DNA from: Bacteroidales bacterium
GTDB taxonomy: Bacteria; Bacteroidota; Bacteroidia; Bacteroidales; F082
DNA length: 64,000 nt
NCBI GenBank assembly: GCA_028704385.1
Contig: JAQVLA010000009.1
Coordinates: 1-64,000, forward strand
Direction: 5' to 3'
This document shows, piece after piece, positions 1 through 64,000 of this stretch. The notes under the pieces were generated by a model. The model did no database searches. It had not been told where the DNA came from and saw nothing but the letters and a program-made list of their open reading frames with translations. The stretch's first letter is position 1. The number at the start of each line of letters is the position of its first letter. A program made the position numbers and the translations under genes.

Positions 1-51
1 GCAAGGCACAACGTTGTTGCATGCCAGAACTCATTAACAAACCCAAATTTT

Positions 52-120
52 GGAGGGGGTCAGTATGCCGGAATGGGGGGTCAGCTTGATCCGGAATGGG
101 GGGTCAGTATCGTCCGGAAT
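52..120. repeat. 23-bp direct repeats, probable insertion-sequence end
   Basis: A unit that begins CCGGAATGGGGGGTCAG starts at 68 and again at 91, exactly 23 bases apart. A third, broken copy starts at 114 (CCGGAAT only) and a partial copy lies before the first (52-67). Short tandem copies with a GGGGGTCA core are typical of the multiple terminal repeats of IS21-like elements in Bacteroidota; this identification is from memory. No istA or istB gene is in the window, so the body of any element would lie off the left edge. Confidence 0.5.
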
Positions 121-313
121 TTGCAATTATCAACTTGTTTGCTTACTTGCAAAATCATACAGCATTGAAAAATCGTTAAAGAAAAACGAGTTGTATTACC
201 GAAAAGAATCGTTCATTTATTGCATAAACACAGGATTGAGCCAAGAACTGAATTTTGATTTGAGTTTCAGACAAATCAAAACGGAATTGGCAACAATTTA
301 TAATGACCTTTAA
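119..313 (+). pseudogene. 3' remnant of an unknown gene cut by the repeat array
   Basis: An open frame continues from the last 23-bp repeat to a TAA at 311-313. The roughly 64 residues after the repeat look protein-like (lysine, tyrosine and isoleucine rich, ending ELATIYNDL), whereas the residues before 119 are simply translated repeat. The stop lies 11 bases before the next gene, a normal spacing for co-transcribed genes. I read this as the C-terminal end of a gene whose front was replaced by a mobile-element end. The family is not recognised. It could also be a chance open frame. Confidence 0.35.
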
Positions 314-324
314 AACCAAAAAAT

Positions 325-702
325 ATGGCACAACTAATTTTCGGGACAAAACAGCAAGTTCAATTTGCATCGGACAGCGAATTTTTTGAAGCACTTGGCT
401 TTCTCTCAAAAAATGACGGAACAACTTCTATTCATTGGGAACATAATGAAAATCAAGGTGCTTGGGGAAGTGAAGGAAGAATACATTGTTATCAAAACAT
501 TGATAACTTTCCTGCATATTTCAGCAATGCTTTTTCGGCAGGAGTAAATAATATTGTTCACAGGATTAACTGTAATGAATACATACAATATATCGTTACA
601 AATCACGGTTTTCAACTTGGACATAATCAAGATATAAATGCCATAACAGCGACAATTCCTGCACAATATTTGGCGGACTTTAATCGTGGACAAAATATTT
701 AA
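325..702 (+). CDS. Small protein of unknown function (125 aa)
   Basis: The protein has no signal peptide and no membrane segment. It is rich in Asn, Gln and aromatic residues, with a plausible soluble composition. ATG at 325 follows closely on the remnant ending at 313, so the two probably belonged to one operon. Base composition is more AT-rich than the housekeeping genes of the window, and the gene lies between a mobile-element end and two long hairpins, all of which suggests horizontally acquired DNA. I do not recognise the family. The stop codon is immediately followed by a series of inverted repeats (see 697-924). Confidence 0.6.
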   Translation: MAQLIFGTKQQVQFASDSEFFEALGFLSKNDGTTSIHWEHNENQGAWGSEGRIHCYQNIDNFPAYFSNAFSAGVNNIVHRINCNEYIQYIVTNHGFQLGHNQDINAITATIPAQYLADFNRGQNI

Positions 703-714
703 CAAACAACGCTT

Positions 715-780
715 TTGGTAGCACATTTTCATTTTTGCCAATCTCACAAAACCAAACAAAAAATGAAAAAGAGCTACCAA
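715..780. repeat. Long imperfect inverted repeat (hairpin 1)
   Basis: The left arm 715-737 and the right arm 757-780 are reverse complements at about 21 of 23 positions, with two mismatches and one bulged base, around a 19-base loop. The arms read TTGGTAGC...CATTTTTG and CAAAAAATG...GCTACCAA. The element lies just after the 125-residue gene. An imperfect stem with a bulged base is the usual form of integron attC sites and of some MITEs. Confidence 0.7.
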
Positions 781-845
781 GCCAACGCACCAACAAACGG
801 GCTGTCAAACAGGACGAAAAAGAAGGGCGAAGGCATAACAAATAA

Positions 846-914
846 GGCTTAAACGCAAACGTAAGCCTGCTTTTCCCTGATGCCTGTTGGACTCATTTGT
901 TTGCGATTTAAGCC
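846..914. repeat. Imperfect inverted repeat (hairpin 2)
   Basis: The arm 846-860 (GGCTTAAACGCAAAC) pairs with 899-914 (GTTTGCGATTTAAGCC) with a single bulged base. A smaller alternative stem exists within it (AGGCTTA at 845-851 with TAAGCCT at 862-868). It follows hairpin 1 by 65 bases. Together they make a structured non-coding block between the small gene and the transposase remnant. Confidence 0.65.
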
Positions 915-991
915 GATGTTGAACGGAACCACTTGGTGGGTCTATTATGGGGATTCAATACGGTGGAGGTAGTTGGGTCAGTAAGGTATCA

Positions 992-1282
992 TTACGGATT
1001 GCTGTTTTTGAGCAAGGTGTTTGCCTTGTTAACTTTTGTAAGAGTCATTTTTTTGGCTTCATTTTCTCTATTTTTTATGATGGTTTTTACATTTAAAGCA
1101 CAGCTTCGCCAGGCTGCTGTCAAACTGCGGCAGCTTGAAAAAGGATTTGGTTTAAGAAAAGGGTCCAGTCTTGCAGATGTGTTTGGCGGCGGCCGTGGGT
1201 CCAGTATTTCAATTGTCACCATAACCCCTGTTTTGCAGCATGGGCATTTTCCCCATCCAGTTTTCCTCAAATTCCTGCTCAA
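992..1282 (-). pseudogene. C-terminal remnant of an IS91-family transposase
   Basis: On the minus strand a fragment contains WGKCPCCKTGVM followed by a short run and PRPPP. Recollection of Bacteroidota IS91-type transposases gives a C-terminal zinc-binding CPCC-K-G-M motif followed by a GPP or PPP tail, which this resembles. There is no proper start: the frame opens with a TTG preceded by an in-frame TAA, and the sequence upstream up to about 1345 looks protein-like only in a different frame, so at least one frameshift is present. The rest of the transposase and the element ends are gone. I treat it as a dead fragment; the family assignment is moderately sure. Confidence 0.45.
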
Positions 1283-1732
1283 ACCTTCTGTTTAACTTTT
1301 GATAGTTTGCTGCCTCTGAAATTTTTTTCAATTTTTTAGTGGTTGATAGTGAATATCTTATAAATAAATTTTACGCCCGAAAGCAAAAATCCTGTCAGAC
1401 GAGGCGTATAGGGTATGAAATCTTTTGAGATGAATACGAAAAATGACTATGATTTGAGTGGCACAGCAGAAGTATGGATCTGCTATATTTCGGCAGCGCC
1501 TGTACAGTATAAGGTGTTATTGGCATATCAGCCGGCCGTTGTTAGGTCGGAACCGGTATGTTTTAACTTCATCCCCGACATCCGCCTGCATAGTCAGCGG
1601 GTGTTTGGCAGCAAGCAAAAGGTGAATGCTCCGCCTTGGTGGCTTTTTGCTTTAGCCCGGCTAAGCTGGGGCTTTTGGCTTTGTAAAGCTATAAGCAGTA
1701 GTCTATTTTAAAAACTTTAAAAATAAAACAAA
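1283..1732. other. Non-coding stretch before the CarboxypepD-like gene
   Basis: No convincing gene is seen in these 450 bases. The part up to about 1345 may be further decayed transposase on the minus strand. A short imperfect hairpin occurs at 1654-1673 (AGCCC...GGGCT) followed by four T, possibly a weak terminator or leader structure. The stretch is otherwise unexplained. Confidence 0.4.
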
Positions 1733-2662
1733 ATGAAAACTGAACAAAAGCGTTCAAGAAAAATCCTGGCGATTGCTCAGGTCCTCGAAAGCCATCCCGA
1801 GGTATTCGATGGCAAGCTGGAAGCGCAGCAGTTACGCGAAACTTTTATCAACAATGCTGCCATGTTGCGCGAGAAGCTCAACCTGCTGGCCTTGTCGGCA
1901 CAAACGGTGATCGCCAACAGGGTAGAGAAGCGGGCACGTTACCGCGAGCTGCTCGATCAGGTGGCACAGCTTGGTGTGCTGCTTGGCAGCAGAAATCAGG
2001 ATGTTGAGCTGCTGGCAAGCTTCACCGAAATCCTGAACCGGTTCAGGTCAGTGTCAACAGCGCGTATGCTGGGTTATGGCGAGGTAGTAGTAAATCAGTT
2101 CACGAGTAATACGGAACAGCTGCTACAGCTTGGCTTGATACAGGCCGACTGGGATGAGTTTTTAAGTCTGCACAACAGTATGCTTGCCACGCTGAATGAC
2201 ACGGAAGACAAAGTGAGCGGGCGCCGGACCATTCGTATGGAGATCGACCTGCTGATCAAGGCACAGAATCAGTTGTTGCGTATGAACCTGGATCGTTTTG
2301 TGCGACACAATGCCCAGCTGCACCGGGCCTTTGCCTCGCGCTACAATCGCATCCGTAAGGCGCGCCGCAAACCCGCCACCCCCGATTTGCCTGTTGAATC
2401 GGATATCAGCGGTCAGGTTACTGACAACATCAGCGGTGCAGCGGTTAGTGGTGCAGTGATTACACTCATTGAGCACACCTATAGCATCGAAACAGATGCC
2501 GATGGCCGTTATATGCTCGACGAGCTACCCGAAGGCAGTTATACCGTTAGCTGTCACAAACCCGGCTATCTGGTGCCGGAGCAGGCGCAGATAACGCTGG
2601 GTCGCAACGACAGTGTGATATATAACTTTGCTTTGGAAGCTGCAGTGGAAACCGCTGCCTGA
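1733..2662 (+). CDS. Helical protein with C-terminal carboxypeptidase-regulatory-like domain (309 aa)
   Basis: Residues 1-220 are charged and rich in Leu, Gln, Arg and Ala with heptad-like spacing, so the region should be mostly alpha-helical. Residues about 225-300 form a carboxypeptidase regulatory-like beta-sandwich, with the sequence ISGQVTD, an inner GAVITL strand, DADGRYML and LPEGSYTVSCHKPGY. That fold is usually extracytoplasmic, yet no signal peptide or membrane segment precedes it. The gene is visibly richer in G and C than the AT-rich patch to its left. It stands alone, with a kinase fragment facing it. The function is unknown; binding or scaffolding is only a guess. Confidence 0.75.
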   Translation: MKTEQKRSRKILAIAQVLESHPEVFDGKLEAQQLRETFINNAAMLREKLNLLALSAQTVIANRVEKRARYRELLDQVAQLGVLLGSRNQDVELLASFTEILNRFRSVSTARMLGYGEVVVNQFTSNTEQLLQLGLIQADWDEFLSLHNSMLATLNDTEDKVSGRRTIRMEIDLLIKAQNQLLRMNLDRFVRHNAQLHRAFASRYNRIRKARRKPATPDLPVESDISGQVTDNISGAAVSGAVITLIEHTYSIETDADGRYMLDELPEGSYTVSCHKPGYLVPEQAQITLGRNDSVIYNFALEAAVETAA

Positions 2663-2727
2663 TAAAAGCAGAAGCCTATTGCCCCAGGCTGTATGATCAA
2701 TGGATTATGCAGCCTTTTTTTTTGATT

Positions 2728-3456
2728 TTAAAGGTCTGTATCGGCCTGCAAAGGCAATTTAATCTCCATCCTCGCTCCGCTATCAGGCTTTATTTTGTTT
2801 GATATGATGAAACTGAAGGCAGTTTCACCAAATTCTTCATTGAGTAATTGAATACTGGTGTTAATCATATCCAGGCCACGGGATTTGTGTGTCGATTTTG
2901 ATTCGGGGGCGATTCCGGGGCCGTTGTCTTCAACAACGCATTGGTAGCCTTCGGGGCTGATTTGTTCAAATCGGATGTTGATTATACCGGAATCTTTTGC
3001 CTTGTTTGTACCGTGTTTGATGTCATTTTCGATCAGGGGTTGTAACAGCATGGGCGGTATCCGGGTGTTTTGCAGGTCGAGCTTTGGGTCGACAAAAATT
3101 TGGGTCTCCAGCTTGCCGTTCATCCTTATTTTCTCGAGGCGGATGTAGTTTTCGATATATTCCACTTCTTCTTCCAGGCTGATAAATTTTTCGGAGGCAT
3201 AGTCCAGTGTGCGACGCATCAGGCGCGATACATAAGATAGATTGTGGATGGCGTTATCGATCTCGTTTTTGAGGATAGCATTTTGGAAAGCAGTGAGCAC
3301 ATTGAAAATGAAATGTGGATTCATCTGTGCCTGAAGAGCTTGCAGTTTGAGTTCGGCCAGCTGCTGCTGAATTTCGTATTTGCGCTTTTGCTGCTGTCGC
3401 AGGTAACGGATGCGCCAGTTCATGCCGGCAAAGAGCAGTGCAGCAGCAGCCATCAC
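2728..3456 (-). CDS. LytS/YehU-type sensor histidine kinase, N-terminally truncated (242 aa)
   Basis: The product has one membrane segment, a short linker, a His_kinase domain (QAQMNPHFIFNVL, phospho-accepting His within NPHFIFN) and an HATPase domain (LQPLIENDIKHG and VEDNGPGI). In the usual Bacteroidota form a beta-propeller sensor, a Y_Y_Y domain and the membrane segment precede the kinase, for about 1000 residues. Here the frame can be followed upstream only through the end of a Y_Y_Y-like linker (FSILKPWWQQWW) to an in-frame TGA near 3530, and no propeller is found beyond it. The listed start is a GTG of convenience. No LytTR response regulator lies nearby. Probably a decayed or non-sensing kinase. 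Confidence 0.7.
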   Translation of the reverse strand: MMAAAALLFAGMNWRIRYLRQQQKRKYEIQQQLAELKLQALQAQMNPHFIFNVLTAFQNAILKNEIDNAIHNLSYVSRLMRRTLDYASEKFISLEEEVEYIENYIRLEKIRMNGKLETQIFVDPKLDLQNTRIPPMLLQPLIENDIKHGTNKAKDSGIINIRFEQISPEGYQCVVEDNGPGIAPESKSTHKSRGLDMINTSIQLLNEEFGETAFSFIISNKIKPDSGARMEIKLPLQADTDL

Positions 3457-3664
3457 AAAAAGGATGATAAACCACCATTGCTGCCACCAGGGTTTTAGTA
3501 TGCTGAAAGGGCGAATTTTAGAATAAACGATTCATTTGGGTAAATGATCGGTATATTTTTAAGGTCAGTTAACCATTATTAGCAGCTTTTGGATAGGATA
3601 CTTTAATTATTGAAGATTCAGCAAAAAACTTTCTGGACTATTATCTGAAGCTGCTGCTACTTCT

Positions 3665-3672
3665 TATCTTTG
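3665..3672 (+). promoter_or_regulatory. Promoter -7 box of folC, very close to the start
   Basis: TATCTTTG fits the Bacteroidota -7 consensus TAnnTTTG. A weaker TCTG lies 17 bases upstream (3644-3647) in the place of the -33 TTTG. The box ends only 4 bases before the folC ATG at 3677, which would give a leaderless or nearly leaderless transcript. Confidence 0.45.
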
Positions 3673-3676
3673 TCGC

Positions 3677-4963
3677 ATGAACTACCCCGAAACCCTCCAG
3701 TGGATGTTTGCACAGCTGCCCATGTATCAGCGCGTGGGAGCGGCTGCCTACAAAGCCGATTTGGACAACACCATTCGATTACTGAATTTGTTGAACAATC
3801 CGCAACAGCATTTCCCTGCCATCCACATTGCCGGCACCAATGGCAAAGGATCTGTATCACATATGATTGCTGCGGTATTGCAAACTGCGGGTTACAAAAC
3901 AGGCTTATACACTTCGCCCCACCTGCGCGATTTCAGGGAGAGAATACGCATCGATGGCGAGCTGATCTCAGAAGAAAAAGTGGTTTCATTTATCGAAAAG
4001 CATCAGCAGGATTTTGAAGCCATGCAGCTTTCATTTTTTGAAATGACGGTGGGGATGGCATTTGATTATTTTGCCTCGGAAAAGGTGGATATTGCGGTAG
4101 TAGAAACCGGTATGGGTGGCAGACTGGATTCTACTAATCTGGTGCATCCGTTGCTGAATGTGATCACCAATATCGGTTTTGATCATATGCAGTTTTTGGG
4201 CGACACCTTACCCAAAATCGCTGCCGAAAAGGCTGGTATCATTAAGTCCGGAGTGCCTGTTGTGATAGGGGAGAGTCAGTCCGAAGTGCAGGAAGTGTTC
4301 ACGGAAAAAGCCACCGAGCAGGGCACTGAAATATATTTTGCAGATCAGCTTTTCGAGGCCCGCCGCATTCAACAAGACAGTCAGATGAGCCAGCGATTTG
4401 ATCTGTGGAAGGGCAATCAGATTTATTACGAAGACCTTACCTTACCTTTATTGGGTCATTACCAGCAGATGAATCTGGTAACGGCGGTGTGTGCCCTGGA
4501 TTTGATCAGAAATCGGTTTAATTGGGCTGAGAATGATTTGTGGCATGGTATGGAAAATGTGGTCCAACTCACCGGTCTTAAAGGACGCTGGCAGGTAATG
4601 GGACGCATGCCACTTTGTGTAGCTGATACTGGTCATAATGCTGCCGGAATCCGTCAGAACATGATGCAACTGAGTCAGTTACGATACGAAAAATTGCATG
4701 TTGTGCTGGGCGTAGTGAACGATAAAAAGCTGGATGATATTTTACAATTGCTGCCTGCCAATGCTCAGTATTATTTCTGTCGTCCGGATATTCCCCGCGG
4801 ACTGGATGCAGAGGAGCTTTCAAAAATTGCTTTTGGTTATGGGCTCAGGGGTGAGGTTTATCATACAGTAGCCGAAGCTTATCGCCACGCCCGTGAACAG
4901 GCAGGGGCGAAGGATGTGGTGTATGTGGGTGGAAGTACTTTTGTGGTGGCGGAAGTTGTTTAG
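3677..4963 (+). CDS. folC: Folylpolyglutamate synthase / dihydrofolate synthase (428 aa)
   Basis: FolC adds glutamate to dihydropteroate or tetrahydrofolate in an ATP-dependent ligase reaction in the cytoplasm. The P-loop GTNGKGS is at residues 53-59 and a Mur-ligase-like core follows, including VVETGMGGRLDSTN and the IGFDHMQFLGDTLPKIAAEK segment (Mur ligase signature region). The C-terminal ligase domain contains ADTGHNAAG. The length matches the family. The start is the first ATG after a good promoter box, 4 bases downstream. The gene is followed at 115 bases by a separately promoted gene, so it is probably monocistronic. Confidence 0.96.
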   Translation: MNYPETLQWMFAQLPMYQRVGAAAYKADLDNTIRLLNLLNNPQQHFPAIHIAGTNGKGSVSHMIAAVLQTAGYKTGLYTSPHLRDFRERIRIDGELISEEKVVSFIEKHQQDFEAMQLSFFEMTVGMAFDYFASEKVDIAVVETGMGGRLDSTNLVHPLLNVITNIGFDHMQFLGDTLPKIAAEKAGIIKSGVPVVIGESQSEVQEVFTEKATEQGTEIYFADQLFEARRIQQDSQMSQRFDLWKGNQIYYEDLTLPLLGHYQQMNLVTAVCALDLIRNRFNWAENDLWHGMENVVQLTGLKGRWQVMGRMPLCVADTGHNAAGIRQNMMQLSQLRYEKLHVVLGVVNDKKLDDILQLLPANAQYYFCRPDIPRGLDAEELSKIAFGYGLRGEVYHTVAEAYRHAREQAGAKDVVYVGGSTFVVAEVV

Positions 4964-5025
4964 GTGTTTAGTTGTTTATGTGTTTTCGGGTTGATGAGTT
5001 TAATGTTGTTTCTTGTTCAAATTGT

Positions 5026-5054
5026 TTTGGTCTCAATCAAATACATTAATTTTG
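5026..5054 (+). promoter_or_regulatory. Bacteroidota-type promoter of the CoA-binding gene
   Basis: TTTG at 5026-5029 and TAATTTTG at 5047-5054 are separated by 17 bases, a full match to the -33 / -7 consensus of the phylum. The next gene starts at 5079, giving a leader of roughly 20 bases. Confidence 0.6.
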
Positions 5055-5078
5055 AGCTGCAAACCAAAACTCTCGTAA

Positions 5079-5534
5079 ATGAAAGCAAATCTGCAACAAA
5101 TCAACGCTTTTTTGAAACATCATCAGCTGGCACTTGTTGGCGTTTCTCGTGATCCCAAGAAATTTGGTTCCGAAGTGATGAAGCATCTGCTCGAACGTGG
5201 TTTCGATGTGATACCAGTGCATCCGGAACTTGTTGAGATACAAGGTAAAAGTTGTGTTCGGGATATTGCATCGCTTCCTGATCATGTGAAAGCTTTGGTT
5301 ATAGCGCTGCCAAAGGATAAAACTGATGCTGTATTGAAAGAAGCCTTGGACAAAGGTATCGAACAGTTATGGATCCAACAGTTTTCGGATGGCCCTGAAA
5401 CAAAAAACCTGATCAATAACTCAAAGGCCAATGTGGTTACAGGTCGTTGCATCTTTATGTACACTGATCCAACAGGTTTCCATAAATTTCACGAAAGATT
5501 GAATAAGCTTTTTGGAGCCTACGCAAAAGCTTGA
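5079..5534 (+). CDS. CoA-binding domain protein, YccU-like (151 aa)
   Basis: This is a single Rossmann-type CoA_binding_2 domain. The N-terminal LALVGVSRDPKKFG segment is the nucleotide-binding loop, followed by a VIPVHPE strand, SLPDHVKALVIALPK, and the C-terminal QQFSDGPETKN and VVTGRCIFMY motifs of the family. The members bind CoA but their role is not established. It is preceded by a good promoter at 5026-5054 and converges on the nitroreductase gene, whose stop lies 35 bases further. Single-gene transcription is likely. Confidence 0.88.
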   Translation: MKANLQQINAFLKHHQLALVGVSRDPKKFGSEVMKHLLERGFDVIPVHPELVEIQGKSCVRDIASLPDHVKALVIALPKDKTDAVLKEALDKGIEQLWIQQFSDGPETKNLINNSKANVVTGRCIFMYTDPTGFHKFHERLNKLFGAYAKA

Positions 5535-5568
5535 AAGTAGAAACTTCTCAAAATAAACTTAAGCTTCT

Positions 5569-6489
5569 CTAATTCAATCTCGTAACCGAAGCGAAACTCC
5601 TTCGGATGCCTTTGTGATATTCAACTGCAGGATAGCCAAAAATCACAAACAGACCCTCACGGCTTTTATATTTGATCTGATGTTTTTCTCGGAAGGCTTT
5701 GGCCTTCTTTCCATTTTGGATCAAGGGATGGATACCGCCTAACATACAGGTGCCAAGCCCCAGCGATTCAGCGGCATACATGGCTGAGGTTGCCGCCACC
5801 ACAGGATCAGCCGGATCGGTGTAAGGAGAGCCGTAAAAATACATGGCCAGAGGTGCATCATAGGTGACCAGGTTTTTGCCTTGTTGCATGTTTTCGATGT
5901 AAACTTTGAACATAGGTTTTACAAATCCCTTAAACAATTCATGATTGGCTTTGCCCCAGAATGGCCTCATCACCTTTAAAAACCAATCCGATACAAACCA
6001 TTTCATGCCTTCGAGGTATTGACAAAAATCTTTTGCAAACTGTTTTGTTTTAAATTTACTATCGAATACTAAAACATTCACATCAGAAGGCGGAAGTCCC
6101 ATGGGTGAAGTTTTCGCAGCTTCCAGAATTTTTTCAATAATCTTATTATCAATAGCTTTATCCTGAAACTCACGGATGCTTCTTCTTTGCTGAAGCAATG
6201 TAAGTATTTGCTCGTAACTTGCTGTTTGACTTTTGGGAGGCAAATCAAAGAGGTCAGATTCGGATATCTCTCTTCCGGAAATAGTGATGGCACCGGTCGG
6301 GCAGATGGCCATGCAGTGTCCACAGCCAATACAGCCAAATGACGGTGTATCGCTTAGTACAGCTTTGCTATTTTTGAGTTTCAGACTAAAATCTTTACAC
6401 ACTGAAACACATTTGCCGCATCCATTGCATTTTTCTGTGTCAATGCTGATGTGGCCTTTTTCTTTGGTTCTTGAGGTGGGAATGGCCAT
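5569..6489 (-). CDS. Ferredoxin-domain nitroreductase (306 aa)
   Basis: An N-terminal 2x[4Fe-4S] ferredoxin domain (CNGCGKCVSVC and CIGCGHCMAICP, residues about 20-80) is fused to an FMN-binding nitroreductase domain (RRSIREFQ, and a late SLGLGTCMLGG). Fusions of this type carry electrons from the clusters to flavin for reduction of an unknown substrate. An in-frame extension to 6519 begins MLLITVKKIV; I chose the ATG at 6489 (MAIPTSRTKEKG) because the ferredoxin domain then starts at the usual distance from the N terminus. No partner gene is adjacent, so the substrate is unknown. Confidence 0.88.
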   Translation of the reverse strand: MAIPTSRTKEKGHISIDTEKCNGCGKCVSVCKDFSLKLKNSKAVLSDTPSFGCIGCGHCMAICPTGAITISGREISESDLFDLPPKSQTASYEQILTLLQQRRSIREFQDKAIDNKIIEKILEAAKTSPMGLPPSDVNVLVFDSKFKTKQFAKDFCQYLEGMKWFVSDWFLKVMRPFWGKANHELFKGFVKPMFKVYIENMQQGKNLVTYDAPLAMYFYGSPYTDPADPVVAATSAMYAAESLGLGTCMLGGIHPLIQNGKKAKAFREKHQIKYKSREGLFVIFGYPAVEYHKGIRRSFASVTRLN

Positions 6490-7059
6490 AACTATTTTTT
6501 TAACTGTGATAAGCAACAAAGCCTCTTTTTGAATCTCTTTAAATAGCGAAAGAGGCTGAGCACAAAGTTAATTGAAAATGAATAATTTAAGCTTCAGGAA
6601 GATGATTTTTTTTGAAAGTATTTTACTGTATTATTAGCTTTGCTAAAAATTTGATTTTTGTATCGTTATCACGGTTTGAGCTGTGCCATCAAACATGGTA
6701 TTTTCCTGAATTGTGAAACTTTCTGTTTGAAACAATCCAAAGCGTCATAATTGCCAAACGAAAGGGCAGCATTACGACAGGAGAAACAAAAAAAATGATT
6801 GAGCTTCATTGTAGCAGATGTTTTTATCTTTGGAATGTTATTGAATGAAATATCAGGGCAGCATCCGGGTCTGGAATAAAAATGTCAAAATAGCAATTGA
6901 GAAGCTAAATTTGCTATGGATTGATAACCTGCTATCAATCCTACTAGTTTAGTATCTAACTATTCAGCTTTTTAACGGAAATTCTCCTTAAAGAAGTTTT
7001 GATGAGCTTGTTTGGTTATTGCAAATACGAGAAATCCTTTTGTTGCTTTAAGGCTAAAT
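6490..7059. other. Intergenic stretch with a promoter-like box, a tiny open frame and a hairpin
   Basis: No established gene is seen in these 570 bases. TATCTTTG at 6825-6832 matches the -7 consensus on the plus strand, and 13 bases later an ATG opens a 35-codon frame (6845-6952). Within that frame is a perfect hairpin at 6918-6941. A further TAAATTTG box lies at 6906-6913. The remaining DNA is AT-rich and unremarkable. Confidence 0.5.
6918..6941. repeat. Perfect 9-bp hairpin
   Basis: GGATTGATA at 6918-6926 and TATCAATCC at 6933-6941 are exact reverse complements around a 6-base loop. There is no T-run on either side, so it is not a classical terminator, although it lies 119 bases past the stop of the minus-strand TPR gene. 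Confidence 0.6.
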
Positions 7060-8541
7060 TTATTTTACCAGTTCCACCAGCAGTTCTTCAACTGTGTTAA
7101 TGTTTTTTTCGCGCAGTTTTTTCTTAAGTCTCATCTTACAAACCCTCACGCTTTGTGGTGAGATTCCAAGGATGTTAGCCATTTCTTTGCCGTTGAGGTC
7201 GAGGTAGATCAGTACCAGCATACGTTCTTCTGCTTCTGTCAAACTCAGTGCAAACTGCTTGATACGGGTGAAGAAGCCAGGATATATGGCCTTGAACTTA
7301 CCTTTAAAGGTTGTCCAGTCGTCGTTTGTAAGTATTTTCTGTTCGAGCAGTTGCTCCACTTCGGTATCATCAATTCCCTTTGTTATTGCCTGTTTTGTCA
7401 CCTCATCTTGTAACCGGTTTAATAAAGCGTTTTTGCGTGTCAGATCAATCATATATGCCTTTAATTCCTGTTCTTTCACTTCTATGATCTTGGCAGCATT
7501 CAGCAGTTCACGTTCCAGGTTTTCCTTTCTGAATCTCATGCGGATATAATAGCGATACACGGCAAATGTAGCAGCAATCAGGATGATTAAAGCAGAAATG
7601 CCTATCAGCCAGTTGCGATTTACAGCCAGTTTTTTTTCTTTTTGGAGATTTTCGATCTGAAGATTTTTTACTTCAGCACCCAATTTGGCCTGCAATTCGG
7701 CCAGACTTTGCGATTGGTTGAATATCAATATTTTATTTTTTAGTTCGTAGTAAAATTTGAAATACTTAAGTGCAGAATCGGCAAATCCGAATTGTTCGTA
7801 GATCTGTGATAGTTTTTGATAGGCTTCACTTATTCTGAGATCGATTTGTAACTCACGACTGATTTTCAAACTGTGATTTGCAGCTTCAAGTGCCTCTTGC
7901 ATGCGGCCTTCGCGTTGATAGACATCGGCCAGATTATACCAGGAAGCCGCCTCACCGTCTTTATGATCAATATGTTCGTATTGCCGGAGGGCCTCCAGGT
8001 AATACACTTTGGCAGAATCCAGATCACCCATATTCTTGAATATCTGTCCCTGGTTATTACATGCAATACCCAGATCACGAAAGCTTTGCTGCTGTCGGAA
8101 AATTCCGATGGCAATGTTATTATGCCGGAACGCAAGCATATAATCGCCTTGTTCTTTGTAAATCAAACCCATATTTGTATGAGTTAGTCCAAGCAAGCGA
8201 TGCATATCGTGCTTTTGAGCGAGTTCGGCACTTTGAAGGTAACTTTGCATGGCATCACTATTGTTACCAAGTCGCCAATAAACTAGTCCGAGGGTGTTTA
8301 AAACCTTGGCCAGTTGCGTTTCGTGATTTCCTTCTCGTGCCAGTTCGTATGCTTTAGTGATGTGAACCAATGCATTCTGATAGTTTCCTGTGCTCCACTC
8401 GTCCACAGCAAGCCGGTTAATCTCATTTATTCTTTTCAACTCGGTACTGTCGGGAGTAGAAAAGGATGGTGCTGCTGCAGTTGTAAGGAGCCACAGCAGA
8501 ATACACCATCCATGAACACCAACTCTATGTATGATTGACAT
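7060..8541 (-). CDS. TPR / transmembrane / HTH regulator (493 aa)
   Basis: A hydrophobic N-terminal signal segment (to about residue 28) is followed by about six tetratricopeptide repeats (residues 35-270, e.g. KVLNTLGLVYWRLGN and THTNMGLIYKEQGDY), a coiled segment, one membrane helix near residue 315 (WLIGISALIILIAATFAVY), a cytoplasmic coiled coil and a C-terminal LuxR-type helix-turn-helix (LTEAEERMLVLIYLDLNGKE, then ILGISPQSVRVCKMRLKKKL). This architecture, with sensing repeats outside and a DNA-binding domain inside, is widespread in Bacteroidota. It lies 53 bases downstream of the large T9SS protein gene on the same strand, so the two may be co-transcribed. The ligand and targets are unknown. 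Confidence 0.85.
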   Translation of the reverse strand: MSIIHRVGVHGWCILLWLLTTAAAPSFSTPDSTELKRINEINRLAVDEWSTGNYQNALVHITKAYELAREGNHETQLAKVLNTLGLVYWRLGNNSDAMQSYLQSAELAQKHDMHRLLGLTHTNMGLIYKEQGDYMLAFRHNNIAIGIFRQQQSFRDLGIACNNQGQIFKNMGDLDSAKVYYLEALRQYEHIDHKDGEAASWYNLADVYQREGRMQEALEAANHSLKISRELQIDLRISEAYQKLSQIYEQFGFADSALKYFKFYYELKNKILIFNQSQSLAELQAKLGAEVKNLQIENLQKEKKLAVNRNWLIGISALIILIAATFAVYRYYIRMRFRKENLERELLNAAKIIEVKEQELKAYMIDLTRKNALLNRLQDEVTKQAITKGIDDTEVEQLLEQKILTNDDWTTFKGKFKAIYPGFFTRIKQFALSLTEAEERMLVLIYLDLNGKEMANILGISPQSVRVCKMRLKKKLREKNINTVEELLVELVK

Positions 8542-8594
8542 CTTATTTACTGACCAACTTTCACTAATACATTTTTCTAAGTATGGTTTTAACG

Positions 8595-11546
8595 CTATTT
8601 CACAAGCAGTTTACCTGACTGTTTGTTTTCTTCAAATCCAACGGTATAAATATACGTTCCTTTCTCCAATTGGCTCACATCAATCTTCACCTTGTTGTTT
8701 CCGGAGGTCAAATATCCTTCAAAGGGAATCATCACCAGCCTGCCATTGATATCATTTAGCTCGATTCTAAGGTTTCCACTTCTTTCGAGATTAAGGGGCA
8801 GTATGGAATATTCTTTTGCCGGATTTGGCCAAGGTTGTCCAAGCCTGGCTGCTTGTGATGATTCGGATTCATTTATATCTACTGTGATATGTTCCGATTC
8901 AAAGAAATATACCCCTCCAAATTGGTCCATTTCGTTTGAGATTGTACCTGAAAGCATTAATCTTCCATCAGGCATGGGTAACAACATACATGGATAGAAA
9001 TCAGACAACTCAGGACCGTAATAGAATTCTTCTGTAAGTTCACCTTCGGGTGTGAGTTTCACTAAAGTGCCCAGAGGCATGGCACCTGCTGAATAGTAGG
9101 GTTTCATTGGATAGGGGGAAGAAGTCATTTGAGTGTACAGGTAGAAATTATCGGCCGCATCAAGATGAACATCTCTGTGGAACCTGAAAAATTCAGTCTC
9201 ATAAACAGCAATGAAATTGCCATCTTCATCATATTTTACCATGATTACTTTATTATTAAGCCCGTCAATAACACTAAATCCTGTTACAATGATGTCTCCA
9301 TTACTCAACTGTAAGGTTTCGTACGAATTTACCCTGCGTCCGTTTTCTGCATAATTCTGCTTCCAGATTAGTTCACCGGACTGATTAAGCCGCATCACAA
9401 TCAACTGCTGTTCAAAGGTGTTCCGGTCCTCCACATAGCCATTCACAAAAACATCTCCATCAACTGAAATATGAAGCGACTTGCCTGATGTATTCATATT
9501 TTCTTCCGGGAAATAACTCAGCCATATCAGCTCGCCAGCGGGTGAATACTTTAAGATGGTTATGTCGGTTTCCTGACTGATCCAGCCTCCGGTACCAGCT
9601 TTTCCGGTGAGGTAAATATTTCCGGAGGCATCTGTTTTAACATCAGAAACGCTGTTTAGTTCATCGTTGTAGCCAGGCCTGGTCTCATATGAAGTCCACA
9701 AGTCTTCACCATTAGCCGAAATCTTTCTGGTCAGGTATTTTATTTTGCCTTCATGCTGAGCACTTCCTGCCATGATAACATTGTCATTCTGGTCGAGTGT
9801 AAAAGCCTCATACATAGTACTTCCAGGCATTTCTTCCTTTTCCCACAGCAGATCACCATGTGTATTATACTTCTTTATCCTCATTGGACCTTCAAATTCG
9901 GGCATCAGAAATACAACCAAATCTCCGTTATCGGCGATCCGCATTTGGATTCCGTTTGCCAGATTATCATTCAGACCACTAAAGTTTTGTTCCCACTCAA
10001 ATGAACCGGAACTACTATATTTTGAAACTACATACACCCTGTAAAGCTCAATGCCAATAATAGTATCATACATTCCGGTGAGGTATGTATTATTTTGAGC
10101 GTCATTGTAAGTTGTGAGCAATTGAATGGCTGATGCACCGTCGTTGGTGTGCTTAAGGTCCCACACAAAAGCATCTTGCTCATACGAAACCTTGGCCACT
10201 TCGAAGGTTCCTCCCAGATCAGTGTAAAATGATTTGAAAGTAAGGTACAAGTCGCCCGCCTCGTCAGAAGCCAGTTGCAAAAACTCGATAAAACCTCCAT
10301 AGCCGGTATTCACTCTGTTGTAGGCCCATTCTCCGGTAATATTGCCTTGGCTGTCATAGCGTAAGGCTCTGAGACGATCGTCGAAGGTTTCGGCATCGTA
10401 ACCCCATCCTGATACTATTGGATTTCCTGAAGCATCTATTGTAAAGTTGACAGGACGAACGTCTATCAGATCGTTGGTCAGCTGTATCCAGTTTTCGGTG
10501 CCATCATAATTGTAGGAAACCAATATTGTTCCATCATCAACCCATCCACTGGTATGACGTCCGGCAGCATAGATAAAATTATCAACACCATTTTCGATGA
10601 AAAGACCCTGTGACCCTTCAGTATCTACAGTATTCTCCCAAACAATATTACCTGCCTGATCGTACTTTAAGGTATGCATATGGGGTTCGGCCGAGTTAAG
10701 AATTCCTGTAACATACCAGTTTCCATCCGGATCAGCAGTTATTCCCCTGGCAACTGAATTGATTTGTGGATTGTCTTCGTCCTCGTACAGATGACTCCAC
10801 AGGGTTTCGCCTGATTCGGAATAGACAATGGTATAATAACATTGGTAAAACTGACTATTGCCATGATAACCTGTGATGCCGATACTCCCATCGTTATTAA
10901 TATGCATATCTTTTGGTTCAATATAGGAATCAGGAAGATTATTCTCGACCATCCTGTACCATTGCAATGATCCGGATGAATTGTATTTGAGCGTTATCCA
11001 GGTAGCGTTTTCACCTGTATAAGTGATCCCTGTGATCAGTATATTACCGGCATCGTCGGTTGCAATTTTAGAGGGAACCTCCATAAATTGATCATCACCC
11101 GCAAAAATTGACTCCCATATGGTTTCACCAGCTATGGCACTCAGTTTAAGAGTAATCATGTCCATATCATGTCCATTCCATTTAACTCCGGAAACAATTG
11201 GATTTTCCAGCTCATCCAAGGTGATGGCAAGGCCGTATTCCGAACTGTATTTTGCAACAGGAAGTCGTTTTTCCCAAACGAGTTCACCCTCGGCGTTTAC
11301 ACATATCACAACAAAATTACCTGCAGCAGCGTCATAATCTGCGCTTGTTCCTGTAATGTAGGTGTAACCGTCAACAGATGTTACCGAAGCAAATGGTACA
11401 TCCATACCATTATTGGTATGCGTATAAAAATCGTAAGCTGCATCAAATTTGAAAGGGTTTGCAACCTGATTTACCTGAGCGAATGAAAATGATGTTGTCA
11501 TAATCATCGCGAATAAGAAAATGAAAAAGTAAGATTTTGAATTCAT
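8595..11546 (-). CDS. T9SS-secreted beta-propeller repeat protein (984 aa)
   Basis: The chosen ATG at 11546 begins a classical signal peptide (MNSKSYFFIFLFAMIMTTSF, cleavage after FAQ); the frame remains open 20 codons upstream but those codons are charged and unlikely. Residues about 40-890 are propeller-like repeats with recurring D-x-G-N-I/D and Y-L-T-G elements (SBBP-like). The C-terminal 85 residues are a type A T9SS sorting domain: PWPNPAKEY, a GRLVMIPFEG strand and a final GTYIYTV...SGKLLVK. The protein should be moved across the outer membrane and anchored or released. The 53-base gap to the TPR/HTH gene downstream suggests a shared transcript. Confidence 0.88.
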   Translation of the reverse strand: MNSKSYFFIFLFAMIMTTSFSFAQVNQVANPFKFDAAYDFYTHTNNGMDVPFASVTSVDGYTYITGTSADYDAAAGNFVVICVNAEGELVWEKRLPVAKYSSEYGLAITLDELENPIVSGVKWNGHDMDMITLKLSAIAGETIWESIFAGDDQFMEVPSKIATDDAGNILITGITYTGENATWITLKYNSSGSLQWYRMVENNLPDSYIEPKDMHINNDGSIGITGYHGNSQFYQCYYTIVYSESGETLWSHLYEDEDNPQINSVARGITADPDGNWYVTGILNSAEPHMHTLKYDQAGNIVWENTVDTEGSQGLFIENGVDNFIYAAGRHTSGWVDDGTILVSYNYDGTENWIQLTNDLIDVRPVNFTIDASGNPIVSGWGYDAETFDDRLRALRYDSQGNITGEWAYNRVNTGYGGFIEFLQLASDEAGDLYLTFKSFYTDLGGTFEVAKVSYEQDAFVWDLKHTNDGASAIQLLTTYNDAQNNTYLTGMYDTIIGIELYRVYVVSKYSSSGSFEWEQNFSGLNDNLANGIQMRIADNGDLVVFLMPEFEGPMRIKKYNTHGDLLWEKEEMPGSTMYEAFTLDQNDNVIMAGSAQHEGKIKYLTRKISANGEDLWTSYETRPGYNDELNSVSDVKTDASGNIYLTGKAGTGGWISQETDITILKYSPAGELIWLSYFPEENMNTSGKSLHISVDGDVFVNGYVEDRNTFEQQLIVMRLNQSGELIWKQNYAENGRRVNSYETLQLSNGDIIVTGFSVIDGLNNKVIMVKYDEDGNFIAVYETEFFRFHRDVHLDAADNFYLYTQMTSSPYPMKPYYSAGAMPLGTLVKLTPEGELTEEFYYGPELSDFYPCMLLPMPDGRLMLSGTISNEMDQFGGVYFFESEHITVDINESESSQAARLGQPWPNPAKEYSILPLNLERSGNLRIELNDINGRLVMIPFEGYLTSGNNKVKIDVSQLEKGTYIYTVGFEENKQSGKLLVK

Positions 11547-11603
11547 AATTATTTTTTTTGATTCGTGATGCTTTTGCAGGCGGTCACGAAAATGATTACG
11601 GTT

Positions 11604-11611
11604 CAAAAGTA
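11604..11611 (-). promoter_or_regulatory. Promoter -7 box for the T9SS propeller gene
   Basis: On the minus strand the box reads TACTTTTG (TAnnTTTG). It lies about 58 bases ahead of the ATG at 11546 and inside the unlikely longer reading frame, which supports the shorter start. No clear TTTG at -33 was found. Confidence 0.4.
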
Positions 11612-11963
11612 AAGTTCAACTTATGAAAATCTATAGAAATGGTGTTGACAAAAATGTTGACAGTGTACATTTCGTGCCAAAATGCATCGTGTAACTTGCA
11701 GATTGTCAATAAAAATGGAGTTTCTTTTGAGGTTACTGCCTTTTTCAAAAGTTACGAATCAGCATAGCGGTGTTGAAAATACCGAAACCAAGTCTGCTGA
11801 ACACAGAAAGATACCTGGATAAACCAGTTGGGAGTTTGGTTCGTAAACTTTTTCGAAATCTTTAAGCTTCACCTCAACTTACGTAATGACAAATGGAATA
11901 ATTTTTAAATATGATAACGGAACGGCAAGTGATTTTTTTGAAGCTTATACCCATATCAATCCC
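11612..11963. other. Intergenic stretch, nothing recognised
   Basis: These 350 bases lie between the propeller gene's promoter and the kelch/T9SS pseudogene. There are two close copies of TGTTGACA (around 11643 and 11655), an echo too short to assign. No gene, terminator or long repeat was seen. Confidence 0.4.
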
Positions 11964-12457
11964 TCAACAGCTTTTTAGATGCAAATTTTTATCCTCAAAA
12001 ATTACAGTCAATAACAATTGCTCTGTTGTGAGTTTCTTTCTGAACTTTATAGGAATTGTGTTTTCACCCGCTGCAAATATTTCTGGTTCAGATGTTAATT
12101 TTATCTCTCCTAAATTATTGGTAATAATATAACTTACACTAACTTCACTTTCAGGTTAAATGATAAAAATAAATCATTTTTAAATGGATTGGGGAAGACC
12201 GTAACCTCATCGAGATAATGTCCGTCAATCTCTAAGGCATTATGCCGGAAATGCATTAAAGGGCTGCCTGTCATGAAATCCGTCTTTACGGCCTCCGATG
12301 ATTAACCATTTTCCTTGGTGCTGTGCAAAAGCGTAGGAGTGTATTCCCGGAAAGAAATTGGTACAAGCAAAATATCCTATTTAAAAGTACGCTGGCCGGA
12401 CACATTTAATCCAAGGAAGAGTAGTAAAAGCCTCGTATATTTTAAGCTAAACTTCAT
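11964..12457 (-). pseudogene. Decayed kelch-repeat T9SS protein
   Basis: Translating the minus strand in three frames gives ordered pieces of one protein. A signal peptide (MKFSLKYTRLLLLFLGLN...SGQ) starts at 12457 and is stopped by TAG. A kelch-like piece follows in another frame (FFPGIHSYAFAQHQGKWLII, then GGRKDGFHDRQPF). Then comes a T9SS sorting-domain piece (YLDEVTVFPNPFKNDLFLSF) and finally, after a frame change, its continuation to a stop at 11964 (VSVSYIITNNLGEIKL and onward). An intact protein of this kind has several hundred residues between the kelch start and the sorting domain, so there is a large internal deletion plus at least three frame breaks. The adjacent lipoprotein gene ends 12 bases away. 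Confidence 0.7.
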
Positions 12458-12468
12458 ATTTGCAGCGG

Positions 12469-13266
12469 TTAATGCGATTTGGTAACTGGTGGAGCTGTCA
12501 CTTTTTCCATTTCGTAGGATGTAACAAGGTTATTGGCTCTCAGCCCTGACCAGCTCATTGTATTACCATCTGTAGTGATGTTCCAGCATTCATAGGCATG
12601 TCCGGTTTCTCCACTGATCAGGTCGTTGCTGTAGTTTGAGGCAAAAAAATCGCCATACAGGAAATAACGGCCTTCATTGTCAGCTTTCTTAATCCAGTTG
12701 CCATTCTCATCCTGATAGTAATAATTGTAGTTGCCGTCAGCAAAGTATTCCCAATAATGAAAAGCAGTGTCGGCAGTTGCAGTTGTTGTGCTTTTGCCAT
12801 ACCAAACGCCCGTAAACTGGCTACTCAGGTCATTGTTTATTTTGCTGCAAGTATAGGTCTTGCTGTCCGGAAAGCTTTCGCCGTCGATTGTAAATACAGG
12901 CACTGAATATTTGAGGGTAGAAGCATCCAGCAAAATAATTTTGAACTCCATATAATAAGCCTTCCCCAAAACATCAGTGCCGTTTATGATAATTCTGTCA
13001 TCGTTGAGGTCGTAGGTATAATTGCTGTTTTCTTCCCACCGGAAATTATTTTCATCCAGTTGAAATCCAGTGGCATACATCTCTGTTTTGTCTGGTTTTA
13101 GCTCAATCACAAAAGTGTTGTCGGTCAAAACAGGCTGATCGTTCACCAGGGTATTGATCCACATGCCCAAAAGAAGTTCGTCAGTTTGGTTTGTTTCATC
13201 CTTTTTACAAGCTGATAGCATTAAGATCATCAGGCTGAACAGCCCTAATGTATTGAGTGTTTTCAT
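12469..13266 (-). CDS. Lipoprotein of unknown function (265 aa)
   Basis: A lipoprotein signal peptide with lipobox LSAC (Cys20) is followed by KKDE, so it is probably surface or outer-membrane anchored. The mature part is made of two similar beta-rich segments, each beginning LLGMWINT or FTGVWYGKS, as in lipocalin-like and DUF-type lipoproteins that measure W-x-G strands. It contains several Tyr/Asn-rich stretches. The partner is not known. Its stop is 12 bases from the start of the decayed kelch/T9SS gene, so the two were likely one operon. Confidence 0.8.
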   Translation of the reverse strand: MKTLNTLGLFSLMILMLSACKKDETNQTDELLLGMWINTLVNDQPVLTDNTFVIELKPDKTEMYATGFQLDENNFRWEENSNYTYDLNDDRIIINGTDVLGKAYYMEFKIILLDASTLKYSVPVFTIDGESFPDSKTYTCSKINNDLSSQFTGVWYGKSTTTATADTAFHYWEYFADGNYNYYYQDENGNWIKKADNEGRYFLYGDFFASNYSNDLISGETGHAYECWNITTDGNTMSWSGLRANNLVTSYEMEKVTAPPVTKSH

Positions 13267-13502
13267 TTGAGTTATTGTTATAATTGTTTGATGTTAATGG
13301 TGTAATTATATAATTATAAATAAAATATGGATTGATTCTTAAAGAACGATGAAAGGGAGCTTCGTACAGCTATTCAAATGTAGGAATTAATTTGATTGCG
13401 ACCAGGGATTAATTCTTTACTGGCAAAGGATGCCTTCATCAGATACCTAAAGGTATTGGATACGATTTTATTTTATTGGACAAATGTGCAAAACTACAAG
13501 GA

Positions 13503-14423
13503 TCAAAAGTATAGCCAGTAAAATTTGATGTTTTCAGTTTTATCGAACGAAATTGCAGGCATAGGCACCTTGATAAAACTGAGTGCAGTTAATACAAATT
13601 TTAGCCCTTTGTGTTTTGTTTTGATTTTTCGGAGGTTGATGTCGGGACTGAGCAGAAAAACAGGCCTCCGAGTGAAATCCGGAAGGGGATGGCCATCATA
13701 TTCGGTTGGATTTTCTGTGGCACCAGTCATTCCTTCGGCACTATAACCAAAAGCGATATCGAGCCACGAAGGAAAGCGTGATGTTTCCGGAAGAAAAGAT
13801 TTGGGATTGACAGCCAGCCAGTAGGTTTGTCCGTTATAATCCTTCAGCAAAGCCTGAAAACCATTAGCCCCGAGCAAATCTGGACGATACTGCCGGTAGG
13901 TAGTTCCGTGATAGGAATATTTAAGGCTGATGCGTTGTTCCTTCCATAATAGTTGCTGGCTGATGAATAATGCTGTTCCGGCAGTGTTGGCTATCAGATC
14001 ACCGGTTGAGGCACCCCATTCAGCCGAAAAGCCATCAAAGATTTCCACTGTCATCAGAAAGGCAAAACCAACCGAACCACCAATCCAAACGGCTTTTTTT
14101 TCGGGCAGACCGGCCCAACGAAAGGCATCATAGCCATAACGTCCCACTTGATAGGCCGTGGTAGCATGGCCCACTTTATCCATCCCCAGCCATTCGTGGT
14201 TGTCGTTGATGAAATGAAAATGGCTTTGTGGATATCCGTCGTACCATAGAAAGTACAAACCTGTCATACTCAAGGCGTATCCGCCAGCCAGACCATAACT
14301 GAGTGTTTTAAGTTTTTTGTCTGATACATTCTTTTGCCAGGTCAAACTGTCCTGAGCTAGTATTGTTTGAAAACTAAACAATAGTAACAATCCGATCAAT
14401 GTCAGCCTGTTAGTAGAGGCCAT
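13503..14423 (-). CDS. DUF2279 (YfiM-like) envelope protein (306 aa)
   Basis: An N-terminal signal peptide (cleavage after ILAQ) precedes a DUF2279 domain, with the family pattern DKVGHATTAYQVGRYGYD, a GGSVGFAFLMTVEIFDG helix and GDLIANTAGTALF. About 130 residues of beta-rich sequence follow the domain. The family is found in Bacteroidota and proteobacterial envelope proteins but its role is unknown. The first codon of the longer frame is TTG, so I use the ATG at 14423. It overlaps the end of the phosphohexomutase gene by 14 bases, so it is the last gene of the dapF operon. Confidence 0.82.
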   Translation of the reverse strand: MASTNRLTLIGLLLLFSFQTILAQDSLTWQKNVSDKKLKTLSYGLAGGYALSMTGLYFLWYDGYPQSHFHFINDNHEWLGMDKVGHATTAYQVGRYGYDAFRWAGLPEKKAVWIGGSVGFAFLMTVEIFDGFSAEWGASTGDLIANTAGTALFISQQLLWKEQRISLKYSYHGTTYRQYRPDLLGANGFQALLKDYNGQTYWLAVNPKSFLPETSRFPSWLDIAFGYSAEGMTGATENPTEYDGHPLPDFTRRPVFLLSPDINLRKIKTKHKGLKFVLTALSFIKVPMPAISFDKTENIKFYWLYF

Positions 14424-15753
14424 CAATTATCGTTTTGGATTGGGTAATCACTTCTTCCAGCTTTTCGTGACTTTTGGCTTCTGCAATAAAACGCAGGTAA
14501 GGTTCGGTATTGGAAGGCCGGATGTTAAACCACCAGTCAGCAAAATCCAGCCTCACTCCATCGAAATCCATACGGTTTACAGGGGTGTCAGTTTTTTCAA
14601 ACCAATTACAAACGGCCTGAATGGCTTCGGATTTTTTTTCAATTTTAAAGTTTATCTCACCCGAATTGAAGTAGCTGCTAATGTTTCGGATGAGGTTGGA
14701 GAGGGTGAAGCCGGCAATTTTGAATCGAGACAGTAAATCAAGCACGATCAGCGCTGCAAGTAGTGCGCTGTCGGAATAATAAAAATCGCGAAAATAATAA
14801 TGCCCTGCCAGTTCGCCCCCGTAAAGTCCGTCCATTTCGCGCAGCTTTGCAGCTCCATAGGCCCTTCCAACACGCCAGGTTTCTACCCGTGTGTTGAACT
14901 GATGGAGGTATTCAGGGATGGCTTTTGAGCTTCGGATGTCCTGCAATACTTTTCCTTTTTGACCTTTTTGTTCAAAAAAGTAATGTCCCATCAGCGCGAT
15001 GATCAAATCAGGGGAGATAAACTTCCCGTTTTCGTCGATAAACATCACCCGGTCGGCATCGCCGTCGAAGATGAGACCGATGTCGCATTGCCGGTTGATC
15101 ACCATGCTTTTGATCTGCTCCTGATTGGCTGGGTTGAGCGGGTTCGGATCGTGACCCGGAAAATTGCCATCAGGCAGATCGTTGATGTAAAAAGCATCGC
15201 TGCCAAGCAAATCCTTAATGAATAAACCTGCCATCCCATTGCTACAGTCAACAGCAATACGAAGATTACCGAAGTCACTTTGGTATTTTTTAAGGAAAGC
15301 CAGATAGGCGGCCTGAAGTTCGATTTGGCGAATGTCACCTTTTCTTGCGGCAGGTACGATTTTTTCATGGAGAATTTTCTGTTCAACAAGTTGAAGACCA
15401 TTATCGTAGCCAACCGGAATTGCATTTTTAGCAGATACTTTTAATCCATTGTGATTGATTGGATTATGCGAGGCTGTGATCATCACCGAAGCTGAAAATT
15501 CATATTTAGCCGTAGCCCAATAAATCAATGGGGTGGTGGTAAGTCCGGCATCCGACACATCGGCTCCGGCATCAGTAAGTCCTTTGGCTAGTGCTTCAAA
15601 CACTTCATCACTTGAGAGCCGGCAGTCACGTCCAATCAAAAAGTGCCTGGCATCCAGAACGGCCGGAAGGTGAAAGCCAATTTTATAGGCCAGATCCGCA
15701 TCCCAGTCAGTTCCCCATTCTCCTCTGATATCGTATGCTTTGAAAGCCTTCAT
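14410..15753 (-). CDS. Phosphomannomutase / phosphoglucomutase (447 aa)
   Basis: This alpha-D-phosphohexomutase interconverts hexose 1- and 6-phosphates in the cytoplasm, supplying sugar nucleotides. The phospho-serine loop TASHNPINHNG (Ser95), the metal loop DGDADR (230-235), the sugar-binding GGELAGH and the phosphate-binding RPSNTEPYLR are present in order. Length and layout are normal. Whether mannose or glucose is preferred cannot be told from sequence. It starts 4 bases after the mltG stop and overlaps the DUF2279 gene, so it is firmly within one operon. Confidence 0.94.
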   Translation of the reverse strand: MKAFKAYDIRGEWGTDWDADLAYKIGFHLPAVLDARHFLIGRDCRLSSDEVFEALAKGLTDAGADVSDAGLTTTPLIYWATAKYEFSASVMITASHNPINHNGLKVSAKNAIPVGYDNGLQLVEQKILHEKIVPAARKGDIRQIELQAAYLAFLKKYQSDFGNLRIAVDCSNGMAGLFIKDLLGSDAFYINDLPDGNFPGHDPNPLNPANQEQIKSMVINRQCDIGLIFDGDADRVMFIDENGKFISPDLIIALMGHYFFEQKGQKGKVLQDIRSSKAIPEYLHQFNTRVETWRVGRAYGAAKLREMDGLYGGELAGHYYFRDFYYSDSALLAALIVLDLLSRFKIAGFTLSNLIRNISSYFNSGEINFKIEKKSEAIQAVCNWFEKTDTPVNRMDFDGVRLDFADWWFNIRPSNTEPYLRFIAEAKSHEKLEEVITQSKTIIDGLY

Positions 15754-15756
15754 ACT

Positions 15757-16839
15757 TTATTTTCTTATGTTTAGCCGGTCGAGAGCTTGTCTGTAATTTC
15801 TTGCATTTCTTTCGTGTTCTCTGTTGGTGGCAGCAAAAGCATGATAACCGGACAGATCATCTCTTGCACAGAAAAAATAATAACGATGGTCCTGATAGTT
15901 TAATACGGCATCAATTGATTCTGGTGACGGAATGGTGATGGGGCCTGGTGGCAAACCACCATATTTGTATGTATTATAAGGCGAATCAATAAGCTTGTGT
16001 ACTTCGAGCACCCGTCTGATCTCAAAATCATTTGCGGCAAAAACCAACGTGGGATCGGCCTGAAGACGCCAGCCAGCCTTCAAACGATTGAGATAAACAC
16101 CGGCGATGATGGGTTTTTCATCATTCATATTGGTTTCACGTTCAACAATGGCTGCCAGTGTGGAAACCTCATTCACACTTAGCGGAATGGCTGCTGCCTT
16201 GGCTTTGCGGTTTTCGTCCCAGAAACGCTGATATTCCTGAAACATGCGCGACATGAACTCATTGGCATCGGTAGTCCAGTAAAATTCATAGCTGTTCGGA
16301 ATGAAAAGTGAAGGCAGGGTATAGGTATTAAATCCAAGCTGCGCAATATAAGCTGTATCATTCATCAATGCTACCAGTTCCAGCGAATCGGCTTCTATCT
16401 GCCGGGCTATCTTACCTGCCAGCTGTTGGGGTGTTCTTACATTATTAAAAGTAACCATCACCGGACTTTGGGCACCAGATCGCAAAAGGTTGATCAACTC
16501 GTTATTACTCATACCGTCTTCCACTATATAACGGCCTGGCTTAACAAGCTCAGGATAGCTTTTGTGGCGTGCCAACCATTCAAAATTTTGGCGATGGATG
16601 ATCAGGCCTTTGCTGTAGAGTGTATCCAAAACCGCAGGGTAGTCCGATCCGGTAGGGATATAGATGGCTGTCTGTTGTTTCTGAACCCATACATTCGAAC
16701 TGAAGATAACCTGATAAAGCAGGTAAGCAACTCCCAGCCCAAGAAGAATCAGCATGGCCAACAGCCAAAAAACTATTCTGCGCCATTTGCTTTTCCTTCT
16801 TGACCGGCCGCCGCCGTATTTATAATGATAATAACTCAT
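15757..16839 (-). CDS. mltG: Endolytic murein transglycosylase (360 aa)
   Basis: MltG cuts nascent glycan strands and ends their growth at the inner membrane. An Arg/Lys-rich cytoplasmic tail (GRSRRKSKWRR) and a membrane helix at about 22-42 are followed by a LysM-like part and the YceG catalytic domain; the predicted catalytic Glu is Glu233 in the AAIVERETN motif, followed by AGVYLNRLKAGWRLQADPT. It overlaps the acetyltransferase stop by four bases (ATGA-type), showing translational coupling. Confidence 0.94.
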   Translation of the reverse strand: MSYYHYKYGGGRSRRKSKWRRIVFWLLAMLILLGLGVAYLLYQVIFSSNVWVQKQQTAIYIPTGSDYPAVLDTLYSKGLIIHRQNFEWLARHKSYPELVKPGRYIVEDGMSNNELINLLRSGAQSPVMVTFNNVRTPQQLAGKIARQIEADSLELVALMNDTAYIAQLGFNTYTLPSLFIPNSYEFYWTTDANEFMSRMFQEYQRFWDENRKAKAAAIPLSVNEVSTLAAIVERETNMNDEKPIIAGVYLNRLKAGWRLQADPTLVFAANDFEIRRVLEVHKLIDSPYNTYKYGGLPPGPITIPSPESIDAVLNYQDHRYYFFCARDDLSGYHAFAATNREHERNARNYRQALDRLNIRK

Positions 16840-17381
16840 TGCACGATAAATTGAAACCTTCGATCAGGATTAATTTTCTGAAATTCATACTGACCCATAA
16901 AGCCTTTTGGTGTTTTGAGCCAGGCTTTACGAATGCCGCACTGGGAATAACCGGCCTTTGAAAACAATTGCAGACTGGCTTGATTATCTTCGCCTATAAG
17001 GCAGTATATCTGATTCAGATGCAAATGGCCAAAAATATATTGTTCGCTAAGCTTGAGCGCATTTAAAGCAATATGCCTTCCCCTGTATTCGGAGGCTATC
17101 AAAATACCAATTCCAATGCGCTCGTGAAAGGGATCAAAATCATAGAAATCTATACAACCGGCTGCCTGTTTTTTTTCCTTTAGCTCAATCATGATTCTGA
17201 GCTGTTTTTGGCTGTAAAGATCAGTATTGTTCATCAAAAACTGTTCAATCTGATGCATGGAATAAGGCATGATTGTATCACTGACACGCCAGATCTGCAT
17301 ATCATTTTCCCACTGATAGATCACTGCCGCATCTGAGGGTTCGGCTGCCCTGAGGTTTAATACATCATCCTGAATAAACAT
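16836..17381 (-). CDS. GNAT acetyltransferase, RimJ/RimL-like (181 aa)
   Basis: The protein has the GNAT acetyl-CoA fold: an N-terminal LRAAEPSDAAVIYQWEND segment, the central GIGILIASEYRGRHIALNAL (acetyl-CoA pyrophosphate loop) and a final NQASLQLFSKAGYSQCG helix. This set matches the ribosomal-protein and small-molecule N-acetyltransferases of the RimJ/RimL group. The frame opens at a TTG (17411) but the ATG at 17381 aligns better to the domain start. It overlaps mltG and follows dapF by 74 bases; the substrate is unknown. Confidence 0.85.
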   Translation of the reverse strand: MFIQDDVLNLRAAEPSDAAVIYQWENDMQIWRVSDTIMPYSMHQIEQFLMNNTDLYSQKQLRIMIELKEKKQAAGCIDFYDFDPFHERIGIGILIASEYRGRHIALNALKLSEQYIFGHLHLNQIYCLIGEDNQASLQLFSKAGYSQCGIRKAWLKTPKGFMGQYEFQKINPDRRFQFIVQ

Positions 17382-17455
17382 GCCCTGATATTTTGCGCCA
17401 CTAAGATACAAAGATTAGGGAAACGATGGGTATATAATGAAAATAGTAGCTTATA

Positions 17456-18286
17456 TCAACTACTTAAATTTTCATTTGATTGGCCTAAAAACTTTTCCGG
17501 AAAATGAATACTCCCTTCAAAAACAAACTTTACCGGGCCTCTCAGAAATATCTGTTTAAATCCCTGTTCGTCCCTGATCAGATTGACCTGCAAATCGCCA
17601 CCTTTTGTGGTGATAAAAAAGTGCTCATGACCTGTTTTTAAGGAAGCGGCTATAGCTGCGGCCGTAACCCCCGTTCCGCAGGAGAGTGTTTCGGCTTCCA
17701 CGCCCCTTTCAAAGGTTCGGAGCCAGAAATGATCATTGCTTAGGTATTGCAAAAAATTGACATTGACACCATTTTTGGAGATATGTTTATCGTGCCGGAT
17801 CGAAGCTCCGAGTTTTGCAACATCCAGGGATGCCAAATTGTCAACCTCCGTAACGTAATGAGGCGATCCGGTATTAACAAGCAGATATTTTTCGGTTTGG
17901 GTGTAAGAAGTAACGTCCTGCATACTTATTCTAACATCAAATTGTTGTTGATGTTCCATGATGATGGTTCCCTGATGCAAGCCGTCGACAGCTTCAAAGC
18001 TGAATTGTTTTTTGCTGCGGTCATTTAGATACCAGCAGGCAACAGCCACCCGGCTTCCGTTGCCACAAAGACTTCCTTCGTAACCATCAGCGTTATAATA
18101 ACTTATCCTGAAATCATGCTTTTTCGATTGAGAAAGAATGATCAGCCCATCAGCTCCAATACCTAAATGGCGGTGGCATAAGCGGGCGATTAAATCAGGT
18201 TGTGGATTTATATGTCCCTCATCAAGTACGATAAAGTCGTTTCCGGCTCCGTGAAACTTTTTAAAGGGGATATGTCGTGTTTTCAT
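17456..18286 (-). CDS. dapF: Diaminopimelate epimerase (276 aa)
   Basis: DapF converts LL- to meso-diaminopimelate for lysine and peptidoglycan. The two catalytic cysteines are present: Cys74 in SLCGNGSRVA and Cys203 in LSCGTGVTAAA. The usual FHGAGNDFIVLD start and the GIGADGLI motif are intact and the length is normal. It heads the operon dapF-GNAT-mltG-phosphohexomutase-DUF2279, which unites cell-wall precursor and glycan genes. It diverges from degP. Confidence 0.96.
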   Translation of the reverse strand: MKTRHIPFKKFHGAGNDFIVLDEGHINPQPDLIARLCHRHLGIGADGLIILSQSKKHDFRISYYNADGYEGSLCGNGSRVAVACWYLNDRSKKQFSFEAVDGLHQGTIIMEHQQQFDVRISMQDVTSYTQTEKYLLVNTGSPHYVTEVDNLASLDVAKLGASIRHDKHISKNGVNVNFLQYLSNDHFWLRTFERGVEAETLSCGTGVTAAAIAASLKTGHEHFFITTKGGDLQVNLIRDEQGFKQIFLRGPVKFVFEGSIHFPEKFLGQSNENLSS

Positions 18287-18366
18287 TGTTATCTTGCAGT
18301 GTTAAAACTTCTTAACTAAACATTTAGTGGTGTGAAATTTGTGGTAAAAGTAACAAAATAAAACAC

Positions 18367-18417
18367 GAATGGCCTTAACATCAATTAACAGTGTAATGTA
18401 AACTTTTAAGGCCATTC
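18367..18417. repeat. Perfect 12-bp inverted repeat upstream of degP
   Basis: GAATGGCCTTAA (18367-18378) and TTAAGGCCATTC (18406-18417) are exact reverse complements around 27 bases. The site lies in the divergent region between dapF and degP, 50 bases before the degP ATG. It could be a paired operator or an RNA leader hairpin. Confidence 0.75.
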
Positions 18418-18421
18418 AATC

Positions 18422-18452
18422 GTTTAACCAGAAAAAGCAACTGGTGTTAAAC
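18422..18452 (+). promoter_or_regulatory. Second hairpin in the degP leader
   Basis: GTTTAACCAG (18422-18431) pairs with CTGGTGTTAAAC (18441-18452) with a two-base bulge and a 9-base loop. It is only 4 bases from the first inverted repeat and 15 bases before the degP ATG, so if transcribed it would affect translation start. Confidence 0.55.
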
Positions 18453-18467
18453 TAAAATAAATACATC

Positions 18468-19958
18468 ATGAAGAAGAATAAAATTCAAATTGCCCGTAAC
18501 ATCGGTTTTATAACTGCCGGAGCCGTATTGATGGCTGGTATCATCGGGATCACGCAAAGTAACAAGCGCGAAAAAGGAATTTTCAATGAGGATAATATTG
18601 AACGTTTATCTGTGCAACCTCGCGTTCAGCCACGGACAGCCTCATTTGTTTCATTACCACAGGATATTGACTTTATTGACGCTGCCGAAAAAACAGTGAA
18701 TGCTGTAGTTCACATCCGGACTGAAATTATTCGTCGCAGCGCCACTTATGATGATTTCTTTGGGTCGTTGCGCGATTATTTTTATGGCAACCCGCATTCC
18801 ACGCCAAGCAGAAGGAGTTTGGTAGGTTTTGGTTCAGGTGTGGTGCTGTCAGCAGATGGATATATTGTAACGAATAACCATGTGGTTGAAGGTGCTGATA
18901 AGATTGAAGTCACCTTTAACGACAAGCGTAAGATGAATGCCACCATAATAGGTACAGATCCGAGTACCGACCTGGCACTTATCAAAGTGGATGCCGACCA
19001 GCTGGAATATCTGGAGTTTGGAAATTCAGATGATGTACGTATTGGTGAATGGGTGTTGGCTGTAGGAAATCCATTTAATCTTACATCAACGGTCACTGCC
19101 GGTATTGTAAGTGCCAAAGCACGAAACATCAATATTCTCGGAAATCGTTCATCTATCGAGTCATTTATCCAGACCGATGCGGTTATCAACCGTGGAAATA
19201 GTGGAGGTGCTCTTGTTAACAATCAGGGCGAACTGATTGGTATTAACGCAGCAATAGCTTCTCATACAGGTGTTTATGAAGGTTATAGTTTTGCGATTCC
19301 GGCAAATATTGTGCGCAAAGTAGTGGATGATTTAATTCGCTATGGTGAGCCGCAAAGGGCCTATCTGGGGGTGGAAATCCGTGAAATGACATTTGAATTG
19401 GCGGAGGAACTGGAGATGAAGGCGATAAAAGGAGTGTATGTGGCTGGCACCATGGAAAATGGCGGTGCTGCAGAAGCTGGCATTATGGCAGGTGATGTGA
19501 TACTGGATGTGGATGATCTGGAAGTGAACACACTTTCGCAACTGCTTGAGGTTGTGGGGCAACACCGTCCGGGTGATGAGGTAGAGGTTAGCGTTTTCAG
19601 AAAAGGAAAATTTCTCGACTTTGATGTCCTGCTCAAGAATCAGGAAGGCACTACTGAAGTGAAAAAGCGTGAAGCAGTGTTTTTTAGTGAAGCACTTGGT
19701 GTGAGTCTGGAACGTATCGGAAGCTCCGATAAAAATAATTTAGGCATCAACAATGGCCTTAAGGTTACGAATGTTGAAAATGGTATCATGAGCAGGGGAG
19801 GCATAAGTAAGGGATTTGTGATTACGCGCATCAACGGAATACAAGTTGACGACGAAGCTAGCCTAAAACAAGCTTTAGAAAGCAAAAGGGGCAATACTAC
19901 ACGGGTTGAAGGAATGTATCCAAACGGAATGAAAATAAGTTTTGAGTTTTTTGATTAA
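18468..19958 (+). CDS. degP: Periplasmic serine protease, DegP/HtrA type (496 aa)
   Basis: This trypsin-like protease and chaperone deals with misfolded envelope proteins. The N terminus is a membrane or signal segment (residues 11-30). The catalytic triad is His138 (NNHVVEGA), Asp168 (STDLALIK) and Ser245 (RGNSGGAL). Two PDZ domains follow, with peptide-binding YLGVEIRE near 295 and a second domain from about 410 (LGVSLERIG). The family is normally Do/DegQ-like; which of the two paralogue roles it has is undecided. It is monocistronic, preceded by two hairpins at 18367-18452. Confidence 0.94.
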   Translation: MKKNKIQIARNIGFITAGAVLMAGIIGITQSNKREKGIFNEDNIERLSVQPRVQPRTASFVSLPQDIDFIDAAEKTVNAVVHIRTEIIRRSATYDDFFGSLRDYFYGNPHSTPSRRSLVGFGSGVVLSADGYIVTNNHVVEGADKIEVTFNDKRKMNATIIGTDPSTDLALIKVDADQLEYLEFGNSDDVRIGEWVLAVGNPFNLTSTVTAGIVSAKARNINILGNRSSIESFIQTDAVINRGNSGGALVNNQGELIGINAAIASHTGVYEGYSFAIPANIVRKVVDDLIRYGEPQRAYLGVEIREMTFELAEELEMKAIKGVYVAGTMENGGAAEAGIMAGDVILDVDDLEVNTLSQLLEVVGQHRPGDEVEVSVFRKGKFLDFDVLLKNQEGTTEVKKREAVFFSEALGVSLERIGSSDKNNLGINNGLKVTNVENGIMSRGGISKGFVITRINGIQVDDEASLKQALESKRGNTTRVEGMYPNGMKISFEFFD

Positions 19959-19986
19959 TTTAGAATAATTTTAAATAAATTGCGTT

Positions 19987-20022
19987 CGAAAAGTGGGAGG
20001 AAATGAACACTTCCCTTTTTCG
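19987..20022 (+). terminator. Possible terminator after degP
   Basis: CGAAAA..GGGA pairs with TCCC..TTTTTCG across an 11-14 base loop, with a small internal loop. It lies about 30 bases past the degP stop. The T-run is part of the stem and no further tail follows, so termination is only possible. Confidence 0.35.
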
Positions 20023-20127
20023 GCATATATTGGTAACTGCAGATTGCCATAAGCCAGGTTCGAAAAAAAAGACCGAACCAAATTCATATTAAATTGTTAT
20101 AGCTATTACACTAAGAAAGGAAAAACC

Positions 20128-20994
20128 ATGAGGCAATTAAAGATCACAAAATCAATCACAAACCGTGAAACCGCCTCGTTGGATAAGTACCTCCAGGACA
20201 TCGGCAAGGAGGATATGATCACTGCCGATCAAGAAGTTGAGTTGGCACGAAAGATCAGGACAGGCGACCAAAAGGCACTCGAAAGGTTGGTAAATGCTAA
20301 CCTGAGGTTTGTCGTTTCGGTGGCCAAGCAATATCAGAATCAAGGACTTAGCCTGCCTGATCTGATCAACGAAGGAAATCTCGGACTGATCAAAGCGGCC
20401 CGCAGATTTGATGAGACAAGAGGGTTTAAGTTTATCTCGTACGCGGTTTGGTGGATACGACAATCCATTTTACAAGCGTTGGCAGAGCAGTCGCGTATCA
20501 TTCGTCTCCCGCTTAATCAGGTGGGTTCACTTAACAAGGTGCGCAAAGCTTCATCGCGGCTCGAACAGGAGTACGAACGTCAGCCTTCGACAGATGAAAT
20601 TGCTGAAAAGCTTGATCTGCCTGAACATAAGATTGATTCGGTGCTAAAAATCTCGACACGTTACATCTCGACTGATGCTCCGCTCAAGGAAGATGAGGAT
20701 ATGATGTTTCTGGATTCATACATCCCTGATGATGCGATGGATACTGACGAACCATTGATGCAGGAATCACTTGGAAGAGAAATTCAACGTTCGCTTGCCA
20801 CGCTAAGTGAAAAAGAAAGAGAAGTACTAAATATGTACTATGGTATTGGCATGAGTCACGGTTATACGCTTGAAGAAATCGGAGCGAAATTTGATCTCAC
20901 ACGCGAAAGGGTGCGCCAGATCAAGGAAAAAGCTATCCGACGACTTAAACACACCGCCCGCAGCCGCTTATTAAAAGCTTATCTGGGGCAATAA
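20128..20994 (+). CDS. rpoD: Primary sigma factor, RpoD/SigA (288 aa)
   Basis: The N terminus carries a short region 1.2 ([20 protein letters not shown]), then region 2 ([20 protein letters not shown] through [11 protein letters not shown], which binds the -10/-7 element), region 3, and region 4 with the HTH ([20 protein letters not shown]). No region 1.1 is present, and 288 residues is the normal length for Bacteroidota primary sigma. The usual -7 and -33 boxes of this window are its expected targets. It is followed by a good terminator at 21003-21034 and is not in an operon. Confidence 0.96.
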
Positions 20995-21002
20995 ATATCA
21001 AG

Positions 21003-21034
21003 AAAACCTGCAAATTATTTTTGTAGGTTTTTTT
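21003..21034 (+). terminator. Intrinsic terminator of rpoD
   Basis: AAAACCTGCAAA pairs with TTTGTAGGTTTT (one G:T wobble) and is followed by a run of T. It begins 9 bases after the rpoD stop. Confidence 0.85.
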
Positions 21035-21045
21035 ATTAGATTTTC

Positions 21046-21059
21046 CGCAAACGTTTGCA
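21046..21059. promoter_or_regulatory. LacI-family-type operator palindrome before gap
   Basis: GCAAACGTTTGC at 21047-21058 is a perfect palindrome with the central CG typical of LacI/PurR-family operators. It sits 12 bases ahead of the TATATTTG promoter box (21071-21078), covering the -33 region, where a repressor would block transcription. The regulator itself is not in the window. Confidence 0.55.
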
Positions 21060-21070
21060 TTATATTCTCG

Positions 21071-21078
21071 TATATTTG
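21071..21078 (+). promoter_or_regulatory. gap promoter -7 box
   Basis: TATATTTG matches TAnnTTTG. The leader to the ATG at 21235 would be about 150 bases. The TTTG in the palindrome at 21054-21057 is only 13 bases upstream, so it is not an ideal -33 partner. Confidence 0.45.
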
Positions 21079-21234
21079 CAGCGAAAAGCTGACTGCCTTC
21101 CTCCGGAATGTTTGCTTATGCTGTTGTTTGTTTGGAGTGTTGGCATAAATGCTTGGAAACAAAATATTTATTGATCATAAACAACTGTAAATTGATTAAA
21201 CAACTTATCAAATAATATCCTAAAATTTAAGCTC

Positions 21235-22680
21235 ATGGAAAAATTCAATTCGTCTCTCCGGTCGTGGATTGACAATGAAAAAGCTGCCACTGATTTTATT
21301 GGCATAGTAAGCAAACTTTGGTTCGATAAGTCAATCGAGCTAATTTTACTCCGATCAGTATTGGTAAATCGCGGTTCCGGAAAAGTGCTCAACAAACACA
21401 TCCGGGCCGAAACCATCCTTAAGAAGCCCGTCAGGGTGCAGGATTCGTTGCTTATCGCAAACGCCATCCTGGAAGAGGACATCGCACCTGCCCGTATTGA
21501 CATCGGAAGGTTGAATTCTGAATGGACCGACGAAAAAGACAACTATCCATCTGTGAATGCCTTTGTTCGCGACAAATTACAAGCCTTTTTGCAGGCACCA
21601 CCACGAAGCACCAAAACTCAGGACGTCGTGCTTTATGGCTTTGGCCGCATAGGTCGTTTGCTGGCACGCGAACTCACTCAGTTTGCTGGTAATGGCACAC
21701 ATCTCAGACTACGTGCTATCGTAACGCGATCCAATTCTGAGGAAGACATTCATAAACGTGTCTCCTTGTTCAGAAAGGATTCTGTTCATGGTACTTTTGC
21801 CGGTGTTGCCAACGAAGATATTGAACAAAAAGCAATGATTGTTAATGGTCAGATCATCAAGTTTTTGGCTGGATCCAATCCGGAAGATATGGATTATGAA
21901 GCAGAGGGCATCCGGGATGCGCTAATAATTGACAATACCGGTATTTTAAGGGATAGGGACGGACTGGGCCGTCATCTGAAGGCCAAAGGTGTTTCAAAAG
22001 TATTACTCACAGCACCAGGCAAAGGCGATATTCCTAATGTGGTTTATGGTGTAAATCAGGATACCCTTGACCTGGATAAAGAGAAAATTTATTCGGCAGC
22101 TTCCTGCACTACCAACGCCATAGTTCCGGGTTTGGAAGTTATCGAACAGGCTTATGGCATTCAGAAAGGGCATATCGAAACCATTCACTCCTATACAAAC
22201 GACCAGAATCTACTGGATAACTACCACAAAAAATCAAGGAGAGGACGCTCTGCACCGCTCAATATGGTAATCACCGAAACAGGAGCCGGATCGGCAGCAG
22301 CCAAAGCCATACCATCGCTCAAAGGCAAGCTGACCAGCAATGCCGTGCGTGTTCCTACACCCAATGTTTCGCTGGCCATACTTACGCTGGAAGTAAACAA
22401 ACCTACCACGGTTGAGGAAGTGAATAAGTTGTTTTTAAATGCTTCGCTCAAAGGAAATTTGATCGAGCAAATTCGTTTTAGTAATTCTACTGAATTTGTT
22501 TCATCTGATGGTATTGGCGATTCCTGTGCCACCATCTTCGACAGCCCTGCCACCAAAGTGTCTGAGGATGGAAAAACAGTGATCCTGTATCTCTGGTATG
22601 ATAATGAATTTGGCTATACCAGTCAGGTGATCCGTCTGGCCCGGCACATCGGACAGGTAAAGAGTTACAGATATTACTAA
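21235..22680 (+). CDS. gap: Glyceraldehyde-3-phosphate dehydrogenase, long form (481 aa)
   Basis: The enzyme oxidises glyceraldehyde 3-phosphate with NAD(P) and phosphate in glycolysis or gluconeogenesis. The NAD loop GFGRIGR is at 135-141 and the catalytic Cys291 is in SAASCTTNAIVPGL; the family motif with the substrate-binding residues follows. The first about 125 residues are an extra N-terminal domain not found in the 330-residue classical enzyme; this long form occurs in Bacteroidota and some proteobacteria. Promoter region and a LacI-type palindrome are described at 21046-21078. A terminator at 22769 ends the transcript. Confidence 0.93.
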   Translation: MEKFNSSLRSWIDNEKAATDFIGIVSKLWFDKSIELILLRSVLVNRGSGKVLNKHIRAETILKKPVRVQDSLLIANAILEEDIAPARIDIGRLNSEWTDEKDNYPSVNAFVRDKLQAFLQAPPRSTKTQDVVLYGFGRIGRLLARELTQFAGNGTHLRLRAIVTRSNSEEDIHKRVSLFRKDSVHGTFAGVANEDIEQKAMIVNGQIIKFLAGSNPEDMDYEAEGIRDALIIDNTGILRDRDGLGRHLKAKGVSKVLLTAPGKGDIPNVVYGVNQDTLDLDKEKIYSAASCTTNAIVPGLEVIEQAYGIQKGHIETIHSYTNDQNLLDNYHKKSRRGRSAPLNMVITETGAGSAAAKAIPSLKGKLTSNAVRVPTPNVSLAILTLEVNKPTTVEEVNKLFLNASLKGNLIEQIRFSNSTEFVSSDGIGDSCATIFDSPATKVSEDGKTVILYLWYDNEFGYTSQVIRLARHIGQVKSYRYY

Positions 22681-22768
22681 AAGGTATCCTAATGATTTTT
22701 ACGGTCATTTACGTTTATTGAGTTTATTGAGAACATCTTCAGAGATTAGTTGAATACAGCAATTGTTG

Positions 22769-22807
22769 ACAAGGATGTGGATTATTTCTCACATCCTTGT
22801 TTTTTTG
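22769..22807 (+). terminator. Intrinsic terminator of gap
   Basis: ACAAGGATGTG (22769-22779) pairs perfectly with CACATCCTTGT (22790-22800), followed by six T. The loop is 10 bases. It lies 89 bases past the gap stop and just before the pyrG promoter. Confidence 0.88.
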
Positions 22808-22821
22808 GCTTTAAATAGTCT

Positions 22822-22829
22822 TAAATTTG
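22822..22829 (+). promoter_or_regulatory. pyrG promoter -7 box
   Basis: TAAATTTG matches the -7 consensus. A TTTG lies at 22804-22807, 14 bases upstream. The transcript would start near 22835, giving a leader of about 60 bases that contains the dyad at 22866-22880. Confidence 0.45.
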
Positions 22830-22852
22830 CCTGCTGAATCAGATAAGTTTAA

Positions 22853-24523
<1,671 letters not shown>

Positions 24524-24556
24524 AACTGCTGAGAAGACAATACTGACTTCTTAGGC

Positions 24557-24583
24557 TTGCTCTTAATAATTCTGCTATTTTTG
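24557..24583 (+). promoter_or_regulatory. yidC promoter
   Basis: CTTG at 24556-24559 and TATTTTTG at 24576-24583 are separated by 16 bases, close to the -33 / -7 pattern. The ATG is at 24607, giving a leader of about 20 bases. Confidence 0.5.
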
Positions 24584-24606
24584 CAGCTAAATAATTATTC
24601 GATCGC

Positions 24607-26562
24607 ATGAACAGAGATTCCATCATAGGATTTGTATTGATTGCCGCCATTCTTGTGGGTTATTCGATTTGGATGACACCTTCAAAGGAAGAAATGGAGG
24701 CCCGTCAGCGGAAAATTGATTCAATAGCAAAAGTACGTCACCAACAGCAGCTGCTTGATTCGGTTCGAATGGAAGCTGAACTGGCCAGGTTGGCCGAAGA
24801 AGTTAAGCAACAGACCAATCAATCAGACAGTGAATTGACCGGCACAGTTAACAAAGACAGTTTAGGTCAGTATTTGCAGGACAAGGAAAGATATGGTGCT
24901 TTTGCTCATGCTGCCAGAGGTGAAGAGGAATTGTATGTGATTGAAAATGAAGTGATGCGTATAAGCATCAGCAGTAGGGGCGGAGGAATAGTAGAGGCCG
25001 AGCTGAAGAACTATCAAACCTGGGACTCGCTGCCCTTGATCATCTTTGATCCGGATCAAACGAATCTTAATCTCTCCTTTTTTGCACGTAACAGAACCAT
25101 TAATACCAATGAATTATATTTTAAACCCTATATTAATGGCCGTCCATTCACAGGTGTTGAAAAACTGATTGCAGAGCATGACAGTTTGAATTTCAGTATG
25201 AGGTTGATGGTGGATGATGGTTTTGGACAGCCGGATCCAGGCAAGTATATTGCATTTGAATATGTTTTACAGCCGGAAGATTATATGTTGAGTTATGATA
25301 TACAGCTGGTTGGTATGCAGGATGTGATTGCTTCTAACGCCGGATTTCTGACCCTGGCCTGGGATGCCGATCTGCTTCAACACGAAAAAAGTGTTGACCG
25401 GTTTAATGGCTCAACAATTTATTTCAAACATCATAATGATGATGTGGATTACCTTTCGGAATCCAATGATGATGAGGAGGTTATTCGTACCCGGGTAAAA
25501 TGGGTGTCGTATAAGCAACGTTTTTTTAGTTCAAGCCTGATCGCCGACAATTATTTTGACAATGCCGAACTGAAAACCTTTACCAAGACTGGCAGAACAC
25601 ATCCGCGCTACCTCAAATCCATGAGCACCATTGTGGAAATGCCCTATACAGCCTCAGCATCCGAAACCATTCCGATGTCCTTTTATTTTGGCCCTAATAG
25701 TTATAACGAGATGCGTGCCTACAGGCTCGATCTGGAGCGACAGATACCACTGGGCTGGGGCTTTTTTCTGCTGGCCTGGATCAACATTTACATCGTAATT
25801 CCGGTTTTTGCTTTCCTTGGAAGTTATGGTTGGAACTATGGCATTGTCATTTTAATACTGACCATCTTACTCAAACTTGTACTCTTCCCGATCGCTTACA
25901 AAACCTATCTATCCTCTGCCAAGATGAGGGTGCTAAAACCTGAGATAGATGAGATCTCAGCTAAATTTCCCAAGAAGGAAGATGCCATGAAAAAACAACA
26001 GGCTGTGATGGCTCTGTATAAAAAAGCCGGTGCAAACCCCATGTCGGGTTGTATTCCCATGCTCTTGCAGATGCCCATTCTGATTGCGATGTTCCGCTTT
26101 TTCCCTTCCAGTATCGAATTGCGGCAGCAATCCTTTTTATGGGCAACGGACTTATCCAGCTACGACAGCATTTTGAACCTGCCATTTGAGATACCTTTTT
26201 ATGGCGATCATGTCAGTTTGTTTACTCTTTTAATGACGGTTTCAACTATTATTTATACCCACGTAAACAACCAGATGATGGGTTCGCAAAGTAATCAGCT
26301 TCCCGGTATGAAAACCATGATGTATATTATGCCGGTGATGTTCCTGGGGATCTTTAACAGCTATGCCTCTGGTTTGAGTTATTATTATTTCCTTGCGAAT
26401 ATGATCACTTTTGCTCAGATGTATATTTTCCGCATCAGTATTGACGAAAATAAACTGAGGGCACGGATTGAGCAAAACAAGAAAAAGCCGGTTACGAAAT
26501 CAGCATTCCAGCGGAGGCTTGAAGAAGCAGCAAAGCAACGTGGATATAAAATGCCAAAGTAA
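24607..26562 (+). CDS. yidC: Membrane protein insertase YidC (651 aa)
   Basis: YidC inserts and folds inner-membrane proteins, alone or with SecYEG. It has an N-terminal membrane anchor (SIIGFVLIAAILVGYSIW), a large periplasmic domain (to about 370), then the Oxa1-like core with five membrane segments (KLVLFPIAYKTYLSSAKMRV; MSGCIPMLLQMPILIAMFRF; a late MFLGIFNSYASGLSYYYFLA). The Gram-negative long form is normal in Bacteroidota. A Lys-rich tail (KKKPVTKSAFQRRLEEAAKQ) ends the protein. A haemoglobin gene starts 1 base after the stop. Confidence 0.96.
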   Translation: MNRDSIIGFVLIAAILVGYSIWMTPSKEEMEARQRKIDSIAKVRHQQQLLDSVRMEAELARLAEEVKQQTNQSDSELTGTVNKDSLGQYLQDKERYGAFAHAARGEEELYVIENEVMRISISSRGGGIVEAELKNYQTWDSLPLIIFDPDQTNLNLSFFARNRTINTNELYFKPYINGRPFTGVEKLIAEHDSLNFSMRLMVDDGFGQPDPGKYIAFEYVLQPEDYMLSYDIQLVGMQDVIASNAGFLTLAWDADLLQHEKSVDRFNGSTIYFKHHNDDVDYLSESNDDEEVIRTRVKWVSYKQRFFSSSLIADNYFDNAELKTFTKTGRTHPRYLKSMSTIVEMPYTASASETIPMSFYFGPNSYNEMRAYRLDLERQIPLGWGFFLLAWINIYIVIPVFAFLGSYGWNYGIVILILTILLKLVLFPIAYKTYLSSAKMRVLKPEIDEISAKFPKKEDAMKKQQAVMALYKKAGANPMSGCIPMLLQMPILIAMFRFFPSSIELRQQSFLWATDLSSYDSILNLPFEIPFYGDHVSLFTLLMTVSTIIYTHVNNQMMGSQSNQLPGMKTMMYIMPVMFLGIFNSYASGLSYYYFLANMITFAQMYIFRISIDENKLRARIEQNKKKPVTKSAFQRRLEEAAKQRGYKMPK

Positions 26563-26563
26563 G

Positions 26564-26932
26564 ATGATTCAACGCACTTTTTACGAAAGAATTGGACCTG
26601 AAAAATTGCAACAATTGATCGCCGGTTTTTACGAAGGAATCAGAGAAGATGAGGTGTTGCGGCCCATGTATCCAGGCGATCTGGAAGCGGCAGAGCGCCG
26701 TTTATATTTGTTTATGGTGCAATATCTTGGCGGCCCGGCAACTTATTCCGAGCGCAGAGGACATCCACGACTGAGGATGCGACACGTTCCGTTTCCGATT
26801 GATGAAGACGCCCGCGATCGTTGGTTGAAACACATGAAACGATCCATGGATAACATAGAAATGGAAGAAGAGTCCAGGAATTTCTTATGGTCGTATTTTA
26901 CTCAGACAGCAGATTTTTTGCGTAATCGCTAG
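26564..26932 (+). CDS. Truncated haemoglobin, group II-like (122 aa)
   Basis: A small globin, likely binding haem to handle oxygen or nitric oxide in the cytoplasm. The probable proximal His is His74 in RGHPRLRMRHVPF, with the group II hallmarks RRGHP upstream and Trp87 (DRWLKHM) on the G-helix. The upstream in-frame extension overlaps yidC and is rejected. The ATG at 26564 follows the yidC TAA with one base between, so translation is surely coupled and the globin is read on the yidC transcript. It converges on the next gene, whose stop codon abuts its own. Confidence 0.92.
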   Translation: MIQRTFYERIGPEKLQQLIAGFYEGIREDEVLRPMYPGDLEAAERRLYLFMVQYLGGPATYSERRGHPRLRMRHVPFPIDEDARDRWLKHMKRSMDNIEMEEESRNFLWSYFTQTADFLRNR

Positions 26933-27463
26933 CTATTTTGAATCACCTGTAAAGTAGTCGTCTTTGTCGGCAAAAAGGACGTTAAAGGTGGTCAGACTAC
27001 CATATATTCTGGTGATATATTGTTGAAGATTAACCTTTTCCTCATCGCTTAGTTCCGAACTATTGATTCGTTGTTCCATCACCCTGATACGATCACGAAC
27101 CATTATGATTTTGTGGAAAAAGGTCTCTACAGGAATTTCTTTGGGTTTTAGTTGCCTGTCGGCAGGTTGCAATACCATCATGCCGCCTTTCCACTTATTA
27201 CCCATCGGAACAATTTCCTGTAAATCAGTCCAGCGTCGAAGCAGTTTCACGAAGGTGCGCTCAACCTGATCAAAACTTAGCATATCAGTTGAACTCCCCA
27301 CATAATCAATCACTTCCAGCCCTTCAAAGGATTTAAGAATGGTTTTTGTGCCGTAATCCAGAAAGGTGATCTCATACGAATCAGAATAGCTCTGAATCAC
27401 AACTCCCTGTCCGAATGATGGATGCTTAACGCGCGAGCCGATGCCCAAACTGAGGTTTTCCAT
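26933..27463 (-). CDS. Protein with an N-terminal Tudor-like GxGxV domain (176 aa)
   Basis: Residues 5-55 match the SH3/Tudor-like tail seen in UvrD/PcrA helicases and CarD-like proteins, with GSRVKHPSFGQGVVIQ and ITFLDYGTKTILKSFEGL. The remaining about 120 residues are helical, with a predicted coil (RIRVMEQRIN and LQQYITRIYGSLTTF). No enzyme motif is seen. The role may be nucleic-acid or polymerase binding, but that is inference. Its stop codon abuts the haemoglobin stop (TAG|CTA), a convergent pair with no intergenic base. Confidence 0.72.
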   Translation of the reverse strand: MENLSLGIGSRVKHPSFGQGVVIQSYSDSYEITFLDYGTKTILKSFEGLEVIDYVGSSTDMLSFDQVERTFVKLLRRWTDLQEIVPMGNKWKGGMMVLQPADRQLKPKEIPVETFFHKIIMVRDRIRVMEQRINSSELSDEEKVNLQQYITRIYGSLTTFNVLFADKDDYFTGDSK

Positions 27464-27943
27464 AAAAAATTATTTTTGGCAAAAATAGAAGAAATTTTGT
27501 TCGAAACTATTGCTATTCATGGTATCATTGCTTGTAATCCCGCTTGGTTAAATGAAGCTTACCTTCGTTCAGTTTGCTTAGATTATTTAACAAGGATTAG
27601 AATTCGGTTATTCCAATTTTAGTATCTCTGTAGAATTATTTAAATAGCAGTAAAACAGCGAATTAAGTTTAATAATTCTTACTGCATCTTTGTGATTTCC
27701 TATTTTTGGAAAATTCATCCCAAAATTGTAAAATACGTATTAATTTATGAATTTTATAAAGTTATAAATAATTGATATACAGTAGTTAAAAATCATAATA
27801 TTACGTTTGGAGCGATTTTTGTTAGTCAAGCTCTCGGCTAAGTGTGGCTATATGTTTAGTAGATACCGATTTGAGTTAAAATATGACGATAACTATTCAA
27901 ACACTTACGATCACCAGGCCATATGATGACGAATTGATCAATT
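27464..27943. other. AT-rich intergenic stretch with a promoter
   Basis: No gene is seen in these 480 bases, which are unusually AT-rich. The only supported element is the consensus promoter at 27689-27718; a 230-base leader follows it. A short run of GC (27830-27850) breaks the AT stretch but contains no recognisable motif. Confidence 0.5.
27689..27718 (+). promoter_or_regulatory. Consensus Bacteroidota promoter for the W-repeat T9SS gene
   Basis: TTTG at 27689-27692 and TATTTTTG at 27711-27718 with an 18-base spacer are an ideal -33 / -7 pair. The start codon is at 27944 or 27992, giving a long leader of about 225-270 bases. Confidence 0.6.
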
Positions 27944-29506
27944 ATGAAAAAATATTTTCTTAAAGCTGGAACACTGCTCAATAAAGACAATATGGTAAAC
28001 AGAATTTTACGCAAACTGACTTTAACAATCCTGATTTTCTGCTTAATTAGTCAAGTCTTTGCTCAGACAAACCTGTCAGAGAAGGAATTGATGAAGCAGA
28101 AATTGGAACGTTTACTTCAGCTTTTGCCGGAGGAGGCAGCAAAGTTTAGGAGCAGCCTTGACATGATTCTTGCCAAACAAAGACAGGAATTGGCAAGCAG
28201 AGATGAAATTACCTATTATTTATTGGACACAGCGGTTGTTTATTCAGTAGCAGACAATCCGTGCAGATACACGTATACTTATGATGAAGACGGCTACAAT
28301 ATCATCACTTTGATCAAGAAAAATCAAAATAACCAATGGATCAATGTTTCTTTTGAAAATATTGATTATGACGAATTTAAGAACCCTGAAATTGTTACGA
28401 CAAAGATTTGGGAAAACAATGCATGGGTTAATGAAAGCAGATTAAGCAATTCTTATTTTAGTAATAATCTGGTAGAGCAAGCAGTTGTTGAAGTTTGGGA
28501 GGATGAGTGGGTTTTAGTTAGCAGAGATAGTTTTAATTATTTTCCTGGCGGAGCTATTGCTTCACAGCACAGAGAGACCTGGGATGGTGAAGAATGGATC
28601 AATTTTTCCAATATTGTTTACATTAGGGATGAAAATGAGTTGCCACTGGAAATCATTTCTCAAATTTGGAATGGAGGAAGCTGGGAAAATACTTCCAGAC
28701 TAAAATATAGTTACACCAACGCTGGTGTTAACGATTCAACTTACATGATGTTATGGGAAGAAAATGCCTGGCGTGATCTCTATTTGATTCATAATGAATA
28801 TGATAATGAACTGAAGTTGACTGCTGTCACAGATTTCTTTTGGATGAATGAAAGTTGGAGTGCAGATAAAAAAGAGATTTATACGTACAATGAGGCGGGC
28901 TATTTAGGGGTTTTTATTGAACAGGAGTGGAACGAGGAATCATGGCTTAACAGATTCCAATCAACCTATACCTATAATGAATGGGGAAATGAACAATCTG
29001 TGCTTGTTGAGAATTGGCAAGATAATTTATGGGCGAATTATACATTGATTAGTTGGGCCTTTGATGTTAATGGGAACGCACTGGAAGGTATGGTGTATTC
29101 CTGGCAAGATGGTTCGTGGCAGCACACACAAGACGCATTATTGAATGTATATTTTGATTTAGGCCAAAATAGTGAACAGTTTTTTGGATATTCTGTAGAG
29201 CTTGCCTATAAATCATTAATTGTTAGCACTCCTGAGAATAGGGAAGGGATGGAATTTTCAATATTTCCTAATCCGGCATCTTCCAGGTTCTATTTATCTG
29301 TTGATCAGGTAGATCATTCTGGTTCACCCATTGCAATTGCCATTGCAGATTTAAAGGGAAGAGTGATAATGCACAACATATTTTATTCTTCTCCAGCAGT
29401 TACACAATTCGAGATTAATACAAGCCATTTATCAAATGGGGTTTATTTTGTAACGCTTCGGTCTGGTGCTACATATTCGATCAGGAAAATGATAGTAAAT
29501 CGATAA
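27944..29506 (+). CDS. T9SS-secreted protein with W-x(3,4)-W repeats (520 aa)
   Basis: The likely signal peptide is VNRILRKLTLTILIFCLISQ ending VFAQ, read from Met17 (27992); the ATG at 27944 adds 16 residues, so the true start may be 27992. Residues 85-440 hold about nine repeats of roughly 29 residues, each marked W-x(3,4)-W then a Tyr/Asn strand, as in WENNAW, WDGEEW, WNGGSW, WEENAW, WMNESW, WNEESW and WQDGSW; YTYNEAGY-type steps resemble RHS/YD repeats. The C-terminal 85 residues are a T9SS type A sorting domain (FSIFPNPASSRFYL; GVYFVTLRSG; SIRKMIV). Function unknown. The next gene begins 53 bases later. Confidence 0.85.
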   Translation: MKKYFLKAGTLLNKDNMVNRILRKLTLTILIFCLISQVFAQTNLSEKELMKQKLERLLQLLPEEAAKFRSSLDMILAKQRQELASRDEITYYLLDTAVVYSVADNPCRYTYTYDEDGYNIITLIKKNQNNQWINVSFENIDYDEFKNPEIVTTKIWENNAWVNESRLSNSYFSNNLVEQAVVEVWEDEWVLVSRDSFNYFPGGAIASQHRETWDGEEWINFSNIVYIRDENELPLEIISQIWNGGSWENTSRLKYSYTNAGVNDSTYMMLWEENAWRDLYLIHNEYDNELKLTAVTDFFWMNESWSADKKEIYTYNEAGYLGVFIEQEWNEESWLNRFQSTYTYNEWGNEQSVLVENWQDNLWANYTLISWAFDVNGNALEGMVYSWQDGSWQHTQDALLNVYFDLGQNSEQFFGYSVELAYKSLIVSTPENREGMEFSIFPNPASSRFYLSVDQVDHSGSPIAIAIADLKGRVIMHNIFYSSPAVTQFEINTSHLSNGVYFVTLRSGATYSIRKMIVNR

Positions 29507-29559
29507 AGTTGAATAAATGAAAATAAATAAATAATAGATAAACACTAAATTTAACAACC

Positions 29560-32325
29560 ATGAAAAAGTTCTATCACACTTTAAGTTTGTTACTCCTCAG
29601 CTTACTTTTGGGAGGCCAACAAACATTTGCACAAAACCCCGCACCGGAGGTGAATGTAATTCAGCCCAGTGTTAGTGGAATTGAATGGGTTTATGGAGAA
29701 ACCTATTTAATCTCCTGGGTGGATAATTTTATTCAGGAAGTAGATATCTACCTTGTTGATTATACCATTCCAGCAAACCCTGTTGATATACTACTCGCAG
29801 AGGATGTAGAAGGATCAACCTGGAGTTGGAAAATCGACAACCCTGGAATTAATATAGGAGGCACAAAATTTAAGATCAGAGTTCAAAGTGCTGTGAACGG
29901 GATTTATCAAGATGAAAGCAATAAGTATTTTAAAATTCTTGGTGCAGCCAGTGATGCTTTTATTTTCGTTGAACAGCCTAATGTAAACGGAATTGAAATA
30001 CAAATTGGAACTCAGTACCTCATTTCCTGGAATCATAATGTATCAGGTACCTTTACCATCGAATTGTTTGATAAGGATGGCAATGCAGTGAATCACACCA
30101 CCAGTGGGGATAATATCATTGCTGCTGGTGTAGAAGCATCAACTTATGTTTGGAATACAACAGGCTGGCCCGAAGGCGATAACCTCAGGGTTCATATCAC
30201 CAGCGACGATTTTCCGACAGTCACAGATCAAAGCAATAAGAACTTCAAACTCTCTGCTTCTGTTGGTTCAATCACCGTATTGCAGCCTAACACAAACGGA
30301 ATAGTTTGGGTTATTGGTAACCAATATTTCATTTCATGGAATGATAACCTGACCGAACCGGTTGATATTTTGTTAATGGACTATACAGTGCCTGCAAATC
30401 CGGTACAGATAGGTGCTCCACTGGCCGAAGATGTCACAGGTACAACCTGGATTTGGAATACTACTGGTTTTGCTGCTCACGATGCTTTAAGAATTCGTGT
30501 ACAAAGCTCGTTAGATCCAAACAATTACGATGACAGCAACAAAAACTTCAAATTGGTTGAATACACAGGTTCAATCACCGTAGAACAACCCAATGTGAAT
30601 GGAATAGAATGGGTAATTGGCAATAAGTACCTTATTTCCTGGATAGATAATGTGGAAGGTGAACTGGATATTTATTTGGTAAGTGATGCTACTTATGACG
30701 CAAATGATCCCCTTACCTGGATCGAGATAGCAACAAATGTTGTTGGGTCCACTTATGTATGGGATATAGATGATTCATTTGATCCGGGTGATGATTATCG
30801 TGTTATGGTGATTACTCCGGATGCATCCATCCGCGACCTAAGTAATAAAAAGTTTAAATTGGTTGAATATTCTGGTGAGATTACTGTAATTCAGCCTAGT
30901 GTTAGCGGGATAGAATGGGTGATAGGAAACGAATACCTCATTTCTTGGACAGATAATGTTGAAGCACCGGTTGATATTGAGTTGATCAGTGAAGATCCCA
31001 TTGTTCTTGCATCAGACAATGCAGCCAATAGCCCATATGGTGATGGCCTGGATCATGGAGATAATGGTGGTTTTGGCTTTGAGAGTTGGGTAGTAACTAC
31101 ACAGACAGTAGGTGGAGGAACCGCACTCTCGTTGGTGGCTGATCCAGCAACAGGTGGTATCAATGGAATGGATAATCCCACTTTTGGTATAATTGGCTAT
31201 GGTGATCCTATTGACAATAACAATTCTATATATGCCCTCCGTGAGTTTGCGAATGAACTGGAACCAGAGCAAACTTTTTCATTTGATTGGGCAGTGAGAT
31301 ACTATAATGGAGCAAAAGGTTTCAGAATTTATGGTGGATTTGATGAATTAATTCATGTAAGTATTACTAATAATGATGATATTAAAATTGAGTTTAATGG
31401 GAATACAAGCATAATGTTTGATCAACCAGGAGTAGAAGTAATGAACCTTTCATTTGAATATACTATTGATAACCACTTGAGAGTGTTTGGCATAGGACGC
31501 GATGGAATTGAAGATTTTGAGGATACTTTTGATATTTCAATGTTTGACGCACCTGATGCAGTCGAGTTTTACTCCTATGGTCATTCAGACAATCAATATA
31601 TCAATAGAGTTAATTGGTTTAACAACCTGAAAATACACACTTATAAAGCCGATATCGCAACAGATGTAGAAGGCTCGACTTATGTTTGGAATACATCTGG
31701 TTATGGACCTGGAACCTACAAAGTAAGAGTGTTTAAATGGGATATTGAGGACCTGAGCAATAAAACCTTTAATCTGGTGCTTTCAGGTGGTGGTAACTTA
31801 TCTTTCAACCAGCCTTCAACAGGAGATTTATGGTACAAAGGATTTGCTTATTGGATCATCTGGGAAGACGATATCATGGAGCCACTTGATATTTATCTGA
31901 AAAATGTAGCTGGAACAGTAAGCAGAACAATTGCTACTGATTTTGAAGGCAGTATGATTGATTATACTGTTCCAACGAATAATACGGTGCCTGTTGGTAA
32001 TGATTACTACATCCAGATTGTTAGCACACTTGATCCGTCAATGGTATTTAACAGCGGCGTTTTTGAAATTTCTGAACCAATTATGGCCGGAATTTTTCCA
32101 AATCCTGCATCACAGTATTTCAATGTTCAACTGGATGAGCAAGTGGAAGGTATCTTTGAAGTAGTGATCTACGACCGCTTCAATAACCGGATGCTAGAAA
32201 CACGCCTGGATGCCGCAACCAAACTTCATCGTATTAGCACAGCTAATTTGCCCGAAGGATTCTATTTCGTGCAGATGATAAATGGCGATAAGACGATTAC
32301 CAAGAAAATCGTAGTAAAACACTAA
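29560..32325 (+). CDS. T9SS-secreted protein of Kre9/KNH-like repeats with a nested domain (921 aa)
   Basis: After a signal peptide (cleavage after TFAQ) come six about 100-residue repeats, starting near residues 30, 132, 234, 337, 438 and 745. Each begins V-x-Q-P-x(4)-G-I-x-W-x-x-G (QPNVNGIEWVIGNKYLISW is typical) and ends SNKxFKL, the pattern of the Kre9/KNH Ser-Thr-rich GPI-anchored family fold. The fifth is split by about 215 residues (480-695) of a different, jelly-roll-like segment, after which the repeat resumes (ATDVEGSTYVWNT). The last 80 residues form a T9SS type A sorting domain (GIFPNPASQYFNV; GFYFVQMINGD; TKKIVV). Probably an adhesin or carbohydrate-binding surface protein, by inference. 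Confidence 0.88.
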   Translation: MKKFYHTLSLLLLSLLLGGQQTFAQNPAPEVNVIQPSVSGIEWVYGETYLISWVDNFIQEVDIYLVDYTIPANPVDILLAEDVEGSTWSWKIDNPGINIGGTKFKIRVQSAVNGIYQDESNKYFKILGAASDAFIFVEQPNVNGIEIQIGTQYLISWNHNVSGTFTIELFDKDGNAVNHTTSGDNIIAAGVEASTYVWNTTGWPEGDNLRVHITSDDFPTVTDQSNKNFKLSASVGSITVLQPNTNGIVWVIGNQYFISWNDNLTEPVDILLMDYTVPANPVQIGAPLAEDVTGTTWIWNTTGFAAHDALRIRVQSSLDPNNYDDSNKNFKLVEYTGSITVEQPNVNGIEWVIGNKYLISWIDNVEGELDIYLVSDATYDANDPLTWIEIATNVVGSTYVWDIDDSFDPGDDYRVMVITPDASIRDLSNKKFKLVEYSGEITVIQPSVSGIEWVIGNEYLISWTDNVEAPVDIELISEDPIVLASDNAANSPYGDGLDHGDNGGFGFESWVVTTQTVGGGTALSLVADPATGGINGMDNPTFGIIGYGDPIDNNNSIYALREFANELEPEQTFSFDWAVRYYNGAKGFRIYGGFDELIHVSITNNDDIKIEFNGNTSIMFDQPGVEVMNLSFEYTIDNHLRVFGIGRDGIEDFEDTFDISMFDAPDAVEFYSYGHSDNQYINRVNWFNNLKIHTYKADIATDVEGSTYVWNTSGYGPGTYKVRVFKWDIEDLSNKTFNLVLSGGGNLSFNQPSTGDLWYKGFAYWIIWEDDIMEPLDIYLKNVAGTVSRTIATDFEGSMIDYTVPTNNTVPVGNDYYIQIVSTLDPSMVFNSGVFEISEPIMAGIFPNPASQYFNVQLDEQVEGIFEVVIYDRFNNRMLETRLDAATKLHRISTANLPEGFYFVQMINGDKTITKKIVVKH

Positions 32326-32357
32326 GCATAACGTTTTTCATAATTGTAATATAAGAT

Positions 32358-32385
32358 GGCTTCCGGTTTCGGAGGCCGTTTTTTT
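32358..32385 (+). terminator. Intrinsic terminator of the T9SS repeat gene
   Basis: GGCTTCCG (32358-32365) pairs with CGGAGGCC (32370-32377) around a 4-base loop, with one wobble, followed by a T-run from 32379. It ends the two-gene T9SS transcription unit. Confidence 0.85.
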
Positions 32386-32409
32386 ATCTGTCAACAAACC
32401 AAATTCCTG

Positions 32410-32417
32410 TAAATTTG
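32410..32417 (+). promoter_or_regulatory. Promoter -7 box of the trmH-like gene
   Basis: TAAATTTG matches TAnnTTTG. The ATG at 32426 is only 8 bases downstream, giving an ultra-short or absent leader. A TCTG lies 19 bases upstream (32387-32390) in the -33 place. Confidence 0.45.
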
Positions 32418-32425
32418 CCAGCCTT

Positions 32426-32974
32426 ATGGGATACCTGAAATCAAATCATTTGTTTGAAACCATCCATCCGGAGGCGATTTACCGCTTCACAAACCGCCCT
32501 GTCGTGATCGCTGATCGGCTGATGGATTATCAGAATATTGGTGCGTTGATCCGGCTGTCGGACAATCTGGGGGCAAAGGATTTATTTTTTCTGGGTGAGG
32601 AACCAAAAAAGCAGATGACAAGGATTCGTAGGATTGCTGCCAGCAGTCATAGCAACCTGAACTGGGCTTTTAGCCAGGAAACAGAAATCAGTAAACTAAT
32701 CGCAGCACCGGCAACCATTGTGGCGTTGGAAACAGCGCATCAAGCCAAAAGTATTTTTGAAGTAGAGCTGCCCGAAAATCCTGTTTTCGTGGTGGGTAGC
32801 GAACGCTTTGGGATGAGTGAATACATGCTGGATCAGGCGGATTTGGTGGTTTATATTCCTGTTCCCGGCCTCACGCGTTCGCTCAATGTAAGCCATGCTG
32901 CTGCTGTGCTCTTTTTTGAGTGGCTCAGGCAGATGCAGCATAAATTCAGAAATCAACTTATAAATGAAGTATAA
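32426..32974 (+). CDS. TrmH-family (SpoU) RNA methyltransferase (182 aa)
   Basis: The knotted SPOUT methyltransferase domain has the three family motifs: N-IGALIR (motif 1, with Arg), VVGSERFGMS (motif 2) and IPVPGLTRSLNVSHAAAVLF (motif 3, the SAM knot). It lacks the N-terminal substrate-binding domain of the larger members, so it resembles TrmL/YibK-size enzymes that methylate tRNA 2'-O-ribose. The exact nucleotide is not predictable. It overlaps the following phosphatase gene by 11 bases, showing coupling. Confidence 0.9.
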   Translation: MGYLKSNHLFETIHPEAIYRFTNRPVVIADRLMDYQNIGALIRLSDNLGAKDLFFLGEEPKKQMTRIRRIAASSHSNLNWAFSQETEISKLIAAPATIVALETAHQAKSIFEVELPENPVFVVGSERFGMSEYMLDQADLVVYIPVPGLTRSLNVSHAAAVLFFEWLRQMQHKFRNQLINEV

Positions 32975-33668
32975 ACACCTATTTTTCGATCTGGATCGCA
33001 CCCTTTGGGATTTTGACAAAAGTGCCAGTCAAACCTTTACGCTGCTTTTTGAGAAGCATAATCTCAAACAAAAAGGTGTTCCTGACCTGAAAACTTTTTT
33101 CAGTACCTACAACAAACATAACGATGTGCTTTGGGAATCGTATCGAAATGGTGATTTGAAAAAAGAAATTTTGCGCGACTTACGATTCGTCCATACGCTT
33201 TTGAGTTTTGGTATCAGGGATGAAGCATTGGCAGTAACTTTATCAGAAGAGTATTTGTATTATGCTCCCCGAACTGTTTATCTTTTTCCCGGTGCTGTTG
33301 AAGTGGTAAAAAAGCTGCATACGCAATACAACTTACACCTGATAACGAACGGTTTTGAGGAAGTGCAACACATCAAAATTCAAACGGCTGGTTTGGAGCC
33401 ATACTTCACAAAAGTCATTACCTCCGAAGCTGCCGGTGTTAAAAAGCCTGACCCAAAGATATTTGAATATGCCTTGCTCAAAGCTGGTGCCAATAAAAGC
33501 GAAAGTTTGATGATTGGAGATGATATGGAAGTTGATATTCTGGGAGCTCAAAGTTTTGGCATGGATCAGATTTTTTTCAATCCTGAAGGCTCGCCACATC
33601 AGGAGAAGCCTAGTTTTGAGATCAGATATTTGACTGAAATCCTGGATATTTTAGCAATGAAACCCTGA
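32964..33668 (+). CDS. HAD phosphatase, YjjG-like nucleotidase (234 aa)
   Basis: A haloacid-dehalogenase fold phosphatase with the DxD-type nucleophile motif LFFDLDRTLWDFDKSASQ (Asp pair), motif II ITNGFEEVQ, motif III Lys in GVKKPDPKIF, and motif IV GDDMEVDILGA. The DLDRTLWDF start is characteristic of YjjG, the 5'-nucleotidase that removes non-canonical pyrimidine nucleotides. The start at 32964 overlaps the methyltransferase gene. Confidence 0.88.
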   Translation: MKYKHLFFDLDRTLWDFDKSASQTFTLLFEKHNLKQKGVPDLKTFFSTYNKHNDVLWESYRNGDLKKEILRDLRFVHTLLSFGIRDEALAVTLSEEYLYYAPRTVYLFPGAVEVVKKLHTQYNLHLITNGFEEVQHIKIQTAGLEPYFTKVITSEAAGVKKPDPKIFEYALLKAGANKSESLMIGDDMEVDILGAQSFGMDQIFFNPEGSPHQEKPSFEIRYLTEILDILAMKP

Positions 33669-33677
33669 TTTATCAGG

Positions 33678-34346
33678 TTACTTTTTTTTCAGACTGGCAA
33701 TGATGGTTTGTTGTGCTCTTACTTTCTGCCCCATTTTCACCTGTATGTCAGCATCAGTTGGCAAAAAGAAATCTACTCTGGAACCAAAACGGATGATCCC
33801 AAATTCTTTACCGGGCAATGCCTTATCACCGTTGACTGCGTAATTGATGATACGCCTGGCAAGCACACCAGCTATCTGACGCATAAGCACCTCCTGACCG
33901 TCATGGGTACGAACTATCACTGTATTTCGCTCGTTTTCGGTGGAAGATTTAGGATGATAAGCCACTAAAAATTTCCCCGGATGATATTGTGTATAACTTA
34001 CTTCACCGGCAACAGGATACCAGTTAACGTGTACATTAAAAGGCGACATAAAAATCGAAATCTGGATGCGCCTGTCCTTGAAGTATTCATGTTCGTCCAC
34101 TTCTTCAATCGCCACAATCGTACCATCAGCAGCTGACAACACCTGATTATCATCCTTTTTCACAGGCTTACGGTGTGGTACCCTGAAAAAGGCAATTGTC
34201 CAGATAAGCCAACCAGCCACAAGCAAATAAATCACATAATGTATCCAATGCTGTTCCGGTACAAAGTGGTTAAGTGTACTTAATAATACGGAGATGATCA
34301 GTAAGGTGAAAATGATTATTTTATAACCTTCGCGATGAATGTGCAT
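33678..34346 (-). CDS. psd: Phosphatidylserine decarboxylase-related protein (222 aa)
   Basis: PSD makes phosphatidylethanolamine at the inner membrane. This is the short form (about 220 residues) found in Bacteroidota and Archaea. Two N-terminal hydrophobic segments (residues 10-50) anchor it. The pyruvoyl cleavage site is near the C terminus: FGSRVDFFLP, where the Ser after Gly gives the pyruvoyl group. It shares its ATG with the cdsA stop (1-base overlap), so it is the last gene of the rsfS-ftsH-cdsA-psd set. Confidence 0.92.
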   Translation of the reverse strand: MHIHREGYKIIIFTLLIISVLLSTLNHFVPEQHWIHYVIYLLVAGWLIWTIAFFRVPHRKPVKKDDNQVLSAADGTIVAIEEVDEHEYFKDRRIQISIFMSPFNVHVNWYPVAGEVSYTQYHPGKFLVAYHPKSSTENERNTVIVRTHDGQEVLMRQIAGVLARRIINYAVNGDKALPGKEFGIIRFGSRVDFFLPTDADIQVKMGQKVRAQQTIIASLKKK

Positions 34347-35167
34347 CAGTGTACGAGTATTAAATAGACAAAGACAAACGGAACAGCAAAAAAAGTTGCA
34401 TCAAAACGGTCGAGTAAGCCCCCATGTCCGGGAATGAGTTTTCCTGAATCTTTAACTCCTGCCTGTCGTTTGAGCATGGATTCAACAAGATCGCCCAAAC
34501 TACCTGTTATTACGACCAAAACAGCAATGGAAGCAGCTTTTTCAAGTGATATCAGGCCGGAAAAATGACTAAATAACATTGCCGAAATCAATGTAAGAAC
34601 CAGGCCTCCAATGCTTCCTTCCCAGCTTTTTTTGGGAGAAATACGTTCGAACAAGCGATGTCGCCCGAATTTTATCCCGACAAGATAAGCGAAAATATCG
34701 TTGAGCCACACTAAAATAATGACCGACAGAAGCAGATAGGCACCAGCTAATTCACCAATAATCGCTTCGTTATAAAAGAATAGCATCAACCCGGCAGGCA
34801 TTGCAATCATCAAAAAGGAAGGCCAGTAAACGCCAGCCATATCAGTGAATGTATAGCGTTGGTTAAATAAGGCATGAAGAAATGGAAAAAGTAAAAGTAA
34901 AAGTGAGCTAATCAAAAACCTGACCGGTAACAACCCTAGTGCAGTAGCTGCTATCAGACTATAGAGTAAAACGGGCAGAAAGATCATCAGGAATTTGTCG
35001 CTGCGAACTGGATTTGACTTAACTCTGAGTCGAATCATTTCATCAGCACCAATAATAACGACTGCAATGAGCAAAATAGCAAGTAGCCATTTGCTGATGA
35101 GGATGCTGCCTGCCACCATTATCGCAAAAAAAAGACCGTATACAGTACGGATGATGAAATCGTTCAT
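34346..35167 (-). CDS. cdsA: Phosphatidate cytidylyltransferase (273 aa)
   Basis: CdsA makes CDP-diacylglycerol from phosphatidate and CTP. The protein has about 7-8 membrane segments. The family signature is at the C-terminal end: KDSGKLIPGHGGLLDRFD (with the IKD-G and P-G-H-G-G-D-R-D pattern). An earlier ISPKKSWEGS segment binds nucleotide. It precedes psd on one transcript, which fits since CDP-diacylglycerol feeds phosphatidylserine and then phosphatidylethanolamine. Confidence 0.94.
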   Translation of the reverse strand: MNDFIIRTVYGLFFAIMVAGSILISKWLLAILLIAVVIIGADEMIRLRVKSNPVRSDKFLMIFLPVLLYSLIAATALGLLPVRFLISSLLLLLFPFLHALFNQRYTFTDMAGVYWPSFLMIAMPAGLMLFFYNEAIIGELAGAYLLLSVIILVWLNDIFAYLVGIKFGRHRLFERISPKKSWEGSIGGLVLTLISAMLFSHFSGLISLEKAASIAVLVVITGSLGDLVESMLKRQAGVKDSGKLIPGHGGLLDRFDATFFAVPFVFVYLILVH

Positions 35168-35284
35168 GTTATTCGCTTTCTATCTGCCATAGATTCGAAA
35201 AGAGCCCTAAAATTACACTATTTTTCAGAAATACAGCATTTCCACAATGTATCATCTATACTTGTTCAAATAGCAAGCCTGATT

Positions 35285-35932
35285 TTAAATGTCATCAATC
35301 AAAAAGAGTATTAGCTCTTTGGGACCATGTGCACCCATGACCAGTGTTTTTTCGATATCGGCTGTACGACTGGGGCCTGTTACAAATACCAGTTGCGACG
35401 GAAGTGTATCCGGGTAAAGTTGTCTAATGTCCTGAATGGCGTTTTTTAGCGTGCTCACCACCTGCGATGCATAGCCCAAAACAAGTTGCACTTCTGGGAA
35501 AGCAATCGCCATGCGACTTCCTGATTTCTGATCTGAAAGCACTATGCTTCCATTTTGTGCGATCAGACGCTCACAATCAGACAGCCCAACCAATTGTTTG
35601 CTGTTCTCATCGGGCTTCTCTGCAAACGATAGTTCACCAGCTTTGAGTACTTGTTTTACTTTAGTGCTTTGCGTCCAGAGGGTGTCCCAGCCTCTTTCCT
35701 GCATCAGTGTTTGCAGGTAGCCTAAAAACTGATGTTCGTTTTCGCAATAAACAAATTGGCCGCCTGCCTGAAGCAGTGCTTTTGCAAAGGCTACCTCAAG
35801 TCCATCCTTATCGTCAACGGGTTTTAAAACTGCACTGCTGATGTCGGCATCAGGATAGGGCAGTGACGTTTTTTCGATTAAGGCATTTCTGATTTTTGTC
35901 AGAATTTGTTCGCGTGGTGTACTTTCTTTCAT
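35285..35932 (-). CDS. LUD domain protein, LutC/YkgG-like (215 aa)
   Basis: The LUD domain shows the family steps: FAKALLQAGGQFVYCE, a middle DCERLIAQNGSIVLS and the final VFVTGPSRTADIEKTLVMGAHGPKELILFL. LutC is one part of the LutABC L-lactate oxidation complex, but no lutA or lutB lies near. Orphan LUD proteins between ftsH and cdsA occur in this phylum. The function here is unclear. The gene starts 13 bases after ftsH. Confidence 0.87.
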   Translation of the reverse strand: MKESTPREQILTKIRNALIEKTSLPYPDADISSAVLKPVDDKDGLEVAFAKALLQAGGQFVYCENEHQFLGYLQTLMQERGWDTLWTQSTKVKQVLKAGELSFAEKPDENSKQLVGLSDCERLIAQNGSIVLSDQKSGSRMAIAFPEVQLVLGYASQVVSTLKNAIQDIRQLYPDTLPSQLVFVTGPSRTADIEKTLVMGAHGPKELILFLIDDI

Positions 35933-35945
35933 CTTTACTTTTCAG

Positions 35946-38069
35946 CTAAAGCTGCTTTGATTTTGGAGAAGGAATTTGCTCATGATGCTCCTGATCATCT
36001 GGCGGCTTTATTTGATTTTCAGTTTCTGGTGTATTCCCGGTTTCGCCTGTATCGGAGCTTGAATCTGAATCGTCTGTAGGTATTTCAATCTCTTCTTTGG
36101 CTTTGTTCTCTGAGGTTACTTTTTTGGGCAATGGAATTTCTTCTTTTATCCAGGGGCGTTTCCCGAAGATATTTTCCAGATCTTCGCCAAAGATCACTTC
36201 TTTTTCGAGCAGCTTCTCAGCCAGTTTGGTAAGTCCTTCCTTATGCTCGCTCAGTAAGTTCAAAGCTCTTTGATAGGCCTTTTCAACCATATCACTAATC
36301 TCGCTGTCGATTACCTCATTGGTTTTTTCGCTGAAGGGCTTGTTGAAAGCATATTCCTGCTGGCCGGTGGAGTCGTAAAAACTAACATTACCAATTTTTT
36401 CGCTCAAGCCGTAGTAAGTCACCATTGCGTAGGCTTGTTTGGTCACTTTTTCCAGATCGCTCAGTGCACCGGTCGATATCTGGCCAAAAATTACTTTTTC
36501 GGCTGCTCTGCCGCCAAGTGCAGCCGTCATTTCATCAAACATCTGATTGAAAGTAGTTATCTGCCTTTCTTCCGGAAGGTACCATGCTGCACCCAATGAT
36601 TTTCCTCGGGGAACAATAGTTACTTTTACCAATGGATGTGCGTGTTCGAGCAGCCAGCTCACTGAGGCATGTCCGGCCTCATGAAATGCAACCACCTTTT
36701 TTTCTGAAGGTGAAATGATTTTGTTTTTCTTTTCCAAGCCACCAATGATGCGATCAATAGCGTCCATGAAGTCCTGCTTGTTGATCGATTCCCTGTTGCG
36801 TCGCGCGGCTATCAGAGCTGCCTCATTGCACACATTGGCAATATCGGCACCTGAAAATCCTGGCGTTTGTTTGGCCAGGAAATCCTTGTCAACATTGGGA
36901 TCAAGTTTTAGCGGGCGCATATGTACTTCGAAAATTTCTTTACGTCCTTCCAGGTCGGGCAGTTCAACATAAATCTGGCGATCGAAACGGCCGGCACGCA
37001 TCAGTGCTCTGTCGAGTATATCTGCCCTGTTGGTTGCAGCCAGAACGATCACGCCCGAGTTGGTTCCAAAGCCATCCATTTCGGTAAGTAGTTGATTTAA
37101 GGTGTTCTCACGCTCGTCATTGGCTCCGGTGGCCGGATTTTTTCCTCTGGCACGTCCGATAGCATCTATTTCATCGATAAAGATGATGCAGGGTGATTTT
37201 TCTTTGGCCTGTTTAAAAAGATCGCGAACACGGGAAGCACCAACGCCAACAAACATTTCAACAAAATCTGATCCTGAGATGCTGTAAAAAGGGACATGTG
37301 CTTCGCCGGCTACTGATTTAGCGAGAAGAGTCTTACCGGTACCGGGAGGGCCAACAAGGAGTACACCTTTTGGGATTTTGCCTCCGAGCTTTGTATATTT
37401 CTCAGGTGTGCGCAGGAAATCAACAATTTCCATGATCTCCACCTTGGCTTCTTCCAGGCCTGCAACATCTTTAAAAGTTACGTTAACGTTGGTATTCTTG
37501 TCAAAAAGTTGTGCCTTGGATTTGCCAATATTAAAAATTTGGCCTCCTGCTCCACCACCGCCACGGCTCATCATGCGCATTATGAAAAACCATACACCAA
37601 TAAGCAAAATGATTGGAAATATCCAGCCCAGGATTTCACCACTCCAGTTACGGCGTGTCACATTATTTATATACACCGGGTTTCCCTGGTTTTCCTGTGC
37701 TGCCATGATGTCTTTTTCGAATCCTTCGATGGAGCCAATACGATAAACATAGTCAGGTGAGGCACCTCCAAGACTTTCCGAAACGCTTTTGCTCTCCTTA
37801 TCCGGAAAATATTTTTTTCGGGCATCAGTGGTGAGGTATATTTCAGCAATCTCGCGATTTACCAGGTCGATTTTTTCAACCTCCTGCTCCTGAAGCATTT
37901 GTAGTAATTCACCTTTATTAAGGTCTGTTGCGCCTGAGTCCCAGTTAATAAGCTGCAGGCCGACAAAAACAATTGCTAATAAACCGTAAATCCAATAAAA
38001 ATTGAATTTTGGTTTATTCTCTCCAGGTTTTGGAGCTTTGTTTTTGTTTTCGTTTTGTGTTTCTTTCAT
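35946..38069 (-). CDS. ftsH: ATP-dependent zinc metalloprotease FtsH (707 aa)
   Basis: FtsH degrades damaged or unneeded membrane proteins. It has two membrane helices (residues 25-42 and 145-163) around a periplasmic domain, then a AAA module with Walker A GPPGTGKT (240-247), Walker B IIFIDE and second region of homology, then the HEAGH zinc site (463-467). The C-terminal 80 residues are acidic and Pro/Ser-rich ([20 protein letters not shown]), longer than in E. coli FtsH (644 aa). It lies 23 bases after rsfS and before the LUD gene, all on one transcript. Confidence 0.96.
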
Positions 38070-38092
38070 GTTTGTCTTCTGAAGTAAAAGTC

Positions 38093-38470
38093 TTAATCCT
38101 CATCGGTGTAGGTAGTAGCTTTAGCATCAGCCCAAAGTGATTCGAGCCGGTAGAAAGTACGCGTATTGTCGAGGAAAACGTGAACTACCACATCAACATA
38201 GTCTAACAAAATCCATTCCGAATTTTCGAAACCTTCTTTATTATAGGCAATAGCTCCACATTCTTTCTTTACATTTTCCAGAATTTTTTCTGCAATAGCA
38301 TCTACCTGTGTGTGCGAGCTGCCATGACATATCAAGAAATAATCTGTGACTGCACTTCCAATTTTTTTTAAATCCAGGGCTACGATGTCTTTCCCTTTGC
38401 CTTCCTGCATGGTCTTTACAGCCACTTTAAGGATGTTTTCGGCATTATCTGACTGATGTCTGATTCTCAT
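38093..38470 (-). CDS. rsfS: Ribosomal silencing factor (125 aa)
   Basis: RsfS binds ribosomal protein L14 and stops subunit joining in stationary phase. The family signatures SAVTDYFLICHGSSHTQVDA and EGFENSEWILLDYVDVVVHV are present, and the length is typical. It starts the minus-strand rsfS-ftsH-LUD-cdsA-psd operon and diverges from birA. Its -7 box is at 38496-38503. Confidence 0.94.
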   Translation of the reverse strand: MRIRHQSDNAENILKVAVKTMQEGKGKDIVALDLKKIGSAVTDYFLICHGSSHTQVDAIAEKILENVKKECGAIAYNKEGFENSEWILLDYVDVVVHVFLDNTRTFYRLESLWADAKATTYTDED

Positions 38471-38495
38471 GAACGGATCAATTTTAAATAAACAA

Positions 38496-38503
38496 CAAAA
38501 TTA
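38496..38503 (-). promoter_or_regulatory. Promoter -7 box of rsfS
   Basis: On the minus strand the box reads TAATTTTG, a match to TAnnTTTG, with the ATG 26 bases downstream at 38470. It opens the rsfS-ftsH operon. Confidence 0.5.
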
Positions 38504-38571
38504 GGCTTTTTTGGTTTAACTGCCTTCAGCCTTTTTGCAGCCATTGCAGAACGATTCTTAGAAAGAAAAGC

Positions 38572-38579
38572 TAATTTTG
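38572..38579 (+). promoter_or_regulatory. Promoter -7 box of birA
   Basis: TAATTTTG at 38572-38579 lies 18 bases before the birA ATG (38598). It is divergent from the rsfS box 69 bases away. Confidence 0.5.
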
Positions 38580-38597
38580 CCTAAATACTGAGCTGAA

Positions 38598-39374
38598 ATG
38601 AGGCAAGTGATTTTTCAAAACTTCCGGCTGCTGTTTACTGAGGAAATTGATTCGACCAATCAATGGATGCTAAACAGGATAAAAGCAGGCGAATCGATTT
38701 CAAATTTGGTGCTATGTGCTGATTATCAAACTTCAGGAAAGGGCTTGGGCGAGAATCACTGGCACAGCGAAAAGGGGAAAAACCTCCTGTTTAGTCTTGG
38801 GTTGGATGCCGGATTTATAGCAGCCTCAGCACAGTTTTTAATCACCCAGATCATTGCTTTGGCTGTTGTTGACGAATTGTCAGCACTTACCAGGGAGAAA
38901 GATTTTAGGATTAAGTGGCCAAACGACATTTTTTTTCAGGAGAAGAAGCTGGGTGGTGTCCTGATTTCAAACACTATCCGTAACGGACAATTGGATGAAT
39001 CGGTGATAGGTATTGGGTTGAATGTGAATCAAATGACTTTTCCGGATTGGATTCCACGTCCTGTTTCGTTGCGTCAGATAGTTGATAGGGAGTTTGATCT
39101 GCAGGAAATTTTAAAAGGAATTTTGAGGCGTTTTAGCCATAGGGTTGATCAAGCAAAATCAATGGAAGGTTTAGGCATAATCAACAACGAGTATCATCAA
39201 AAGTTGTTCAGGATAGGAGAGTGGCATTTGTATGATATCAATAAGAAAATAGCAGAACTAAGGATAATTGGCATTGGTGAATACGGCATGCTTGTGATGG
39301 AAACCCGTGAGGGCAAAACCATCCATTGTGATTATAAAACGGTACGATTTTTATTTGACGATGAGTTGTGTTAA
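38598..39374 (+). CDS. birA: Biotin-[acetyl-CoA carboxylase] ligase (258 aa)
   Basis: The enzyme attaches biotin to carboxylase carrier proteins. The ligase domain has the biotinyl-AMP loop SGKGLGENHW (family form GRGQRGNxW), the substrate KWPNDIFFQEKKLGGVLI strand and a short C-terminal SH3-like domain. There is no N-terminal helix-turn-helix, so it is a pure ligase (class I), not a repressor. The stop codon overlaps the stop of the convergent SRPBCC gene by four bases. Confidence 0.93.
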   Translation: MRQVIFQNFRLLFTEEIDSTNQWMLNRIKAGESISNLVLCADYQTSGKGLGENHWHSEKGKNLLFSLGLDAGFIAASAQFLITQIIALAVVDELSALTREKDFRIKWPNDIFFQEKKLGGVLISNTIRNGQLDESVIGIGLNVNQMTFPDWIPRPVSLRQIVDREFDLQEILKGILRRFSHRVDQAKSMEGLGIINNEYHQKLFRIGEWHLYDINKKIAELRIIGIGEYGMLVMETREGKTIHCDYKTVRFLFDDELC

Positions 39375-39766
39375 AAATTTTGAGCAGACAGTTTGTCAGC
39401 CATGATCTCAACCAGGTTTTGTAAAGGACGTTTTGCCATCATGGCAAGCATTGGGTTTAGGTCTGCCAGAAGTTGCAACTTGGCTTGTGTGATGCCTTCC
39501 GACTCTCTGAGATGTGCCATCAACTCAAATTCAAATGGACTTTTTCCATCCGGAATAAGCCGGATCAGCTTTCGCTCAATGGATTGGTCAACCTTTAAAC
39601 TCAGGCTTGTCATTCCTTTTATCGTAAAGGAGCACTTCTGTGCATCAGCAGTGTAATCAATGATTTGCTCGGGCATCAGCTTTTCAAGGTTGCGCAGATC
39701 ATTCAAAAACGCATACACCTGATTGGTCGTTGCGTTAATGTTTTGCCATTTACTCTCAAAATCCAT
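39371..39766 (-). CDS. SRPBCC/START-like small protein (131 aa)
   Basis: The protein has the SRPBCC pattern: VYAFLNDLRNLEKLMPEQI at the N terminus, a central SFTIKGMTSL strand and a long C-terminal helix (QLLADLNPMLAMMAKRPLQN). Such proteins hold small hydrophobic ligands. No signal peptide is present. It lies 12 bases downstream of pyrE on the same strand, so the pair is probably co-transcribed. Its function is not known. Confidence 0.8.
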   Translation of the reverse strand: MDFESKWQNINATTNQVYAFLNDLRNLEKLMPEQIIDYTADAQKCSFTIKGMTSLSLKVDQSIERKLIRLIPDGKSPFEFELMAHLRESEGITQAKLQLLADLNPMLAMMAKRPLQNLVEIMADKLSAQNF

Positions 39767-39778
39767 CTTACTAAAGAT

Positions 39779-40426
39779 TTATTGTTGGTTACTCCAGGCT
39801 TCAGGATTAAGACGCCATTGAATAAGCGATTGAAGGTCTTTATCAGTGATATAATTTTCTTCGCTGGCTTTACGGATCAGGCTCTCGTAATCAGTTAAAG
39901 TTGTCAGCTCACATTTTGCAGCCTTAAAGTTTTCTTCGGATAGCTGCAATCCATAAGTGAAAATTGCCATCATACCTTTAACTTCAACACCTTTCTGACG
40001 CACGGCTTCAACAGCTCTGAGGCTGCTGCCACCAGTCGAAACAAGATCCTCGATCACCACCGCTGATTGTCCTTTTTCAACAATGCCTTCCACCTGATTA
40101 TTCAATCCGTGTGATTTTTTTTCGGAACGCACATAAGCAAAAGGAAGTCCGAGTTCCTGAGCCACCAGAGCTCCTTGTGCAATACCACCTGTAGCCACAC
40201 CTACAATAACATCCGGTTTGTCATATTTTTCGAGTATGGCCTGTACAAATTGCTGCCTGATGTGTGTTCTTATTTTTGGGTAGGATAGGGTGATTCGGTT
40301 ATCGCAATAAATTGGGCTTTTTAACCCTGATGCCCAGATAAATGGCTTTGACGGACTTAATTTTACCGCTTTGATCTGGAGCAGAAAACCAGCTAATATG
40401 GTTGCTTCATCTTCTTTAAAATTCAT
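39779..40426 (-). CDS. pyrE: Orotate phosphoribosyltransferase (215 aa)
   Basis: PyrE forms OMP from orotate and PRPP. The PRPP-binding motif is VVIEDLVSTGGSS and the family segments FIWASGLKSPIYCDNR and VGVATGGIAQGALVAQ are intact. Length is normal. It is divergent from the Nudix gene and followed by the SRPBCC gene. No other pyr gene is next to it. Confidence 0.95.
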   Translation of the reverse strand: MNFKEDEATILAGFLLQIKAVKLSPSKPFIWASGLKSPIYCDNRITLSYPKIRTHIRQQFVQAILEKYDKPDVIVGVATGGIAQGALVAQELGLPFAYVRSEKKSHGLNNQVEGIVEKGQSAVVIEDLVSTGGSSLRAVEAVRQKGVEVKGMMAIFTYGLQLSEENFKAAKCELTTLTDYESLIRKASEENYITDKDLQSLIQWRLNPEAWSNQQ

Positions 40427-40489
40427 AAAAACAGTTTAATTTATACGCCTGAATGCATTTATTTTGGGCAAGATACGGGTTATTAACTT

Positions 40490-40497
40490 TAACTTTG
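40490..40497 (+). promoter_or_regulatory. Promoter -7 box of the Nudix gene
   Basis: TAACTTTG fits TAnnTTTG. It lies 45 bases before the ATG at 40542. A TTTG at 40463-40466 is 23 bases upstream, longer than the ideal spacer. Confidence 0.4.
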
Positions 40498-40541
40498 GGG
40501 GTAAAGTAAATATTGTAATTATCTGAAAATAATTGCTGCAA

Positions 40542-41159
40542 ATGTATAAAGTTTTTCATGAAAACAGATGTCTTGTTTTATTTCAAACGATATTTGATAA
40601 TATTGATCCGATAACAATAAAACAGGGAGTAGAATGGAATCATATTTTACACCGGATTAATCAATGGCTGGAAGAAGATAATGGGACTAAAGATCATATC
40701 ATCAACACCTTTAGTATTGACCCAATGGAATTATTCCATGCTGTTTTTGAAGTTAAGGATGCAGCAGGAGGGCTTTTGTTTCACGATAATTCGTTGGTTA
40801 TCATTGAGCGCAACGGTATTCCGGATCTTCCTAAAGGGCATCTTGAAAAAGGGGAAAACGAAATTGTGGCTGCGCTGCGTGAAGTGGAAGAAGAAACTGG
40901 TTTGCATGGAATTATCTTACGCAATAAAGCAGCAGAAAGCCTGCATTGTTATCAGTTGGAAAAACGTTGGATTTTGAAAAGAACCGCCTGGTTTGGAATG
41001 TCGCTGAATGGCGATTTTGAGCCAAAACCACAAAAGGAGGAAGGAATTACAGCAGTCAGTTTGATTAAAAAGCCACAGTTGGATGAATTTTTGAGCAATA
41101 CCTATCGTTCAATAAGTGAAACATTAGGGACTTATATCAAGGCAGAGATAAAAGGATAA
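40542..41159 (+). CDS. Nudix hydrolase (205 aa)
   Basis: The Nudix box is a full match: G-HLEKG-E-NEIVAAL-REVEEETGL (GX5EX7REUXEEXGU). About 75 residues of an N-terminal non-Nudix part precede it. Nudix enzymes cut nucleoside diphosphates linked to X; the substrate cannot be told. The frame is open up to a TTG at 40533, but the ATG at 40542 is preferred. It is followed at 61 bases by coaD. Confidence 0.88.
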   Translation: MYKVFHENRCLVLFQTIFDNIDPITIKQGVEWNHILHRINQWLEEDNGTKDHIINTFSIDPMELFHAVFEVKDAAGGLLFHDNSLVIIERNGIPDLPKGHLEKGENEIVAALREVEEETGLHGIILRNKAAESLHCYQLEKRWILKRTAWFGMSLNGDFEPKPQKEEGITAVSLIKKPQLDEFLSNTYRSISETLGTYIKAEIKG

Positions 41160-41220
41160 ATTGTATAAGTGATCATGAAAATGTTTTTGTTGTAGTTTAG
41201 CTTATTCAAAACCCAGAAGC

Positions 41221-41685
41221 ATGAAGAAAATTGCTGTTTTTCCGGGATCGTTTGATCCACTTACACTTGGACACGAATCCTTGGTGTTGAGAGCTTTGCC
41301 TTTGTTTGATGAAATCATCATCGCCATAGGCATCAATGCACTAAAATCCTATTATTTCCCTTTGGAGAAACGAAAAGCCTGGATTGAAAAAGTGTTTCAG
41401 GATTATCCGACAATCAGCGTCACAACCTACACAGGACTTACAGTAGATTTCTGCCGCAAACTGAACGCTCATTATATATTGCGTGGTTTACGCACGTCCG
41501 CCGATTTTGAATTTGAACGCAGCATCGGGCAGGTAAACAAAAAATTATTTCCTGAGATTGAAACAGTTTTTCTGCTCACCACACCTGAATTGACGGCCGT
41601 TACCTCAAGCGTTATACGCGATGTGGTACGTAATAATGGCGATGCTTCTCAATTTGTACCTGACGGGGTGGATCTGACAATATAG
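41221..41685 (+). CDS. coaD: Phosphopantetheine adenylyltransferase (154 aa)
   Basis: CoaD makes dephospho-CoA from phosphopantetheine and ATP. The nucleotidyltransferase start GSFDPLTLGHESLV has the T/H-x-G-H motif, ILRGLRTSADFEFE binds substrate, and the C-terminal TSSVIRDV is the ISSTxVR-type motif. Length is typical. The next gene follows 37 bases later. Confidence 0.95.
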   Translation: MKKIAVFPGSFDPLTLGHESLVLRALPLFDEIIIAIGINALKSYYFPLEKRKAWIEKVFQDYPTISVTTYTGLTVDFCRKLNAHYILRGLRTSADFEFERSIGQVNKKLFPEIETVFLLTTPELTAVTSSVIRDVVRNNGDASQFVPDGVDLTI

Positions 41686-41710
41686 TGATCGTCCAATCGT
41701 TTGAGTTGCC

Positions 41711-41716
41711 AGGAGG
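41711..41716 (+). promoter_or_regulatory. Shine-Dalgarno sequence before the TlpA-like gene
   Basis: AGGAGG lies 6 bases ahead of the ATG at 41723. Perfect Shine-Dalgarno sites are rare in Bacteroidota, which makes this the only clear one in the window. Confidence 0.6.
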
Positions 41717-41722
41717 CAAAAA

Positions 41723-43099
41723 ATGTTGAATAGAATTTTATTGTTTTTAGTTTTGGTGCTGGTCATTGATCTTCAGGCGCAACAGCTTGAAATCATTGGG
41801 CAATGTAATCAGCCGGGTGCATTGATACGCCTGATAGAATATAAGGATTTGCTTAATTTTCACGGTGAGACAGTTTTTGAATCACATGCCGATGAGAGGG
41901 GTAAATTTAACATACAATATGATGCTACTCAGGTTGGAGTGTACGAGCTGGCCATTGATCTGGAAAAGCTAGTGTTAGTGTTGAAACCAGGCGCATCTTA
42001 TGATTTCACAATCCAGATTGACCACAATCAACAGCGTAATTCTTATTTTGATAAATCGCCACCAGCTTTAATTGTTAACAAAGCTGAGGATGGAGGTCTG
42101 CAAATGCAGTTGGAAAACATTGACCGATTGGTTAATAATTTTGCACTGGATCACTTCAGGGAATTATATCAGCTCAGAAGGTACTATTTGCTTGATACGC
42201 TGAATCAACAACTCCAGAAAGCCCTTGCCTCATATGCTTCTGAGTATGCGGAAGTATATGCCCGATATAAGTATGCTGCCCTCGAAATGACAGTGAGGCG
42301 AAACGGTGGCAGCCAGATAATTAGTGATTTTTTTGTGGGCAAACCAATCCATTATCAGGCAGAACCCTACATGGGATTGTTTGTAGAAATTTTTAAGGAT
42401 TATTTATTGCACAACCGATCGATCACAACAACTGAATTACTGGCAATGCCGCCCGATGATTATAGCTCCTGGCGCAGACTTTTGCGCAATGATACATTAT
42501 TAAGCAGGGATAGCGAACTGGCTGATCTGATTATTATTCAGTCGCTTAAGGATTTTTATTTCAATCCGAGATTTGATCGGTTGGCTGTGCGCAATTACTT
42601 GGAAGTGCTCTCAGATAAAGCATTCAATCAGACCTTGCAAAGTATCGCCTCAAATACCCTTTTTGAGTTTGATAGATTGGCAAGTGGTTCAAGAGCACCT
42701 GATTTCCAGTTGCAGAATGCTTCAGGTATTAAGAGGAAATTATCGGATTATGTTGGTTCAACAGTGATGCTGGTATTTGTTGATGAGGGCTGTCCGGTAT
42801 GTGAGATGTTGTTTCAGAAACTTGAAGAAATTCAGGAAGACTTCGAAAAGCAATTTCAGGTTGTGGTGCTTGCCAAGGAAGAAAACGCATATTATTCCGA
42901 TTACCTCAGAGGATCAGGTTACCAGTGGGAGGTGCTTTTGGTTAGCCGCGACAAAATCCTGTTGCTGGAAGATTATAACATCAGAACATTTCCAGAATTA
43001 GTGCTTATTGATCTAAACGGAAATATTGGCATGGCACCGCTTCCGACCGAAGAGGCCCCAATGAAATTTCATCTTAACCGATTACTCCGCAACTACTGA
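41723..43099 (+). CDS. TlpA/ResA-like periplasmic thioredoxin with N-terminal domain (458 aa)
   Basis: The signal peptide (cleavage near LQAQ) is followed by a beta-rich DUF4369-like domain (residues 20-120) and a helical middle part. The C-terminal 150 residues are thioredoxin-like, with DFQLQNASGIKRKLSDYVGS and the redox motif CPVC (residues about 356-359) within DEGCPVCEMLFQKL. The cis-Pro strand is FPELVLIDLNGN. Bacteroidota proteins of this layout are thiol-disulfide oxidoreductases with unknown substrates. It is preceded by a rare Shine-Dalgarno. Confidence 0.85.
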   Translation: MLNRILLFLVLVLVIDLQAQQLEIIGQCNQPGALIRLIEYKDLLNFHGETVFESHADERGKFNIQYDATQVGVYELAIDLEKLVLVLKPGASYDFTIQIDHNQQRNSYFDKSPPALIVNKAEDGGLQMQLENIDRLVNNFALDHFRELYQLRRYYLLDTLNQQLQKALASYASEYAEVYARYKYAALEMTVRRNGGSQIISDFFVGKPIHYQAEPYMGLFVEIFKDYLLHNRSITTTELLAMPPDDYSSWRRLLRNDTLLSRDSELADLIIIQSLKDFYFNPRFDRLAVRNYLEVLSDKAFNQTLQSIASNTLFEFDRLASGSRAPDFQLQNASGIKRKLSDYVGSTVMLVFVDEGCPVCEMLFQKLEEIQEDFEKQFQVVVLAKEENAYYSDYLRGSGYQWEVLLVSRDKILLLEDYNIRTFPELVLIDLNGNIGMAPLPTEEAPMKFHLNRLLRNY

Positions 43100-43155
43100 A
43101 AAATTGAAAACAGAACAATTCAGTCAATAATACGGCAATATTAATTTAAACACTT

Positions 43156-43163
43156 TAACTTTG
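43156..43163 (+). promoter_or_regulatory. secA promoter -7 box
   Basis: TAACTTTG fits the -7 consensus and lies 81 bases ahead of the secA ATG. No clear -33 TTTG was found. Confidence 0.4.
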
Positions 43164-43244
43164 CCAATTGAACACTTTTCAGCGCAATGGAATGATAGTT
43201 GCTGATGGGTACGAAATGCAAATTAGATACAACCTGAAAATCCT

Positions 43245-46200
43245 ATGTTTGGTTTAATAAAAAAAATGTTAGGCGATAAATCAACCCGCGATTTAAAAGC
43301 CATCAACCCTCTACTTGACAAAACTTTAGCAGCCTACGAAAACATAAAGCAGCTTGATAATGACGCTTTAAGAGCCAAAACAACAGCGTTTAAAAGTATC
43401 ATTCAAGAAGCTGTTTCTGCTGAATCAAAGGAAATCGAAAGCCTTCATCTTCAGATTGATACAAATCCGGATATGTCTTCAGCTGAAAAGGAAAAAATTT
43501 ATGAGCAAATAGATAAACTCGAAAAAATTCAATATGAAAAGACAGAAGCGGTACTGACAGAAATTTTGCCGGATGCCTTTTCGGTGATGAAAGAAACCGC
43601 GCGTCGCTTCAAAGAGAACGAGATTGTTGAAGTTACGGCCAGTGAAATGGATCGCGAACTGGCTTCCAAATATGCTCATATCGAAATAAAAGGTGATAAG
43701 GCTTTGTATCGCAACAGCTGGGTTGCGGGCGGCAATACAATCACCTGGGACATGGTGCATTACGATGTTCAGCTTATTGGAGGTATAGTGCTCCATCAGG
43801 GGAAAATTGCCGAGATGGCCACTGGTGAAGGTAAAACTCTTGTGGCTACTTTGCCTGTATACCTGAATGCGCTGGCCGGAAAGGGTGTGCATCTGGTCAC
43901 AGTGAACGATTACCTGGCCAAACGTGACTCCGAATGGATGGGAGCTCTCTATGAGTTTCTTGGATTGACTGTAGATTGTATTGACAAGCACGAACCTAAT
44001 TCAGTTTCCCGTCGTAAGGCCTACCTGGCGGATATCACTTATGGTACAAACAATGAGTTTGGCTTCGACTACCTGCGCGACAATATGACAGGTAATCCGG
44101 ACGAATTAGTGCAGCGCAAGCATCATTATACCATTGTGGATGAGGTGGATTCAGTTTTGATCGATGATGCCCGAACACCTTTGATCATTAGTGGTCCCAC
44201 ACCCAGAGGTGAACATCAGGAATTTGATGCCCTGAAACCGGACGTGGTAAAACTCTTTAATGCTCAAAAAGCACTGGTGAGCAGTATTTTGGCCGAAGCA
44301 AAAAAAATCCTGCAATCAGGTGCTAAAGATGCCGACACCAAAAAAGGTGGTGATTTGCTTTTCAGGGCTTATCGGGGTTTGCCAAAAAACCATGCCCTGA
44401 TAAAGTTTTTAAGCGAGGAAGGCATGCGCTCACTTATGCAAAAAACAGAAAGTTTTTATCTGCAGGAGCAGGCCAAAAACATGCACCTCATTGATGATGA
44501 GTTATTCTTTGTGATTGATGAAAAGCATAATTCTGTAGATCTTACCGAAAAAGGTATTGATCTGCTCACGGCTTCCTACAACGATCCGGAATTCTTTATA
44601 CTGCCTGATATTGGTGCTACCATTGCAGATCTGCAAAAACTTCAGCTGAAGGAAGATGAATTGCTGGAACGTAAAGGCGAGATGATCCGAAATTTCACCC
44701 TCAAATCGGAACGTTTGCATACGGTGCATCAACTTCTGAAAGCCTACACCCTTTTTGAGAAGGATGTGGAATATGTGATCATGGATAACAAAGTGAAGAT
44801 CGTTGATGAGCAAACCGGTCGTATTATGGAAGGCCGCCGTTATTCAGATGGCTTGCATCAGGCAATTGAAGCCAAGGAAAACGTAAAGATTGAAGCCGCC
44901 ACACAAACTTACGCTACCATAACGCTTCAGAATTATTTCAGGATGTACAGCAAGCTGGCAGGGATGACCGGTACTGCCGAAACGGAGGCAGGAGAGCTTT
45001 GGGACATCTACAAGCTTGATGTAGTGGTGATTCCGACCAATAAACCCATTGCCCGCGATGATCGCCAGGATCTTGTTTACAAAACCAAACGTGAGAAATT
45101 TAATGCAGTAATCGATGAGATAGAAAGTCTTGTAAAAGCCAGAAGACCTGTTTTGGTGGGTACTACCTCTGTTGAAACCTCTGAGCTTTTAGCACGTATG
45201 CTGCAACGAAAAGGCATTGCCCACAATGTGCTTAATGCCAAGCTTCATGCCAAAGAGGCACAGATCGTTAAAGAAGCCGGACAAGCAGGCACCGTGACCA
45301 TTGCAACGAATATGGCAGGTCGTGGTACCGATATCAAACTGGGACCAGGAGTGAAAGAAGCCGGAGGTCTGGCCATCATTGGCACTGAACGTCATGAATC
45401 GCGTCGCGTTGACAGGCAGCTTCGGGGAAGGGCCGGTCGTCAGGGAGATCCGGGCAGCTCGCAGTTTTTTGTTTCGCTCGAAGACGACCTCATGCGTATG
45501 TTTGGTTCTGGCAGGATTGCAGGACTAATGGACAGGCTGGGCCTTAAAGAAGGAGAAGTGATCCAGCATTCCATGATCACCAAATCTATTGAAAGAGCGC
45601 AGCGAAAAGTGGAAGAGAATAACTTCGGAATCCGTAAGCGTTTGCTCGAGTATGATGATGTGATGAATGCCCAGCGGGAGGTGATCTATAAAAAACGTCG
45701 TCATGCCCTGTTTGGCGAAAGACTCTCAGTTGACATCTCCAATATGATGTACGACCTTGTTGAACAGATTGTTGCGGATAATCAGGAAAGTCGTGATTTC
45801 GAAAATTTCAATTTGAACCTGATCTCTCAGCTGGGGATAGAATCCCCGGTGAATGAAGAACAATTTTATGCCTTAAAAGTAGAGGAGATAACCGCCCAGA
45901 TCTTTGAGTTGGCCGCAGTGCGCTATCGCGAAAAGAACAAGCGTATTGGCGAGAAAACGATGCCTGTTATCAAGGATGTATATGAACGACAGACCCAATA
46001 CGAAAATATTGCCATTCCGATTACGGATGGCAAAAAAGGGATGCAGGTTGTGGTAAACCTTAAAAAAGCAGTTGAAAATGGTCCGCGCGAAGTAAGCTTG
46101 TCAATAGAGAAAAGCATCACACTGGGACTGATTGACGATTCGTGGAAAGAACATCTGCGCGAGCTGGACGACCTGAAACAATCTGTTCAAAATGCTACTT

Positions 46201-46547
46201 ACGAGCAGAAAGATCCTTTGTTGATTTACAAATTTGAGTCGTTTGAGCTATTTAAAACAATGGTTCAGAAGATTAACCGTGAGGTAATTTCTTTTTTGAT
46301 GCGTGCTGATATTCCGGTGCAGGATGCTGGCAGTGTGAAAGAAGCCCGAAGGCCGCGTGGACTTGATCGCTCCCAAATGAAGGAAGAGCGAAACGACCTG
46401 TTATCGCAGGCACACAGCAGAACACAACAGCAGGAAGTAACACAGCCTATTGTAGCAGAAAAGAAGGTGGGTCGCAATGAACCCTGCCCCTGTGGAAGTG
46501 GCAAAAAATATAAAAATTGCCATGGAAGGGTTACTACCACCGTTTGA
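43245..46547 (+). CDS. secA: Preprotein translocase ATPase SecA (1100 aa)
   Basis: SecA drives protein export through SecYEG. Walker A is in the [14 protein letters not shown] segment (about 191-198), the DEAD-box equivalent is [19 protein letters not shown], and the second motor has GRGTDIKLG and the [13 protein letters not shown] segment. The C-terminal zinc motif [13 protein letters not shown] ends the protein. The 1100-residue length reflects Bacteroidota-specific insertions (for example residues 50-110 and 320-430). No adjacent sec gene is present; it is followed by a lipoprotein gene. Confidence 0.97.
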
Positions 46548-46603
46548 TTGCTTATCTTTGTGACAGGTGGGTTTTTTTAAGTACACTATAAAATTCGATT
46601 CGG

Positions 46604-47023
46604 ATGAAATCTGTGGTTTCTTTCTTGGCCTTGATTATGCTTCTGTTTATATCATCATGTGTCAAAAACAGACCCGAGGGTGAGGATGTTAAGGTGTTCT
46701 CTTATACCGAACCCATCGTGAATCCACCCGATGAATTTATGGTTGTCTTTAATACCTCCTGGGTAGGCGATCGAATTGCCACCATTGAGTTTGATACAAA
46801 TGCCGTTTGGCTGATCGAAAAGCTTGGTGATGGACGGATAAATCTTTTTATAAGTAACGACAGCCTTAATCTACCTGTCACTTATGCAGATACTTTGGGT
46901 TTGGGATCAGGGAAGGTTTACCGTATCATAGTGAACAACGTTTACACCAGTGAGTTCAATAATTTCTTTGTCGGGTTCGAAAAGCTTAGTATTGACTATG
47001 AGGGATTTGAACCTAAATTCTGA
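46604..47023 (+). CDS. Lipoprotein of unknown function (139 aa)
   Basis: The signal peptide ends with a lipobox (FISSC, Cys19), followed by VKNRPEG. The mature part is beta-rich with several Ile/Val strands, no known motif. It overlaps the next gene by 26 bases, so the two are coupled. Because the next gene is an outer-membrane patatin, this small lipoprotein could be a helper or chaperone, but that is inference. Confidence 0.75.
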   Translation: MKSVVSFLALIMLLFISSCVKNRPEGEDVKVFSYTEPIVNPPDEFMVVFNTSWVGDRIATIEFDTNAVWLIEKLGDGRINLFISNDSLNLPVTYADTLGLGSGKVYRIIVNNVYTSEFNNFFVGFEKLSIDYEGFEPKF

Positions 47024-49241
47024 ATTTAAAATTCCAGGTTTTCTGTTGTCGATTTTTCGATGGCAGGTAGTTTTGGTGCTTTTTTGTTATTTCCCGGTTA
47101 TTAAGGCTCAGGATGTAAAAAGCGAACGACCCCGGCTAGGTTTGGTACTTAGCGGGGGAGGTGCAAAGGGTTTTGCTCATATCGGTGCCATTAAGGTGTT
47201 TGAAGAGGCAGGTCTCAAATTTGATTTTATCGGCGGAACCTCCATGGGAAGTATCATCGGCGGATTATATTCACTGGGATATCATCCGGATACCATGGTA
47301 AAGATTATTAGCAGTCAAAACTGGAGTAACCTGATGTCGGACAGAATACCACGCCAGTTTATACCTATTGAAGAGAAATTTAACGCTGACCGCTTTGTTG
47401 CTACTTTCCCGATTAAAAGACGCAGACTTCAGATGCGACAGGGCATGTATAACGGACAGTTGATAGAATTATTACTGGCACATTATACCAGTCAATCCTA
47501 CAAGCATTATTATTTTAAGGATTTTCCTGTGCCATTTATTTGTATCGGAGCTGATCTTGAAAATGGAACTTCAGTCTTACTTGACAGGGGAGTGCTTCAT
47601 AAGGCCTTGCGGGCCAGCATGTCCATTCCGAGTTATTTTACCCCTGTCCGTTACAACGACCGTTATTTGGTTGATGGTGGTGTTGTGAATAATTATCCGG
47701 TAGCAGATGTAAAAGAAATGGGAGCCGATCTGATAGTAGGGGTTGATGTACAGTCTGGTTTGCGCCATCCGGAACAATTAAATTCGCTCGTAAAAATAAT
47801 GAATCAGGTTATTGCTTTTTATCGGATGGAAGCCAATAAGCAGGGAGTGGAGCAAACTGATATTTATGTGAAACCTGATTTGGGAACTTATGATGTAATG
47901 AGCTTTAACGAAAACGATACCATCATCAAACTTGGTGAAGCCGCAGCACGTAAGTTATTACCCCAGCTGAAGAAACTTGCTGATTCACTGGATCAGTTTG
48001 GACCAGGGAAAAGCCGTAAGCTTGATGCAAAACCGATTGATTCGGTATTTGTGACGTCAATTCAGTACCGTGGTCTGAATAAGGTGTCACGCGATTTTCT
48101 GGAAGGTGCTTTAAGAGTTGAAGCTCGTTCGTGGCTTAAGCCTAATGATTTAAGTCTGGGGATATTGCGTGCTTATGGAAGCGGTTTTTTCGAATCGGTA
48201 AATTATCATTTTTTGCCTGATATTGAAGGCGTAGTTCTGGTAGTAGAAGTGGTTGAAGCTGGTTCAGGGATCTTGGGGGCAGGTATTCATTATGATTCTG
48301 ATTATAAAGTGGCCTTGCTACTCAATGCTACATTTAAGAATCTCCTGATCAAAGGGACAAAACTATTTGTAGATTTAAACTTAGGCGAAAATCCTCGTAT
48401 TTCTGGCTTCTACCTGATCGACAGAGGTCGGAAACCTGGTTTTGGATTGCGCCTTACCAGCTTTGGCCTCGATTTTAATCAGTACAGCAAAAACAATGTC
48501 ATTGACGTTTTTAGTACCAAGCAAAATAAAATTGAACTCTTCACCCAGATCAGCCGCAGAAACACTTTACAATTTCGTACCGGATTTGAGTTTGAATACA
48601 TAAAAATGGTTTCAAATCTGAGCCCGGACGCCACAAACAGCCATAATTCCTTTTTGACGGCATTTGTAAACTGGCTTGCTGATACATATGACCGTTCCAG
48701 TTTTCCAACTCGTGGAATACAATTCAATTTAAAGGGAAAGTTTATCGTGCCGGTAAAGCTGAACTGGGAAGACGATATTTTTTCAAATGCCTTGATGTTC
48801 CAGATGAGGTTTACGAAAAACTCGCCTGTCTCGAGACGGAGCACTTTTCGCACAACGATTAATGCTGGTTTTACTATCAAAGATAATCTTCCTCCACCAC
48901 AACATTGGTTTGTTCTCGGCGGACAATCCTATAGTAGTTATTACGATGGATTTATACCCTTCACAGGTTTGCGTTTTATCGAACAGGCAGGTTTATATAA
49001 CCTGATGGGAGGATTTGCCTGGCAATACCAGCTCCATCGCAAGTTTTATCTTACGCTGAAATGGGATTTGGGTTATCTTTCGGATGATATGGAAAATATG
49101 ATGCGTGATCCCAAACTGATCTCCGGATTTGGTATTACTGCAGGTTACGATAGTTTTATTGGTCCGGTTGAGTTTAGCCTGATGGGCTCAAACCAGCATA
49201 GTAGCATGTTAAACTTCCTGAATATTGGTTATTGGTTTTAA
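46998..49241 (+). CDS. Patatin-like phospholipase with POTRA and outer-membrane barrel, PlpD-like (747 aa)
   Basis: A type Vd-like autotransporter. A signal or membrane segment is followed by a patatin domain with the oxyanion LSGGGAKGFAHIGA (residues 51-64), nucleophile Ser82 in GTSMGS and the catalytic Asp226 in YLVDGGVVNNYP. About residues 350-440 form a POTRA-like domain (SIQYRGLNKVSRDFLEGALR), and the C-terminal about 300 residues form a Surface-antigen/BamA-like barrel, ending in an aromatic (NIGYWF). It probably cleaves phospholipid and is presented on the surface. An extension to a GTG at 46950 is unlikely; the ATG at 46998 is used. Confidence 0.87.
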   Translation: MRDLNLNSEFKIPGFLLSIFRWQVVLVLFCYFPVIKAQDVKSERPRLGLVLSGGGAKGFAHIGAIKVFEEAGLKFDFIGGTSMGSIIGGLYSLGYHPDTMVKIISSQNWSNLMSDRIPRQFIPIEEKFNADRFVATFPIKRRRLQMRQGMYNGQLIELLLAHYTSQSYKHYYFKDFPVPFICIGADLENGTSVLLDRGVLHKALRASMSIPSYFTPVRYNDRYLVDGGVVNNYPVADVKEMGADLIVGVDVQSGLRHPEQLNSLVKIMNQVIAFYRMEANKQGVEQTDIYVKPDLGTYDVMSFNENDTIIKLGEAAARKLLPQLKKLADSLDQFGPGKSRKLDAKPIDSVFVTSIQYRGLNKVSRDFLEGALRVEARSWLKPNDLSLGILRAYGSGFFESVNYHFLPDIEGVVLVVEVVEAGSGILGAGIHYDSDYKVALLLNATFKNLLIKGTKLFVDLNLGENPRISGFYLIDRGRKPGFGLRLTSFGLDFNQYSKNNVIDVFSTKQNKIELFTQISRRNTLQFRTGFEFEYIKMVSNLSPDATNSHNSFLTAFVNWLADTYDRSSFPTRGIQFNLKGKFIVPVKLNWEDDIFSNALMFQMRFTKNSPVSRRSTFRTTINAGFTIKDNLPPPQHWFVLGGQSYSSYYDGFIPFTGLRFIEQAGLYNLMGGFAWQYQLHRKFYLTLKWDLGYLSDDMENMMRDPKLISGFGITAGYDSFIGPVEFSLMGSNQHSSMLNFLNIGYWF

Positions 49242-49254
49242 TTATTCTAAAGAT

Positions 49255-49962
49255 ATGAAATACAAAAGAGTACTTCTAAAATTGAGCGGCGAAGCATTGA
49301 TGGGCAAACAACAATATGGTATTGATCCAACGCAATTGGAAACCTATGCAAATGAGATTGAAATGGCTGTACGTCAAGGCGTTCAGCTTGCCATTGTGAT
49401 TGGTGGTGGAAATATTTTCAGAGGCTTGCAGGGTGCAAGCAATGGTATGGATCGTGTGCAGGGAGATTATATGGGTATGTTGGCCACTGTGATCAATAGC
49501 ATGGCTTTGCAGTCTGCACTAAAAAATAAAGGCCTGAAAACCGCATTACTTTCAGGAGTTTACATTGATCGTATTGCCGATTCGATGAGTGCGAATAAAG
49601 CCATCGAACTGCTCGAAAATGGTCATGTAGTGATTATAAGCGGCGGAACAGGAAATCCATTCTTTACAACGGATACTGCTGCTGCTTTGCGTGGAGTGGA
49701 AATCAAGGCCGAAGTACTGCTAAAAGGTACACGGGTTGATGGGGTATATACCACCGATCCCGAGAAAGATGCCTCTGCAGTAAAATATGATCAGATCACT
49801 TTTGAGGAAGCTTACAATAAGCAGCTAAAAGTAATGGACCTTACGGCTTTTACTTTGTGTAGTGAAAACAAACTTCCGATACTCGTTTTTGATATGAATA
49901 AGCCTGGTAATCTGCTGGCAGTATTAAGGGGCGAAGCCATCGGAACCATTGTTACTTCCTGA
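49255..49962 (+). CDS. pyrH: UMP kinase (235 aa)
   Basis: PyrH phosphorylates UMP to UDP. It starts KRVLLKLSGEALMG, has the GGGNIFRG substrate loop and DLTAFTLC as in the family, and the VDGVYTTDPEKD motif that marks bacterial hexameric UMP kinase. The in-frame extension to 49225 overlaps the patatin gene and is rejected. Usually pyrH is next to frr (as in tsf-pyrH-frr); here a glycosyltransferase gene lies between. Confidence 0.96.
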   Translation: MKYKRVLLKLSGEALMGKQQYGIDPTQLETYANEIEMAVRQGVQLAIVIGGGNIFRGLQGASNGMDRVQGDYMGMLATVINSMALQSALKNKGLKTALLSGVYIDRIADSMSANKAIELLENGHVVIISGGTGNPFFTTDTAAALRGVEIKAEVLLKGTRVDGVYTTDPEKDASAVKYDQITFEEAYNKQLKVMDLTAFTLCSENKLPILVFDMNKPGNLLAVLRGEAIGTIVTS

Positions 49963-49964
49963 AA

Positions 49965-51830
49965 TTGAATCAACGGGCACAACAATATTTCTATAAATAC
50001 TGGCCACTTCTGTTGATTTTATTGGTGGCAGCAATCAGCCGATTATGGCAGCTTGAGCGGGTTCCGTTTATGCACGATGAGTTCAGTGCCTTGTTTCGTA
50101 CACGTTTCGATTCTTTCGGCGAACTTATTCGAATTGGTGTGGTCGAAAACGATTCGCATCCTGCCGGTGTTCAGGTGTTTTTGTATTACTGGGTTAGGCT
50201 GGTAGGCTTCAATGAATTTTGGATTAAGTTGCCTTTCGCCCTGATGGGTGTCGGATCTGTTTACTTAGTGTACAGGATTTCTTATCAGTGGTTTAATGAA
50301 CTCACGGCATTACTAAGTGCTGCATTTATCGCAGCTACACAATATGCAATTTTTTACAGTCAACTGGCTCGTCCTTATGCTGCAGGACAGTTTTTTGTTT
50401 TATTGCTTGCTGCACAATGTTATTTGTGGTTCCATTCTAAAGTGAACCGGAAGTCTGTCTTCTTTTTTGGAATAACAGCTGTTTTGGCCGCATTAATGCA
50501 TGCTTTTAGCCTGGCGCAAGCAGGTTTAATTGTGTTGACCATGCTCCTGTGTGCACCAGCGCAAAACCGCAAAGCCTTGTGGCTGGCAATTTTATTAGCG
50601 TTTATCATTTACCTGCCACATATTCCTGTATTCTGGCATCAGCTCAAAGCAGGCGGAATAGGAGGATGGCTTGGAAAACCTGATTCTGACTTTCTTTTCA
50701 AATTTTTATACTACGGATTCAACTACTCCTGGTATTTGTTGGCAATAGCATGTTCTTTGTTTTGTATTTCTTTGCTTATCAGTCCAAAGCTCAATGTAAG
50801 ACGTCCCGCAGTGAGATGGATTTTATTAAGCTGGTTTCTGGTACCTTTGTTGGTTGCCTGGTTGTATTCGGTGCACCGCACACCAATACTTCAGTTCAGC
50901 ACACTTTATTTTTCATTTCCATTTTTGGTGATATTCTTTTTTTCCTTCATCAATACAGAGAATTATAAACCAAATCAATATGGTCTTTTGGTGACGCTGT
51001 TTCTAATGGCTGCTCTGGGTTCTACGATTTTTGAGCGACAGCATTTCAAAATGATGCAGCATCAGGGTTTTGATCAAATGGCACTTGAGATGTCGGATGC
51101 ACGGAAGAAATTCTCAGATCAATTGGCTTTGGCATCTTATAATGCCACACCTGAGATGGGAGCTTTTTATCAGCAAAAGCAGGAACTGTATGATGTTAAG
51201 CACTTTTCGAAACATCAGACCATCCAGGATTTGGGCGATTGGTTGCAAAATCAGGACACAGAGTTTATGGGTTTTGGCTGGACGGATTATGCCCCGGCTG
51301 AATGGGAGCTGATTTCGGCGGTTTATTATCCCCGGATGCTTGATGAAAATGCCTGGTTTAATGCCTATTGGAGGTTGGCCGCTAGAGGGCAGCCGGATGA
51401 GCCTTCCAAAAATCCTGCTGAAATTCCATTGTCACAGAATAGGTTTTTTAATTCACAAAGGATTTATGGTGATGCTTGGTTACCAGATACTTCTCTTATT
51501 TTGAATAAAACACAAATTTTAGGAGTCGCAGCTTTTGTAAGGCATGAAGATACCTTACGGGATTTAAAGTTAGTGATAGAGCTGCGTGATCGCAGAACTG
51601 ACAGCCTGTTGCACTGGCAGGCCGGAACAATACAAAATGCCTGGCGAACAGACACTGCCAGTATTTGGCTTTCGGCACTACGCTTTTCGATGTTCGCGAA
51701 GGATGCTAAACAATATGATATCCGCTCCTATCTTTGGAATAAATCAGGTGAGAAATTTGAAATACAAAAAGCAAATTTCTATGTCCGCAACGAACAGCCT
51801 TATATTCTTGGCCTGATGGAACCTTTCTGA
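49965..51830 (+). CDS. Membrane glycosyltransferase, GT39/ArnT-like (621 aa)
   Basis: The protein has about 11 membrane segments in its first 360 residues, then a hydrophilic C-terminal domain. The HDEF motif (PFMHDEFSAL, residues 35-44) is the conserved DE of the first periplasmic loop of GT39/GT83-type (PMT_2) transferases, which use lipid-linked sugar donors. The donor and acceptor cannot be told. The start is a TTG at 49965, three bases after the pyrH stop; no ATG occurs before the first membrane segment. It is expressed with pyrH by position. Confidence 0.78.
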   Translation: MNQRAQQYFYKYWPLLLILLVAAISRLWQLERVPFMHDEFSALFRTRFDSFGELIRIGVVENDSHPAGVQVFLYYWVRLVGFNEFWIKLPFALMGVGSVYLVYRISYQWFNELTALLSAAFIAATQYAIFYSQLARPYAAGQFFVLLLAAQCYLWFHSKVNRKSVFFFGITAVLAALMHAFSLAQAGLIVLTMLLCAPAQNRKALWLAILLAFIIYLPHIPVFWHQLKAGGIGGWLGKPDSDFLFKFLYYGFNYSWYLLAIACSLFCISLLISPKLNVRRPAVRWILLSWFLVPLLVAWLYSVHRTPILQFSTLYFSFPFLVIFFFSFINTENYKPNQYGLLVTLFLMAALGSTIFERQHFKMMQHQGFDQMALEMSDARKKFSDQLALASYNATPEMGAFYQQKQELYDVKHFSKHQTIQDLGDWLQNQDTEFMGFGWTDYAPAEWELISAVYYPRMLDENAWFNAYWRLAARGQPDEPSKNPAEIPLSQNRFFNSQRIYGDAWLPDTSLILNKTQILGVAAFVRHEDTLRDLKLVIELRDRRTDSLLHWQAGTIQNAWRTDTASIWLSALRFSMFAKDAKQYDIRSYLWNKSGEKFEIQKANFYVRNEQPYILGLMEPF

Positions 51831-51950
51831 AATCAATTTCAGAAACAGGCATCTGACTAATGTAAAGCTGGTTTTGGATTCATGATAAATTGTTTCCGGA
51901 AATTGTGTGATTTTACAATCAATACCACATCAGCTGATAAAAAATTCCTG

Positions 51951-51958
51951 TATATTTG
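51951..51958 (+). promoter_or_regulatory. frr promoter -7 box
   Basis: TATATTTG is a match to TAnnTTTG, 26 bases before the ATG at 51985. frr is therefore likely to be transcribed separately from pyrH and the glycosyltransferase. It also lies inside the upstream extension of the frame, which argues for the shorter start. Confidence 0.5.
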
Positions 51959-51984
51959 CTCATGGGTTCTTAAAAACGAAAGTT

Positions 51985-52548
51985 ATGACCGAAGAAGTAG
52001 AGTTTATCCTGGAATCGGCCAAGGAGCATATGGATAATGCGATTATGCACCTCGAGAAAGAGTTTACAAAGATCAGGGCAGGACAGTCAAGTCCGGCCAT
52101 GTTAAATGGTGTGATTGTGGAGTATTATGGAACACATGTGCCCATAGAGCAAACCGCTAACATCAACACACCTGATCCACGACAGATCATCGTACAGCCC
52201 TTTGATAAAAGCAGTATTGGCGCTATCGAAAAGGCTATCATGGCAGCTAATCTGGGTTTTAATCCAAGCAATGAAGGTGATCTTATCCGAATTAATGTTC
52301 CGCCACTTACCGAGGAACGTCGCAAGGAACTGGTAAAACGTGCCAAAACGGAAGCAGAAGATGCAAAAATAAGTTTACGCAATGCCCGCAGACAGGCCAA
52401 TGAGGAAGCAAAAAAGCTTGAGAAAGAAGGGATACCGGAAGACGTCATCAAAAAGCTCCTGGATGATATCCAAGAGCTAACAGATGGCTTCAGTAAAAAA
52501 GTTGACTACATCTTCGAGAGAAAAGAAAAAGATATTTTAACGGTATAA
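51985..52548 (+). CDS. frr: Ribosome recycling factor (187 aa)
   Basis: RRF releases ribosomes after termination. The family blocks are HLEKEFTKIRAGQSSPAM, PFDKSSIGAIEKAI and VPPLTEERRKELVKRAK (conserved tip), plus the helical C terminus. The frame is open to 51907, but the ATG at 51985 is the usual start (MTEEVEFILESAKEHM). It converges on the holin-like gene with 5 bases between stops. Confidence 0.96.
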   Translation: MTEEVEFILESAKEHMDNAIMHLEKEFTKIRAGQSSPAMLNGVIVEYYGTHVPIEQTANINTPDPRQIIVQPFDKSSIGAIEKAIMAANLGFNPSNEGDLIRINVPPLTEERRKELVKRAKTEAEDAKISLRNARRQANEEAKKLEKEGIPEDVIKKLLDDIQELTDGFSKKVDYIFERKEKDILTV

Positions 52549-52553
52549 GAAAA

Positions 52554-53144
52554 CTAACGCTTTCTTTTTTTTAACAGACGCAAAAGCAAAAGCGCACCGT
52601 TCATCATCAGGCTCGAAGATGAAAGGGCATAGGTAAACAATGAATTCAGGAGACTGGTAGGTGATAAAGCAGTTCCAAGATCCTGAATGTGTTTCTGGAT
52701 CAAAAGTTCGCTTTGTTCTAGCTGTAGTTCCATGATTTCCAGCTGTTTTTCCATATCTTCCTTGTTACGTACAGTCATCATGGATGTTGCTTCGTTCGCT
52801 TCCATTTTTTGTTGTTTCTGATGAAGTTTCCGGATAATGGGATCCATCAGCAGTGGTTCACGGAAGTAGTAGATTATCAGGCTAAAGATCATATACAACA
52901 AACTGATAATCAGAAAACCATGATAATAAGTACCCATTTCGGAACCGTACCAAAACACAAAAGCAAATGAAAGCATCAGCACGATCAAAGCAAAAATACC
53001 AGCCAAAACGAGCATGGTGATCAACTGTGAAGCAAAATCGGAAAGCCGCCGGTTTAATAACAAACCAGTATGTGTGATTTTTAAGTTGATGTATCGTTTG
53101 AGTTCGTTTCCGGCTTCCGAAACAGGTTTAGTGAAATTGTCCAT
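52554..53144 (-). CDS. Holin-like membrane protein with C-terminal coil (196 aa)
   Basis: Two or three membrane segments (FASQLITMLVLAGIFALIVL at about 37-60, YYHGFLIISLLYMIFSLIIYY at about 70-95) are followed by a Met/Glu/Gln-rich helical tail that ends in a hydrophobic and then basic segment (LLRLLKKRKR). The layout resembles the phage_holin_3_6 / DUF1469 group of Bacteroidota, often with YtxH. It is 27 bases after the YtxH-like gene and probably co-transcribed with it. No lysis role is implied; the function is unknown. Confidence 0.78.
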   Translation of the reverse strand: MDNFTKPVSEAGNELKRYINLKITHTGLLLNRRLSDFASQLITMLVLAGIFALIVLMLSFAFVFWYGSEMGTYYHGFLIISLLYMIFSLIIYYFREPLLMDPIIRKLHQKQQKMEANEATSMMTVRNKEDMEKQLEIMELQLEQSELLIQKHIQDLGTALSPTSLLNSLFTYALSSSSLMMNGALLLLRLLKKRKR

Positions 53145-53170
53145 AAATACAGAACTTAGGTTAAACCACT

Positions 53171-53416
53171 TTAACTTTTCGTGGTTTTCTTTTCTTTTGG
53201 CATGGCCTCAGCAATCTTTTCTTCGATTGCATCTTTCAGATGATCAATCTTTTCGGTGATGTCATCCTTGAACTCATTGGCTTTTTCTGAAATTTTTCGT
53301 CTTGTCTCGGTTCCTTTGTCAGGCGCAAATAAAACTCCTGCTACGGCACCAGCAACGGCTCCAACAAAAAGACCGGTTGCAAAAACGAAGAATGTTTTGG
53401 ATCCTGAATCGCTCAT
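53171..53416 (-). CDS. YtxH-like small membrane protein (81 aa)
   Basis: A single N-terminal membrane segment (FFVFATGLFVGAVAGAVAGV) is followed by LFAPDKGTETRRKISEKANE, the YtxH pattern, and a Lys/Glu helix. The family is often linked to envelope stress. It precedes the holin-like gene on the same strand. Confidence 0.85.
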   Translation of the reverse strand: MSDSGSKTFFVFATGLFVGAVAGAVAGVLFAPDKGTETRRKISEKANEFKDDITEKIDHLKDAIEEKIAEAMPKEKKTTKS

Positions 53417-53474
53417 AATAATTAGTTTTTAAGGGTTTTAAACAAAGATAGTATAAATTCGCTGGTTTTCAAAG

Positions 53475-54629
53475 TTAATATTTAACATGTTCGTCAGGAA
53501 TTTGTTCGGTGGCTTGTTCCTCAGGATGATCAACGACCATATTTTCAGTTAATGCTTTAACAAACTTGAGCTGACTCAGAAACTGTTTGGCTATTACCCT
53601 GATAATCGTGTAGGTTGGTATAGCAACGATCATTCCGGCAATGCCAAAAACTTTTCCGGCCATGATAATGACCAGAAATATCTCTATGGGATGGGCCTTA
53701 ACACTTTTTGAATAAATGATGGGCTGTAACAATATGTTATCTAGTAGATTAGCAATCACAAAGGTGCCAATGATGATTAATGTAGTGATTACAACTGCAT
53801 CATAATGTCCGGAACTAAGGACTGAAATAACACCAAGAGCCACACCAATTGATGCACCTATAATTGGCCCCAGATATGGGATGATGTTCATCAATCCACC
53901 AAGGAAACCAATTAGGATAGCGTTTTGTATCCCCAAAGCGATGAGGATCAAGGAGATGATGGTCATCATTGATACAATTTCCAACAGAATGCCCAACAGG
54001 TAACGGGTTAGCAAAACACGTGAATCGGTGAGGACTATTTGTACATCTTTGACATAAATTTCCGGTGTGACAGCCATGATGATTGATCGCAGCAGGTTTG
54101 GGTCTTTTAAAAAGAAAAAACCCAGAAATAAAACAATAAAAATACCCATCAGAATACTTGATGTTGCACTGATAAGATGGCCAAAAAAATTGGTGAAATG
54201 AGCTACATCTAACAACTGATTGAGTTGTTGTTCAAAAAATAGATTTATGCTCTGATCAGCATTTAGCACATTATAATCCACTAAAAAAGTGTAAATTTTA
54301 TTCAATGGTTCCGAAAAATAGGTACTCACGGCATCCGTATCAATATTGGCGATGATACGAGCCTGATTACTAATAAGCGGAACAATAAACAAGATAAACA
54401 GTCCAAAAATCATCACCATGGCCAACAGGCTTATGCCGGCAGCTAAGGCGTTATTGATCCTGAAGCGATAGATAGAAATCTTTTCAAGACGGCTTACCAA
54501 AGGCCTGCCTAAAAGGGATAATACTGCCGAAATGATGATATAAGTAAAGATATCCGAGAAATACCAGGCCATGATAATCATGAGAATCAAGCCTGTGAGT
54601 GGCTTCAGAAAACGGAAGAATGCATTCAT
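53475..54629 (-). CDS. AI-2E family (PerM-like) permease (384 aa)
   Basis: The protein has about 7-8 membrane segments, with the family motifs LGFFFLKDP near residue 175 and the central GFLGGLMNIIPYLGPIIGA. Family members move varied small substrates; the AI-2 name is historical. The frame opens at TTG 54638, but the ATG at 54629 is preferred. The acidic C-terminal tail (HPEEQATEQIPDEHVKY) lies in the cytoplasm. Confidence 0.9.
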   Translation of the reverse strand: MNAFFRFLKPLTGLILMIIMAWYFSDIFTYIIISAVLSLLGRPLVSRLEKISIYRFRINNALAAGISLLAMVMIFGLFILFIVPLISNQARIIANIDTDAVSTYFSEPLNKIYTFLVDYNVLNADQSINLFFEQQLNQLLDVAHFTNFFGHLISATSSILMGIFIVLFLGFFFLKDPNLLRSIIMAVTPEIYVKDVQIVLTDSRVLLTRYLLGILLEIVSMMTIISLILIALGIQNAILIGFLGGLMNIIPYLGPIIGASIGVALGVISVLSSGHYDAVVITTLIIIGTFVIANLLDNILLQPIIYSKSVKAHPIEIFLVIIMAGKVFGIAGMIVAIPTYTIIRVIAKQFLSQLKFVKALTENMVVDHPEEQATEQIPDEHVKY

Positions 54630-54784
54630 AAAGATCAAAAATAGTTTGGATAAAGATATAACCTTTATGGATTATTACAAACCATCTGTTGGATTCAGTT
54701 TGATTTGAATTTTTTCTGCTCTTCGGTTTAGTGAATTGGTAATAAGGTACAAACCGGATTTTATCCTATTAGTAAAATTGAGTT

Positions 54785-56005
54785 TCAGGAGGCATTTCGG
54801 CTTCTAAACTGTGGGGTTCGCGACCTTTGATTCCGGTTGTTATCGTGAGATGGTTTGGGGCTATGTGTCAGGTTTCCATCAAAAGGAAAAGGATGGTTTT
54901 GAACTACCGGTACTCTTTTGCCAATCAGCTTTTCGATGTCGCGGAGATTAACTCTTTCTTCCTGTTCGCAGAAAGCGATAGCCGTACCTTCAAGACCTGC
55001 TCTGCCCGTACGTCCGATGCGATGAATATAGGTTTCCGGCACATCGGGAAGGTCAAAGTTGAAAACGTGTGTCAGTTCGTCAATGTCGATTCCTCTGGCA
55101 GCGATATCAGTAGCTACCAACACCCGCAGATTTCCTTTTTTAAAGTCGCTAAGGGCAGTTTGTCTGGCGGACTGGCTTTTATTGCCATGGATGGCGGCTG
55201 ATTTCACCTGCATACCCAATAGGTATTTCACCACGCGATTGGCTCCGTGTTTTGTTCTGGTAAATACCAGTGCGGTAGGAATGCTTTGCTCTTCCAGCAA
55301 ATGATGCAGTAGTTTCGGTTTATCATTTTTATTGGTGTGGTAAAGCCGTTGATCAATTTTATCTACTGTTGAAGTAGGAGGTGTAACTTCCACTTTAACA
55401 GGAGATTGAAGCATCGATTGTGCCAGTTTTTCAATTACCGGCGACATAGTAGCCGAGAAAAACAGCGTTTGCCGTTTGGCCGGCAAATAAGTAATCACGC
55501 GTTTCACATCGTGGATAAAGCCCATATCGAGCATGCGATCTGCTTCGTCCAGCACAAAGGTTTCCAGGTGATGTAATTTGATATAACCCTGACCAATCAA
55601 GTCGAGCAGCCGGCCCGGGGTTGCCACAAGCACTTCAACGCCGCGACTAAGCGTCCTTACTTGAGAAACCTGCGAAACACCACCAAAAATGACAGTATGT
55701 TTCAGCCTTGTAAATTTACTGTAAGCCTTAAAACTTTCGTCTATTTGTATCGCCAGCTCGCGTGTTGGCGTAAGTATGAGCGCTCGGATGCCGTTGTGCG
55801 ATTTTCTGTCGTTATACATATGTTGAATGATCGGCAGGGCAAAAGCAGCTGTTTTACCGGTTCCGGTTTGGGCACAGCCCTGAATATCGCGTCCGGCTAA
55901 AACTACCGGAATGGCCTGATGCTGTATGGGAGTAGGGGTATTATATCCTTCAGCAGTTAGAGCCTGAAGAACAGGTTCTATAAGATTGAGTTTTTGAAAA
56001 GTCAT
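54785..56005 (-). CDS. DEAD-box RNA helicase, RhlE-like (406 aa)
   Basis: The helicase opens RNA duplexes with ATP. It has the Q motif (TPTPIQHQAIP), Walker A AQTGTGKT, motif II DEAD (VLDEADRMLDMGF), motif III SAT and the second-domain HRIGRTGRAG. The C terminus is Asn/Arg/Ser-rich (SHDNNRNQRSRTPQFRSRNA), as in RhlE. It lies alone and is preceded by a terminator at 56188. Confidence 0.93.
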   Translation of the reverse strand: MTFQKLNLIEPVLQALTAEGYNTPTPIQHQAIPVVLAGRDIQGCAQTGTGKTAAFALPIIQHMYNDRKSHNGIRALILTPTRELAIQIDESFKAYSKFTRLKHTVIFGGVSQVSQVRTLSRGVEVLVATPGRLLDLIGQGYIKLHHLETFVLDEADRMLDMGFIHDVKRVITYLPAKRQTLFFSATMSPVIEKLAQSMLQSPVKVEVTPPTSTVDKIDQRLYHTNKNDKPKLLHHLLEEQSIPTALVFTRTKHGANRVVKYLLGMQVKSAAIHGNKSQSARQTALSDFKKGNLRVLVATDIAARGIDIDELTHVFNFDLPDVPETYIHRIGRTGRAGLEGTAIAFCEQEERVNLRDIEKLIGKRVPVVQNHPFPFDGNLTHSPKPSHDNNRNQRSRTPQFRSRNAS

Positions 56006-56369
56006 GAAATTTGAAGTAAATGGAGCCGGAAAAGACGTTGCATTTTCTGCGCCGGCAGTAAGATTTTAAATTGATTACGGCTAACAACCTGCCGTTTTCG
56101 TAATGGCTACGAAGCGGCAAAGGTAGTTTATTAATTGATGTGAATGGTTTTTTTTATGACAACTCGATTATCCGTCTCTTTTAACTAAAAAAAAATCCCG
56201 AACGACAAACTGTTATTCAGGATTTAAGAATTTTTGGAGAGCAAGCTTTAACTCATGATTTCTTTTTAGGAATACTGGTGCAATTGTCGGGAAGCAAAAA
56301 ATTATCACAAAAGTTGATGCCTTACCGGATGTCAATTCATTCGAGACCAATAATCATCACTTACAAAAT
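56006..56369. other. Intergenic stretch with a terminator
   Basis: No gene is seen in these 364 bases. A terminator hairpin on the minus strand (56188-56225) ends transcription from DUF2200 before the helicase. The part beyond 56230 is AT-rich and unremarkable. Confidence 0.5.
56188..56225 (-). terminator. Intrinsic terminator after DUF2200
   Basis: On the minus strand AAATCCTGAA (56216-56225 on plus) pairs with TTCGGGATTT (56193-56202 on plus), with one wobble, and is followed by a T-run. It lies about 145 bases past the DUF2200 stop. Confidence 0.7.
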
Positions 56370-56732
56370 TTACTTCCGCAATATTTTTTCCAGTTTTTTT
56401 CCTTTTGCCAACTCATCAACCAGCTTGTCCAGATATCTTGCTTGTCTTGTGAGCGGGTTTTCAATTTCTTCTATCCGGTACCCACAAATTACGCCTGTTA
56501 TAAGGGTTGCATTGGGATGCAAAGTGGCTTCCCTGAAGAAAGCTTCAAAGGTTACATTAGCTTTTATCAATTCCTGAATTTTTTTTTCGTCAAAGCCAGT
56601 AAGCCAGGTAATCACCTGATCCAACTCAGCTTTGGTGCGGCCTTTTCGCTCCACCTTTGTGATGTAGTGAGGATACACAGAGGCGAAGGTCATTTTGGCA
56701 ATGAGTTCGTTATGTTCGGGTGTAGTTTTCAT
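56370..56732 (-). CDS. DUF2200 protein (120 aa)
   Basis: The DUF2200 pattern is present: [30 protein letters not shown] and a C-terminal [20 protein letters not shown]. It has no signal peptide. The function is unknown. The gene is followed by a terminator and preceded by an unrelated DUF1697 gene 60 bases away, which may share a promoter. Confidence 0.85.
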
Positions 56733-56792
56733 TTGAATTTGATGTTTTTTATTTAGGTGAACTATTCGTATGATTTTAAAATTGGTTTCATA

Positions 56793-57341
56793 TCACATCT
56801 CAACCATTTTCAGAAGGGTATTCCAGTTTCGTGTGGTGATATTTTTTCCATAGAATTTTTCCAGGACTTTCATTCCATCTGGTGTTTTGGTTTTCGATAG
56901 ATCCAATACACTGCAAATGCAATTCTTATGAATGGAAATAATTGTAAAACCATTTCCATCAGTGCTGTAAGGCAGTGAAAGTGTATTTTGAAGTATTGAT
57001 TTCAAAAAGCTGATATACAATCGTATATCCGCATGTAATTCGATCATACCGAACGGATTAGTTTGCAACAATTCGGATATCTCGTTTCTCGTTTTTAAAA
57101 TCAATGGTATTGAGAACCCAAAATTATGTTCAAGATGTGTTTCAATTTCTGATTCCAGTTCCACAATGCCGGCCCGATCGGTTTCAAAAATTATATTACC
57201 TGAGTTTAGCAGAGTTCTTACGTTTCTGCAACCCACATTAATCAATACTTTACGTAATTCGGCCATTGGCACTTTGTGATGCCCACCTACGTTGATCCCT
57301 CTTAAAAAGCCCAGTATTGTTACTGTTTCAATTTCTTTCAT
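56793..57341 (-). CDS. DUF1697 protein (182 aa)
   Basis: The N terminus FLRGINVGGHHKVPMAELRK and VRTLLNSGNIIFET are the DUF1697 signatures. No catalytic motif is known for the family. It has no signal peptide. It precedes the DUF2200 gene on the same strand and has an independent start at 57341. Confidence 0.9.
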   Translation of the reverse strand: MKEIETVTILGFLRGINVGGHHKVPMAELRKVLINVGCRNVRTLLNSGNIIFETDRAGIVELESEIETHLEHNFGFSIPLILKTRNEISELLQTNPFGMIELHADIRLYISFLKSILQNTLSLPYSTDGNGFTIISIHKNCICSVLDLSKTKTPDGMKVLEKFYGKNITTRNWNTLLKMVEM

Positions 57342-57509
57342 ACGAATTAACTGTGTTATGTCTATGAATCAAAATAATACAGCTGTTGCAATGCTGCAAT
57401 AGGTTTGTAATTAAATGACAAGCAGCCGGATAGACACAATATTGTATTGTTAAGATTCAAAAAAAAAATTGTATTCCAATAATTTAAAATATGCCTTCAT
57501 CACAAAATT

Positions 57510-58019
57510 TCACTTTGATGCTTTGTTTTTGAGTTTTTCCCATATTTTTTTGACATTTTGTTCTCCTTCAAAATAGGCTTTTTGGGTGTCTTTGTCAAAG
57601 ATTTCCATTTCGGGCAGGATATTAATTTTCCCGGAATCAGGATATTCGCTGATGTCGGTGCCAAAAAGTGTTCTGATATCGAGATAAGTGCAGGGTTCGG
57701 TGCTGTGATTATAGAATTGATGCGATCCCGTAGGACCCATTTCAAAAAACACCATATCACCTTGTTCCAGCACCTCAAAGCTTTCAGGGCTTCGCAAAGT
57801 CATGCTGCCGGACAACACCAGCATCAACTCTTCTGCATGACGATGAAAATGATAGGGAAAGGAGAATTTGCCGGGATCAAGTTTTCGGATATCGAAAATG
57901 AGATTTTTGGAATCAGCCTCCTGTGATAACCTCGGAATAGCGGTTGCTATTTGAAACTCGTCCGGAAGGTGCTGTTTTGTTTGGAAGTTGATATTTTCTT
58001 TTCTGAAAATTTTTGCCAT
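57510..58019 (-). CDS. Cupin-domain protein (169 aa)
   Basis: A single cupin domain with the metal pattern H-x-H-AEELMLVLSG (FHRHAEELM), a Glu pair and a late second motif GPTGSHQFYNHS. The fold is used by isomerases, oxygenases and binding proteins, so the substrate is unknown. It has no signal peptide. The upstream region contains the long inverted repeat (58174-58270). Confidence 0.83.
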   Translation of the reverse strand: MAKIFRKENINFQTKQHLPDEFQIATAIPRLSQEADSKNLIFDIRKLDPGKFSFPYHFHRHAEELMLVLSGSMTLRSPESFEVLEQGDMVFFEMGPTGSHQFYNHSTEPCTYLDIRTLFGTDISEYPDSGKINILPEMEIFDKDTQKAYFEGEQNVKKIWEKLKNKASK

Positions 58020-58173
58020 AGTGTTTTTACAACACTTAACGGGAAAATGCTGCCTTATAGTATGGTATAATTATATTTTAAGATCCGGTCCGGAGATCTC
58101 AGGAGTGTTTTTCAGAAAGTAAATGATAGGTAAAATCTTGAAAGTTTAGATTTTGTTTTTTTTTAAAAAGACA

Positions 58174-58270
58174 AAGTGTAGCAACAATCGCAGAATTGAA
58201 TACCATCCAAATTTAACAATAATCTATTTGCCTTGGCATTCAATGTATTCACTTGCTTGTTGCTACACTT
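58174..58270. repeat. Long inverted repeat with perfect 14-bp arms
   Basis: AAGTGTAGCAACAA (58174-58187) and TTGTTGCTACACTT (58257-58270) are exact reverse complements. A second nested stem joins ATTGAAT (58195-58201) and ATTCAAT (58238-58244). The element lies between the outer-membrane barrel stop and the cupin start, both on the minus strand. It might be a small MITE, a structured RNA or a processing site. Confidence 0.75.
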
Positions 58271-58286
58271 ATGTTGTGTGTAATTT

Positions 58287-58919
58287 TTATTTTCCTAATT
58301 TGTATGCAACTGAAACACCGATTACACGATGGTTTGATTTGAAACCACCATCACTAGTTGATGCAACATTTGCCAGGCCAAGATTGTAGGATAAACCTAC
58401 TTCAATGGCGTTCAATGCAAGACCTGCTCCTATAGTAAGGCCAAAATCAAGCCTTTTCAGGTCATCCTCATCACCTGAACCCCATTTAACGTCTTCTTCT
58501 TCTGACTCACTGCCATCTTCAAATTTGTATTTCCCACTTAATCCCATGCTGAGGTAGGGGCCGAAAGTGCCATATATTTTGGCGCCTCCAACATCAAAGG
58601 TTGTTCTGGCTGTTAATGGGATATCAATGTATAGCAGATTTGCATTAAATTTTGCGTCCCCTTCACTCTCTTTAAAACCTTTGGTCGAAAGCAACAGGCC
58701 TGTTTCAAATGAAACCATATCTGAAAATGGGAATTCAGCTGTGACACCAACGTGAAAGCCGGGTTTCATTTTATAATCATCACTAAAGGTATGGTCATCA
58801 TTTTTGACAAGCATATTTGATAAGTTCAAACCTGCTTTAACGCCAAAAGTCTGCGCAAAGGTTTCGGTGGCTGCTGAAAATGCAAATACCAGAATAAGTA
58901 ATTTGATTAAATTTTTCAT
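58287..58919 (-). CDS. Outer-membrane beta-barrel protein (210 aa)
   Basis: The signal peptide (cleavage after TFAQ) is followed by amphipathic strands with FGVKAGLNLSNM, FHVGVTAEFPF and YIDIPLTARTTF, typical of the PorT / porin_OmpL-like family of 8-stranded barrels in Bacteroidota. An acidic loop (EDGSESEEEDVKWGSGDEDD) probably faces outside. The C terminus (VIGVSVAYKLG) has the alternating strand. Function is unknown. Confidence 0.88.
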   Translation of the reverse strand: MKNLIKLLILVFAFSAATETFAQTFGVKAGLNLSNMLVKNDDHTFSDDYKMKPGFHVGVTAEFPFSDMVSFETGLLLSTKGFKESEGDAKFNANLLYIDIPLTARTTFDVGGAKIYGTFGPYLSMGLSGKYKFEDGSESEEEDVKWGSGDEDDLKRLDFGLTIGAGLALNAIEVGLSYNLGLANVASTSDGGFKSNHRVIGVSVAYKLGK

Positions 58920-59351
58920 TATTGTTTTCTTATTGTTTCCCTACTCGTAAGGCTTTTCGGTTTCGCCCCGTTTTTTATGCTGTGGTTTCCGGACTCCACT
59001 TCGTTTTTTAAAAATCGTTCGAATTGTCATAGTGGGTAGTTAGCCCGCAAATAACTGCTGTTTTTTTTATTCTTTTTCAAAAATAATGAGATTTTGGATA
59101 ATATCGGCAACAGGAAGAAAATATATTTTTCTGCCTGTTACATCAAGTGAAACCGTATATGGATGGTTTGTGTCGCTAATAACTTATTCATAAACTTAAT
59201 AAGAATGATACTGATTCAAGATTTTATCCTGTTAACAATGAATCAAAAAAGCTAATTTAGATGAGCGAAACAATTTCGATCACCAGCTTCAAAGGAAGTT
59301 AGTATGACTAAAAATTAACAAGATCATTTATTAAGCAGCAAGAAATCAAAA
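58920..59351. other. Intergenic stretch with a hairpin
   Basis: No gene is seen here. A hairpin with arms AACAGG and CCTGTT and an extended A/T stem lies at 59109-59139 (one mismatch and one bulge), about 210 bases past the sulfatase stop on the minus strand. It has no T-tail. The rest is AT-rich and unremarkable. Confidence 0.45.
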
Positions 59352-61307
59352 TCAGGGTTTATCGAAATCATAAAACTGCATATTATTATTTTTTACGTGT
59401 TGGTATCCCTGAAGAAATGAGCGCGCATAAAGATCCATTTCGCTTGCTGTACTTTTTAATTCATTAGCATAATCCTGCCTATCTTTTTCGCCGTATCTAT
59501 ATAATTTTCTGTTATTACTAATATCTCCGATTAAAAACCAATTCTTATCAATCACGCCAAACTTATCATTTGCATTGATCAGTGCGTATTTTCTGGTTTC
59601 CCTGAAAAGATCAATTCCTAATGTATTGTTATAATAGGATAATTGTAGTAGCCCCATTATAGAAGGAAAAACGTCCATCTGACTTGCTGGTTTGTCGTAA
59701 ATTTTGTGATCGGTAATGATGTCGGGAGCGTAAAAGAGCAAAGGCGTATGATGATAGGCAATCGACATTTCGTAAAGATTATCCATCGGGCTGCCATGAT
59801 CGGCAATAAAAACAAAAATAGTATTATCAAACCAGGCTTCGGATTTTGCCATTTGGATAAATCTTCTCAGCGAAAAATCGGCATATTCAACGATTTGCTT
59901 TTTTGTTTCACTCGATTTTGGGGCAAAGTAATCCGGAATATAATAGGGGCCATGATCGCTTGCGGTTAGAAAAGTAGCAAAAAATGGCTGATTTTTGCCG
60001 TTTAATTGATTTAATATTGGAATTGAAAATTCAAACATATAATCATCCGGAACACCCAGCGTGGTTTTTATCATATTACTTGGATAATCTGCCTTTGAAA
60101 TGACACGCTGACAACCATTGGCTTTCAAAAAGCCTTCAACATTGTCGAATTGCCCGTCATGGGTAGTGAAGTAAATCGTTGAATATCCTTTATCGAGTAG
60201 CGTTGAATAAATGCCGTTATATCTTTGCATGGAAGATTCTTTCATCGGGTGCTGCCTGAAAATGGCCGGAAATGAAAACAAGGTACTAAAAACACCATTC
60301 CTGGTATGTATGCCATTGGTGAAAGCATTTTCAAAATAATATCCACAATTGGAAATGCTGTCCAGAAATGGCGTGAGATTATCAGGATTTCCGTGTCTGC
60401 TCATTTTGGCAGCACTCATGCTTTCCATGATGATCAGGATAACATTGTATTTAGGTTCGGCAATGGTGTCGTAATCCACCTTTCTGACTAATGGATAGTC
60501 AGTGTTTATTTGGGTAATATTCAGGTAGGATTGTATATTCGAAATAGCCAGATCATTATCTATCAGAGATATGGATTTATTTTCCTCTTTTTTTGAATCC
60601 AGATAACTTCGGATAAGTGTGAAATTCGGGTTAAGTCCCAATTGATTTAGAAAGGGATTATTCCCGAAATAGGCAGTTCCGATTCTGATAGGTGATTTCT
60701 GTTCAATACGACCCCGAATGCCCAGAAATATCAAGCCTGTCATTAAGATAGAAAGGCCAATTAGAACATAAAAATTAATAGATTGTAGTGCAGATTTAAA
60801 AGTCTTGAAAAATCTATTGATGAGTTTTATAAATATAAATATTAGTGCTATCAACGGAATGATAATAATCCAATATAAAGGCTCCTGAAAAATCATCTTA
60901 ATTACAAAAACAGGACTGTCAACCCATTGAAATGCAGATATTGAGAAGCGCGAGAAAAATTGGTTGAAGTAAGGTATATCAGCTGCACATACAATAAATG
61001 TTAAGGAGAAAATCAGTATCAAATATATTTTGGTAAAAGCTGTTAAAGTCCTGCTAATGGCTGATTTACTTTTAATAAATTGAATTGCTGTAAGGATTAA
61101 AAATGGCAGCAAAATAATATAACCGGCAATCACAATATCAAATCTTATGCCCATCAAAAAAGCCCGAACAATATCATAAAAGCCCGAATCTCCTATTCTT
61201 TCCAGTTCAGTAGAAAAAAGTATGAATCTGAAAAGTGAAAATATGGTGATTACGATGAGATATATTTTTAGAAAAAGCTGTATTGTTGCGGGTATTCTTT
61301 TTGTCAT
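59352..61307 (-). CDS. LTA-synthase-family sulfatase-like membrane protein (651 aa)
   Basis: Five membrane segments in the first about 210 residues are followed by a sulfatase-like ectodomain. The conserved metal site begins LIIMESMSAAKMSRHGNPDN (Glu ligand), the predicted nucleophile Thr is in GIHTRNGVFSTLFSF, and the FTTHDGQFDN and FIADHGSPMDN segments carry His/Asp ligands. Such enzymes move phosphoglycerol or phosphoethanolamine to surface glycans or lipids. The longest frame starts at TTG 61337; ATGs at 61319 and 61307 are both possible, and 61307 is used. No partner gene is adjacent. Confidence 0.87.
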   Translation of the reverse strand: MTKRIPATIQLFLKIYLIVITIFSLFRFILFSTELERIGDSGFYDIVRAFLMGIRFDIVIAGYIILLPFLILTAIQFIKSKSAISRTLTAFTKIYLILIFSLTFIVCAADIPYFNQFFSRFSISAFQWVDSPVFVIKMIFQEPLYWIIIIPLIALIFIFIKLINRFFKTFKSALQSINFYVLIGLSILMTGLIFLGIRGRIEQKSPIRIGTAYFGNNPFLNQLGLNPNFTLIRSYLDSKKEENKSISLIDNDLAISNIQSYLNITQINTDYPLVRKVDYDTIAEPKYNVILIIMESMSAAKMSRHGNPDNLTPFLDSISNCGYYFENAFTNGIHTRNGVFSTLFSFPAIFRQHPMKESSMQRYNGIYSTLLDKGYSTIYFTTHDGQFDNVEGFLKANGCQRVISKADYPSNMIKTTLGVPDDYMFEFSIPILNQLNGKNQPFFATFLTASDHGPYYIPDYFAPKSSETKKQIVEYADFSLRRFIQMAKSEAWFDNTIFVFIADHGSPMDNLYEMSIAYHHTPLLFYAPDIITDHKIYDKPASQMDVFPSIMGLLQLSYYNNTLGIDLFRETRKYALINANDKFGVIDKNWFLIGDISNNRKLYRYGEKDRQDYANELKSTASEMDLYARSFLQGYQHVKNNNMQFYDFDKP

Positions 61308-61685
61308 TAACCTATGCATTAGTTGTGGCTGTGGCAAACAAGAAGCAAAAATATTAAAAATACCTTATCTTTTCGTAAATATTAGGTTATCAGCATATGC
61401 TATTGCTTCAGGTATAATCCCGGGAAGTGTTCTGATGGATCTCGGGTAGATCTAGCTGAGTTAAATACCTTTGTCGTGGGATGAATTTAAAAGAATATTC
61501 CTGGCAGAAAATGAGGATTTCATTGAATTTGAGTAAAGCTATTTCGTAAACAACAATTAATCAGGATGATAAAAAGTAATTTAGTTATGCTCAGTTCATC
61601 GGCTTTACTTACATCATTCATTGTTATCTTATATTTTTTAGTCTGGCTCTGATGCCACAAATCAGTATTCATTGCAACGTTGCTT
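61308..61685. other. Intergenic stretch, nothing recognised
   Basis: These 378 bases hold no clear gene, repeat or terminator. They lie between the sulfatase start and the ClC stop, both on the minus strand, so the sulfatase promoter should be in the half nearest to 61308; no TAnnTTTG match was found. Confidence 0.4.
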
Positions 61686-63461
61686 TTATTCCATTGTCAC
61701 ATCTTTCAGCACTTGCCTGTAGGCATTAAAGATGTTTGCACGTGAAACGAATCCAACATATTTACCATTGTCGATCACCGGAAGGTTGAAGTAGCCCGTC
61801 TTCCTGAATTTATCCATCACACGTTTCATGGGTTCATGGGTTGAAACATGTTCTTTCGCCTGAATCATATAGGTGGTGATGGGTTCGTTGTATTTGTCCT
61901 GATCGAACATATCCTTGCGCACATCGTCCATATCAACCAGGCCAATATAGGTATTGTCGGCTTCCACAACCGGAAAAATATTGCGTTTCGATTGGATGAT
62001 GAGCTTGGTGAGATCTCCCAGATTAGCTTCTGGACTGATGGTAAGCAAATCGGTATCAATCACTTTATTAACGTTTAACAGGGTAAGCACAGTCTTGTCT
62101 TTATCGTGGGTAAGCAGATCGCCACTTTCGGCCAATTGCTTGGTAAATATGGAATGCGGACTAAAGATTTTCACCGTTAAAAAAGCAATGGCTGTGCTCA
62201 GCATCAGGGGCACTATCAGCTCGTATCCGTTGGTCATTTCGGTAATCAGGAAGATAGCAGTGAGCGGAGCATGAAGCACACCTCCCAACACTGCCGCCAT
62301 GCCCACCAAAGTAAAATTGCTTTCGTGAACCGGTTGCAGGTAACCTAAATGATTGATAAACCTCGATAGCGCGAAGCCGGTAAGGCCTCCCATCACGGCT
62401 GCCGGAGCAAAAATGCCACCTATACCGCCAGCCTCTGTTGTAAGCGCTGTGGCGACTACTTTAAGCAAGACCAGAAAAACGATGAAAAGTAAAAACACCC
62501 ACCATTCGTCTTTGTAGGCAAACAAAAATGTGTTATTGAGCAATTGGTCGGCATTGCCAGTCATGATCAGTTTGATGGCTGCATAGCCTTCTCCGTATAG
62601 TGGGGGGAACACAAAAATTAAAATCCCCAGAGCCAAACTACCGATGATCAGGCGTTGATATCCGTTTCCAAACTTACTGAATCGTCGGCGAATGGCATGA
62701 TGCATGCCGCTGTAGTAAAGCGAAACCAAACCGCTGATCACACCTAATATCACAAAAAAATGAAGGTTGTAAATTTCGAAAGGTTCGGTGATTTCGAAGT
62801 GGATCAGTATTTCGTCCGAAAGTAAAAGTTTGGCTGTGATGGCTCCTGTTACAGAAGCGATCAGCAAAGGAATTATGGATGCTGTAGCCAGGTCAAGCAT
62901 GAGTACCTCCAGGCCGAAAACAACAGCAGCAATAGGAGTAGTAAAAATTGAAGCCATTGCTCCTGCAGCACCACAACCAATTAGTAAGATGGTGTTTTTA
63001 TAATTGAGTCGCAATTTTTGTCCGAGCCCCGAACCAATTGAAGCACCAGCTGCGATGATCGGCGATTCCAGACCTATCGAACCTCCAAATCCGGCAGTGA
63101 ACGAACTACCCAAAACTGATGAAAAATATTTGCGCCAACGCAACTTTCCGTCCAGACGTGAAATTACATACAAAATACGCGGAATGCCATGTTCGGTATG
63201 GTCTTTCAGCAGATAGCGCACAATAATTACTGTAATCAGAATACCTATACCCGGATACAAAATATACCAAAGATTCTCAGACGATTTATCAAAAAAACCT
63301 GTTAGCATCTCTTTGATATAAAACACAAAACTCTTGAGTAGAAATGCTGAAAATCCGGCCAATAATCCAACAATAATGCTCAGTATGATCACAAAATAAT
63401 TGTCCTTAATGTGCTTTACACGCCAAACAATAAAACGCGAAAAAAGAGATTGCTGCGTCAT
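61686..63461 (-). CDS. ClC-family chloride channel with two CBS domains (591 aa)
   Basis: The membrane part (residues about 20-430) has the ClC motifs: GSIGLESPI with the gating Glu, a HGIPRI loop, and GGIGGIFAPAAVMGG. The C-terminal 130 residues are two CBS domains (NVNKVIDTDLLTISPEANLG; PITTYMIQAKEHVSTHEPMK). Channel and proton-antiporter modes cannot be separated here. The frame is open to a TTG at 63536, but the ATG at 63461 follows a promoter box by 27 bases. Confidence 0.92.
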   Translation of the reverse strand: MTQQSLFSRFIVWRVKHIKDNYFVIILSIIVGLLAGFSAFLLKSFVFYIKEMLTGFFDKSSENLWYILYPGIGILITVIIVRYLLKDHTEHGIPRILYVISRLDGKLRWRKYFSSVLGSSFTAGFGGSIGLESPIIAAGASIGSGLGQKLRLNYKNTILLIGCGAAGAMASIFTTPIAAVVFGLEVLMLDLATASIIPLLIASVTGAITAKLLLSDEILIHFEITEPFEIYNLHFFVILGVISGLVSLYYSGMHHAIRRRFSKFGNGYQRLIIGSLALGILIFVFPPLYGEGYAAIKLIMTGNADQLLNNTFLFAYKDEWWVFLLFIVFLVLLKVVATALTTEAGGIGGIFAPAAVMGGLTGFALSRFINHLGYLQPVHESNFTLVGMAAVLGGVLHAPLTAIFLITEMTNGYELIVPLMLSTAIAFLTVKIFSPHSIFTKQLAESGDLLTHDKDKTVLTLLNVNKVIDTDLLTISPEANLGDLTKLIIQSKRNIFPVVEADNTYIGLVDMDDVRKDMFDQDKYNEPITTYMIQAKEHVSTHEPMKRVMDKFRKTGYFNLPVIDNGKYVGFVSRANIFNAYRQVLKDVTME

Positions 63462-63487
63462 GACTGATTTTTGGTTTACACTTTCAA

Positions 63488-63495
63488 CAAATATA
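63488..63495 (-). promoter_or_regulatory. Promoter -7 box of the ClC gene
   Basis: On the minus strand the box reads TATATTTG. It lies 27 bases before the ATG at 63461 and inside the longer frame, so it supports the shorter start. Confidence 0.45.
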
Positions 63496-63539
63496 GAAGT
63501 TTCTTTTGGAGAAAAAGGCAGCAAACTCTTTTTCAATCG

Positions 63540-64000
63540 ATAAAATGTTCAAAATTGGCTGTTTGATCTGTGACCTCAATGGAACTTGTAGGTATAAACA
63601 TACAAGCTATTTTTTCGATTTTATAACATAACCATTCCAAAATATTGCAGGACAATTATTTAAGCCGGCATATACATTATCTCCCCATCGTGCGAATCCC
63701 ATCGCGTGGTGGGTAACGCTAAACTTTTATACCCGGCTTCCCGGCCCGACGACCTTTCTGTCATACCCATAAACCCAAAAAACCAGCCCTCGGTGTTAGC
63801 ATTGGCTCTTTTCCACTAAAAACCAATAATCAGGCAGCATATTATCCACAAACCAACAAGAACTAATCTACAAAGAACAAACCAGCCTACCGCCTGCCTG
63901 GCCGTCAGACAGGACTGAAAAGAGGTAGGTAAACAAATCAACAAATCAACAAACCTCTCCTCACAACCCCACTTCTAAACTAAACTTAAAACCAAAGTTC
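63540..64000. other. Intergenic end of the window with a nested palindrome
   Basis: No gene is seen. A nested inverted repeat lies at 63886-63929 and a short 8-base tandem repeat (CAACAAAT, two to three copies) follows at about 63935-63955. The next feature lies off the right edge. Confidence 0.45.
63886..63929. repeat. Nested inverted repeat
   Basis: CCTACC (63886-63891) pairs with GGTAGG (63924-63929). Inside it CCTGcCTG pairs with CAGaCAGG (63893-63913) with one mismatch. Palindromes of the CCTGCCTG type recur in intergenic DNA of this phylum, by memory, so this may be a member of a dispersed repeat family. Confidence 0.55.

Follow-up and report, generated by a model that had tools for sequence, protein, structure and literature searches.

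Integrons are the best-known gene-capture machines, and the Bacteroidota, which include gut, soil, and aquatic bacteria as well as opportunistic pathogens, had been regarded as possessing almost none of them. The locus considered here raises the question of whether a structured repeat behind a small gene from this phylum is an integron recombination site (attC) and, if so, to which gene or element it belongs. The analysed stretch (the window) corresponds to the initial 64 kb of contig C18, which belongs to a 3.46 Mb genome assembled in 58 contigs. A preliminary description had proposed a single attC of 228 bp (697-924) directly after a 125-residue cassette gene, with two boxes read on the plus strand and enclosing two imperfect stems. 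In its core, the idea that a cassette gene is followed by a site of the attC type, this proposal is supported by stem covariation, by copies after different genes, by arrays, and by integrase remnants adjoining one array, whereas extent, boxes, and strand had to be redrawn: the attC-like object is 833-924 alone. Judged from comparative evidence, we consider it highly probable that 833-924 serves an integron-like system of Bacteroidota as a recombination site of the attC type, with a history involving an ISWz1-like element that is set out below.

The first box, ATTTAAC, is present at 697-703, where it shares bases with the stop codon of the 125-aa gene (open reading frame, 325-702, plus strand), and the second, GTTGAAC, exists as well but lies at 918-924, one base to the left of the position originally given (near 919-925). 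Both imperfect stems are real and exceed chance when folded as single-stranded DNA (697-785, z = -4.6 for the plus and -4.3 for the minus strand; 834-925, z = -2.7 and -2.5, respectively, each relative to shuffled sequence). A single site spanning 697-924 is excluded, as each hairpin represents a repeat family of its own, unrelated to the other and with its own set of copies in other genomes. Hairpin 1 (704-793, plus strand), formerly counted as part of the attC, is an inverted repeat in the cassette tail outside the attC, as indicated by its folding and by homologues that follow other genes in the genomes G038 and G036; in the latter genome it is located between the last gene of a restriction-modification (R-M) cassette and an intact attC. 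Hairpin 2 (833-924, 92 bp) is placed on the minus strand, where R'' is the reverse complement of GTTGAAC. Read in this direction, it consists of R'' (918-924, GTTCAAC, an exact match to the attC consensus), L'' (902-916), a loop, L' (845-860), and R' (833-839, GTTATGC, matching at six of seven positions). In plus-strand view, this corresponds to AAC at 837-839, arms at approximately 845-860 and 902-916, a single bulged base (A907), and GTTGAAC, the stem being formed by pairing of AAC-AAATA-AGGCTTAAACGC with GCG-A-TTTAAGCC-GAT-GTTGAAC.

A second copy of hairpin 2 in the same genome (G000:C8:3964-4067) is found directly 3' of an AlwI-type restriction-modification operon. Its homology to the window (819-969, 93 %) continues beyond GTTGAAC, since the terminus of an IS91-type element occupies 925-969. 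Copies of 834-930 are furthermore present in G167, in G161 (a genome from the genus of the source genome), and in G018, and a covariance model search detected relatives of hairpin 2 in 12 of 393 genomes of the order. Recurrence of the stem after various genes, named beforehand as support for a cassette array, is seen within this order: at 30 of 37 sites, a same-strand stop codon lies within 60 bp, with a different gene each time. A strict 20-mer scan returned three real and two chance matches from public genomes and zero matches from viral contigs. Across 14 sites, 19 double-changed cells were counted as compared to 7.6 after shuffling (0/500), one bulge is conserved, and the loop length differs from genome to genome; model R1, which has the site itself in its training set, scores 833-924 at 100.4 bits. 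The position after stop codons, on the strand of the gene, would also suit a transcription terminator or a REP-like repeat of 3' untranslated regions. Such a function is, however, most improbable in view of the missing U-run, the conserved bulge, the unpaired spacers, and the AAC/GTT boxes; no Rfam family scores above threshold for the hairpin, and this reading is already contradicted by the junction data described in the following, namely the complementarity of cassette ends and exact junctions in several contexts.

What, then, is the sequence that accompanies the hairpin? The stretch at 925-969 (minus strand, GGAACC...ATTATGGGGATTCAAT) recurs behind almost all hairpin-2 copies and represents what remains of the 3' terminus of an IS91-type element, the window retaining no more than this end. 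In L071, sequence of the same type runs into an intact Y2 transposase and integrase, and hairpin 2 lies at the 3' end of an intact two-gene element (termini GTTGAACTAAACCTCC and GGAGGTTCCGTTCAAC) that encodes a tyrosine integrase (334 aa) together with an IS91 transposase (387 aa) of the Y2 type that carries a zinc-binding domain (PF04986, 198.7 bits; PF14319, 109.2 bits). Relatives of this element on plasmids of Flavobacteriia are annotated as IS91 transposase plus tyrosine recombinase, and the hairpin at their 3' end is nearly identical from copy to copy. Gene pair and ends are shared with the ISWz1-type IS91 elements, which are linked to tet(X), aadS, and other genes in Flavobacteriia (PMC11322121, PMC9751785); unlike the transposon of these papers, the present element inserts in the R'' boxes of attC sites, has attC-like ends, and shows the build of an integrase-carrying cassette.

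The last point rests on the rule that in integrons the 5' end of a cassette (TT... after the G of the preceding R') is complementary to its own R'' box. On the element strand, R'' (GTTCAAC) is followed by the hairpin and then by G/TT (the slash marking the junction), while the other end of the element starts with TTGAAC; the element is thus built like a cassette, since its 5' end complements its own R''. Across the element from hairpin 2 lies the remainder of an attC; in L087, such an element instead has its 5' end behind an R' box. The preliminary description had regarded a constant association with an IS91-type end as incompatible with an attC. The association indeed exists, hairpin 2 being the 3' end of an IS91 plus integrase element, but it favours the attC reading because this element conforms to the cassette rule and has a cassette attC as its insertion site.

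The host site of the element is apparent from the aadS cassette. On plasmids of Bacteroides, Riemerella, and Empedobacter, this cassette extends from G/TTGTACGAC to GTCGTACAAC-ATC-GTATTGGC...GCCAATAC-GCGGCAC-G/TT, with an attC that is whole and fixed and with differing downstream sequences. Its left boundary is exact at G/TTGTACGAC in different plasmid contexts, and two aadS copies on one plasmid diverge abruptly to the left of TTGTACG, where only three more bases are identical. On Myroides plasmids, by contrast, the aadS attC is interrupted by the element at GTCGTACAA/C and reads GTCGTACAA/TAACTAAGC (hairpin 2), element, GTTCAA/CATCGTATTGGC. The comparison of occupied and empty sites implies that gene cassettes own an attC of another type (hairpin 3) and that the IS91 plus integrase element enters the R'' box of the latter. 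Our initial reading of hairpin 2 as the plus-strand attC of the upstream gene was dropped on this comparison, because the attC that belongs to the gene is situated on the far side of the IS91 element, whose companion hairpin 2 is. The occupied aadS site further indicates that the window presents the same situation with the element mostly deleted, in the order cassette, GGCATAA/C, hairpin 2, and element end (925-969). The 3' end of the gene cassette (824-839, plus strand, AGGGCGAAGGCATAA/C) accordingly forms the R'' arm of the attC belonging to this cassette, with the interruption following AA; homologous tails occur in the C8 cassette and in L022, a close counterpart of the window with gene, hairpin 1, AGGGCGAA, R'', and intact attC. 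By this comparison, 833-924 is the putative terminal attC of a mostly deleted ISWz1-like element inserted in the R'' box (GGCATAA/C) of a cassette attC.

IS91 elements possess structured ends, and hairpin 2 might merely be the replication-origin or terminator end of such a rolling-circle element, with a preference for gene ends accounting for its position. Its location at the 3' end in L071 and in Flavobacteriia, the near identity of the copies, and the presence of nearly all of them at an IS91-type end agree with this explanation, and a role in Y2 transposition is conceivable. We nevertheless judge it unlikely as an alternative to an attC: the insertion point (AA/C) falls into an R'' box, the complement of which is found where the upstream cassette begins, the other flank is the rest of an attC, the termini of the element follow the cassette rule, and one copy (L074, 3476-3578) is free of the element and has a perfect 8-bp R''/R' pair. 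The L074 site suggests that the hairpin-2 type can serve ordinary cassettes, too.

If the occupied sites are attC sites of gene cassettes, their family should be considered in its own right. Twelve hairpin-3 sites, picked by eye, were used to train a covariance model (R2), whose E-values are rough and which was applied to genomes that are mostly metagenome-assembled (MAGs). Compensated changes affect 13 of the 15 stem pairs of these sites, with 49 double-changed cells versus 18.7 after shuffling (0/500), and both hairpin families combine a conserved fold with extrahelical bases and a variable loop. In the source genome, R2 recognises 30 attC sites (E <= 0.01) in same-strand clusters on C50, C11, C37, C34, C55, C8, and C7, while the 64-kb window contains no further attC (no significant R2 match). 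R2 sites occur in 70 of the 173 genomes of the family, with at most 19 candidates scored per genome. They form arrays of different genes in one orientation: G167 carries 17 sites within 17 kb, the longest reading frame of array cassettes is on the attC strand in 36/36 cases (median cassette length 968 bp), and two G167 cassette genes recur in other families with 82 and 87 % amino-acid identity. A corresponding search for class 1 integron attC sites gave too few distinct sites for a covariance model. In another genome (L021, G038:C315, 1-17000), a same-strand array includes a type I R-M system, a helicase, and other genes, and its spacers contain two further repeat families (AATAAATAGGACTCTGAG... 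and CTAACACTAAGTCGAATAGCC...) that R2 does not match and that may be other attC subfamilies. On the Myroides plasmid p63039 (L150, 5980-20190), the resistance genes GNAT, OXA, MYO-1, and aadS follow in succession with attC-type sites between them (R2, 81-115 bits), and the tet(X2) tail is matched as well (60 bits).

The cassette rule was evaluated for both families. For hairpin 2, the predicted GTTnnnnnn is found upstream on the same strand at 12 of 30 testable sites as compared to 2.6 % of mismatched combinations, and none of 20,000 permutations was as good. For the array family, 59 pairs of consecutive attC sites (spacing < 6 kb) were examined at bases that had played no part in choosing the R2 training set. 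In 41 pairs, the own 5' end (G/TTnnnnnn) complements the own R'' at all six variable bases (mismatched pairs, 1.3 %), and in another five at five of six (mismatched pairs, 3.8 %); again, 0/20,000 permutations performed equally well. The complementarity reaches about 14 nt, with positions 11-14 of the cassette end matched in 60-86 % and position 10 in 0/35 pairs, where A usually stands against G. A hairpin-2 example is the C8 copy, whose R-M cassette starts with ...CTCG/TTAGCCGT and ends with ACGGCTAAC, with 3 kb in between. The 5' end of the window cassette itself is lost, and the counts for the rule rest on other copies; its start would be expected as TTATGCCTTC behind a G to the left of window base 1.

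A tyrosine integrase nearby had been named in advance as support for a cassette array. In the source genome, remnants of one do adjoin an array, preceding G/TTAGCCGT on C8; this genome showed two integrases of this type, C8:7162-7657 and C7:12892-13269, both of them broken, and no intact one. The C7 remnant is on the same strand as two attC sites (C7:118-2221), about 11 kb off. Standalone relatives of the integrase in G541 and G472 are positioned directly upstream of attC arrays and are co-directional with them. At L081, L082, and L086, the first cassette begins at G/TT, 21-92 bp after the integrase stop, with 8-9 nt matching the first R'', as in an attI adjoining its integrase gene; in the source genome, such a site is seen only beside a broken integrase.

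Among solved structures, the L071 integrase comes closest to IntI4 of Vibrio cholerae (2a3v), to which it aligns in two pieces flanking the patch. In known IntI enzymes, the patch grips the extrahelical base. All array-linked integrases have no IntI patch but keep the catalytic residues and a C-terminal SPLD-like motif, and their TIGR02249 scores amount to 124-177 bits versus a cut-off of 265. The common cassette and attC logic could also stem from a canonical integron that was acquired from Proteobacteria with a patch-bearing IntI and survives as a relic. This origin has very little probability, given that 0/13 genomes contain an integrase above the IntI cut-off, that every linked integrase is patchless, that the cassettes have other ends (14-nt arms in which one mismatch is invariant), and that arrays are spread through the family. 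The patchless integrases of L086 (G472:C1) and L081 (G541:C93) comprise 587-603 aa and possess a long N-terminal extension with a weak match to DUF5710; this extension, which is not seen in IntI, is possibly an additional DNA-binding part that replaces the patch.

Returning to the attC reading, a scenario can be proposed for which the sequences directly show the anatomy, the covariation, the cassette rule, the arrays, attC sites both with and without the element, and the linkage to integrases. Gene cassettes start with TTnnnnnn immediately behind a G and close with an R'' complementary to this start, followed by an imperfect hairpin (about 130 bp) that ends in G/TT. An IntI-type tyrosine integrase without a patch would join them at G/TT, presumably acting on folded single strands. 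The ISWz1-like element (integrase plus IS91 Y2 transposase) is itself cassette-built, with TTGAAC at its 5' end and GTTCAAC as R'', and would move by the integrase reaction rather than by its Y2 transposase. In the window, such an element probably inserted in reverse at AA/C, within the attC R'' box that belongs to the cassette with gene 325-702, and later lost its body. In a wider sense, the data probably reflect a large and largely unrecognised class of Bacteroidota integrons, in which a patchless integrase is read towards attI, cassettes have 14-nt ends with an invariant mismatch, integrase and IS91 transposase are packed in a mobile cassette that inserts into attC sites, and aadS with its neighbours as well as phage-defence genes are moved across the phylum.

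The proposed system shares with class 1, Vibrio, and other chromosomal integrons the R''/R' hairpins with bulged bases, the G/TT crossover point, a single cassette orientation, the complementarity of the cassette 5' end to its own R'', and an IntI-type tyrosine integrase. It differs from them in that the integrase is patchless, scores below the IntI model cut-off, and in some cases has a long N-terminal extension, in that the ends pair over approximately 14 nt except for position 10, which is invariably mismatched, and in its phylum. An integrase transcribed towards attI and in the direction of the cassettes is likewise known from the chromosomal integrons of Treponema (PMC3607928), from which the present system is distinguished by phylum, patchless integrase, other attC sequences, and IS91-borne relatives. 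As in CALINs, attC arrays that lack an integrase, most arrays found here, including those of the source genome, stand beside a broken integrase or none; in contrast to CALINs, intact patchless integrases adjoin arrays in related genomes. With IntegronFinder 2.0, only In0 elements plus one complete integron, in Salinibacter, had previously been found in Bacteroidetes (PMC9024848), and the clade-specific attC models of 2021 include none for Bacteroidota. Integrons of this phylum are almost unreported in open-licence PMC papers, and an earlier description elsewhere is possible.

Independent experimental support comes from Riemerella anatipestifer, in which integration of aph(3')-IVb requires no homology and includes a 5' UTR of 27 bp as well as a 3' UTR of 140 bp, the latter folding like an attC (PMC13148043, 2026). 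These observations fit the cassettes described here, and aph(3')-IVb very likely belongs to the same system, although no integrase, array, or cassette rule was reported in that study. Taken at face value, the sequences indicate that a putative integron-like system is widespread in Bacteroidota and also carries genes for antibiotic resistance and defence. If active, it would explain the transfer of aadS among Bacteroides, Riemerella, Empedobacter, and Myroides, supply an enzyme for the unexplained homology-independent integration in Riemerella, and add a cassette-borne reservoir of defence genes (R-M, TIR); it would also pose the mechanistic question of how a patchless integrase recognises attC.

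Some minor features of the cassette in the window deserve mention. No Pfam family scores above the cut-off for the 125-aa protein, and among 392 other genomes of the order, no more than three contain relatives. Eleven base pairs ahead of it ends another reading frame (120-313, plus strand), truncated and without a start, which probably is the first gene of the same cassette. The hairpin-1 family, perhaps a separate small mobile repeat, is characterised by direct CCAACGC boxes flanking a stem with two conserved A.A mismatches, and it is also located in cassette tails between gene and attC at L021 (7755-7821 and 10875, minus-strand view), L022 (283-375), and L073. At the left edge, the reading frame 120-313 is truncated by a repeated GGGGTCAGTATGCCGGAATGG motif (50-123, plus strand; copy at C8:77-123), which is probably an IS end. 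The motif sits at the start of both contigs, that of the window and C8, and may have broken both the assembly and the array.
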